In this document: positions 1 through 34,890 of the stretch, in pieces | Position numbering within the stretch: position 1 is the first letter of the stretch | How the letters are laid out: each line of letters opens with the position of its first letter | From: a virus | Direction: 5' to 3' (one strand) | DNA length: 34,890 nucleotides | IMG/VR virus record: IMGVR_UViG_3300044844_000770 | Coordinates: 1 to 34,890 of that record | The notes under the pieces: model-generated | Database searches by the model: none | What the model was told of the DNA's origin: nothing | The model's input: the letters and a program-made list of their open reading frames with translations, nothing else | Position numbers and translations under genes: made by a program

Positions 1-127
1 CGGGGCGCATCCCCCAGGCGCGGCGCGGTGAGTGGGTCGAGCGGGCGGTTCGCCTCGGGGTCGAGGAGGTCGGGGCGATGCTCTCGGACCTCTCGCCTAT
101 CGTCGCGGTCGCGAGCCCGGTCGGTCA
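1..127. repeat. Terminal direct repeat, left copy
   Basis: Bases 1-127 are identical to 34764-34890. The repeat lies inside the protease/scaffold gene, and reading through the join keeps one open frame. This is what an assembler leaves at the ends of a circular contig, so the repeat is probably an assembly overlap rather than a physical terminal repeat. The length of 127 equals a k-mer size commonly used by short-read assemblers, which supports that reading. Confidence 0.93.
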
Positions 128-239
128 CGGCGGCGCGGCGGCGGACGTCGAGCAGGTGAAGCAGGATCCGCGCGCGGCTGAGGTGGCCCGCGCTAATGAC
201 ATGTTGTCGCGATTCCGCGGCATGAAGCAGGGGGCGTGA
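1..239 (+). CDS. C-terminal end of the head protease/scaffold protein (continues from 33470)
   Basis: This is the 3' end of the gene that begins at 33470 and runs off the right edge of the window. Codons are in frame from position 3 and stop at TGA 237-239. Joined across the circle the protein has 510 residues, of which these are about the last 78. The segment is Glu/Arg/Val rich and ends in a basic tail (SRFRGMKQGA), as expected for a scaffolding region that contacts the capsid protein. The decoration gene starts at 241, two bases after the stop. See the entry at 33470 for the protease domain. Confidence 0.85.
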   Translation, partial: GRIPQARRGEWVERAVRLGVEEVGAMLSDLSPIVAVASPVGHGGAAADVEQVKQDPRAAEVARANDMLSRFRGMKQGA

Positions 240-240
240 T

Positions 241-636
241 ATGGCAAGCGTGAATGGTCTCCAGAGCATCAAGAGCTACCGCCTCACGGGGACCGTGACG
301 CGCGGTCGCATCGTCAAGGCGGACGGTCTGAGCGGCGGCATCGCGGCGGCGGCTCAGGCGACGGGCGCGGGCGAGTACCTCCTCGGCGTGGCTCTGACGA
401 GCGGCGTCGCGGGCGACGTCATTGACGTCCAGCTCCTCGGCGTGTGTCCGTTCGCCATCGCGAGCGGCGCCATCGACCCCGGGAAGTTCGTTACGGCGGA
501 CGCGAACGGGAAGATCGTCGCGGCGGCGTCGGGCGACCGTATCATCGGCGTCGTCCTGAGCGGCTCGACCTCGACGGGCGCGACCGCTGACGGCGCGACG
601 TGCGAGCTCAACCTCCAACACTCCATCTTCCCCTGA
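241..636 (+). CDS. Head decoration (capsid cement) protein, putative
   Basis: A 131-residue protein rich in Gly, Ala, Ser and Val. It has the features of small DUF2190-like decoration proteins: an early statement such as TRGRIVKADG, a middle DPGKFVTADANGKIV and a late DRIIGVVLSG, which together suggest a compact beta barrel. It sits between the protease/scaffold gene and the major capsid gene, the usual place for capsid-stabilising proteins. The start ATG 241 follows the previous stop by one base, and the purine-rich AGGGGG about 8 bases upstream can serve as ribosome binding site. The family assignment rests on size, composition and position, so the exact family is uncertain. Confidence 0.65.
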   Translation: MASVNGLQSIKSYRLTGTVTRGRIVKADGLSGGIAAAAQATGAGEYLLGVALTSGVAGDVIDVQLLGVCPFAIASGAIDPGKFVTADANGKIVAAASGDRIIGVVLSGSTSTGATADGATCELNLQHSIFP

Positions 637-647
637 GGTAATGCATC

Positions 648-1706
648 ATGAGCGCTGCTAACTTGTCCCAGCTCGCTCCAGTCTCCCCCATCCTCTCGGG
701 CGCGGCCATCGGCGCGGCTCAGAGCGTGGCGGGTCTGGTCTTCCCCAAGCTCCCGATTCAGCAGGTCGCCCCGACCGCTCATCGCGGGACCATCTTCGTC
801 GAGGCCTCGAGCGGCTACATGGGCTCGCCCCAGGTCGTCGCGACGGCTCTCGGCGCTGACTACCCGCGGCGCGCTCTCGGCGCTCCGACGACCGTGCTGT
901 ACTCCTGCGAGGAGTACAAGCTCGCGTCGGACGTGATTCCGACGAAGCTCTCCCAGCGGTCGCAGTTCCCGACGGACTTGTCGGAGCGCGAGGCGGGCGC
1001 CATCGGGCGTAAGCTCGCCCTCGACATGGAGACCCGCACGGCGGACCTCTTCTTCAACGCCTCCAACTGGCCCGATGCGGCGCTCGCGGCGGTCCCCAAC
1101 ACGGGCTCGCAGTGGTCGACGACGGTCACGGCGACCCCGATGCAGGACCTCCACACCATCAAGACCATCCTCCGCGCTCAGGCCTACGGGCGGGACGCGG
1201 ACACGGTCATCATGGGTCGCGAGGTCGCGGACGCTCTGGCTATCAGCCTCGCGGCCTCGGGGATTCGCGTCGTGACGAGCGGCGCGGCTCCGGCGGCTCG
1301 TCAGGTCGCCTCCGACGCTTTCCTCGTGGACATGGTCCGCGCGGAGCTCGGCTTGAACCTCATCATCGGCGGCGGTCGCAAGCAGACCAGCGCGGACGGC
1401 CTCACGTTCGCGAGCTCCTACATCTGGGGGAAGAGCCTCTGGATGGGCTGCCTCGAGGGTGCGGACTCGGTCGCGAACGCGAGCGGCGACATCATGACCC
1501 GCGCTGTCGCGGCGCTCCTCCTCGTCGAGGACGGCCTCTCGGGTCAGGGCGTGAGCATGGATGGCATCGCCCTTCCCATCTCCGTCCGCTCCTATGAGAC
1601 GGCTCCCCCCCAGGCGGTCGGGACCATCGTCGCGGCCGAGGTCTACTCCGACGAGGTCGTCTGCGACACGAACTTGGGCTATCTCGTGACGGCGGTCGTC
1701 GCCTAA
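648..1706 (+). CDS. Major capsid protein
   Basis: A 352-residue protein directly after protease, scaffold and decoration genes, the classical position of the coat protein. It has an early helical stretch, a central loop with FFNASNWPD, a segment ADTVIMGREVADAL (residues about 185-198) typical of coat proteins in which a subunit is recovered from a copy-number-rich shell, and the end DEVVCDTNLGYLVTAVVA, a common C-terminal beta strand of HK97-fold coats. Start ATG 648 has GAGG about 10 bases upstream. The stop TAA overlaps the ATG of the next gene (TAATG). No cleaved N-terminal delta domain is obvious, consistent with a separate scaffold. The fold call is an inference from pattern and synteny. 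Confidence 0.82.
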   Translation: MSAANLSQLAPVSPILSGAAIGAAQSVAGLVFPKLPIQQVAPTAHRGTIFVEASSGYMGSPQVVATALGADYPRRALGAPTTVLYSCEEYKLASDVIPTKLSQRSQFPTDLSEREAGAIGRKLALDMETRTADLFFNASNWPDAALAAVPNTGSQWSTTVTATPMQDLHTIKTILRAQAYGRDADTVIMGREVADALAISLAASGIRVVTSGAAPAARQVASDAFLVDMVRAELGLNLIIGGGRKQTSADGLTFASSYIWGKSLWMGCLEGADSVANASGDIMTRAVAALLLVEDGLSGQGVSMDGIALPISVRSYETAPPQAVGTIVAAEVYSDEVVCDTNLGYLVTAVVA

Positions 1707-1972
1707 TGGGAGCCCGCGTCCGTCTCCTTCGTCCTCTTCCTCGCCTCGGGTTCTACAATGCTCCCGTGGAGGTCGACATGACGAGAGAGCAATGGCTCGC
1801 GGCCTCGCGGCTGCTAGGGTCGGACGCGGTCCTCCTCGAGTACCGGGCGCCTCCAGAGGTCGAGGCGGTCATCGCCTCCATCCTCGAGGCGGGCGGGCCC
1901 TCAGACGCGGCTCCGGTCGACGTCCCTCCATCTACTCCGCGGACCATTCCCTCGCGTAAGCGGAGGGGCTAA
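1706..1972 (+). CDS. Small protein of unknown function in the head operon
   Basis: An 88-residue protein starting at an ATG that overlaps the capsid gene stop (TAATG). It has an N-terminal basic stretch (ARVRLLRPLPR), a middle segment EVDMTREQWLAASRLLGSD that looks helical, and a disordered, proline-rich and basic tail ending SRKRRG. I do not recognise the family. Its position between the capsid and minor head genes, and its coupling to the coat gene, suggest a small head or head-tail accessory protein, perhaps like the short proteins found after coat genes in other tailed phages. This is a placement-based guess only. Confidence 0.6.
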   Translation: MGARVRLLRPLPRLGFYNAPVEVDMTREQWLAASRLLGSDAVLLEYRAPPEVEAVIASILEAGGPSDAAPVDVPPSTPRTIPSRKRRG

Positions 1973-1975
1973 TCC

Positions 1976-2812
1976 GTGGCGATTCCGGCGGACATCCGCG
2001 CGGCGCTGCGTCGTCGTCAGGCGGACCTCGACCGTCTCGGGAATCGTATCGGGTCGGAGCTCGTCGGGCTCCGTGACTCGCTACGCGACCGACTCATCGA
2101 GCTCGCGACGGATGCGGGCGGCGGCGACTGGCGCGCCGGGATTCTCGCGCTTCAACTCGACCAGGTCGCTGCGGCAGTCGCCGAGGAAACCGGCGAGATA
2201 CAAGACCAGTGGCTCGACGGTCTCGACGGCATCGAGCGCGCGACTCCGGACTTCCTCCGGGAGGTCGGGCTCGACCCCGAGACGGTCGTCGACGTCGAGG
2301 AGCTCGCGACCATCATTGACGCGGCGCAACGGGACGCGGTCGACGCTTTCCGCGCGCTCAATCTGACGCTGTCGACGGAGCTCGTCCCGCTCATGCGGGA
2401 GGGCTACCGCCTCGAGAGCCTCACGGAGCTCTCGTCCCGCCTCTCGGAGCGTCTCGGGGTCTCGCTCGAGCGAGCATCGACGGAGGCTCGGACCCAGACC
2501 GCGGTCTATGCTCGAGCGCTCGCGAACGCCTACGCGGACACGACCGACCTCCCGGTCGGCTACGCCTACGGAGGCCCGGACGACGGGCTCACGCGGCCCT
2601 TTTGCGAGGCCTGCGTCGGGCTCTGGTTTTCGCGGGACCTCGTCCGGCGGCTCGACAATAATCAGACCGGGCTCCCCCATCCCTTAGAGTCGGGCGGCGG
2701 ATACAACTGTCGCCATTCATGGCTCGCGGTCCCGCTCTCCCAGGCGAAGCGCTGGGGTTACAAAGAGGCGACCGAGGCGGACGTCCGAGCGGCTAACTCC
2801 GCGGCGCGGTGA
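1976..2812 (+). CDS. Minor head protein, phage Mu gpF / SPP1 gp7-like
   Basis: A 278-residue protein starting at GTG 1976, three bases after the previous stop, with GGAGGGG upstream as ribosome binding site. The N-terminal ~180 residues are helical. The C-terminal part carries the signature of the Mu F / SPP1 gp7 head morphogenesis family: TRPFCEACVG (around 208-217) followed by GGGYNCRHSW (around 241-250), where Cys and His residues probably form a metal or structural site. Members are present in few copies in the head and act in assembly or DNA ejection. Position after the capsid gene rather than directly after the portal is less usual but occurs in mosaic phages. Confidence 0.75.
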   Translation: MAIPADIRAALRRRQADLDRLGNRIGSELVGLRDSLRDRLIELATDAGGGDWRAGILALQLDQVAAAVAEETGEIQDQWLDGLDGIERATPDFLREVGLDPETVVDVEELATIIDAAQRDAVDAFRALNLTLSTELVPLMREGYRLESLTELSSRLSERLGVSLERASTEARTQTAVYARALANAYADTTDLPVGYAYGGPDDGLTRPFCEACVGLWFSRDLVRRLDNNQTGLPHPLESGGGYNCRHSWLAVPLSQAKRWGYKEATEADVRAANSAAR

Positions 2813-2837
2813 CTCTCGCGGCGGTCTGTGGTAGGGT
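2809..2837 (+). promoter_or_regulatory. Promoter with extended -10, probably giving a leaderless mRNA
   Basis: A -35-like GTGACT (2809-2814), a 17-bp spacer and the -10 hexamer TAGGGT (2832-2837) preceded by TG at 2829-2830. The expected transcription start, about 7 bases after the -10, falls on the ATG at 2844. No Shine-Dalgarno sequence lies between the -10 and the ATG. Two other starts in this genome (23925 and 32088) have the same arrangement. Confidence 0.55.
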
Positions 2838-2843
2838 GTCGCC

Positions 2844-3881
2844 ATGACCGCGCGAAAGCTCATCACGGGACTCTCTCATCGATTCCGCTGGGCGGCTCCG
2901 GATGGCTACGTCGTCGCGGCTCCGTCTCTCGTCGTCGACTGGCCCGCGGGGTCTCAGACCTACGCGCTCACGGCGACCAGGTCTCCCGATACGGTCTCGG
3001 CTATCTCCGCGGACCGTCGCTCGCTCACGGTTACATGGGGCCTCTCGGGGTCATTCGCGGCGCTGTCTGCGATAGGCTCTCCGTCTCCCGCGGTCCTCCG
3101 CGGAGAGGGCATCGTCGGCGCTCCGGTGCGGGTCGTCCGCGTCGTCTCCATCGGCGCGGGGACGGGCGTCCTCGAGCTCGCGGAGGCGCTCCCTCTCCCG
3201 GTCGACATCGTGACGTCGAGCCCGACCCTCTACTGGTCGGAATACTCGGCGACCATCCCGTCCGGAGACCTCCCGGCGACTCCGACGCGGGGTATCCGCT
3301 GGACCGTCGACTACACGGCCTCGGACCCTATCAGCGGGGAAGCCGTCGACTATCGTCGAGACCGAGACGTCCTCCACGTCGTCGCGATGGCATTCGGGAC
3401 GGAGCTCGGGGACGCGGACCTCCTCGGCTACGTCCCGGACCTCCGGACTCGTCCGGTCGGTCAATCGAGCTGGAGAGCCCAGCGGGAGGCGGCGCTCGAC
3501 GAGCTCATCGGGCTAATCCGGACGCGCATCGCTCCGCGCGTCGAGGACGTTCTCCCGGGTCGAGCGTTCGCGCGCTCCCATGCCTACCTCGCGGCGGCGA
3601 ACATCCTCGACGGGACGATGGTCGGAGGACAGGACCGGACGACCCTCGCGACCTACTACCGGGAGCGGGCGGTCGCGGAGCTCGAGGCTCAACTCGCCCT
3701 CGTCGACTGGTCCGACCTCGACCGTAACGGGGAGGTCGACCCAGGCGAACAACTCGCGGCGGTCGTCTCGCGGATGACCTCACGCATCGGCTCGACCTTC
3801 ACGAATCGCGGGGTCGTCGACTTTGCTCCGGACGCGGCTCCCTATCCCATCGACCGCGCTCGCGTAACGGACGAGCGCTAA
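2844..3881 (+). CDS. Putative head-tail connector protein with an EF-hand-like loop
   Basis: A 345-residue protein between the minor head protein and the tail completion protein. The N-terminal ~200 residues are beta-rich; residues about 205-310 are helical, the pattern of head-tail adaptor proteins. Residues 291-302 (DLDRNGEVDPGE) match an EF-hand calcium loop: Asp1, Asp3, Asn5, Gly6, hydrophobic position 8 and Glu12. A bound ion might stabilise the connector. The start ATG 2844 lies 7 bases after the -10 hexamer TAGGGT, so translation may be leaderless. The stop overlaps the next ATG (TAATG). The connector role is inferred from order, not from a recognised family. Confidence 0.6.
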   Translation: MTARKLITGLSHRFRWAAPDGYVVAAPSLVVDWPAGSQTYALTATRSPDTVSAISADRRSLTVTWGLSGSFAALSAIGSPSPAVLRGEGIVGAPVRVVRVVSIGAGTGVLELAEALPLPVDIVTSSPTLYWSEYSATIPSGDLPATPTRGIRWTVDYTASDPISGEAVDYRRDRDVLHVVAMAFGTELGDADLLGYVPDLRTRPVGQSSWRAQREAALDELIGLIRTRIAPRVEDVLPGRAFARSHAYLAAANILDGTMVGGQDRTTLATYYRERAVAELEAQLALVDWSDLDRNGEVDPGEQLAAVVSRMTSRIGSTFTNRGVVDFAPDAAPYPIDRARVTDER

Positions 3882-4453
3882 TGGGCGTCAAAGTCAAAAT
3901 CGACCTTACGAAGTTCCCGCGCTACTTCATCGACGAGGCGGCGATGCGCGACATCGCGGAGACGCTCCGAGCGAGCATCATCCAGCGCGCCTTTTTCGAG
4001 GGCCTCGACGTCAAGGATACGCGGTTCGCGGACTACTCGGAGAAGCCTCGCGTCGTCTACTACGCCTCGGAGACCGCGCGGCGCTTGAAGCCTAAGGGCG
4101 GGACGGAGTGGATAGGTCGTCGAGGACCTCGCAAGGGCGAAGCCGTCGGGCGCTACTATCCGGACGGTTATCGCCAATACAAGGCGGAGAGCCGCAAGGG
4201 TCTAACCGAGGGGTCCGTCGAGGTCGACCTCATCCTCTCGGGTCAACTCTCGCGGAGTCTGCGGGTCACGCGGACGACGACTAATCAGGCGCGCATCGAG
4301 GTGCGCGGGAGCGCGACCGCATACGCGAGCGCGGTCAATGCGAAACGAGAGTGGCTCGGGGTCAGTCCGCGAAACGTCGAGGACCTTAACGCGGTCCTCG
4401 CGGAGATTGTCGGCGCGGCGGCGCAGCGCTCGACGGCGGGTCAACAGGCGTGA
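3881..4453 (+). CDS. Tail completion / head-tail joining protein (HK97 gp10 or Mu gpG-like)
   Basis: A 190-residue basic protein. It has an N-terminal helical segment (AMRDIAETLRASIIQRAFF), a loop of Lys/Arg-rich residues (RRGPRKGEA) and a late LILSGQLSRSLRV followed by a beta-strand segment and REWLGVSPRNVEDLNAVL. That order, with an L-S-G-L-S-S-like strand and a closing G-V-S plus helix, is typical of the virion morphogenesis/gp10 family that completes the tail or joins it to the head. The ATG at 3881 overlaps the previous stop, and the stop overlaps the GTG of the next gene (GTGA). Family level is moderately sure, function follows from synteny. Confidence 0.68.
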   Translation: MGVKVKIDLTKFPRYFIDEAAMRDIAETLRASIIQRAFFEGLDVKDTRFADYSEKPRVVYYASETARRLKPKGGTEWIGRRGPRKGEAVGRYYPDGYRQYKAESRKGLTEGSVEVDLILSGQLSRSLRVTRTTTNQARIEVRGSATAYASAVNAKREWLGVSPRNVEDLNAVLAEIVGAAAQRSTAGQQA

Positions 4454-4905
4454 GCGTCGAGACCCTAGTCGAGGCGATGGGGCCTCTCCTCGCGGCGCTC
4501 GAGCCGAGTCACGCCCCAGGGCTCCGGCTCCTCGTCGTCCCGGAGGTCCGGAGCGAGGGCGAGCTCTTCGCGGAGTCCGACCGAGTCGGCTCGCGGGCGG
4601 TCTACATCGAGACCGGAGCCATCATCGACACGGGCCTCGTCCAGGGCGACGCGCTCGACGAGGTCTCGCAAGCGCTGACGGTCGTCGTCCTCTACCGGGA
4701 CGCGGACCTCGGACCGCTCGCGACGTGGGCTCCGACCTCGGACGCGGCGCTCATCATGGGCGCGCTCCGTCTCCATTCTTTCTGGTCCTCGCATGTCTCC
4801 GACCTCGCGGTCCTACCGGAGACGCAAGTCGAGACCCGGGGCGACATTGACCGAGTTACCGGATACGTCCTCCGTGTCCGCCTAAACGTAAGGAGCACCA
4901 TATGA
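4450..4905 (+). CDS. Putative tail terminator protein
   Basis: A 151-residue acidic protein starting at GTG 4450 in a GTGA overlap. It lies between the tail completion gene and the tail tube gene, the position of tail terminators in lambda-like and SPP1-like phages. The sequence alternates helices and strands (TLVEAMGPLLAALE; ALTVVVLYRDADLG; GYVLRVRLNVRS), compatible with the small alpha/beta fold of that family. No diagnostic motif is visible, so the call depends on gene order and size. Confidence 0.55.
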   Translation: MSVETLVEAMGPLLAALEPSHAPGLRLLVVPEVRSEGELFAESDRVGSRAVYIETGAIIDTGLVQGDALDEVSQALTVVVLYRDADLGPLATWAPTSDAALIMGALRLHSFWSSHVSDLAVLPETQVETRGDIDRVTGYVLRVRLNVRSTI

Positions 4906-6194
4906 GCGCAGGACGTCTCGGCGGCCAGTCGGTCGCAATCGCCATCGAATCGACCTACGGGAGCCCGAGCGCGACGGACCATGCGCTCGTCGACACGTCG
5001 GGCCTGACTTACAACGCCATCAAGCCAACGCGGACGAGCTCGTCGAGCGCGGCGGAGTCGGCGACCATCCCGCTCTATTCGGAGCCGTCGGTCTCGACGA
5101 GCGGCGCGGGTCAGGTCCCGGAGGTCGAGGCTCCGTATCTCTCCAGCGGCGAGCCCGCTATCCGGGAGCTCGGGGACTTCACGCTCGTCTTCAAGGGCGA
5201 GAGCGCTCAGGGTCTCAACTTCGGGTCGACCCGACTGAAGGAGCTTCTCGCGACCTCCCTCGGGACGGTAAGCAAGAACGGTGGGAGCGCTGTCACGGTA
5301 ACGGCGGCGGTCTCGACGACCGTGTTCGAGGTCTCGGCGGGCGACCTCAGCCTGACGAATCCGGGCGACGTGGTCGCGTGGGTCTCATCGGCGCGGCTCA
5401 CGGAGTACGGCATCATCACGGCCATCAATGCCGGGACGAATCAGGTGACGGTCCGACCCGCTTTCTCGGCGGCTCCCCAAATCGGCGACTCGGTCAAGCT
5501 CTGCTCGGTCGTCTATCCGGAGATCGGGGCGGTCGGGGCGACGTCCCTCGCGGTCCGGTATCGCGACCGCGCTCGGGAGGTCGAGGCGACGGGCTGTCGA
5601 GCGAATCAGATCGGGCTCGCGTTCGCGGGCGATGACTCGCGGACCGCGGAGATTAGCGTCCAGCTCTCGCCCGCATACAAGACGACTCAGGCCTACGGCG
5701 GCGCGCTCGCGGCTCCGAGCAACATCGGAAACGGGACGGCGCTCAAGCGCTGGGGACAGGCTGTTTACGGCGACATCAACACGGGCGCGCGGACGGTCGC
5801 GACGCTCCGCGGCTGGGAGGCGACCATCGCCATCGGGCTCGACCCGGTCGGCTCTGCGACGACGAGCATCGTCGGGGCGGCGGATGCGGAGGTCGTCTCC
5901 GCTCAGTGTACGGTCTCGCTCACGTTCTCGGACTTTGCGAGGGCGACGCTCCGCGACTGGCTCCGGCTCGGCTCGACCTACACATGGGTCCTACCGCTCG
6001 AGGGCGGGGAGCTCGCGGGCGCGGCGCTCATCATCCCGTCGGCGTATGTCTCGGAGCTCCCGGGCGACACGGTCGAGGACGAACGGTCATACTCGACGTG
6101 CACTCTCTCCGCGGCCTCGAGCGAATACGTCGGGACCAGCGGGACCCCGACCGCGGCGAATGGGGCCTACTTCCTCCTCGCGTTCTGTTCCTGA
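4902..6194 (+). CDS. Major tail (tube) protein
   Basis: A 430-residue protein rich in Ser, Thr, Gly and Ala, with mainly beta-strand character. It begins MSAGRLGGQSVAIAIESTYG, a common opening for tail tube proteins, and sits just before the chaperone pair and the tape measure gene. Residues about 145-200 (FEVSAGDLSLTNPGDVVAW and the strands after it) may be an inserted beta domain, because the family is often shorter. The start ATG 4902 has a good AAGGAG six bases upstream, one of the clearest ribosome binding sites in the window, fitting a protein needed in many copies. Confidence 0.75.
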   Translation: MSAGRLGGQSVAIAIESTYGSPSATDHALVDTSGLTYNAIKPTRTSSSSAAESATIPLYSEPSVSTSGAGQVPEVEAPYLSSGEPAIRELGDFTLVFKGESAQGLNFGSTRLKELLATSLGTVSKNGGSAVTVTAAVSTTVFEVSAGDLSLTNPGDVVAWVSSARLTEYGIITAINAGTNQVTVRPAFSAAPQIGDSVKLCSVVYPEIGAVGATSLAVRYRDRAREVEATGCRANQIGLAFAGDDSRTAEISVQLSPAYKTTQAYGGALAAPSNIGNGTALKRWGQAVYGDINTGARTVATLRGWEATIAIGLDPVGSATTSIVGAADAEVVSAQCTVSLTFSDFARATLRDWLRLGSTYTWVLPLEGGELAGAALIIPSAYVSELPGDTVEDERSYSTCTLSAASSEYVGTSGTPTAANGAYFLLAFCS

Positions 6195-6205
6195 AAGGTT
6201 AGACC

Positions 6206-6652
6206 GTGGCTCTTACCGTAGTCGTGTCGGCGGCCATTCCGACGCGATTCGTCCTCCTCTGCGACCCGGCTATTCAGTCGGTGAACGATGAGGAGGCGTG
6301 TCGTGTCTATGCGGAGACTCGGGACATCGGAGCCCTCGTCGTCCCGGACAATGCGACATGGGTCGAGGCGCGGGCGCTCAGTAAACGCTCGGTCGCTCTC
6401 CATGACCTCCGGGCGGCGCGGGAGCCTGAGGCAGACGACATCTCTCGGGGCCTCGCTCGCCTCGAGGCGATAGCGGCGGACGTCATCGAGAGCATCTCGG
6501 ACTTCCCGGACATCGTCCGCGGGGCGTCGGGCTACCCGGTCGCTCGACTCTATGACAGGCTCGAAGGAGCGGCGGTCATCTCGCTCGTCTCCGAGGTCGT
6601 CGACCATGTGGCGAGGGTCTCGACGCTGGGAAAATCCAAGCCCTCGCCCTGA
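6206..6652 (+). CDS. Tail assembly chaperone, short form (gpG-like)
   Basis: A 148-residue acidic, helical protein starting at GTG 6206 between tail tube and tape measure genes, as in lambda gpG. It ends STLGKSKPSP. Close to its 3' end, in the zero frame, lies the slippery heptamer G_GGA_AAA (6628-6634), so a fraction of ribosomes is expected to shift to -1 and make a longer product (next entries). These chaperones bind the tape measure protein and recruit tube subunits during tail assembly and are not in the finished virion. The sequence shows no other recognisable domain; the assignment rests on place, size and the frameshift signal. Confidence 0.72.
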   Translation: MALTVVVSAAIPTRFVLLCDPAIQSVNDEEACRVYAETRDIGALVVPDNATWVEARALSKRSVALHDLRAAREPEADDISRGLARLEAIAADVIESISDFPDIVRGASGYPVARLYDRLEGAAVISLVSEVVDHVARVSTLGKSKPSP

Positions 6653-6999
6653 GGTCTATCGCGTGGCGAGGCGCGGCCCAGAGGCATGGAGTCCGACTCC
6701 ATGTCGAGGGGTGTCAGAGATGCGCGGAGCGGGACGGTCTCCCTCATGAGCCGGGCCCGCTGACGATGGCTCTCGAGAGCGAGACTCACGAGGACCTCGC
6801 GGCGTGTCCTCTATGCGAGGTCTCCGCGGCGTGGGTCGGGGTCGTCCTCGACGTCTACGAATGGACCGGGAGGGGCCAGAGCGCGGAGGATGTGGTACCA
6901 TGTCCGGCGGCGGTCGTCCTCGATGGCGTCCTGACGCTCGCTCGCGAGCTCCGGGTCGTCGAGGGGTACGAGGTCACGCGCTCGAGCTCGCGGAGGTGA
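6206..6999 (+). CDS. Tail assembly chaperone, -1 frameshift fusion (gpGT-like), about 264 residues
   Basis: If ribosomes slip back one base on G_GGA_AAA, reading continues IQALALRSIAWRG and stays open to TGA 6997-6999, adding about 121 residues. The extension holds two CxxC pairs, GCQRC and ACPLC, spaced like a four-cysteine zinc site, and then a hydrophobic, helical part (VVLDGVLTLARELRVVEG). Zinc-ribbon-like T domains suit tape-measure-binding chaperones. A separate internal ATG exists at 6766, but starting there would lose the first cysteine pair, so the fusion explains the sequence better. The tape measure ATG follows at 7001. Confidence 0.72.
6628..6671 (+). promoter_or_regulatory. Programmed -1 ribosomal frameshift signal
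   Basis: The slippery heptamer GGGAAAA occupies 6628-6634 in the correct phase (X XXY YYZ) for the gene that starts at 6206. Seven bases later a perfect 7-bp stem can form, CCTCGCC (6642-6648) with GGCGAGG (6665-6671), around a 16-nt loop. Heptamer, spacer length and hairpin are the three canonical parts of a -1 frameshift site. The zero-frame stop at 6650-6652 is inside the loop. Confidence 0.78.
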
Positions 7000-7000
7000 C

Positions 7001-8854
7001 ATGGTCTCGGACGGGAAAATCGGAGTCGACGTCGAGGTAACGGGCGCGGCGGAGTCCGAGGCCAAGCTCCGCAAAATCGGCGAGGCGGCTCGCGAGGCCG
7101 GGGAGAAGGCTGGTAAATCGGGCGGTCTCATCGGTCGGTTTGAGGCGGCGACGCGGTCGCTCGACGACGCGGTCGACAAGGTCGAGAAGCCCATGCGGAC
7201 GTTCTCGGGGGCGGTCGACATCGCGTCGGTTGCTCTCGGCGCTGGTCTGGCGGGTCCGCTGGGTCAGGTCATCCAGCAACTCGTCGAGATGGGTAAAGCC
7301 CTTTTCGAGAGCGGGAAACAGGCGGGCGTCTTCGCGAAGAGCTCGGAGCAGATAACGGCGGAGCTCCGCAAAATCGGCGACGCGGCTAAGGCGTCGACCT
7401 CGGACATCGAGGCGTTCTATTCGCAGATCGGACAGACGCCCGCTCAGCTATCGGACGCGGAGCGCATCCTCTCCGACGTCGGCGCGACTCTGGCGAAGAC
7501 GCTCAAAGACCGCCTCACGAAGCTCGACGATGAGGCGCTCCAGGCGACCGCGCTCCGACTCGCGAAAGAGCAGGAAGCGGCGGATGCTCGAGCGAAAGCG
7601 CAAAAGCTTAAGAACAGCCAGGACCGCGACGAGGTCGCTCAATCGAACGCCCTTTTCAAGCAGGCGAGGGCGGCGGAGGAAGCGGCGGCGGCGGCGCTCG
7701 CTCGATATGTCGAGCTCCTCGACCTCCGTCGGACGGCGGCGAAAGAGGCTCAGGACCAGGACGACCGGACGAGGAAGTCTCTCGGGCTTCAGACCCGAGG
7801 CGAAGAGGCAGCGGCGAAAGCCGCGGCGCTCAATGCGGAGGCGGCTCGTAAGCGCATCGAGGAGCAAGAGAAAGCGCGTCAAGCGGCGGCGGAGGCCTTC
7901 AAGCGCGCCCAGGAGCAGCGGCGTAAAGCGGAGGCAGAGGAAGAGGCGGCGGCGGAGAGGCGGCGCAAGGAGGACGAGGCTCAACTCCTCCGGCTCCGGG
8001 AGCTCGGAAAAGAGGCGGCGGCGGCTATCGCGGACATCACCGCGGCGAACGACCGCGCGGCGCTCGCGGCGTCTCTGGCGGCGGCGGGTCAGACCATCGC
8101 GGGATACCTCCCCGGACTCCAGGCTGTCGGCGCGGCGGCGGCGTCGGGCGTCGGCATGGTCGGAGGCGTCGTCGAGGGCGCAGAGGCGGCGCGGCAAGAG
8201 GAGGAGGCGGGTCGAGCTCGACGCCTCCAAGCGGCGCTCGATGGAGACGCGGCGGCGTCGCTCGCTATCCAGCTCGAGGACCAGGGACAGAAGCTCCGCG
8301 AAAACTTCGCGAGCGTGACTCAGAGCGCGCTCGACCTCCAGAGCGTCGGGGTCGGAGCGGTCAAGGGTTTCGCGGACGCGGTCGGGTCTGCGCTCGCGCA
8401 ACTCATCATCACGGGCGGCGCTTTCGGAAAGTCGTTCAAGCGCGTCGCGGGAGAGGTCGCGGCGTCGCTCGCGTCTCAGTCGCTCTCCTACTCCGTATTC
8501 CTCGGAGCCGCGGCGATTGCGTCGGCATTTTCGCCCGGCCTCCTCGGTCCGTGGTGGAATCCCGCGACCCTCGGCGCGGCGTCGGCGGCGATGGCGGCGG
8601 TCGGTGTGACTCTGGGTCTCACGGCTCGAGCTCTCGGCGCCGGTAAGACGGACGCCCCGAGCGCGGGCGGCGGAGGCGCGGCGGGCGGCGGCGGCGATAG
8701 GACGGCGAGCTACTCGGCTCCGGGTCAGAGCTCGCCCTCGATGAATGTGACTGTCGTCCTCGGAGTGGAGCAAGTTTCGGACGTCCTCGTCAGACAATCC
8801 CAGCGGGAGTCCCGGTCCGGGTCCCTCGCCTCCTCTAGACTGGCGGTCGCCTAA
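7001..8854 (+). CDS. Tail tape measure protein
   Basis: A 617-residue protein that sets tail length and is threaded through the tube. Residues about 170-345 are a long Ala/Glu/Arg/Lys coiled-coil region (many AEEAAA and ARKRIEEQEKAR stretches). Hydrophobic segments occur near 65-95 and 500-550 (SVFLGAAAIASAF; AAMAAVGVTLGLTARALG), the usual membrane-active parts. A Gly-rich linker follows, then a conserved-looking end. By the rule of about 1.5 angstrom per residue the tail would be roughly 90 nm long, a short siphovirus tail. The start ATG 7001 is one base after the chaperone stop, with GGAGG just upstream. Confidence 0.85.
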   Translation: MVSDGKIGVDVEVTGAAESEAKLRKIGEAAREAGEKAGKSGGLIGRFEAATRSLDDAVDKVEKPMRTFSGAVDIASVALGAGLAGPLGQVIQQLVEMGKALFESGKQAGVFAKSSEQITAELRKIGDAAKASTSDIEAFYSQIGQTPAQLSDAERILSDVGATLAKTLKDRLTKLDDEALQATALRLAKEQEAADARAKAQKLKNSQDRDEVAQSNALFKQARAAEEAAAAALARYVELLDLRRTAAKEAQDQDDRTRKSLGLQTRGEEAAAKAAALNAEAARKRIEEQEKARQAAAEAFKRAQEQRRKAEAEEEAAAERRRKEDEAQLLRLRELGKEAAAAIADITAANDRAALAASLAAAGQTIAGYLPGLQAVGAAAASGVGMVGGVVEGAEAARQEEEAGRARRLQAALDGDAAASLAIQLEDQGQKLRENFASVTQSALDLQSVGVGAVKGFADAVGSALAQLIITGGAFGKSFKRVAGEVAASLASQSLSYSVFLGAAAIASAFSPGLLGPWWNPATLGAASAAMAAVGVTLGLTARALGAGKTDAPSAGGGGAAGGGGDRTASYSAPGQSSPSMNVTVVLGVEQVSDVLVRQSQRESRSGSLASSRLAVA

Positions 8855-10131
8855 TGGGTTCCCTCGTCCTCGGTTCTCAGCCTGCGGCGAAGAAGTATCC
8901 AGCGCTCCTCCGCGGCGTCGATGTCGCGGAGCTCCTCGGCGAGCCCATCTTTCAGCGCGGCGGCGTCGACGTCATCGTGACCCCGGCGGCTCAGACGTTC
9001 TCCGGCGGTCGGTTCCCCGACGTCCTCGGGTTCCTCAACGGCTACGGGTCGCAGACCGGGCGCTCGATGACGGAGGATCTCCGCTCGAGCTGGGTCACGG
9101 CGGGCGGCTCTGCGGGCGATTCGTGGGAGGTCATCATCACGGAGGACGACCGGGTCGCCGTCCGTGTCCCGACGGTCGACCTCGCGTCTTTCGACCTCGC
9201 GGCCTCGAGCGGGAATGCGTGGGGATTCGCGACCGGGACGACCAGCTCCTCGACGGTCGGGACCTTCCAACAGGTCACGGCTCCGGACGCATGGCGGCGC
9301 GGGAATCTGGACCTCTACGTCGCCCCGAATGCCCTCACCATCACGGACGGCGTGACGGCCTGCGCGCTCTCGACGACGACGGCGCGGGTCCAGGCTATCC
9401 CGACCGCGCTCCGCGCCTCTACGGACTCGGAGGACGGGCTCGGGCCCGTGTCCTCCCTCGAGCGTCTCGATAACTTCTACTGCGACTCGCCCGACTTCCG
9501 CATCCGCTGGGGCGTCGATGCGGCGGGCAAGGTCTGGACCTCCTACCCGTCGAGCGTCTCCGCGATAACTTGGCTCGCGACGGACGCGGGCCTCGCATTC
9601 AGGCGGCTCTTTGGCTTCACGGGCGAGGAGACGGTCTCGACGGTCCTCGGTCGCTCCATCCTCACGGCGACCTACCCGTGTCCGGCGGTCCTCGTCCTCT
9701 ACCGCGGGATGAGCCGATACCAGGTGAGCACGGAGAGCATCGACGGAGCCGTGACCCTCGCGAACGGACGAGCTCGAGGACGACACATCGGCGCCTCGAC
9801 GCTCCATGATGTGACCTACACACTCCGAGGCCCGACCTCCCAGCTCGACCAAGAGGGGCAAGCGGTCCGCGCTTTCTGGCCCTCCTCGGGGCGCGGTCAA
9901 CCTCTCACGCTCTGGCTCGACATCGGCGACCCTCGACGACATCGGCACATCGAACAACTCTACACGGGCGAGACGGTCCCGGAGTTCTCGACGGCCTACA
10001 CGACCCAGCATCTAAAGGGGCGCATCGTCGGGCGCGTCGCGAGCTCGAGCTCCTCGACCTCGACGTTCGGTCTCGACGGAGCTCGGGTCAGGTCATCGGA
10101 CGTCTCGGTCACGATTGCGGAGGAGCCCTAA
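8854..10131 (+). CDS. Tail protein downstream of tape measure (distal tail/tip candidate)
   Basis: A 425-residue protein, beta-rich, with many Ser/Thr and aromatic residues. It begins at an ATG overlapping the tape measure stop (TAATG). The gene after the tape measure usually encodes the distal tail protein that starts tip assembly. Segments such as RWGVDAAGKVWTSYPS and HDVTYTLRGPTSQL resemble beta sandwich strands, and WPSSGRGQPLTLWLDIGD lies in a conserved-looking C-terminal part. I do not recognise a specific family. Assignment is from order and composition. Confidence 0.6.
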   Translation: MGSLVLGSQPAAKKYPALLRGVDVAELLGEPIFQRGGVDVIVTPAAQTFSGGRFPDVLGFLNGYGSQTGRSMTEDLRSSWVTAGGSAGDSWEVIITEDDRVAVRVPTVDLASFDLAASSGNAWGFATGTTSSSTVGTFQQVTAPDAWRRGNLDLYVAPNALTITDGVTACALSTTTARVQAIPTALRASTDSEDGLGPVSSLERLDNFYCDSPDFRIRWGVDAAGKVWTSYPSSVSAITWLATDAGLAFRRLFGFTGEETVSTVLGRSILTATYPCPAVLVLYRGMSRYQVSTESIDGAVTLANGRARGRHIGASTLHDVTYTLRGPTSQLDQEGQAVRAFWPSSGRGQPLTLWLDIGDPRRHRHIEQLYTGETVPEFSTAYTTQHLKGRIVGRVASSSSSTSTFGLDGARVRSSDVSVTIAEEP

Positions 10132-11193
10132 GTGGCGCGGACCATCCCGGCGACGCTGACTCCCGTCGACCCGTCGACCCTCCTCACGGGCGAGCCGCTT
10201 AAGGCGACGACGGTCGCGGCGCTCGGGGCGGCGGTCAACTGGAGTTTAGCTCACGTCGCGCGGTCTCCGGTCATCGCTCAGGCATGGGCGGAGACCGCGG
10301 GGTCGGTCCCGTGCGCTCGGACCTCTCCGGTCCCGGCGACGGTCGCGGAGTGGACCATCCCGGAGCTAGAGGGCGGCTCGGTCGTCTCGGTCGTCGTCAT
10401 CGCTCGAGTCCGGTCGGGCGTCGCGGGGTCCTCTCACTCGGTCACGGTCCAGTCGGTCAACGGCGCGGACTCTTTCACGGTCAATGCGACGAGCGGTCTC
10501 GACGCGACGTGGAAGGCCTACACGGGGACGCTCGATGTCGCGTGGATTCTCTCGCGGGAGACCATCCGACTCCGCCTCGCGGGGTCGACTAACGCTATCG
10601 AGGTCGCGTCCCTCCTCGTCTACTGGCCCTCGCTCGCGTCTCTCCCAGCGGGGACGACGGCGGACGGTCGGACGGCGGTCGACGATGGGGAGCTCGTCGC
10701 GGACCGACCGCTCTCCGCTCGCGTAGGCTCCCAGATTTACGCGACCATCGACGCTCTCGGCGCGCTCCCTCGGGTTCACGTTAACGTCTCGGACCTCCAA
10801 AACGTCGAGCTCGCGAATCAGGACCGCCTCCCTCCCTACGCCCATCAATGGCTGTCGCCTCGATTCATCGACAGCGCGGACCGAGCGTTCGACATCCTCG
10901 CGCGGGTCGTCGCCTCGAGCGCGGCGGCGGGCGAGGTCATCGTCCAGCACTCCGGCGGCGCGGGCGGATTCTCGTCGTCGACCATCGAGTTCGGCGCGCT
11001 CTCCGTCCGAGACGCGAAGACCGAGGAGCTCCGGCGGACAGACCGCGCGGGCGCTTACGCTCAAGACCTCTCGGTCCAGTGGCAAGCGGTCCGAGTGTGG
11101 CCCCAGCCAGACCCGGCGACGTGGGATACCGTACCGACGGCGATGTCGACGGTCGACGCGGTCCACGGCCTGCTACTCTGGAGTTTCTCGTGA
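10132..11193 (+). CDS. Tail protein, paralogue pair member 1
   Basis: A 353-residue protein starting at GTG 10132 right after the previous TAA, with AGGAG about 7 bases upstream. It is beta-rich with no recognised domain. Its N-terminal segment GEPLKATTVAALGAAVNWSL (residues about 19-38) and the ARS that follows align with residues about 20-45 of the next gene product: Pro, Thr, Ala-Ala-Leu, Val-Asn and Ala-Arg-Ser are shared at the same spacing. The two are therefore probably duplicated tail-tip or fibre-attachment proteins. The stop overlaps the next GTG (GTGA). Confidence 0.58.
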   Translation: MARTIPATLTPVDPSTLLTGEPLKATTVAALGAAVNWSLAHVARSPVIAQAWAETAGSVPCARTSPVPATVAEWTIPELEGGSVVSVVVIARVRSGVAGSSHSVTVQSVNGADSFTVNATSGLDATWKAYTGTLDVAWILSRETIRLRLAGSTNAIEVASLLVYWPSLASLPAGTTADGRTAVDDGELVADRPLSARVGSQIYATIDALGALPRVHVNVSDLQNVELANQDRLPPYAHQWLSPRFIDSADRAFDILARVVASSAAAGEVIVQHSGGAGGFSSSTIEFGALSVRDAKTEELRRTDRAGAYAQDLSVQWQAVRVWPQPDPATWDTVPTAMSTVDAVHGLLLWSFS

Positions 11194-11831
11194 CCGTCCC
11201 CTACACGTCCCGGCGGCTCGTCCCTCCGTCTCCGCTCCCGACTCAGTCGGCGCGACCCGTCCTCGGGCAGACCCTCGCGGCGCTCGCGGACGGGGTCAAC
11301 ACGGTCGCGGGCGTCTACGCTCGGAGCTGGCAAACAGTCCACGTCTCCCAGGTCGTCGAGACGGCGGCGGCGAACCTCAACGGCTACGTCCACTCGGCGA
11401 ACGGGATAAACCAGAGCATCCGCGCGGCGTATCTGGTCGGGCCTCTCGATGAGGCGCTCCAGGTCGCGGTCCTCGTCTCGTCGGAGGCGGAGGGCGGGAC
11501 ATCGACGCCCTCGGTCACGGTCCAACTCGAGGACGTGGGCGGCTCCGTCGTCGACATCGGCATCAAGTGGCAACGCTCCGACGGGTCCCTCCGAGGGAAT
11601 GAGGAGGAGCGGCCTAACGGGTCCCGGCGGCTCGTCCCGACGTGGTACTACTCCGGGGACCTACGTCGACCAGGTCTCGCGGTCGCGGCGCTCCCGTCTC
11701 TTCCTCGAGCGCTCGAGACGGTCGCCTCGACCTATGACCTCCGCGAGGCTGTCGCGGTCGTCAGAGCCTCGACGGTCTCCGCTCGGCTGCACGCGGTCGC
11801 CATTCTCCCGGTCTGGGGTCAGACGCTATGA
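11190..11831 (+). CDS. Tail protein, paralogue pair member 2
   Basis: A 213-residue protein starting at GTG 11190, with GGAG at 11180-11183 as ribosome binding site, inside a GTGA overlap. The N-terminus matches the previous gene product over about 25 residues (P..GQTLAALADGVNTVAG...ARS). The remainder is a beta-sandwich-like sequence with a middle segment SVTVQLEDVGGSVVDIGIKW and a C-terminal helix/strand region. A longer in-frame reading exists upstream, but it lies wholly inside the preceding gene, so the overlap start is chosen. Function unknown; tail tip is inferred from the operon. Confidence 0.58.
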   Translation: MTVPYTSRRLVPPSPLPTQSARPVLGQTLAALADGVNTVAGVYARSWQTVHVSQVVETAAANLNGYVHSANGINQSIRAAYLVGPLDEALQVAVLVSSEAEGGTSTPSVTVQLEDVGGSVVDIGIKWQRSDGSLRGNEEERPNGSRRLVPTWYYSGDLRRPGLAVAALPSLPRALETVASTYDLREAVAVVRASTVSARLHAVAILPVWGQTL

Positions 11832-14821
11832 GCGATCCTCTCGTCGATGCTCTCCGCGGTCGCGAGCTCGCGGTCGTCCTCGTCATCTCCGGTATCACGG
11901 ACCGCTACTACTGCGGGCCCGCTCCGGACGTCGAGCCGATACCGGGGACGACTGGGCTCGACTATCGGGACGTCTGCGCTCTCCTCTCCCTCGGGGCGGA
12001 GTCGGCGACCGTCGACGACATCCGGAGCAAGGTCTCTCAGGCTCCGGTGACGATACGTCTCGCGGCGCGGGACGCTCCGGTCTCTGCGGCTACGCGGACC
12101 GCGGCGACACACTCGATCGACCCCGTGTCGACCCTCCGGCGCATCGGTCCTCGAGGCGCTACCGGGACGAAGCTCGCGGGGACGGTCCCTCACGAAGCGG
12201 GCCCGACGGACGTCGATGTTGTCGACGATGTGTCGACTTGGACCGGCCTCGTCCACTGCGGCCTCGAGGCGATGCAACCGACGGCGACCATCGGGACGCA
12301 ACTCCAGGGATGCGCTCGAGGCGTCGCGGATACGCGCATCGCTCGCCATCTCTACCAACCGACGCGCGGCGCGCAACCTACGGTCACTCGCGATGTCACC
12401 TACTGGAGAGGGCGTCCCGCAATCGTTCGCGCGGCTCCGGTCGTCGACGGCGTCCGCGTCGGAGCCTATGTCGAGATATGGCGCGGCGTCCTCGACCGGG
12501 AGCCGGAGCTCTCCGGCGACGGAATGACGCTGACTGTCAAAATCGCGGCGATGTCTGCGGCGATGCGACAGCGTCTCTCCGCTGGGGCGACCTCGACTAA
12601 GCTCCTCCGCGGGTGGCATTACTTCACGCCCGGGCGCGCGTCGGACGTCCGCATCCGTCAGGTCTGGCCCGTCGGCGCGGCCTATCGAGGGGTCGCGGAC
12701 GTCGTCGCGGTCGATGCTCAACTGACGTCCGATACATACGAAGCCCATGTAGCGCAGTCAGACATTACGCTCCCGGCGGGTCATCCTCGGAGCGGAGCGG
12801 TCCTCCTCTCGGGGACGCGATACGAGACGACGGCTCGACTCCCAGGGCTGGAGCTCGACCTCGACCCTAACCCTCCGGTCGGGAGCTACCGCCTCCGCAA
12901 TCCAGAGCTCGCGGAGGACGCGCGGCTCTCGCTCATCGACGACAGCGGGCCTCAGGTCGTCGCGTGGCCCGAGCGTCTCCTCGTCGCCATCGCGGGCGCG
13001 GACGCTGGGCTCGCGGCGTACAACCTCGCGACACATCGCCTCGACCGCTGGACCGTCGACACGACTCAGGGCGACGCGGGGCGATGGGCCTCCGTGTCGA
13101 TGGCGCAGGGCGTCGGTAGCTGGGAGTTTCGGGCGGGCCTCGTCGAAGAGCCTCAGGCGGACTCCGAGCTCACGCTCCGATGGGTCCCGAGCCCGGCGGA
13201 CATCTGCGTCGGTCTCGACTATCGAGGCCCGGACGATGCGGCTCACTTCATCGACCTAGAGGCCGGGTCGGTCGCGATACGGAATGAGCGCATCACGGGC
13301 GAGGCTACCCTCGGAGCGCTGACGGCTCTCCCGTGTCGAGGTCCCGCGCTCGCGTGGTACCAGAGCGCGGAGCCTTACATCCTCGTCGAGGAGGACATCT
13401 GGAGCGCGGGCGGTCCGATGTCGGTCCGCATCTCCGGCGGGGACGACGTCAACTATTCGACCGGGGCTTTCGACGTCGAGATTGCGGGCTCCTCCCCGGT
13501 CCTCGACCCGACGACCGGCGACCCCATCGGCTACGTTCTCGCGGTCTCCGCGGTCTCCGACCCGGGCCTCTACGCCCTCGACCACGGGACCCCGGTCACG
13601 GTCACGCCCCAGGCGCGGAGCTACGGGACGCCTCCGACCGAGCTCCTCCTCCGGCTAATGGAGAGCGGGGTCGGAGCCGGGACGAATGGGGCATGGGACG
13701 TCTACCCATACGGGGCGAACCTCGACCAGTCGGACATCTTCGAGCCGTCTTTCTTCACGTTCCCCATCCCGAGCGCGCTCGAGGGGGCGACGTTCGATGT
13801 CGACTCGACTCAGACCGTCGAGGATAGCCTCGGGGACGTCCTGACTCTACTCGGCGGCGCGGTCGTTCAGCGCTACCTCGACGGGCGGCAAAAGCTCGCC
13901 CTCGTCTCTCTCTCCCCAGCATCGGACGCGGCTCCGGTCATGGTAATCGAGGACGCGGACATCCTCGCGGACGGACAGGTTACATCCGCGGTCGATGGGC
14001 AAGTCGTCCGCGCCTACAAGCTCTCGACCAACTATGACGGCTCGGGCAAGCCGACGAGGGTCACGACATTCGTCGACTCGGACGCGGTCGATGCGGCGGG
14101 CGGAGACGGCGGCGAGCAGCTCGCCCTCGACATGCGGGGAATCAACGTCGACGGCGGTCCGCTCGAGGCGGTCGCGGCGCTCCTCCCGGTCATTCAGCAC
14201 ATGAGGCGGCGCGTCGGGGTGCCTCGCGTCCGGTATCAGCTCGCGGTCTCCATCGACCATCCGGGCGCGCTCGAGGTCGCGGTCGGAGACGCGGTCACGC
14301 TGACGAGCTCGAGCGCGGTCCGCATCGACGGGACGCTCGGTCTCGTCTCGGAGCCGTGTCGCGTGATGGGCCTCGAGCGGGACTGGTCGGGCGGTCGTCT
14401 CGGTCTCACGCTCCAGTCGACCGGGCTCCGTCCGGCGGGCTGGGTCCCGTCCCTCGAGGTCCTCTCGGTCGTCAGTCCGACGGAGGTCCAGACCTACTCA
14501 AACCTCTACACCTCGACCATCGACCCGGCGACGGGCGAGACTCAGACCGACCTCGCTCGGACGGGCCTCGACTACTTTGCGGCGGGCGACCGCGTCCGAT
14601 GCATCCCGGCGGGCAACTGGGGCGCGGGCGTCGAGCGGGACATCGTCGGCATCGTCGGCGACGTCGTCGAGCTCTCCGCGGCTCACGGTCTGGTCGCGGG
14701 AGACGCCCTCGACCATGCGTCCTACGATGACGCGACCTCGACGACCCAGCGCTACGCCTACCTCTCCGACGCGGCTCATACGCTCGGAGCGGCAGCCGAC
14801 CGCGGGAAAGACGTCGGCTAA
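11828..14821 (+). CDS. Large tail tip / baseplate hub protein
   Basis: A 997-residue protein, the largest in the genome, closing the structural operon. It starts in an ATGA overlap at 11828. The N-terminal ~330 residues are strand-rich with several Cys and Trp. The part around residues 780-860 (RRVGVPRVRYQLAVSIDHPG, then VAVGDAVTLTSSSAVRIDG and RVMGLERDWSGGRLGLTLQ) has the pattern of the ring-forming hub proteins of siphovirus tips, which contain this kind of beta-barrel and a G-D-x-V turn. Peptidoglycan hydrolase motifs were not seen. The size and last place in the tail operon support a host-contact hub. Confidence 0.65.
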   Translation: MSDPLVDALRGRELAVVLVISGITDRYYCGPAPDVEPIPGTTGLDYRDVCALLSLGAESATVDDIRSKVSQAPVTIRLAARDAPVSAATRTAATHSIDPVSTLRRIGPRGATGTKLAGTVPHEAGPTDVDVVDDVSTWTGLVHCGLEAMQPTATIGTQLQGCARGVADTRIARHLYQPTRGAQPTVTRDVTYWRGRPAIVRAAPVVDGVRVGAYVEIWRGVLDREPELSGDGMTLTVKIAAMSAAMRQRLSAGATSTKLLRGWHYFTPGRASDVRIRQVWPVGAAYRGVADVVAVDAQLTSDTYEAHVAQSDITLPAGHPRSGAVLLSGTRYETTARLPGLELDLDPNPPVGSYRLRNPELAEDARLSLIDDSGPQVVAWPERLLVAIAGADAGLAAYNLATHRLDRWTVDTTQGDAGRWASVSMAQGVGSWEFRAGLVEEPQADSELTLRWVPSPADICVGLDYRGPDDAAHFIDLEAGSVAIRNERITGEATLGALTALPCRGPALAWYQSAEPYILVEEDIWSAGGPMSVRISGGDDVNYSTGAFDVEIAGSSPVLDPTTGDPIGYVLAVSAVSDPGLYALDHGTPVTVTPQARSYGTPPTELLLRLMESGVGAGTNGAWDVYPYGANLDQSDIFEPSFFTFPIPSALEGATFDVDSTQTVEDSLGDVLTLLGGAVVQRYLDGRQKLALVSLSPASDAAPVMVIEDADILADGQVTSAVDGQVVRAYKLSTNYDGSGKPTRVTTFVDSDAVDAAGGDGGEQLALDMRGINVDGGPLEAVAALLPVIQHMRRRVGVPRVRYQLAVSIDHPGALEVAVGDAVTLTSSSAVRIDGTLGLVSEPCRVMGLERDWSGGRLGLTLQSTGLRPAGWVPSLEVLSVVSPTEVQTYSNLYTSTIDPATGETQTDLARTGLDYFAAGDRVRCIPAGNWGAGVERDIVGIVGDVVELSAAHGLVAGDALDHASYDDATSTTQRYAYLSDAAHTLGAAADRGKDVG

Positions 14822-14822
14822 G

Positions 14823-14851
14823 CGCAAGTCGAGCAACGGCGCGGACTTGCG
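14823..14851 (+). terminator. Possible terminator hairpin after the structural operon
   Basis: A perfect 8-bp inverted repeat, CGCAAGTC (14823-14830) and GACTTGCG (14844-14851), begins one base after the stop of the tail hub gene. The T-rich run comes only about 20 bases later (14872-14892), so this is not a textbook intrinsic terminator. The position at the end of a long operon makes termination or mRNA 3'-end protection plausible. Confidence 0.38.
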
Positions 14852-14890
14852 ACAATCGACACGGGGTCTCTCTTTTTCTGCTGTTTTTAT

Positions 14891-14919
14891 TTGCAAACGT
14901 AAGCGGGCGGGGCTATGGT
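14891..14919 (+). promoter_or_regulatory. Early promoter, sigma70-like
   Basis: A -35 box TTGCAA (14891-14896), a 17-bp spacer and a -10 box TATGGT (14914-14919), each 4 of 6 to consensus. It is placed in the only gap between the structural operon and the replication genes and would start a transcript near 14926. It is the best candidate for the early promoter. Confidence 0.6.
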
Positions 14920-14922
14920 CTC

Positions 14923-14965
14923 TCTTGTCGACGGGGAGTCGGCCACGGACAACGGAGAGACAAGA
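14923..14965 (+). promoter_or_regulatory. Leader hairpin that can cover the start of the first early gene
   Basis: TCTTGTC (14923-14929) is complementary to GACAAGA (14959-14965). The second arm ends at the A of the ATG 14965 and lies beside the ribosome binding site GGAG (14954-14957). Folding would restrict ribosome access, so translation of the first early gene could be conditional. The first arm lies at or just before the expected mRNA 5' end, so the fold depends on the exact start point. Confidence 0.35.
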
Positions 14966-15252
14966 TGAGTCACATGATTCGGCAGATGAAGGCGGCCAAG
15001 CTCTCGCGAAGAATCGCACGCCTTGACGCGCTGTGCACTGATGGTCGCGGCGACGCCCTCGCCTATGTGCCCTACGGCTGCGTCGCGCTGACCGTCTACC
15101 GCGGCCCGAATAAGTCGCCCGTGGACGTCTGCGTCGAGGACAGCGCGACGGGTTGCGCTTGGTTCATGCGTCGTGGCACGTGGCGCGAGCTGCGCCTCGC
15201 CCGCGATGAGATGGCTCAGTCCGCGCTCATCATCGACAACTGCGCGCCCTGA
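14965..15252 (+). CDS. Unknown first gene of the early operon
   Basis: A 95-residue protein with a basic, helical N-terminus (MIRQMKAAKLSRRIARLDAL) and a strand-rich middle (ALTVYRGPNKSPVDVCVEDS, WFMRRGTWRELRLARDEM). It has four cysteines, not in CxxC pairs. No family recognised. Its codons (more CTG, GTG and CGC) look unlike the CTC/GTC/GCG style of neighbours, which may mean recent acquisition. First genes of phage early operons often encode host-takeover proteins, but nothing in the sequence shows this. Ribosome binding site GGAG is 7 bases upstream. Confidence 0.65.
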   Translation: MSHMIRQMKAAKLSRRIARLDALCTDGRGDALAYVPYGCVALTVYRGPNKSPVDVCVEDSATGCAWFMRRGTWRELRLARDEMAQSALIIDNCAP

Positions 15253-15293
15253 TTTAAGCAAGAATCTGACACCCACTAAGCGGTGGCATTGAT

Positions 15294-15309
15294 GCCGCTG
15301 GGGAGCGGC
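15294..15309 (+). promoter_or_regulatory. 5'UTR hairpin copy 1, upstream of the RecT-like gene
   Basis: GCCGCTGGGGAGCGGC folds as GCCGCT/AGCGGC with a GGGG loop and is followed by GAAAGG, which serves as ribosome binding site for ATG 15323. The same 16-base sequence recurs at 19511 and in variant form at 17129. Upstream, 15280-15300 can form a competing stem (GGCAT with ATGCC) that shares the left arm. Confidence 0.65.
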
Positions 15310-15322
15310 GAAAGGTCAACAC

Positions 15323-16153
15323 ATGGCAAGCAATACGGACATCATCCTCGGCGCGGACGCTCTCGGTCCGACGGCGGTCGTCGCGGCCTCGAGCGCGCTC
15401 GCTCCGGACGCGCTCCGGAATCGTCCCCAGGACGCGCTGATTGTTCTCATGGCGGGACGGGAGCTCGGTTTCGCCCCGATGCAATCGCTCCGGATGCTCT
15501 CGGTCATCAAGGGTAAGGTCACGTTGTCGGCGGACGCGACGGTCGCCCTCGTCCGCAAGTCCGGCGAGTGTGTCGAGTGGCGATGCGTCGAGACGACCCC
15601 GACCCGGGCGACCTACACGACCAGGCGCAAGGGCGACACGGAGCCGACGGTCCTGACGTGGACCATCGAGCAGGCGCAGCGCGCGGGGCTCACTGGCGGG
15701 CAGGGCTGGCGCTCCTACCCGGAGGCGATGCTCCGCGCTCGATGCGCGTCGGCGCTCGCCCGCATCGTCTACCCGGACCTCGTCGCGGGCATCTATGACC
15801 CCGACGAGCTCGCGACTCCGCTCGACTCGGTCAAGGTCGAGCCCGTCCAGGCGAAGGCTCAGGCGCTCGCGGTCGACGTCGTCGAGATCGTCCCGGCCTC
15901 CGAGCCCTCGACCGAGGACCGTCGTCGGGCGCTCATCTCCTCGATGATGCTGGTCGAGTATGACGCCCCGGCATTCGTCGAGGAGCTCATCGGTCGCGAT
16001 GGTCTCGACCTCGGGACCGCTCCCATCGACCGCCTCGAGGCGGCGGTCCGCTACCTCGGGACGCCTAAGGGCGCGGCGCACATCGCGGGCTGGGCGGCTA
16101 AGCGGGACGCAGCGATGAGTCAGACCGTCAGCTATGAGGAGGGCGAGCGATGA
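15323..16153 (+). CDS. recT: RecT-family single-strand annealing protein
   Basis: A 276-residue protein with the look of the RecT/Bet superfamily as found in many phages: ALIVLMAGRELGF and the following PMQSLRMLSVIKGKVTLSADA (residues about 38-73), then WRCVETTPTRATYTTRRKGD, WTIEQAQRAGL, and the strongly family-like YPEAMLRARCASALARIVYPDLVAG (about 135-159). These proteins anneal complementary single strands during phage recombination and replication, usually with an exonuclease partner. No exonuclease is recognised next to it; the SSB gene at 17772 and the RecU-like gene at 22059 are in the same operon. Start ATG 15323 with AAAGG upstream. The stop overlaps the next ATG (ATGA). Confidence 0.82.
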   Translation: MASNTDIILGADALGPTAVVAASSALAPDALRNRPQDALIVLMAGRELGFAPMQSLRMLSVIKGKVTLSADATVALVRKSGECVEWRCVETTPTRATYTTRRKGDTEPTVLTWTIEQAQRAGLTGGQGWRSYPEAMLRARCASALARIVYPDLVAGIYDPDELATPLDSVKVEPVQAKAQALAVDVVEIVPASEPSTEDRRRALISSMMLVEYDAPAFVEELIGRDGLDLGTAPIDRLEAAVRYLGTPKGAAHIAGWAAKRDAAMSQTVSYEEGER

Positions 16154-16386
16154 GCGTCCGAGACATGGATGAAATCGAGGAGCTCCGGACGCGGGTCGTC
16201 CGCGCGGCGGTCCGGGCGTGTGACCGTGGGGCGATGACCTCCGAGCGCATCGTCGATGTCTACGTCGCGGGCCTCTACTCGGGCGCGCTCGTCTACGTTC
16301 GTGGCACGTCGACCCAGGCGCAGGCGATGCGGCACATCCAGGACATCATCGAGCGTCTCGAGGCGCTGGAGGGAACGAAGCCATGA
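16150..16386 (+). CDS. Small unknown protein in the early operon
   Basis: A 78-residue, mostly helical protein coupled to the RecT-like gene by an ATGA overlap and to the following gene by another. It has an acidic N-terminus (DMDEIEELRTRVVRAAVRAC) and an amphipathic C-terminal helix (RHIQDIIERLEALE). I do not recognise it. Tight coupling suggests co-translation with the annealing protein, so a recombination accessory is possible but not shown. Confidence 0.6.
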   Translation: MSVRDMDEIEELRTRVVRAAVRACDRGAMTSERIVDVYVAGLYSGALVYVRGTSTQAQAMRHIQDIIERLEALEGTKP

Positions 16387-16808
16387 GCATCGTCGTCGGA
16401 GAGAAAGAGCCGCGCGGATTCGACTGGGTCGCGATGGGTCTCGGCGTCCTCCTCGGAATCACGGGGACGGTCATTGTCGGCGCTCAGAACGGGGAGGCGG
16501 TCGGTCGGAGCATCGAGTCGGCGACCCGGTCATGTGTCGACGAGGTCGGGACGCGCAATCTCGACAACATGTCCGCATGCTGGGATATGCAGGCGGACGC
16601 CCTTAATCGAATCGAGCTCCAGAGGCAGGCGCTCGACCGCCTCGCGGCCCGATGCGTCCTCTCCGTCCCGGAGGCGGAGCGACTCAGGGTCACGAAGACG
16701 CGGGACGTCCGACCGTTCAAGGTCCAGGCCCCGTCCTCGACGGCGGGCTCGGCTGACTGGCAGTCGGAGGACTTCGGTCCTCCCGGAGACCCGGACGGCG
16801 CACCATGA
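16383..16808 (+). CDS. Membrane-anchored protein of unknown function
   Basis: A 141-residue protein with one clear transmembrane segment near the N-terminus (residues about 15-34, WVAMGLGVLLGITGTVIVGA), followed by a segment with two Cys (SCVDEVG, SACWDM), a helical part with coiled-coil character (ALNRIELQRQALDRLAARC) and a disordered acidic, proline-rich tail. An anchored protein in a replication operon could tether DNA processes to the membrane or block superinfection. Its TM-plus-coiled-coil plan also resembles i-spanins, but it lies far from the lysis genes. Function unknown. Confidence 0.6.
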   Translation: MSIVVGEKEPRGFDWVAMGLGVLLGITGTVIVGAQNGEAVGRSIESATRSCVDEVGTRNLDNMSACWDMQADALNRIELQRQALDRLAARCVLSVPEAERLRVTKTRDVRPFKVQAPSSTAGSADWQSEDFGPPGDPDGAP

Positions 16809-17128
16809 AGCACGACCCGGAGAAATGGCTCCGAATGCGTCGGCGGCTCCTCGGGGCATGGTGTGCCGATGGTCGTCGGACCTACTACCGATGGGAGCCC
16901 GAGGGCATGGAGGCGACCGTGACCTATCCCGGCGGCTATCAGGTCGAGGTCAAGGTCGCGGCGGTCTGGGATGGAGGCGAGAGGCCCTCGCTCGAGTCTC
17001 CAGGTGAGCGCGGAGGATGGGAAATCCTCGCGGTCTGGTATCAGCGGCGCGGGACTTGGGTCGACCTGAGTCCCGTCCTGAGCGTGGAACAATCTCACGA
17101 GGTCGGGCGGCAGCTCGACCAATTTTAA
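16805..17128 (+). CDS. Unknown early-operon protein
   Basis: A 107-residue protein rich in Trp (seven) and Arg, starting in an ATGA overlap. It opens with a basic helix (MKHDPEKWLRMRRRLLGAW) and continues with strand-rich segments (EATVTYPGGYQVEVKVAAVW; GGWEILAVWYQRRGTW). Small basic Trp-rich phage proteins often bind host proteins or nucleic acid, but no motif allows a call. The stop is one base before the hairpin copy 2. Confidence 0.6.
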   Translation: MKHDPEKWLRMRRRLLGAWCADGRRTYYRWEPEGMEATVTYPGGYQVEVKVAAVWDGGERPSLESPGERGGWEILAVWYQRRGTWVDLSPVLSVEQSHEVGRQLDQF

Positions 17129-17144
17129 GCCGCTGGGAGGCGGC
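17129..17144 (+). promoter_or_regulatory. 5'UTR hairpin copy 2, upstream of the HTH gene
   Basis: GCCGCTGGGAGGCGGC folds as GCCGCT/GGCGGC with one T-G wobble and a GGGA loop (a GNRA-type tetraloop). It is followed by GGGAGG, the ribosome binding site for ATG 17158. Compared with copies 1 and 3 the loop base and its neighbour differ, yet the stem is kept by a compensatory wobble. Confidence 0.6.
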
Positions 17145-17157
17145 GGGAGGACGACAG

Positions 17158-17766
17158 ATGAGTAAGGTTTCCGAAGTCCTAACGATGCTCGAGCGGTCTC
17201 GGGCGCTGGGTCTGAGCGCGGAGGTTCAGGCGACCCTCGACGCGGCGATTCTCGCGGAGATGGGCATCCAGAGGAAGTCCGCTCCGGCGGCGGTCCAGCT
17301 CGACATCTTCGCGGCGCGGTTCGAGCCGTCGACGACCACGAGCTCGACGACCTCGAGCTCGACGGACGCGCCTACGCCCGAGGAGCGGCGCGCGGCGTTG
17401 GAGCACAAAAAGCGGGAGGCGGTCCGGCTCCGGATGATTTACGCGGAGTGGATGTGGAGCGACCCGACGCTCCGTCAGATCGGCGAGTGGCTCTCTCAAG
17501 CGGTCAAGGTCGCGGGGAGTCAGAGGGCGCTCGCCCTCCTCCTCAAGGTCACGGTCTCCATGATTGATAGCTATCGCGGCGGCTTTACTATGCCGGGCGC
17601 TCGAGAGGCCCGAATCATCGCGGGTCTCATCCGGCTCCCGGAGGAGCTCGTCGTCTCGATGTGCGATGCGGCGGGCGACCATCTCGACGAGCTCAGGGCG
17701 GCGCAAGGTCTCCGGCGGGCGGTCCGTCGGAGCTTCAGTAATCCACCATTCAGCGGAGAGGAGTAA
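17158..17766 (+). CDS. Putative helix-turn-helix protein with a clamp-binding-like motif
   Basis: A 202-residue protein. The start ATG 17158 follows GGGAGG and hairpin copy 2; a longer in-frame reading would run back through the preceding gene. Residues 47-51 (QLDIF) match the consensus of sliding-clamp-binding peptides. A Ser/Thr-rich linker (about 58-69) leads to a helical domain. In that domain QRALALLLKVTVSMIDSYRGG (about 122-142) fits an HTH of the Cro/C1 type, in which the second helix would contact DNA. It lies beside SSB and the initiator, so a replication or regulatory role is likely. No family was recognised. Confidence 0.6.
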   Translation: MSKVSEVLTMLERSRALGLSAEVQATLDAAILAEMGIQRKSAPAAVQLDIFAARFEPSTTTSSTTSSSTDAPTPEERRAALEHKKREAVRLRMIYAEWMWSDPTLRQIGEWLSQAVKVAGSQRALALLLKVTVSMIDSYRGGFTMPGAREARIIAGLIRLPEELVVSMCDAAGDHLDELRAAQGLRRAVRRSFSNPPFSGEE

Positions 17767-17771
17767 ACATC

Positions 17772-18227
17772 ATGGCGAGTCTCAATCGAATCCAGCTCAT
17801 CGGGCGCGTCGGTCGCGACCCCGAGACCCGGTATACGTCGACCCAGACGGCGGTCGCGTCGTTCAGCCTCGCGACCTCGGAGCGGGTCAAGGATGAGGAG
17901 CGGACGGAGTGGCATCAAGTGAGCGTCTTCGGGAAGACCGCGGAGCTCGTCGACCGCTACGTCAAGAAGGGCGCGCTCGTCTACCTCGAGGGGCGGCTCC
18001 AGTCGCGGGAATACCAGGACAAGGCGGGGCAGACTAAGAAGGTATGGGAGGTCATCGCGGACAAGGTGACGTTCCTCGACACGCGAAAGGCGGAGGAGCG
18101 CTCGACCGAGACGGCCTCGGCGGTCTGGATGGGAGGGACCCCGGCGACGCGACCCGCTCCGAGTCCCGCGGCGAGCTCGAGCAAGTCGACGCCCGTCGAC
18201 TTTGAGGACGACCCGATTCCGTTCTGA
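17772..18227 (+). CDS. ssb: Single-stranded DNA-binding protein
   Basis: A 151-residue protein of usual SSB length. The OB fold covers residues about 1-105: LNRIQLIGRVGRDPETRYT, the strand AVASFSLATSE, EWHQVSVFGKTAELVDRYVKKGALVYLEGRL and the closing strand WEVIADKVTFLD. A Pro/Ser-rich linker leads to the acidic tip DFEDDPIPF, which in bacterial SSBs recruits replication and repair partners. It would coat single strands during phage replication and act with the RecT-like protein. Start ATG 17772 has GAGAGGAG upstream. The call is secure. Confidence 0.95.
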   Translation: MASLNRIQLIGRVGRDPETRYTSTQTAVASFSLATSERVKDEERTEWHQVSVFGKTAELVDRYVKKGALVYLEGRLQSREYQDKAGQTKKVWEVIADKVTFLDTRKAEERSTETASAVWMGGTPATRPAPSPAASSSKSTPVDFEDDPIPF

Positions 18228-18238
18228 GCGGTTTCGAC

Positions 18239-18277
18239 TTGCAACTGAGAAAGACCGCGGCGACACTGTTCGCGGTC
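18239..18277 (+). promoter_or_regulatory. Operator-like dyad with a possible weak promoter before the small HTH gene
   Basis: GACCGCG (18253-18259) and CGCGGTC (18271-18277) form a perfect 7-bp dyad with an 11-nt centre in the 70-bp gap between ssb and the small HTH gene. A TTGCAA (18239-18244), the same hexamer as the early promoter -35, precedes it, with only a poor -10 (GACACT at 18262) at 17 bp. No T-run follows, so an operator is more likely than a terminator. Confidence 0.4.
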
Positions 18278-18297
18278 ATGTAGACCGGAGAGTAGCA

Positions 18298-18489
18298 ATG
18301 TTTGACCGAGAGTCTTATCAGGCGTCCGGGATGTCTATTGCGGACCTCGCGGACGCGGCTCGCGTGTCGTTCTCGACGGCGTGGCGCTGGGTCTCAGGGT
18401 GTAAGCCCTCCCCGATGGGCATAGAGAAGCTCGTCGCCCTCGGGCTCTGGATTCACGTCGCGGACGAGTCGGCTAAGGGTGCGGCGTGA
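18298..18489 (+). CDS. Small Cro-like helix-turn-helix regulator
   Basis: A 63-residue protein whose core SIADLADAARVSFSTAWRWV (residues about 13-32) is a clear HTH: helix, turn with Ala-Arg-Val-Ser, recognition helix with STAWRW. It is followed by a short helix with KLVALGLW. Size and pattern match Cro-like repressors. ATG 18298 has GGAG seven bases upstream. The dyad just upstream could be its own operator, and it may time the switch of the replication genes. The stop overlaps the GTG of the initiator gene (GTGA). Without a partner repressor or integrase it does not prove lysogeny. Confidence 0.7.
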   Translation: MFDRESYQASGMSIADLADAARVSFSTAWRWVSGCKPSPMGIEKLVALGLWIHVADESAKGAA

Positions 18490-19475
18490 GCTGGGTCCGT
18501 CTCGACATCGACCTCCCGATGGATGGTCGACTGACGGCCTCGGGGCATGCGTGGGCGTGGCCCGCGGTCCTAACTAGGGCGAAGAGCGGCGACGGCTACG
18601 TCTCGGCGCGGGACCTCTCGCCTCGGGTCATGGCGCATCTCTGGGGCCCGTCGGTCGAGGCATGGTCGGACGCTGTCGCCTACTTCCTCGAGGAGGGTCT
18701 CCTCGTCGTCGATGGGGACGGCTACCGGGTCGAGGGATGGTCGGAGACCCAGCGGGACAACACGGGGGCGGAGCGTCAGCGTCGCCTCCGGGCATCGAAG
18801 CGGGAGACGACCGAGGAGCCCGTCGAGGAGTCCGACCCGTCACGCGACGTAACGCGACGTCACGCGACGTCACGCGACAACTCGGACAGTCACGCGACGT
18901 CACGCGACGTCACGGACGGTCACGCCTACAGTACAGTACAGGACAGGACAATACAGGACAGGACAACAACATCCTCCTCCTCCTCCTTACCTCCTCCCCC
19001 CTCGAGGACGCCCGAGGAGGACGAGGACTTGAGGTCGGTCGTCGATGCGTGGCTCTCGACTCAGCTAACGCCCCGAGGTCACGTCCGAGTCCAGGCGACC
19101 GGACACGAGCTCGAGGCGCTCCGGCGGACGTTGTCGACTCACGGTCGAGAGCGGACCCTCGCGAGCATCCGTCGAGCGGCTGACACGGCGGAGACCGCGT
19201 CGCCTAAGCTTTCGCTCTTTTTGGCAATCGCGGAGCGCGGGGTCCTCGAGGGCCCGAGGCCGGAGACCCCGAGACGCGAGGGGAAGTCCGAGACGAAGAC
19301 GAAGCGCGCGGAGCTCGCGGCGGATGATGACTACTGGGCAGAGGGGCGAGAGGCGTCGAGGAAACTCGGCGGGCGTCGCGTGACGAAAGTCCCGGGCGTC
19401 GGCTACATCGCGACGGAGGAGCTCACGCCCGAGCATATCGCGGCGGTCGAGGCGGCGGGTTTCGCAGTTCTCTAA
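18486..19475 (+). CDS. Replication initiator / replisome organiser
   Basis: A 329-residue protein starting at GTG 18486. The N-terminal domain (about 1-105) has the plan of phage replisome organiser proteins: W-V-R-L-D, a winged-helix-like stretch with GYVSARDLSPRVMAHLWG, AVAYFLEEGLLVV, then GWSETQRD and an Arg-rich ERQRRLR. A polar linker (about 112-180) contains SRDVTRRHATSRD repeats encoded by the DNA iterons described at 18839. The C-terminal part (VVDAWLSTQLTPRG to the end) is helical and probably contacts the helicase loader encoded at 20097. As in lambda O, the origin seems to lie inside the initiator gene. Confidence 0.72.
   Translation: MSWVRLDIDLPMDGRLTASGHAWAWPAVLTRAKSGDGYVSARDLSPRVMAHLWGPSVEAWSDAVAYFLEEGLLVVDGDGYRVEGWSETQRDNTGAERQRRLRASKRETTEEPVEESDPSRDVTRRHATSRDNSDSHATSRDVTDGHAYSTVQDRTIQDRTTTSSSSSLPPPPSRTPEEDEDLRSVVDAWLSTQLTPRGHVRVQATGHELEALRRTLSTHGRERTLASIRRAADTAETASPKLSLFLAIAERGVLEGPRPETPRREGKSETKTKRAELAADDDYWAEGREASRKLGGRRVTKVPGVGYIATEELTPEHIAAVEAAGFAVL
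18839..19007 (+). repeat. Iteron cluster and candidate replication origin
   Basis: From 18839 to 18928 the sequence is nine consecutive 10-bp units: GTCACGCGAC five times exactly, GTAACGCGAC once, GTCACGGACG and GTCACGCCTA once each, and one divergent unit (18879-18888). At one unit per helical turn, bound protein would sit on one face. Next come TACAG twice (18927-18936) and the 15-bp unit TACAGGACAGGACAA twice (18937-18966), then a pyrimidine tract of CTC repeats (about 18971-19003). Iterons plus an asymmetric-composition tract inside an initiator gene match the lambda-type origin plan. Confidence 0.68.
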
Positions 19476-19476
19476 C

Positions 19477-19504
19477 TTGACGACGCCCGCGGAGGGCGTA
19501 AAAC
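19477..19504 (+). promoter_or_regulatory. Promoter with an operator dyad between -35 and -10
   Basis: TTGACG (19477-19482), 16-bp spacer, TAAAAC (19499-19504). The spacer is filled by the perfect dyad ACGCCC (19483-19488), GCGGA, GGGCGT (19494-19499). A repressor bound there would block polymerase directly. The expected start, about 19511, coincides with the first base of hairpin copy 3, so the mRNA would carry that hairpin at its 5' end. Confidence 0.48.
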
Positions 19505-19510
19505 CGGAGA

Positions 19511-19526
19511 GCCGCTGGGGAGCGGC
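19511..19526 (+). promoter_or_regulatory. 5'UTR hairpin copy 3
   Basis: The 16 bases are identical to copy 1 at 15294 and are again followed by GAAAGG, which here serves ATG 19543. Stem GCCGCT/AGCGGC, loop GGGG. The identity extends to 22 bases (16-base hairpin plus GAAAGG), far beyond what a ribosome binding site alone would need. Confidence 0.65.
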
Positions 19527-19542
19527 GAAAGGACAAACGACG

Positions 19543-20100
19543 ATGGATAAGCGCATTGGAACGGCGGACAACTACGCGATCTCGGACGAGGTCGCGGCCT
19601 CTCAACTCCGCTACCGCTACGAAAAGACCCCGGATTATCTGGAGTGGCTCGAGGCGGTCGCGGCGTGGCGGCGATGCGGGATGGATGGGCCCCAGCCTCC
19701 CGCGCCGGACCTGACTCAGGGTCTCCAGGAATACCGGGACGGGGTCCCGACGCGGCGCGTCTCGGTCGATCTCTGGAGAGAGGACACGCGAGGCCTCGAC
19801 CTCCGCGACATCCCCTCGAGCGCATACCGGGCGACCGCTCGGGACCGATGGCGACTTCTCGGAGCCGTCCTCCCGGGTCGAGACCAGGTCGCGGTCGGAC
19901 CGGAGGACCTCGCCTCGACGATGGTCCGGTTCGCCCTTATGGACCTCAACCTGAGACGACCAGGGGACGGCGGGGACGCCTATCACGACATGGTCGCGGA
20001 GCTCTACCGACTCGCCCTCGACGCGGCGCGGGAGATGGTCGACTACCTCATGACCGCGGACATCGAGTCGGCGCTCGGTCGACGGGAGGACGACGCTTGA
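19543..20100 (+). CDS. Unknown protein upstream of the helicase loader
   Basis: A 185-residue, acidic, largely helical protein. Features: a helical N-terminus with RYEKTPDYLEWLEAVAAWRRC, a middle rich in Arg/Asp (RRVSVDLWREDTRGLDLRD) and a helical C-terminus (AYHDMVAELYRLALDAAREMVDYLMTADI is the most regular part). I do not recognise it. It is preceded by its own candidate promoter and hairpin and coupled by TTGA overlap to the DnaC-like gene, so a replication accessory role is a reasonable guess. Confidence 0.6.
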   Translation: MDKRIGTADNYAISDEVAASQLRYRYEKTPDYLEWLEAVAAWRRCGMDGPQPPAPDLTQGLQEYRDGVPTRRVSVDLWREDTRGLDLRDIPSSAYRATARDRWRLLGAVLPGRDQVAVGPEDLASTMVRFALMDLNLRRPGDGGDAYHDMVAELYRLALDAAREMVDYLMTADIESALGRREDDA

Positions 20101-20882
20101 GAAAGCTCATCACGGAGGAGGATATCGTCTGGGTCGATGCGTGGGCGGTCGAGATGCGGAGGCTCATCGCGGAGCGCGGTCAATCGGGCCCGCCTCGCCC
20201 TCTTAGCTGGGGAGACGTCCGGGTCGAGGCGGAGGGTCGGGTCTGCGTCTGGACCGCGCCTAAGTGTCAGGTCTGCGGCGGGCTCGGCTACGATACCTCG
20301 ACGGGCGAGCGGTGTCCCTGCCGGGGTCCGCATGACGGCGGGGTCATGTGGCGTGTCCACGCCCTCAATAACGCCCGCATCCCGGCGAAGTGTATCCAGC
20401 GGACCTCCCGCGACATGCTCTCGTCGACGGCGAAGTGGGTCGAGGAATGGCAGCCGTCGGCGCGCGGCTACATCCTCCTCTCAGACCCGGGCACGGGGAA
20501 GACTCACTACATGGCGGCGATGGTCCTCGCCTTTATCGAGAGGAGCGTAAGGGCTCGGATGCTCGACTGGCCCACCTTCCTGAGGGAGCGACGGGCGGCG
20601 CTCGGGAATCAAGTCCGGCTCGACGCTCAGCTCGACATCATCCAGACCGCTCCGGTCCTCTGTATCGACGAGCTCGCTCGAGAGCGGGAGACCCAGTGGA
20701 CGGAGGACGTCCTCGACGAGGTCATCGAGGCCCGGTATCAGAGCGGACGGACGACCATCATCGCCTCGAATGCCAAGCCGGACGGGTTCGAGGCCTACAT
20801 GGGCCCGCGCCTCTACTCCCGGCTCGTCAGCATGGCCCGGGTCGTCGAGTTCCGAGGCATCGACCAGAGGCGGGGGCAGTGA
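20097..20882 (+). CDS. DnaC/IstB-like AAA+ helicase loader
   Basis: A 261-residue protein. I place the start at TTG 20097, which overlaps the previous stop (TTGA) and has GGGAGGA about 8 bases upstream; upstream in-frame codons lie inside the previous gene. Residues 57-75 hold C-x2-C-x12-C-x-C, a probable zinc site. Walker A is SDPGTGKT (129-136), Walker B VLCIDEL (187-193), and TTIIASNAKPDGF followed by RLYSRLV is a sensor-1 and arginine-finger-like part. This order is that of DnaC-type loaders, which place the replicative helicase at an origin with the initiator (18486). No phage helicase was found, so the host helicase is presumably used. Confidence 0.85.
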   Translation: MRKLITEEDIVWVDAWAVEMRRLIAERGQSGPPRPLSWGDVRVEAEGRVCVWTAPKCQVCGGLGYDTSTGERCPCRGPHDGGVMWRVHALNNARIPAKCIQRTSRDMLSSTAKWVEEWQPSARGYILLSDPGTGKTHYMAAMVLAFIERSVRARMLDWPTFLRERRAALGNQVRLDAQLDIIQTAPVLCIDELARERETQWTEDVLDEVIEARYQSGRTTIIASNAKPDGFEAYMGPRLYSRLVSMARVVEFRGIDQRRGQ

Positions 20883-21808
20883 ATGAGCTGGCACTATTCG
20901 CGGGCGCTGGAGGAGGCATCCTCGGCGGGAGGATTCTCGGATGGCGTACTGTTTGCGCTGTCGAGTGGGACGAGTACGCCCGAGCCGTCCTCATGTCTCG
21001 ACAGGACGATGGAAGCCTCGAGCCGTTCCCCATTTGGGACGACGTCAGGACATTCGACGGGACCCCGTGGAGAGGCGTCGTCGACGTCGTCTCCGGAGGT
21101 TTCCCGTGTCAGGACATCAGCACAGCAGGCAAGGGAGCGGGAATCACTGGGGAGCGGTCCGGACTCTGGCGGGAGATGGCTCGCATCATTCGCGAGGTTC
21201 GACCGCAATTCGTCTTTGTGGAAAACTCCCCAGCTCTTACTGGTCGAGGACTCGACGTTGTCCTCGGAGACCTGGCCTCGCTCGGGTACGATGCGGAATG
21301 GGGTGTGCTGGGAGCGTCCTCCGTTGGCGCTCCTCATCGACGCGAGCGAATCTGGATTCTCGCGCGCCTCGATTCCGACTCCGACGGCGGGCGATGCGAA
21401 AAGTTCGGGAAGTCGACAGGCGGAGGGGAGTCGCGCCCATTCCGGGATCAGCCTGACGGACTATGTGAGACACGACGGCGGGCGCGGTCGGATGTACCCG
21501 ACTCCGACGGTCGACGCGGCGACGGAGCGAACGAAGGAATACGCTCAAGGCGGGACGAGTCTGTCGCTCGCGGTCCGGATGCTCCCGACTCCGACGAGCT
21601 CGGAGCACAAGTACCGACTACAGGGCGACTCTCAGCAATCGAAATGCCTGAACGCTCTCGCTGGTGGAGCGCTGAACCCGAGGTGGGTCGAGTGGCTCAT
21701 GGGGTGGCCTCTCGGGTGGACCGCCTTAAATGCCTCGGAAACGGACAGGTACCACAAGCGGCGGCGGCGGCGGTCGCGGCCCTTGCAAGGCGGGGAAGAT
21801 GGGCATGA
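20879..21808 (+). CDS. C5-cytosine DNA methyltransferase (Dcm-like)
   Basis: A 309-residue protein starting at GTG 20879 (GTGA overlap). Motif I is LALFAGAGGGILGG (4-17); motif IV GGFPCQDIS with catalytic Cys77; motif VI VENSP (114-118); motif VIII HRRERIWIL (153-161); motif X CLGNGQVPQAAAAA near the C-terminus. It would methylate cytosine at C5, presumably to evade host restriction, as no endonuclease is next to it. Residues about 165-265, where a target recognition domain belongs, are a low-complexity Asp/Gly/Arg/Ser stretch. Roughly a third of codons in the first half end in A or T (about 42 of 120 by hand count, against 12 of 60 in recT and 12 of 60 in the helicase loader). A second frame is open along the whole gene (next entry). 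Confidence 0.88.
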   Translation: MNELALFAGAGGGILGGRILGWRTVCAVEWDEYARAVLMSRQDDGSLEPFPIWDDVRTFDGTPWRGVVDVVSGGFPCQDISTAGKGAGITGERSGLWREMARIIREVRPQFVFVENSPALTGRGLDVVLGDLASLGYDAEWGVLGASSVGAPHRRERIWILARLDSDSDGGRCEKFGKSTGGGESRPFRDQPDGLCETRRRARSDVPDSDGRRGDGANEGIRSRRDESVARGPDAPDSDELGAQVPTTGRLSAIEMPERSRWWSAEPEVGRVAHGVASRVDRLKCLGNGQVPQAAAAAVAALARRGRWA

Positions 21809-21812
21809 ATGA
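20883..21812 (+). CDS. Possible dual-coded protein co-extensive with the Dcm gene (+1 frame)
   Basis: ATG 20883 opens a 309-codon frame that ends at TGA 21810-21812, four bases after the Dcm stop. Its product has regular features: SFARFDRNSSLWKTPQ (102-117), ETWPRSGTMRNG (129-140), three PTPT motifs (165, 206, 235) each followed by small polar residues, and GGALNPRWVEWLMGWPLGWT (261-280). From memory, such strings recur in predicted phage proteins linked to cytosine methyltransferases; this is unchecked. Shadow frames are long in this GC-rich genome, which argues for caution. In its favour, the motifs are ordered and the Dcm frame is degenerate exactly where this frame looks most protein-like. 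Function unknown. Confidence 0.42.
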   Translation: MSWHYSRALEEASSAGGFSDGVLFALSSGTSTPEPSSCLDRTMEASSRSPFGTTSGHSTGPRGEASSTSSPEVSRVRTSAQQARERESLGSGPDSGGRWLASFARFDRNSSLWKTPQLLLVEDSTLSSETWPRSGTMRNGVCWERPPLALLIDASESGFSRASIPTPTAGDAKSSGSRQAEGSRAHSGISLTDYVRHDGGRGRMYPTPTVDAATERTKEYAQGGTSLSLAVRMLPTPTSSEHKYRLQGDSQQSKCLNALAGGALNPRWVEWLMGWPLGWTALNASETDRYHKRRRRRSRPLQGGEDGHE

Positions 21813-22062
21813 GCGAGTCCTGACGATGTGGCCCCAGGTGCGGCGGTCGAGCGGGGAGCCGTGTCCGGTGTGCGGGTCGAGGATGGATGCGCGCTCCCAG
21901 CGGGTCACGGCGTCCGACCTCGACGAGCGGCGGACATGGTGGCTCGCCTCCCAAAAATGCGAGGGGTGCGGCTCCTACTCCGAGGAGCTCGAGGACGGGG
22001 GACCCGATGGCGCGGATTCTGGCCACATGGCCAGAGATGCGGCCAGAAAGGATGAGCCGTGA
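21805..22062 (+). CDS. Small zinc-ribbon-like protein
   Basis: An 85-residue protein starting at ATG 21805, which overlaps the Dcm stop (ATGA); ATG 21799 is an alternative two codons upstream. CPVC (residues about 20-23) and CEGC (about 52-55) are the two halves of a four-cysteine zinc site, with WWLASQK just before the second pair. The tail is acidic then basic. Proteins of this kind occur among early phage genes and may bind nucleic acid or host factors. No specific family recognised. Confidence 0.62.
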   Translation: MNERVLTMWPQVRRSSGEPCPVCGSRMDARSQRVTASDLDERRTWWLASQKCEGCGSYSEELEDGGPDGADSGHMARDAARKDEP

Positions 22063-22607
22063 CGACAGCAGCATCACGAGGCGCGGCCTCTAAGACCCGC
22101 GGCGACCAGTGGGAGGAGGCGCTCTCCGATTATCACGACCTCCTCGCCCGAGCGGGTAAGGCGCACATTCAGCGAGTCCCGACTCCGGTGACGGTCCTCG
22201 GCGCGGTCAAGTCGGACGCTCGAGGGCGTCGGTCATTCCCGGCCTGTTTCGCGTCGAGGGCTGGGGTCGACTTCGTCGGCGTCCTCGCGGGCGGTCGGTC
22301 CGTCTACCTCGAGGCGAAGACATGCAGCACGGAGCGCTGGGAGTTCGCGGCGGCTCTCGTCGCCCCGACCGCCTCCCGGGTCCCGGGTCCAGAGTGGGAG
22401 AGCCTAACTCGATGTCGAGCTCTCGGCGGTCTCGCCCTCGTCCTCCTCGACTGGTCCGCGGCGGGCGCGGGGTTCTGGGCTGTCGACTTCCTCGCCCTCG
22501 AGATACTCCGCGATAGAGGCGCGGCGTCGGTCGGACAGACGACCCTCGCGGGCCTCCCCTCAAACCTCGTCCGACCGATACAGGGGGTTCGATGGCTCCC
22601 CGAATAA
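22059..22607 (+). CDS. RecU-like Holliday junction resolvase
   Basis: A 182-residue protein starting at GTG 22059 (GTGA overlap). It shows the plan of RecU/PD-(D/E)xK nucleases: GDQWEEALSDYHDLLARAGKAHIQRVPTP at the N-terminus begins with the conserved G-x-x-W-E helix, VDFVGVLAGGRSVYLEAKTC (residues about 70-89) is the catalytic Asp...Glu-x-Lys core, and ALVLLDW is a later strand, with FWAVDFLALE behind. It would resolve branched recombination or replication intermediates before packaging. Context with RecT, SSB and the initiator fits. Catalytic residues seen: Asp71, Glu86 and Lys88 by count. Confidence 0.76.
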   Translation: MTTAASRGAASKTRGDQWEEALSDYHDLLARAGKAHIQRVPTPVTVLGAVKSDARGRRSFPACFASRAGVDFVGVLAGGRSVYLEAKTCSTERWEFAAALVAPTASRVPGPEWESLTRCRALGGLALVLLDWSAAGAGFWAVDFLALEILRDRGAASVGQTTLAGLPSNLVRPIQGVRWLPE

Positions 22608-23686
22608 ATGGCAGGGGGGCGGGCCTCACGGCCGGGCTCCCGGCCCGCTACATACATCGGCTCAGAGCGGCGCAAGTCGAGACATACGCGGACGGGCGAT
22701 ACTACTCGGTCCGCTACCTCGTCGCCTCTCGCATCCTCCGTCGACTCCAGGCGATAGGCTACGCGGCGGAGCTCGAGCTCGACCATCTCTTTCCCGCGGC
22801 TCATCGCTACGTCCTCGAGCCGATGCGAGCGCTCGAGCAGAGGGACTTGAGCTCAGATAGTCCGACCTACTCCGTCGACCTACCGTATCCGGTCATGGCG
22901 TGCCTCGAGGCGTATCGCGGAGACTATGGGCTCACGTCTCGCCCTCGGGCGATGGTCCAGCTCCTCGACCTCGACGAGGCGGACGACGACCGGGCCTACA
23001 GCGAAGAGCGGATGACGTTCAATGTCCCGGTCGCGTTCGCCCCGGAGCTCGAGGCATGGCAGATAGCGAGCAAGAAGTCCGGACGGAGCATCGCCCTTAC
23101 GTCCCTCGTCGTCTATCAGCTATCGGCGGCGCTCGCGGACGAGGGCATCGAACACAACATCTCACGCGAGGCGCGGGTCCGATGGCGTACCGTCCCGAGC
23201 GACATCCCGGAGCTCATCGCGGCCTGCAATTTGAAGGCGAACATTCCTCGGATGCTCCGTCCCGCGCTCGAGCGCGCGCGCGCGGTCCTCAGAGCGCGGG
23301 GCGAGGTCGGGTCGGGCGATGGATATAGCGAGACCATCCTCCGCTTACTCTGGAGCCGAGTAGGGCAGCCACTACCCGAGGCGCTCCGGGAGTCAAATCC
23401 CGGCGTCTTTGAGCGCGCTGTCGCTAAGCCTAAGGTCCAGAGCGGTCCGGATGTCTACGCGGAGCGGTTCCTGACGCTCTGTCGAGAGCGAGCGGCGCGG
23501 GATAAGTGGCTCGCTCGAGGCGGCGTCGGTCGGGCTCCGCTGTCGACGGTCGACGACCATCTGGGGCGCACGGTGCATCGGGCGCACGCTCAGCGCGTCG
23601 CGATAGACCGCGGCCTCCATACCTCCGACCAGGTGCGGACGAAAAAACGCGGAGGACGACGCGAGGGCGCGCTCGGTCTCTGGTAG
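22592..23686 (+). CDS. Unknown protein with two ribbon-helix-helix-like segments
   Basis: A 364-residue basic protein, last gene of the early operon, starting at ATG 22592 inside the end of the resolvase gene. Two stretches have the pattern of ribbon-helix-helix DNA-binding units, a strand with alternating residues followed by two helices with a Gly turn: TYSVDLPYPVMACLEAYRGD (92-111) with GLTSRPRAMVQLL, and MTFNVPVAFAPELEAWQIAS (141-160) with GRSIALTSLVVYQL. The C-terminus is very basic (TKKRGGRREG). A DNA-binding regulator, perhaps for the early-to-late switch, would fit the place, but this is inference. The stop TAG is itself part of the -10 motif TGGTAGAGT. Confidence 0.6.
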   Translation: MAPRINGRGAGLTAGLPARYIHRLRAAQVETYADGRYYSVRYLVASRILRRLQAIGYAAELELDHLFPAAHRYVLEPMRALEQRDLSSDSPTYSVDLPYPVMACLEAYRGDYGLTSRPRAMVQLLDLDEADDDRAYSEERMTFNVPVAFAPELEAWQIASKKSGRSIALTSLVVYQLSAALADEGIEHNISREARVRWRTVPSDIPELIAACNLKANIPRMLRPALERARAVLRARGEVGSGDGYSETILRLLWSRVGQPLPEALRESNPGVFERAVAKPKVQSGPDVYAERFLTLCRERAARDKWLARGGVGRAPLSTVDDHLGRTVHRAHAQRVAIDRGLHTSDQVRTKKRGGRREGALGLW

Positions 23687-23689
23687 AGT
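23681..23689 (+). promoter_or_regulatory. Extended -10 box at the end of the early operon
   Basis: TGGTAGAGT (TG-N-TANNNT). The TAG is also the stop codon of the preceding gene. There is no good -35 box and no start codon 7-8 bases downstream; the nearest ATG is 23710. It is listed because the motif recurs at seven places, mostly in gaps. Confidence 0.35.
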
Positions 23690-23774
23690 CTCCGGGCGTC
23701 CGTCCGTCGATGTCGACCCCTCGCTTATGTGCCGGGCTAAGGGTGAGACTCTCTCTCCGGTCGGCGGGCGGACG

Positions 23775-23783
23775 TGCTACACT
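23775..23783 (+). promoter_or_regulatory. Extended -10 box inside the regulatory gap
   Basis: TGCTACACT fits TG-N-TANNNT. No -35 box was found. A transcript from here would carry an untranslated leader of about 135 bases before the endolysin ATG at 23925. Confidence 0.38.
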
Positions 23784-23908
23784 CTCGGAGCCGGGGCGGG
23801 ACGGTCCTCCCCCCGAGTCCGCTATCGCGCCTCGCCCTCGTCCGTTGTCCGCGACGGCGACGGCCTCTAGCGGCTCCCGTCCCGGCAATACCCTACGCCT
23901 CCTCGATG

Positions 23909-23917
23909 TGGTAGGCT
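23909..23917 (+). promoter_or_regulatory. Extended -10 box of a probable leaderless endolysin promoter
   Basis: TGGTAGGCT with the hexamer TAGGCT at 23912-23917. The endolysin ATG is at 23925, eight bases after the last -10 base, so the mRNA would begin at or next to the start codon. There is no Shine-Dalgarno sequence in the gap, and no clear -35 box. Confidence 0.55.
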
Positions 23918-23924
23918 CTCGCCC

Positions 23925-24449
23925 ATGAGCGACCGCCTCTCCCCGCATTTCTCCGACATCGAGTTCTTGGACTGGCGCTCGGGCCACAACTGGCTCACGG
24001 CGACCAGTCGCCCGCGCTACCTCGAGCTCGCGACGCGGACGCTCGAGCCGCTCCGCTTGGAGCTCGGGCGCTCGATTGCGGTCGTCAGCGGAGAGCGGCG
24101 GGAGTCTAAGACCGCGGCGAATAGTCGTCACATGCCTCCGGAGCTCCGGCCTAATCCGCGGGAGCGAGGCAAGCCGGACGGCTCTCCGGACGCGGCGGCG
24201 GACCTCAAGTCCGCGGGCGTCACTCCGCTCGAGCTCGCGACCCTCGCTCTCCGGCTCATGGCCCAGAGGGTCATCCCGGTCGGGGGCGTGGGGATTTACC
24301 CTACTTTCATCCATCTCGATAACCGAGGGCGCCTCGCATCGTGGCGCGGCTCGGGCGTCGATGAGGCAACGTGGACACGATTCCGGGGCGCGGTCGCCGA
24401 CTGCGCTACATGCATCCGCATCTCGATGGAGGTCTCGACCGATGACTAA
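23925..24449 (+). CDS. Endolysin, M15-family peptidase
   Basis: A 174-residue protein. The M15A signature is visible: SPHFSDIEF at the N-terminus, VSGERRES (about 54-61), SRHM with zinc ligand His69, AADLKSAG with Asp93, then GGVGIYPTFIHLDNRG with His130 and Asp132, and ASWRG. The spacing between His69 and Asp93 is larger than in short members, owing to a charged loop with PPELRPNPRERGKPDG. Such enzymes cleave peptide bonds in peptidoglycan cross-links. No signal peptide is present, so a holin must let it out; candidates follow at 27828 and 28037. ATG 23925 is probably leaderless. The stop overlaps the next gene by eight bases. Confidence 0.85.
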   Translation: MSDRLSPHFSDIEFLDWRSGHNWLTATSRPRYLELATRTLEPLRLELGRSIAVVSGERRESKTAANSRHMPPELRPNPRERGKPDGSPDAAADLKSAGVTPLELATLALRLMAQRVIPVGGVGIYPTFIHLDNRGRLASWRGSGVDEATWTRFRGAVADCATCIRISMEVSTDD

Positions 24450-24888
24450 GCGTCTCCCTCTCGCTCTCTTCCTCGCCCTCGTCCCGGCCTCGGTCGCGGC
24501 GCAAGATGCCTCGGGCATCTATGGCAACGTCTACGGATGCACGGTCAAGGCGTTCGCCTCGGGGAGCTGGACTCAGCTCGCGTCGAGCGACCTGAAGGAC
24601 ACGTCGACGGGCGCGGCGCTCTCGGCGGGTCTCTACCTCTCCTCGCTCTCCATCGTCTCGCGGGATGCGTGGGGCGGGGCGTCGGCGTTCTTGTGCCTCG
24701 GGCCCTCGGCGACTTGTCCGGCCTCGACGACGGATGCTCCGCGCATCGACGGCGGCACGGCCAAGAGCATCGAGGTCCGCGGCGTCCTCTCGGGTCCGAG
24801 CGCGGCTCCGATGACGACCCTCGCGATTCGTGGCAACGGGGCGAGCGCTACCCTCGAGGTCTGCGCCCATTACCGAAAGGCTCCGTGA
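24442..24888 (+). CDS. Secreted/periplasmic protein of unknown function
   Basis: A 148-residue protein with a Sec signal peptide: basic start (MTKR), hydrophobic core [10 protein letters not shown], and VPASVAA followed by QDAS, giving a likely cleavage after residue about 22. The mature part is small, Ser/Ala/Gly-rich and strand-like with four Cys ([26 protein letters not shown]), which would form two disulfides outside the cytoplasm. It lies between endolysin and fibre genes. An exported phage protein could act in lysis, in superinfection exclusion or as an accessory of the virion surface. I do not recognise a family. Confidence 0.62.
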
Positions 24889-24889
24889 C

Positions 24890-27505
24890 ATGGCGGGGAC
24901 GACGACATCATTCCCGGGCGCTCCGGGTCCCGCTGGTCCCGCTGGTCCCGAGGGTCCTCAGGGTCCGGAGGGTCCGGTCGGTCCCGAGGGTCCTCAGGGT
25001 CCGCAAGGCGTCCAGGGCGACCCCGGGCCTCAGGGCTCGGTCGGACCTCAGGGCCCGCAAGGTGTCCAGGGCGAGACGGGTCCGGCGGGCGCGCAAGGTC
25101 CCGAGGGCCCGCAAGGTCCGCAAGGTGACACGGGCTCGACGGGCGCGACGGGCGCTCAGGGTCCTCAGGGCATTCAGGGCGTACAAGGCGAGCAAGGTCT
25201 GACGGGCGCGGCGGGCGCTGACGGCGACCGATACCAGACGACGAGCTCGACGTCGCTCACGATCGGGAACGGGACGAAGACCCTCACGGTCGAGACGGCG
25301 CTCGACTACTCCGTGACCCAGTCCGTCACCATCGCCTACGACATCGACGACCACATGCACGGGGAGGTCGTCTCCTACGATGACGCGACGGGCGTCCTCG
25401 TCGTCGATGTCGCGCATCATAGCGGGAGCGGGACGTTCTCCGCGTGGGTCGTCAACCTCAGCGGGGCGGTCGGCGCGGTCGGTCCGGCGGGTCCCGAGGG
25501 TCCTCAGGGTCCGCAAGGTATCCAGGGCGAGCAGGGCATCCAGGGCGCTCAGGGCGTTCAGGGCGAGACCGGGCCTCAGGGCGACACGGGCCCCGCGGGT
25601 CCTCAGGGCATCCAGGGCGAGACCGGGCCCGCGGGCGCTCAGGGTCCGACCGGACCTCAGGGTCCCCAGGGCGAAACGGGGGCGGCGGGGACGACTCTGG
25701 TGACGGGTCTCACGGACCGATATGAGGAGCTCCCGTCTCAGACGTTCTCCGAGTTCGCTCACGGAAGCCTCGTCGCGGCCTCCCCGACGCGGGACATCCA
25801 GACAGCCATCGACGCGACTCCGGTCGGTCCGGCCTGTCAGGTCATCGTCGGACCCGGCTCCTACTCGGGCGCCACGGTCACGATCCCGACCGGCCGCAAC
25901 AACATCGCCATCATCGGACCGAGCGCGGGCGACTTCGGCGGCACGATTGCCTCGCTCAGCAGCAGCCGCGGCCTCACCATCGGCAACAACGCCGTGCGCG
26001 TGCGCATCGTCAATCTCCAGATTGAGGGGCTCACGACCATCTCGACGACGGGCGCGGGCGTGCATCGTATCGAGCGCTGTCAGCTCGGGGGCGGGCTCTC
26101 CGTCGGCGCTATCTCGTCATACGTCTATATCGTCGGATGTACGCTCGGGAGCGTGACGATTGCCGCAGGGTTTACGGGCGTCGTCGTTATCGACCGTTGT
26201 CAGTTCGACGCGGGCGCGACGCTGACGAATAGCACGCTCCAGACTCGGCTCCTCATCTCGGATAGCGCGGGCCTCGCGTCGGCTCCGACCTCGAGCGCGA
26301 TTCTCAATGGGCGCTTTCAACTCGCGAGCGGGCTCACGGCCTACTACGCGAATGGAGCGGCGCTCCTCGGCGCGGCGCTAACGTCGGTCAACGGCTTGAC
26401 CCCAGCGGCGGACCGCCTCCCCTACTACACGGGGGCGAGCTCCGCGGCTCTGGCGACGCTCACGCCATACGCGCGGACGCTCCTCGACGATGCGGACGCG
26501 GCGACGGCTCGGACGACCCTCGGCGCTCAGGCCTCCGACGCGACGCTGACGGCTCTCGCGGGTCTCACGACCGCGGCGGACCGTCTCCCGTACTTCACGG
26601 GCGTCGATGTCGCGGCGGTCGCGACTCTGACTCCCTACGCCCGGACGCTCCTCGACGATGCGGACGCGGCGACCGCTCGAGCGACGCTCGGTCTCACGAC
26701 CGGGACGAGCGCGGGCAACGTGGTCGTGCTCGATGGCGCGGCTCAACTCCCGGCGGTCGATGGCTCTCAGCTTACGGGCGTCGTCGCATCGCCCTACACG
26801 GCGGATGCGTGGGACTTCCAGTGGAGCGCGGCGGCTGGAAGTCCGGCGACGCTCGCTAACTACACTGGCTCGGCGAACATCTCCGCGGTGACGGTCGTCG
26901 GCGGCGGCTCATTCGGCGGCGCGGCGGTGACTTACGAGACCGTTTCATGCTGGGAGTTCACTCCGACGGCTGTCAGTGAGCGACAGGAGCTCGCGGTCCA
27001 GCCCGCGACGCCCGTCGATGCGTGGGAGCTCCGGGTTCGCGTGTGGCTCCCGGGTGAGGACGCGACGGGGACGCCCCAGCATGTCGGCGCGCTCGGGAAG
27101 CAAGTCGGGACCAACACCCCGCAGTTCCTCGCGGGGGCGTCGATTCTCGGCGCATGTCGTCAGAGCGGGACCGCGGAGGAGGTCAAGATTGACACGGCGG
27201 ACATCCGTCAGAGCTGGGTCACTCTCACCATCCGAGCGACTCCGGTATTCAGCGCGACGACCCCGACTAACTGGGCTCAAATCGCCTATCAGCTATGGTG
27301 CGGCGAGCATCTCGTCGGCACATGGAATGGGGCGAACGTCACGGCGGGGAGCCTCGCGGCGGGCCTCATCCGGTTCGGCAAGTCGACCGGGACCGGGACG
27401 CGGGTCATGCGTATCGCGTCGCTCCAATGGCGGTCCGGCAATAATCAGGCGACTCCGGCTTACACGTTCCGGGGTCGCGGATTCGGCGGCGGAGGTCCAG
27501 CATGA
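24890..27505 (+). CDS. Collagen-like tail fibre / receptor-binding protein
   Basis: An 871-residue protein, start ATG 24890. Two Gly-X-Y regions (residues about 10-114, 35 triplets, and 192-269, 26 triplets) are separated by a ~77-residue beta domain ([18 protein letters not shown], then ...[16 protein letters not shown]). After the second comes a beta-helix-like segment (about 300-450: [41 protein letters not shown]), then the fibre repeat [10 protein letters not shown]...[11 protein letters not shown] twice, a beta-rich distal part and a Gly-rich end. Collagen-like triple helices give long stiff stalks, so this is likely the trimeric host-recognition fibre. It is placed with lysis genes, away from the tail operon. 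Confidence 0.8.
26405..26691 (+). repeat. Tandem repeat in the fibre gene
   Basis: A unit of 168 bp (56 codons) begins at 26405 and again at 26573. Both copies begin with GCGGCGGACC and share the block CTCCTCGACGATGCGGACGC; the protein repeat is AADRLPYxTG... [15 protein letters not shown]. Copies diverge elsewhere. Repeats of this kind are common in phage fibres and allow length change by recombination. Confidence 0.75.
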
Positions 27506-27831
27506 CGTCTCGTCTTTCTTTCTCGGCGCTCCTCCTCGGAGCATGCTCGGGCGCTCATCTCCCTCCGGTCCCGGGTCCCTCGTCGGTCCCGTCGTCGAGC
27601 TCCTCGAGCGCGCATCGTCCGTGGGTATGCTCGACGCCCATCGGCGCTCTGGACCTCCCGCTCCCCGAGGCGCACGGTCTCCCGCTCGTCGGCGTGTCGG
27701 TCGTCGTCCAGGTCGGGCCCCAGCGGGTCACGGTCGCGTGTGAGGCTCCTCGCGTCGTCGAGCTCCCGAGCGCGCCTCCGACTGAGGCTCCGACTGAGGC
27801 TCCCGCTCCGGCTCCCGAGTCGGCTCCGTGA
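27502..27831 (+). CDS. Small proline-rich lipoprotein, o-spanin candidate
   Basis: A 109-residue protein starting with a lipoprotein signal [15 protein letters not shown], lipobox LGAC with lipidated Cys15. The mature part is rich in Pro, Ser and Ala ([24 protein letters not shown]) with one short strand-like core. Outer-membrane spanins (Rz1 type) are small proline-rich lipoproteins encoded beside holins, so this fits. The start overlaps the fibre gene stop and the stop overlaps the next GTG. It implies a host with an outer membrane. The mature part is longer than many Rz1 proteins. Confidence 0.62.
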
Positions 27832-28040
27832 GGGGCTCTCTCCGAGGCTACCGGACGCTCGTCGCGGGCGTGGTCGGCATCGTCGCGATTACCGTCCTCG
27901 CCATTCATGGCGAGGGCTCGACGGATGGCGCCATCGCTCAGATTGCGGGGATTATCGGCGTCCTCGCGGGTCGCTCAATGGCGGAGAGGGACTCGCATCC
28001 TCCCGCGCCTCCTCCGGCCTCGGGCGGTCCTCCCGCATGA
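27828..28040 (+). CDS. Putative holin with two transmembrane segments
   Basis: A 70-residue protein starting at GTG 27828 (GTGA overlap). Two hydrophobic segments are visible: residues about 9-27 (RTLVAGVVGIVAITVLAIH) and 33-49 (DGAIAQIAGIIGVLAGR). A short proline-rich tail follows (PPAPPPASGGPPA). A small protein with two membrane spans between lipoprotein genes, in the same operon as the endolysin, is the plan of a class II holin, which forms the hole that releases the endolysin. It is assigned by topology and context. Confidence 0.62.
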   Translation: MRGSLRGYRTLVAGVVGIVAITVLAIHGEGSTDGAIAQIAGIIGVLAGRSMAERDSHPPAPPPASGGPPA

Positions 28041-28384
28041 CCTCTCGACTCCTCCTCGCGATGAGCCTCATCGGATGCGGCGCGGCTCCTCGCAAGGGGG
28101 ACGACGAGCCTCGACTCCGACCATCTCCAGCGGAGCGGGCGGTCGCTATCGGTCTCGTCACGCTCGGGACCGGGGTCGCTACCATCGCCTCATCGTGTCC
28201 CGACCAGACCGCGGAGGACTGTCGAGCGCTCTCCGCTCGAGCCGGGGCGGTCGTCCTCTCGGTCTCCCTCGCGGCGGCGGCTCAGGCGTGGCTCGCGGCG
28301 TCGGACGACGAGGTCGCTCAGGCGGCGGAGCTCGAGCGCTGGGAGCTCGAGCGGCTCCGGGCCATCGAGGAGCATGACCCCTAA
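28037..28384 (+). CDS. Second lipoprotein with hydrophobic segments
   Basis: A 115-residue protein with signal MTSRLLLAMSLIGC, lipobox LIGC with Cys14. Behind a charged segment (KGDDEPRLRPS) are two hydrophobic stretches (AVAIGLVTLGTGVATIA, about 36-52, and AVVLSVSLAAAAQAWLA, about 71-88), then an acidic helix (ELERWELERLRAIEEHD). The initial residues resemble the lipoprotein encoded at 27502, so one signal may be a copy of the other. Two lipoproteins in one lysis cassette are unusual. Roles could be a spanin subunit or holin antagonist. The stop overlaps the ATG of the next gene. Confidence 0.58.
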   Translation: MTSRLLLAMSLIGCGAAPRKGDDEPRLRPSPAERAVAIGLVTLGTGVATIASSCPDQTAEDCRALSARAGAVVLSVSLAAAAQAWLAASDDEVAQAAELERWELERLRAIEEHDP

Positions 28385-28647
28385 TGGACGCTCTTCAGGT
28401 CCTCGGGATAGCAGGCGGGACGCTCACTATCGCGGGCGCTGTCTGGCGAGTCGTGTCGTCGGCGTCCCGTGTAGGATTCGAGGTCGAGCAATTGCGTCGG
28501 GACTTGTCTCGGCTAGAATCGAAAGTCGAAGAGCTCGAGGACACGCGGGTCTCTGGAAAGACGCTCTCCGAAAAGCTCCAGGGCCTCCGGACCGACGTCC
28601 TCCAGCGCGTCGAGCTAAAGCTCAGAGGAGGCGGCGACAGCCTATGA
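28384..28647 (+). CDS. Membrane protein with coiled coil, i-spanin or XhlA-like candidate
   Basis: An 87-residue protein. N-terminal segment about residues 5-25 (QVLGIAGGTLTIAGAVWRVV) is a membrane anchor; residues about 33-60 (EVEQLRRDLSRLESKVEELED) form a clear coiled coil with heptads. The remainder is charged. Anchor plus coiled coil is the plan of inner-membrane spanins (Rz) and XhlA-like lysis proteins. With the lipoproteins at 27502 and 28037 it could bridge the cell envelope and complete lysis. Topology would be N-in with the coil outside, judged by nothing more than family habit. Confidence 0.58.
   Translation: MDALQVLGIAGGTLTIAGAVWRVVSSASRVGFEVEQLRRDLSRLESKVEELEDTRVSGKTLSEKLQGLRTDVLQRVELKLRGGGDSL
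28492..28519 (+). promoter_or_regulatory. Possible internal promoter before the packaging genes
   Basis: TTGCGT (28492-28497), 16-bp spacer, TAGAAT (28514-28519, 5 of 6 to consensus). It lies inside the small membrane protein gene, about 125 bases before the gene at 28644. Such an AT-rich hexamer is rare in this GC-rich genome, but the protein coding there could explain it by chance. Confidence 0.25.
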
Positions 28648-29045
28648 ATATCCTTGTCTACGCGGAGACAGCGGCGGGGCGTGACCTACTCCGACACGCG
28701 GCGACCATTGTCACGGGCGGCGCGGGGTCGGTCACGGTTTACACTCAGGTCCTCGACGCGATGCGACAGCTCGACGAGGAGCCTCCTCCGGACCTCGTCC
28801 TCGTCGCGGAGGACGTCGAGGTCGGGGAGCTCGCCCCGAGCGAGCGGGTTTTCTTCGACCATCTCCTCCTCGCGGCGCGGCGGCGCAAGATTCCCGCCGT
28901 CCTCCTCGGCTATTGGCAACAGACAGGGCAGAGCTACGGGGCCCCGGTCGTCGCGGACCTCGGGGCGGAGAATCGGGTCCAGACTCTCCAACGGCTCGTC
29001 GCTCAGGCGCGGACCTCTCTCCTCGGGCTTGGAGTCGCGGCCTAA
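28644..29045 (+). CDS. Protein with receiver-like (CheY-like) alpha/beta pattern
   Basis: A 133-residue protein between lysis and packaging genes, coupled on both sides (ATGA and TAATG). The pattern is MNILVYAETAAGRDLLRHAA, then VTVYTQVLDAMRQLDE, PPDLVLVAEDVEVGEL, KIPAVLLGYWQQ, APVVADLGAENRVQTLQRLV, the strand-helix order of response-regulator receiver domains. The expected phospho-acceptor position would be in LVAEDVE, but the usual pair of acidic residues after the first strand is absent, and the Lys after strand 5 is not seen. So this may be a degenerate receiver with a binding role. No family match was made. Confidence 0.58.
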   Translation: MNILVYAETAAGRDLLRHAATIVTGGAGSVTVYTQVLDAMRQLDEEPPPDLVLVAEDVEVGELAPSERVFFDHLLLAARRRKIPAVLLGYWQQTGQSYGAPVVADLGAENRVQTLQRLVAQARTSLLGLGVAA

Positions 29046-29506
29046 TGCCTACGCCTAAGCGACCAAAGAGCGCGCACAAGAAGCCGGGACGCCCGAGTCT
29101 TTGCACGGACGAGACCATCCGGCGACTCTGCGAGGAGCTCGAGCGGACGGGCGTCGTCAAGTATGCGGCGGCGTTGGCGGGCGTCTCCGTCGACGTCATC
29201 GACCTATGGCTCTCGCGCGCTCGAGAGGGCGGGCAGTATGCGAAGTTCGCGAACGCTTGGACCCTCTCCCGGGAGCGCTCACGAGCGGCGCTCGTCGCTC
29301 GCATCATGGAGCACGCGGACCGGGACTGGAGGGCGTCGGCGTGGCTCCTCGAGCGTCTCGACCCGGCGACGTGGCCTCAGAAGCCGGAGGTCGTCGTGAC
29401 GACTAACGTCAACCAGGGGGCGAACATCGCGCCTCTCCTCCGTCAGCTCGTCCATATGCCGAGCGAGGCGCACGGGGACGACCCGCCTCCGAGGGGGACG
29501 GCGTGA
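29045..29506 (+). CDS. Small terminase subunit candidate
   Basis: A 153-residue basic protein starting at ATG 29045 (TAATG). A leading basic stretch (MPTPKRPKSAHKKPGRPS) is followed by a helix-turn-helix-like part, TIRRLCEELERTGVVKYAAALAGVSVDVIDLWLSRAREG, with A-x-x-A-G-V-x-x-x-V-I-x-x-W typical of terminase small subunits and terminase-like HTHs. Then comes a helical oligomerisation-like part (FANAWTLSRERSRAALVARIMEHAD). It binds the packaging site and hands DNA to the large subunit. The gene lies upstream of the large subunit, separated only by the methyltransferase gene. Confidence 0.72.
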   Translation: MPTPKRPKSAHKKPGRPSLCTDETIRRLCEELERTGVVKYAAALAGVSVDVIDLWLSRAREGGQYAKFANAWTLSRERSRAALVARIMEHADRDWRASAWLLERLDPATWPQKPEVVVTTNVNQGANIAPLLRQLVHMPSEAHGDDPPPRGTA

Positions 29507-30252
29507 GCGTTATCCACGGGGACGCCCTAACGGAGCTCCAGCGCCTCGAGCCGCAGACCGTCGACGCGATAGTGACCGATCCCCCTTACGCCTCCGGCGG
29601 CTTTACGGAGTCGGCGAGGCGTCAAGCTATCGGACAGGGCCTCCTCTCTCACAACCTCCGAGAGCATGGATGGTTCGTCGGCGACCAGATGGGGACGAGC
29701 GGCCTCATGTGGCTACTCCGCTCGATGGCTTTCGAGGCGACGCGGGTCCTCGTCCCGGGCGGGGTGATGTGCGTCTTTTGCGACTGGAGGCAGGTCGCGA
29801 ACATCGCCCCGGCGATGGAGTCCGCGGGCCTCCGGCTATCGAACCTCGTCGTCTGGAATAAGGGCGTCGCGGGTCTCGGGACGGGGTTCAGAGCCCAGCA
29901 CGAAATGTGCCTCGTCCTAACTAACGGGTCGGGCGTCTACCATTCGGTCGAGTTCGGGAACGTCCTCACGGTCCCACGGATGAATCATCACGACCGGGAA
30001 CACTGGACCCAGAAACCCGTCGAGCTCATGCGTCGCATAGTCCGGACGGCGGCTCCCGAGGGCGGGCTCGTCGTCGACCCGTTCGGGGGCTCGGGCTCGA
30101 CGGCGGTCGCGTGTGTCCTCGAGGGGCGTCGGTTCCTGCTAGTCGAGCGGGACCCGGCTATCTGCGAGCTCGCTCGAGACCGCATCGCGGAGGCCCAGAC
30201 CGGGAGCCGTGATAGGGGAGAGCAGATCGGGCTCTTCGGGGGAACGGCTTAG
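29503..30252 (+). CDS. DNA methyltransferase, N6-adenine or N4-cytosine type
   Basis: A 249-residue protein starting at GTG 29503. Motif IV is DPPY (26-29); motif I, DPFGGSGSTAVAC (192-204), lies near the end, and WTQKPVELMRRIV (168-180) with a preceding HHDRE is the region before it. Catalytic motif first and SAM-binding FxGxG motif last defines the beta class. DPPY fits adenine-N6 more than cytosine-N4, but substrate cannot be fixed. The last residues, EQIGLFGG (240-247), resemble a sliding-clamp-binding peptide. Inserted between the terminase genes, it may protect DNA or mark it for packaging. Start overlaps the previous stop. Confidence 0.83.
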   Translation: MSVIHGDALTELQRLEPQTVDAIVTDPPYASGGFTESARRQAIGQGLLSHNLREHGWFVGDQMGTSGLMWLLRSMAFEATRVLVPGGVMCVFCDWRQVANIAPAMESAGLRLSNLVVWNKGVAGLGTGFRAQHEMCLVLTNGSGVYHSVEFGNVLTVPRMNHHDREHWTQKPVELMRRIVRTAAPEGGLVVDPFGGSGSTAVACVLEGRRFLLVERDPAICELARDRIAEAQTGSRDRGEQIGLFGGTA

Positions 30253-30255
30253 TCG

Positions 30256-31659
30256 ATGCCTCGCATCGGCGAGCTAAGTCTTCTCCCGTGGCAACGTCGG
30301 TTTATCGGCGGAGGTCTCTCGGGGTCATGGTCGAGGGATGTCGCGGCGGTCCGCGGCGGTCTCGGGTCCGGGAAGAGCCTCGCCCTCTGCGCGCTCGCGG
30401 TCATGCTCTGCGACACGCGACCGGGTGCGCTCGTCGTCGTCGGTATGGATACCTTTCGACGGCTGAGGGACGTTCACCTCCCGCATCTTCACGGGCTCCT
30501 CGCGGGGAGCGCGGTCGTCTACGCGGCCTCGGAGCAGGCGTTCATATGGAGCAACGGCTCGCGACTCCTCCTCGCTCATCTCGACACGCCCCAGAACAGC
30601 GGGCCCGGCTCGTCGCCTATCGAGGGTCTCAACGCTCACGCGGTTCTCATCGACGAGTGTCAGGTCCTCCGCTCCGACGTCCTCGACGTGGCTCGCTCTC
30701 GAGCTCGCGTCCCGGTCCGGGATACGGAGGGCGTCGAGCGGCGACCTCTCGTCGTGACGTGTGGAATCCCCGTCGAGCCCGCATGGTGGGTCGACCGGAC
30801 GCGGGACATCGGCGGCGCGGCATACCTACCCCAGAGCGCGGAGAACGCTCGACATCTCGGGGCGGGATGGCTCGACCGGATGCGGGAGACGTTGTCGTCC
30901 CGAGACTACGCGGCGCTCGTCGAGAATCGCCCGCTCCCTCCGGTCGGGTCCGTCTTCTACGCATGGGCTCCGGAGCGATGCGTCGTCGATGTCCCGGTCG
31001 ACCTCGGGTCGATGCGGACGATGCTCGCTCTCGACTTCGGCATTCGGCATCCCTGCGCGCTCCTCCTCGTCGAGCTCACGCGCGGTCGATGGCATGTTCT
31101 CCGGGAGTGGGCTCCGGACGATGAGACCCTCCCCGACTTCCTCGCGAGACTCGGCGCGGAGCTCGTCCCGCGTCGCCTCTGGACCGCGGGGTCTCGACAT
31201 CTCCCGGTCGACTCCATCGTCGCGGACCCGGCGGGCGCGGCGCGCTCTGCTCAGACCGGAGTCGCGGACCTCGACCTCGTCGCCCTCGCTCCTCCTCGAG
31301 GGCTAGGCATCCTCCCGCGGGTCGAGCGTGACCCCGAGCGGCGGGACATCGTCTCGGGGTGTACGCGGGTCAATCTGGCCCTCGAGCGCGGCGCACTCAC
31401 GGTCGACCGGACCCTCTACGATGCGGGCCTCCGGGCTCCGGCCTCGAGGCGGACGCTCGCTCGGGCGATGACGGGTTACCGCTGGGACGAGCGGGCTCCG
31501 GGTCGACCGAGCAAAGACGGGACCCACGACCATCACGCGGACTGTCTGCGCTACGCGGTCCGGGAGGTCCTCTGGTATCTCGCGGACGCGCCTCGAGAGC
31601 GAGACGCTCGACCAGCTCCTCCGCGTCGAGCTCCATCGAGCGCGCTCGATGAGCGCTAG
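30256..31659 (+). CDS. Terminase large subunit
   Basis: A 467-residue ATPase-nuclease. ATPase part: LLPWQRRFI, then Walker A GGLGSGKS (34-41) and Walker B with VLIDECQ, Asp133-Glu134. The nuclease half has the Asp residues of the RNase H-like fold: ALDFG (Asp260), VADPAG (Asp324) and DHHADCLRYA (Asp425 or Asp429). Its job is to pump DNA into the prohead and cut it. ATG 30256 is three bases after the methyltransferase stop. Directly downstream of the stop (31659) is the strong promoter and leader region that precedes the portal gene. Confidence 0.92.
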   Translation: MPRIGELSLLPWQRRFIGGGLSGSWSRDVAAVRGGLGSGKSLALCALAVMLCDTRPGALVVVGMDTFRRLRDVHLPHLHGLLAGSAVVYAASEQAFIWSNGSRLLLAHLDTPQNSGPGSSPIEGLNAHAVLIDECQVLRSDVLDVARSRARVPVRDTEGVERRPLVVTCGIPVEPAWWVDRTRDIGGAAYLPQSAENARHLGAGWLDRMRETLSSRDYAALVENRPLPPVGSVFYAWAPERCVVDVPVDLGSMRTMLALDFGIRHPCALLLVELTRGRWHVLREWAPDDETLPDFLARLGAELVPRRLWTAGSRHLPVDSIVADPAGAARSAQTGVADLDLVALAPPRGLGILPRVERDPERRDIVSGCTRVNLALERGALTVDRTLYDAGLRAPASRRTLARAMTGYRWDERAPGRPSKDGTHDHHADCLRYAVREVLWYLADAPRERDARPAPPRRAPSSALDER

Positions 31660-31661
31660 AC

Positions 31662-31689
31662 TTGACGCGGTCGAGGGGCGTGCTATCGT
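31662..31689 (+). promoter_or_regulatory. Strong sigma70-like promoter after the large terminase gene
   Basis: TTGACG (31662-31667), 16-bp spacer, TATCGT (31684-31689) with TG at 31681-31682. It is the best consensus match in the window. The expected start is 31695-31697. It fires into a leader with a terminator and no gene, like lambda PR'. Confidence 0.72.
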
Positions 31690-31695
31690 GGCTCA

Positions 31696-31822
31696 TCTCT
31701 CTCGCTCGGCGACTTAGGGGCTTTTCTTCGGTTTTCACCCTGACGAGCTGCGCCGCCAACCCGTGGCAGGGGAGGGAGATAGACCCTCGGGCGCATAAGC
31801 GCTCGGGGGTTTGCCTTTTTAT
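31696..31822 (+). ncRNA. Structured leader / small RNA between terminase and portal
   Basis: A transcript from the promoter at 31662 to the terminator would be about 125 nt and has no ORF. P1: 31695-31703 (ATCTCTCTC) pairs with 31772-31780 (GAGGGAGAT), nine pairs with one wobble. P2: CCCTG (31738-31742) pairs with CAGGG (31767-31771) and ACG with CGT inside; P2 ends exactly where the 3' arm of P1 begins, so the helices can stack. The P2 loop has GCGCC (31750-31754), complementary to GGCGC (31790-31794) in the left arm of the terminator. Pairing of these would stop the terminator from forming. A regulatory leader is the leading reading; a free sRNA is the alternative. Confidence 0.6.
31784..31822 (+). 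terminator. Intrinsic terminator
   Basis: CCCTCGGGCGC (31784-31794), loop ATAA, GCGCTCGGGGG (31799-31809) give an 11-bp stem with two wobbles, followed by TTTGCCTTTTTAT (31810-31822). This is the clearest terminator in the window. It ends the packaging operon and also the transcript from 31662. Confidence 0.85.
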
Positions 31823-31946
31823 GGGGGGAGTCCTGTCCTCTTCAAGCCTTCTGAAGGGTCCAAGCACGGCGAGTCAAGCTCCGACGCGGGCGCGGCGAAT
31901 GGGTCGTCTCGGCGTGTCGGAGATGCCATCCCCCCAATAACTCTTT

Positions 31947-32074
31947 GCATCCCCCGTCAGGACCGAGGCTCGCGGAGCTCTGGCCCGACCATCGATAGAC
32001 GGTCGCGTCGGACGCCTCGAGCACGCTCCGGTGTGCGTGTCCTGACGGGGTGTGCATCTTCTGACGGTATGTGC
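31947..32074 (+). promoter_or_regulatory. Operator-like repeats overlapping the portal promoter
   Basis: CCTGACGGGGTGTGC (32041-32055) and TCTGACGGTATGTGC (32060-32074) are direct repeats with a 19-bp period; the second runs into the extended -10 at 32072. An inverted copy, GCATCCCCCGTCAGGAC (31947-31963), matches 15 of 17 bases with the reverse complement of 32039-32055. Three sites around a promoter suggest a regulator that loops or stacks, either repressor or activator of the head genes. Confidence 0.5.
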
Positions 32075-32080
32075 TAGTCT
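32072..32080 (+). promoter_or_regulatory. Extended -10 box of a probable leaderless portal promoter
   Basis: TGCTAGTCT with hexamer TAGTCT at 32075-32080. The portal GTG starts at 32088, eight bases after the hexamer, the same distance as at 23925. No good -35 box is visible; the direct repeats of the operator region fill that place, which would fit an activator-dependent promoter. Confidence 0.55.
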
Positions 32081-32087
32081 CTGGCCC

Positions 32088-33470
32088 GTGGCTATCACGA
32101 CCCGAGTCCAGAGCTACTCCGCTCCCGAGGCCATACCAGGCCAGGGCGTCGGGACTCAGTCTCTCCCGGTTAATGACGGGGAGACGAATCGACGCCTCGT
32201 CGCGGTCGCTCCTCGCATCGCGGCCTATCGTCAGGCGATGCGCTGCGCTCCGTGTGCGGTAGGCGCTCAGGCCCTCCTCGGGCTCGCGACCTCCGCGACG
32301 TGGGATGTCGCTCCGGCTCCGGACTCTCCCACGTCGGAGGCGGCGGCGGAGGTCATTCGTCGGACGCTCGGTCTCGGCGGCTACTCGGCTCCGGTCATCG
32401 AGTGGGACGGGCGGGTCCTGAGTCTCCCTAGCTGGGAGGCCCGTCTCCGTCAGCTCCTCGTCGGCGCGCTTTACGGGTTCAGCCTCGCGGAGATGGTCGC
32501 CTATCCATATCAAGGGACGACCTACATCGACCTCGAGCCTCGCGACCAGTCGAGCATTCGGCGATGGGTCTATGAGGGGCGACGCCTCGTCGCGGTCGAC
32601 CAGTGGCTCCGGGAGCCGGGCGGTCTGTCGAGCGTCGGCGATGTCCGCATCCCTTACGAGCGCCTCGTCCACCTCGTCTGGCCCTCGCTCTCCGAGGGCG
32701 TCGAGGGCGTCGGGCTCCTCCGTCAGGTCGAGCCGCTCGCTCAAGACTACCGACGGGCGGCGCAGCTCCGACAAGTCCTCTCCCAGCGCTACGCGGTCCC
32801 GACTCCGACGATCTCTATCGACGAGGAGAAGCTCGCCCGCATCAACGGCTCGGCTCCGAGCGCGACGGAGTATGAGGCGGCTCGCGATGAGCTCCTCGAG
32901 ACGCTCCGGCGATATACCTCCCATGAGGAGAGCGCGCTCGTTCTCCCATCGTGGGCGACGCTGACGTTCTCGGCTCCCTCGAGCGTCGAGGGTCTCAACG
33001 CGACCATCGAGGCTCTCTCGCGGGAGATTCTCCAGGCGTTCTATGCTCAGCATCTCGCCCTCGGGAGCGCTACCTCCTCGGGCGCCTACGCGACGGCGCA
33101 GACTCACGCGGAGCTCGCGGCGCAGATGGCGGGCGACCTCTGTCAGTGGGTCTCCGAGGGCCTCGCGGGATACCTCCGCGCGATTGTCCTCGCGAACATC
33201 GGGCCGATCCCGCTCGACGAGCTCCCGCGCCTGACGTACTCGGGCATCCGCTCGAACCTCTGGGTCGAGAAGGTCTCGGACGTCGTCTCGCTCCTCTCCG
33301 CTGGGGTCATCACTCCGAGCGCGGAGGACGAGCGGGCTATCCGTCAGGCGCTCGAGCTCCCGGCTCCGACCCGTGCGGCGGAGGTCCGCTCCGAGCGTGA
33401 GCGTCTCGGTCGGACTCTTCGTCCGGCTCCTCTCTCTCCCCCATCCTCACCTATCCCCGAGGGCGTCTAA
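32088..33470 (+). CDS. Portal protein (Mu gp29 / DUF935-like)
   Basis: About 460 residues from GTG 32088. An in-frame ATG at 32052 exists, but lies upstream of the -10 box, so GTG 32088 (MAITTRVQSY) is the better start. Pattern of DUF935-like portals: LRQLLVGALYGFSLAEMVAY (about 130-149 from this start), a strand-rich region with WVYEGRRLVAVDQWLREPGG, VHLVWPSLSEGVEGVGLLRQVEPLAQDYRR, and a long helical part. It forms the twelve-fold ring through which DNA enters. It is followed by the protease gene in a TAATG overlap. The gpF-like minor head protein at 1976 is a usual companion. Confidence 0.82.
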   Translation: MAITTRVQSYSAPEAIPGQGVGTQSLPVNDGETNRRLVAVAPRIAAYRQAMRCAPCAVGAQALLGLATSATWDVAPAPDSPTSEAAAEVIRRTLGLGGYSAPVIEWDGRVLSLPSWEARLRQLLVGALYGFSLAEMVAYPYQGTTYIDLEPRDQSSIRRWVYEGRRLVAVDQWLREPGGLSSVGDVRIPYERLVHLVWPSLSEGVEGVGLLRQVEPLAQDYRRAAQLRQVLSQRYAVPTPTISIDEEKLARINGSAPSATEYEAARDELLETLRRYTSHEESALVLPSWATLTFSAPSSVEGLNATIEALSREILQAFYAQHLALGSATSSGAYATAQTHAELAAQMAGDLCQWVSEGLAGYLRAIVLANIGPIPLDELPRLTYSGIRSNLWVEKVSDVVSLLSAGVITPSAEDERAIRQALELPAPTRAAEVRSERERLGRTLRPAPLSPPSSPIPEGV

Positions 33471-34890
33471 TGCCTCTCCTCACTCAGGACGAGCTCACTC
33501 CTCCCGAGGCGGTCCGCGACGCGGCGCGTCTGGGCGTCGAGCTCCACGAAGCCGGGAAGAGCGGCGAACCTAATCCGGAGACCATCCGTCGAGCGAATAG
33601 CATCGCGGCGGGCGAGCCTCAGTCGGAGGAGTGGGCGACGGTCGAGGCTCCGGCGTGGTTCGCGAGGCATGAGAGCGACTGGGAGGAGGGCGTCGACGAC
33701 GTCCCGGGCTCCGAGTCTCCCGGCTATGTCGCGTGGCTCCTCTGGGGCGGCGACCCGGGCGAGGACTGGGTCGAGGGTCTTCAACAGGCCTACCTCATCC
33801 GACGCGCTCGGGAGCTCGACCAGGGCGGCGACACGGGCGCTCGGGTTCAACCGGGCGTCTCGGCGATGGCTGTCGAGCCGAGTCACGTCGGCGCGCTCAT
33901 GTCGGGCGCTCCTCGACGACACATCGAGGGCGCGCTCTCGGTCGTTCATGTCGAGGGTCCTCTCTATCCGATGGACTACTACTCGGCGCGGATGGAGCTC
34001 CGACGCGCTCAGCTTCAGGGCGAGCGGACGGTCGTCCTCCATGTCGACTCCCCGGGCGGCTACGTCTCGGGAGTCCGGGAGACTCGACGCGCTATCGCTC
34101 GAGCTCGCGAGGCGGGGATTTACGTTGTCGCCTACGTCTCCGGGATGGCTGCTAGTGCGGCGCTCTGGGTCGCGGCGGCGGCGGACGAGATCGTCGCGTC
34201 GCCTCTCGCTCAGCTAGGCTCCGTCGGCGTCATCACGACCCTCTACCGCGACGCGGAGCAGGGTCAGACCGTCGAGGTCGTCTCGAGTCAGACCCCGAAG
34301 AAGCGCGCATCCGTCGACGATGCGGATTACATCGCGGGCCTCCAGAGGCGCGTCGATGAGATGGCGGGCGTCATGCTCGCGGACATTGCGGCGGACCGCG
34401 GGACGACCGTCGAGGCTCTCGGCGATGGGTCCGTCTACGGTGCGGCGGAGGCTGTCTCTCGAGGACTCGCGGACCGTATTGCGTCCGAGTCCGACGACTG
34501 GATGTTTCTCGGGGGCTCGATGCCTCTCGATTATGCGCGGCGTGTCCGGACCGTCACGGCCTCCGCGTCTACCTCAGACGGAGACATGGAGGCCCTCGAC
34601 ATGAGCGAGGAGAAGAAGGCGCTCGACGCTCAGGTCGAGGCGCTCACGACGGAGCTGAACGCGGTCCGCGCTCAGCTCGAGGCGGCGGCGACGTCGGCGG
34701 CTACGGCTACCGCGGAGCTCCAGAAGCGCGACGCGGAGCGCATGGTCGAGACTCACGTCTCGGCGGGGCGCATCCCCCAGGCGCGGCGCGGTGAGTGGGT
34801 CGAGCGGGCGGTTCGCCTCGGGGTCGAGGAGGTCGGGGCGATGCTCTCGGACCTCTCGCCTATCGTCGCGGTCGCGAGCCCGGTCGGTCA
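33470..34890 (+). CDS. Head maturation protease (S49/SppA-like) fused to scaffold
   Basis: The gene runs past the right edge and finishes at 1-239; the whole protein has 510 residues. N-terminal ~150 residues are unassigned. The protease domain, about 150-340, shows VVLHVDSPGGYVSG (188-201), then YVSGMAASAALWVA (222-235) where Ser229 would be the nucleophile of an S49 Ser-Lys protease, and ASPLAQLGSVGV (243-254); Lys277 or Lys278 in SQTPKKRA is the candidate base. Residues about 375-425 (EEKKALDAQVEALTTELNAVRAQLE) are a coiled coil, as in scaffolds. It would cleave and release the scaffold in prohead maturation, as in lambda C/Nu3. Start ATG overlaps the portal stop. Confidence 0.82.
   Translation, partial: MPLLTQDELTPPEAVRDAARLGVELHEAGKSGEPNPETIRRANSIAAGEPQSEEWATVEAPAWFARHESDWEEGVDDVPGSESPGYVAWLLWGGDPGEDWVEGLQQAYLIRRARELDQGGDTGARVQPGVSAMAVEPSHVGALMSGAPRRHIEGALSVVHVEGPLYPMDYYSARMELRRAQLQGERTVVLHVDSPGGYVSGVRETRRAIARAREAGIYVVAYVSGMAASAALWVAAAADEIVASPLAQLGSVGVITTLYRDAEQGQTVEVVSSQTPKKRASVDDADYIAGLQRRVDEMAGVMLADIAADRGTTVEALGDGSVYGAAEAVSRGLADRIASESDDWMFLGGSMPLDYARRVRTVTASASTSDGDMEALDMSEEKKALDAQVEALTTELNAVRAQLEAAATSAATATAELQKRDAERMVETHVSAGRIPQARRGEWVERAVRLGVEEVGAMLSDLSPIVAVASPVG
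34601..34890 (+). CDS. Possible separate scaffold protein from an internal start
   Basis: Codon 378 of the protease gene is an ATG (34601) with GGAGG at 34588-34592, eight bases upstream, an ideal ribosome binding site in a place where the protein needs none. Starting here would give a 133-residue acidic coiled-coil protein (MSEEKKALDAQVEALTTEL...) ending at 239 across the join. Lambda makes its scaffold Nu3 from an internal start within C in the same way. The spacing and the domain border (just before the coiled coil) support it. Confidence 0.55.
   Translation, partial: MSEEKKALDAQVEALTTELNAVRAQLEAAATSAATATAELQKRDAERMVETHVSAGRIPQARRGEWVERAVRLGVEEVGAMLSDLSPIVAVASPVG
34764..34890. repeat. Terminal direct repeat, right copy
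   Basis: Identical to 1-127 over all 127 bases. The gene frame is continuous when the second copy is removed, which shows the molecule is circular or circularly permuted. Confidence 0.93.

Follow-up and report, generated by a model that had tools for sequence, protein, structure and literature searches.

Two same-strand frames that run together over nearly the whole of one 309-codon gene very probably encode a single cytosine-5 DNA methyltransferase as two polypeptides, alpha and beta. Judged from the placement of the conserved motifs, alpha would supply the large domain of the enzyme (motifs I-VIII and X) and beta its small domain (target recognition and motif IX). The second frame would not encode an unrelated protein, but the half of this enzyme that recognises DNA. 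The window, by which we mean the whole 34,890-base IMG/VR virus record, contains genes for head, portal, terminase, tail fibre, RecT-like, DnaC-like and RecU proteins, which indicates that its source is a tailed phage. The earlier note had described two co-extensive frames starting at GTG 20879 and ATG 20883; both are open (Table 1), every motif quoted for the second frame is present, and WVEWLMGWPLGWT in beta does share its bases with SAEPEVGRVAHGV in alpha. The third positions of the methyltransferase frame are indeed unusual, with a GC3 of 0.63, compared with 0.75-0.90 for almost every other gene in the window. The alpha frame ends with TGA at 21806-21808 and the beta frame with TGA at 21810-21812. 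The pair lies directly 3' of the DnaC-like gene, whose own TGA (20880-20882) overlaps the alpha GTG and abuts the beta ATG.

Table 1. Features of the alpha/beta locus, in window positions.
Feature	Positions	Strand	Basis or remark
Alpha: C5 methyltransferase, putative large-domain subunit, 309 aa, GTG start	20879..21808	+	PF00145, M.HhaI alignment, AlphaFold
Beta: putative small-domain subunit (target recognition and motif IX), 309 aa, ATG start	20883..21812	+	phrog_1008, +1 openness, conserved start
Two adjacent start codons GTGAATGAG	20879..20887	+	alpha codon 2 choice
Alpha motif IV PCQ (catalytic Cys)	21104..21112	+	residues 76-78, invariant in alignment A2
Beta segment FDRNSSLWKTPQ...SETWPRSGTMRNG over alpha motifs V-VIII	21195..21302	+	P132, G135, G140 invariant in alignment A1
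Alpha motif VIII region HRRERIWILA	21335..21364	+	residues 153-162; Pfam match stops at 164
Beta variable region, inferred target-recognition domain	21354..21668	+	omega_beta 0.34; exchanged between near-identical genes
Alpha linker: disordered, amino-acid-neutral, only kept open	21371..21664	+	omega_alpha 1.06; 1 stop vs 218 expected
PTPT blocks in beta variable region	21375-21386, 21498-21509, 21585-21596	+	
Beta motif IX LNPRWVEWLMGWPLGWT	21672..21722	+	L264-W275 nearly invariant
Alpha motif X (RVDRLKCLGNGQVPQ and C-terminal helix)	21713..21793	+	residues 279-305; phrog_1008 290-319 match

The second frame is kept open

Stop codons scattered through the +1 frame of relatives, which the earlier note had set against a second gene, are not what we find. 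The 137 distinct related loci hold 2 such stops where about 560 are expected from synonymous shuffles, which keep each alpha protein and its codon use constant. The +1 frame is open in 135 of these loci against about 1.9 expected, whereas the +2 frame, our matched control, shows no avoidance (1735 stops observed, 1554 expected); these shuffle statistics ignore kinship among the loci. The sole exceptions, L018 and L021, carry one in-frame stop each in the tested region, that of L021 at codon 142; decay, a sequencing error or a beta start inside the frame could account for them. Loci retrieved by the alpha protein alone give the same picture, with the +1 frame open in 68 of 70. Over five regions of the 63 non-redundant loci from this retrieval we counted 0, 0, 0, 1 and 1 stops, against 34, 40, 51, 62 and 71 expected; the avoidance spans every region from codon 2 onward. 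Within the window, alpha is the only one of 21 genes tested whose +1 frame exceeds the length found in shuffles (0/400; p at least 0.30 for the other 20), and a separate shuffle puts the chance of this frame being open at 0.5%. The z-scores of +1 conservation against shuffles were dropped as main evidence, because shared ancestry makes those of the +2 frame high as well; stop avoidance and the classes of substitution in close pairs are used in their place.

One could assume that beta yields no product and is a shadow frame, which high G+C content and the constraint on the alpha protein happen to leave open. The record is rich in G+C and does contain long shadow frames, and several +2 frames have modest p values. 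However, neither the number of open loci nor the absence of avoidance in the control frame fits this assumption, to which we give next to no credence.

Elsewhere in the window, positions 2828-3727 and 2844-3881 form a second same-strand pair of long frames. Its +2 frame is open for 293 codons, a run that few synonymous shuffles exceed (p 0.013, one of 42 tests) and that may be due to chance. Positions 24830-27505 encode a long protein that resembles tail fibres and has collagen triple-helix repeats (PF01391, 5.8e-27).

Adjacent start codons

The beta start codon, at base 5 of alpha and thus four bases after the alpha start, is kept in 121 of 124 loci (ATG in 110, GTG in 11). Residue 2 of alpha varies between Asn, Arg and His, yet 121 of 124 loci use AAT, CGT or CAT for it, and each of these codons preserves NTG for beta. 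Where residue 2 is Asn it is always written AAT (104/104), whereas Asn elsewhere is written AAC 690 times and AAT 400 times. Starts of beta further inside the frame, where ATG, GTG or TTG is common at codons 11, 54, 59, 67 and 68, were considered and are disfavoured by the openness from codon 2 and by the nearly fixed start at that codon. Translation would begin at GTG 20879 for alpha and at ATG 20883 for beta. Both starts probably share a ribosome-binding region, with coupling to the end of the gene upstream.

Selection changes frames along the gene

We classed the substitutions in close pairs by their effect on each frame. Over codons 3-95 alpha is strongly constrained (omega_alpha 0.16-0.24, with 0.16 in close pairs) and the amino-acid constraint on beta is weak (NN/NS 0.86-1.06; the SN/SS of 0.37-0.46 comes from few sites); despite this, the first third of the beta frame is never broken. 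Both frames are constrained over codons 96-164, where omega_beta is 0.40-0.79. In the variable region that follows, omega_beta is 0.34 and omega_alpha is 1.06 (62 pairs, 6.6 kb), the differences fall 323/330/797 on the first, second and third positions of beta codons, and stops in alpha are avoided (1 against 218 expected). The earlier note had found the second frame most protein-like where the methyltransferase frame turns to low complexity, and it is there that beta is constrained and alpha neutral. Together with the conserved start, this constraint also speaks against a frame without a product, and on comparative grounds we regard that explanation as already refuted.

Over codons 262-300 beta is strongly constrained (omega_beta 0.19-0.31 in close pairs). 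Beta dominates selection at WVEWLMGWPLGWT, and the constraint of motif X is back in alpha. Free synonymous change in the methyltransferase frame, which had been named as evidence against a second gene, is not seen, and codon choice over the motif is almost fixed. Conserved alpha residues with nearly fixed codons include E266 (GAA, 119/119), V272 (GTG, 118/118) and G136 (GGG, 124/124), and in the motif IX stretch another is written GCC in 120 of 120. The codon choice of conserved alpha residues at motif IX is set by beta. With homologues of both frames gathered and constraint measured frame by frame, the comparison supports the two coding frames that had been proposed, and shows both to be under purifying selection, in complementary regions.

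Alpha as the probable large domain

Pfam matches alpha to PF00145 (2.9e-33) over residues 4-164 only, M.HhaI aligns to it across profile positions 4-169, and the core of its AlphaFold model matches M.HhaI. Motifs I-VIII are present, with PCQ and ENS invariant, and motif X is found at residues 279-305 with a conserved GNGQVP. No match to a target-recognition domain or to motif IX was obtained within alpha by Pfam (4-164) or with M.HhaI (4-169). Residues 177-289, between the methyltransferase core and the ordered C-terminal helix, have pLDDT values below 50, and the helix itself (292-305) has values of 86-91. The neutrality of the intervening amino acids, together with the avoidance of stops, suggests that this stretch is a translated linker whose sequence is immaterial, provided that the frame remains open as far as motif X.

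An alternative explanation is that programmed frameshifting from alpha to beta and back to alpha yields a single fused protein. Two-frame layouts elsewhere are sometimes resolved by frameshifting, and a colinear order of motifs I-VIII, target recognition, IX and X would need frames 0, +1, +1 and 0. However, two shifts would be required, beta keeps a start of its own and an open frame over codons 2-160, both needless in a fused product, and alpha remains open throughout its neutral linker. We therefore consider a fused product very improbable.

Beta as the probable recognition half

Beta matches phrog_1008 ("DNA methyltransferase") at 1.1e-24 and has no match in Pfam. In nearly every case its variable region holds between one and six PTP blocks. 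Genes with 94-96% identity across their first 480 bases (L011 and L074, L132 and L152) have unrelated beta variable regions; this region is thus swapped, as expected of a target-recognition domain. Downstream of it, the nearly invariant LNPxWVEWLMGWP aligns (hhalign, E 1e-7) to motif IX of single-chain or fused phage enzymes, in which motif X is next in the same chain. In these fused forms Pfam places motif IX at the end (C-terminus) of PF00145, and beta therefore carries motif IX, which the alpha match lacks. The fused-type chain gp88 of Gordonia phage CheeseTouch matches PF00145 over residues 1-316 of 324; in a beta-type chain, gene 50 of Streptomyces phage Samy, the stretch lies at PF00145 270-322 with weak direct support from Pfam (E 0.2).

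The predicted model of beta is poor (pTM 0.24); Foldseek with this weak model found no fold, and the beta profile gave only chance matches among solved structures. Beta could thus be a separate protein outside the enzyme, for example an anti-restriction factor or a regulator, as it is without a structure and its conserved segment at codons 96-164 has no recognised counterpart in solved structures. This we consider improbable. Motif IX and a swapping variable region are found in beta and are both missing from alpha, and other phages hold motifs IX and X together: Dylan gp6 and Samy gene 50 do so as beta-type chains, CheeseTouch gp88 as an alpha-type chain.

The enzyme with one domain per frame that we favour would work as follows. 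Alpha would bind SAM and catalyse the transfer (motifs I-VIII), with the closing motif X helix tied to this core by the long disordered linker, and beta would contribute the variable target-recognition region and motif IX. Both chains are probably translated and would associate into one enzyme; the complex would methylate the phage DNA, most simply as a shield against host restriction.

Distribution and other arrangements

Among the 80 best bacterial loci retrieved by the beta motif, all contain alpha, and 79 have the same overlapping phase with beta one base ahead; the beta profile search found no free-standing beta gene among these 80. The loci include Proteobacteria, Verrucomicrobia, Acidobacteria, Planctomycetota, Chloroflexi, Spirochaetia, Patescibacteria and MAGs labelled archaeal. 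Alpha ends early in seven of them (L169, L185, L191, L212, L224, L228 and L247). On the evidence of the retrieved loci, the two-frame arrangement is present in hundreds of phage and bacterial sequences, usually annotated as one gene; in the RefSeq copy of E. coli PT62 only the alpha frame is annotated. In the plasmid-collection records NZ_CP043879.1 and NZ_CP092671.1 (Leptospira) and NZ_CP050417.1 (Acinetobacter), beta-frame matches also lie under an annotated DNA cytosine methyltransferase.

Several loci depart from this arrangement. In CheeseTouch motifs IX and X are both in alpha, and the +1 frame stops at codon 268, short of motif IX. A Gallionella MAG (L230:4001-4987) has the alpha and beta matches in one frame, the sole case in the 80 bacterial loci; the pattern looks like that of an indel fusing the front part of beta with the rear part of alpha. 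In Mycobacterium phage Llama (L163:1432-2191) and its relatives the alpha frame is split in two (gp74/gp75); an apparent indel swaps the alpha and beta frames in the middle of the gene, and the pair has probably decayed. In Samy (genes 49 and 50, L165:1326-2667) gene 50 probably starts further upstream than its annotated 1918, as its frame is open from 1549 and holds the conserved FDRSTSSWRTSQ...TWPKSG segment over gene 49.

A broader reading, which we put forward tentatively and would not yet count on, is that these loci form a broad, mostly unannotated class of phage and bacterial methyltransferases with an obligatory full-length same-strand overlap and one enzyme domain per frame. The overlap itself may be functional, with the adjacent starts setting the subunit ratio from one ribosome-binding region, target-recognition cassettes swapping in the second frame, and the beta segment over motifs V-VIII forming an extra domain that single-chain enzymes lack. 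To our knowledge, whole-length same-strand overlaps of prokaryotic genes have rarely been established, and the known ones mostly pair unrelated proteins. Here the two frames would be two halves of one enzyme, and selection can be traced as it switches frames along one gene. The half that should decide the specificity of the E. coli copy is missing from its RefSeq annotation, and prediction or cloning that starts only from the annotated gene can be expected to fail for an enzyme of this kind.

Comparison with known systems

In M.MpeI and M.SssI motifs I-VIII and a portion of X make up the large domain, motif IX and the target-recognition domain the small one (PMC5944983). The alpha/beta division coincides with this split, which suggests one structural domain per frame. 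C5 methyltransferases of two polypeptides are known, among them M.EcoHK31I and M.AquI (PMC3404938). M.AquI (CYCGRG) is likewise split into two chains, between motifs VIII and IX, and its small chain carries motifs IX-X (PMC3404938), whereas motif X of the window lies in alpha. The variable region of M.AquI is divided between its chains. In M.EcoHK31I (YGGCCR) the large chain has motifs I-VIII and X and the small chain motif IX (PMC3404938). This is the same division as between alpha and beta, the comparison being one of reported motifs. However, the target-recognition domain of M.EcoHK31I is assigned to the large chain (PMC3404938), whereas here the constrained and exchanged variable region is in beta and that of alpha is neutral. 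By motif placement the window pair would be a variant of the M.EcoHK31I arrangement, with a target-recognition position that differs from the one reported. A second chain in an overlapping alternative frame, as present here, may be a further likeness: Lee et al. (1995) reportedly found that the large-chain gene of M.EcoHK31I also encodes the small chain, read in another frame. That chain reportedly has about 176 aa and is therefore internal, whereas beta begins four bases after the alpha start and runs along the whole of alpha.

Our literature search found no description of such an overlap in phages. Mycobacterium phage Dylan (gp7/gp6) and Streptomyces phage Samy (49/50) have staggered, overlapping "DNA methylase" pairs, whose catalytic frame has motifs I-VIII as here and whose second chain has TWPxSGxMRNG, PTP blocks and motif IX like the beta of the window. 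Unlike in the window, alpha ends after motif VIII in these pairs, and beta starts inside alpha and carries both IX and X. PHROG families 363 and 116 (alpha) and 1008 (beta) match the two frames and are all labelled DNA methyltransferase; none of them mentions that one locus encodes both kinds in different frames. What appears to be new, compared with these systems, is the nearly complete co-extension of the two frames, the adjacent start codons, the exchange of putative target-recognition domains in the second frame, and the spread of the arrangement over phages and bacterial phyla.
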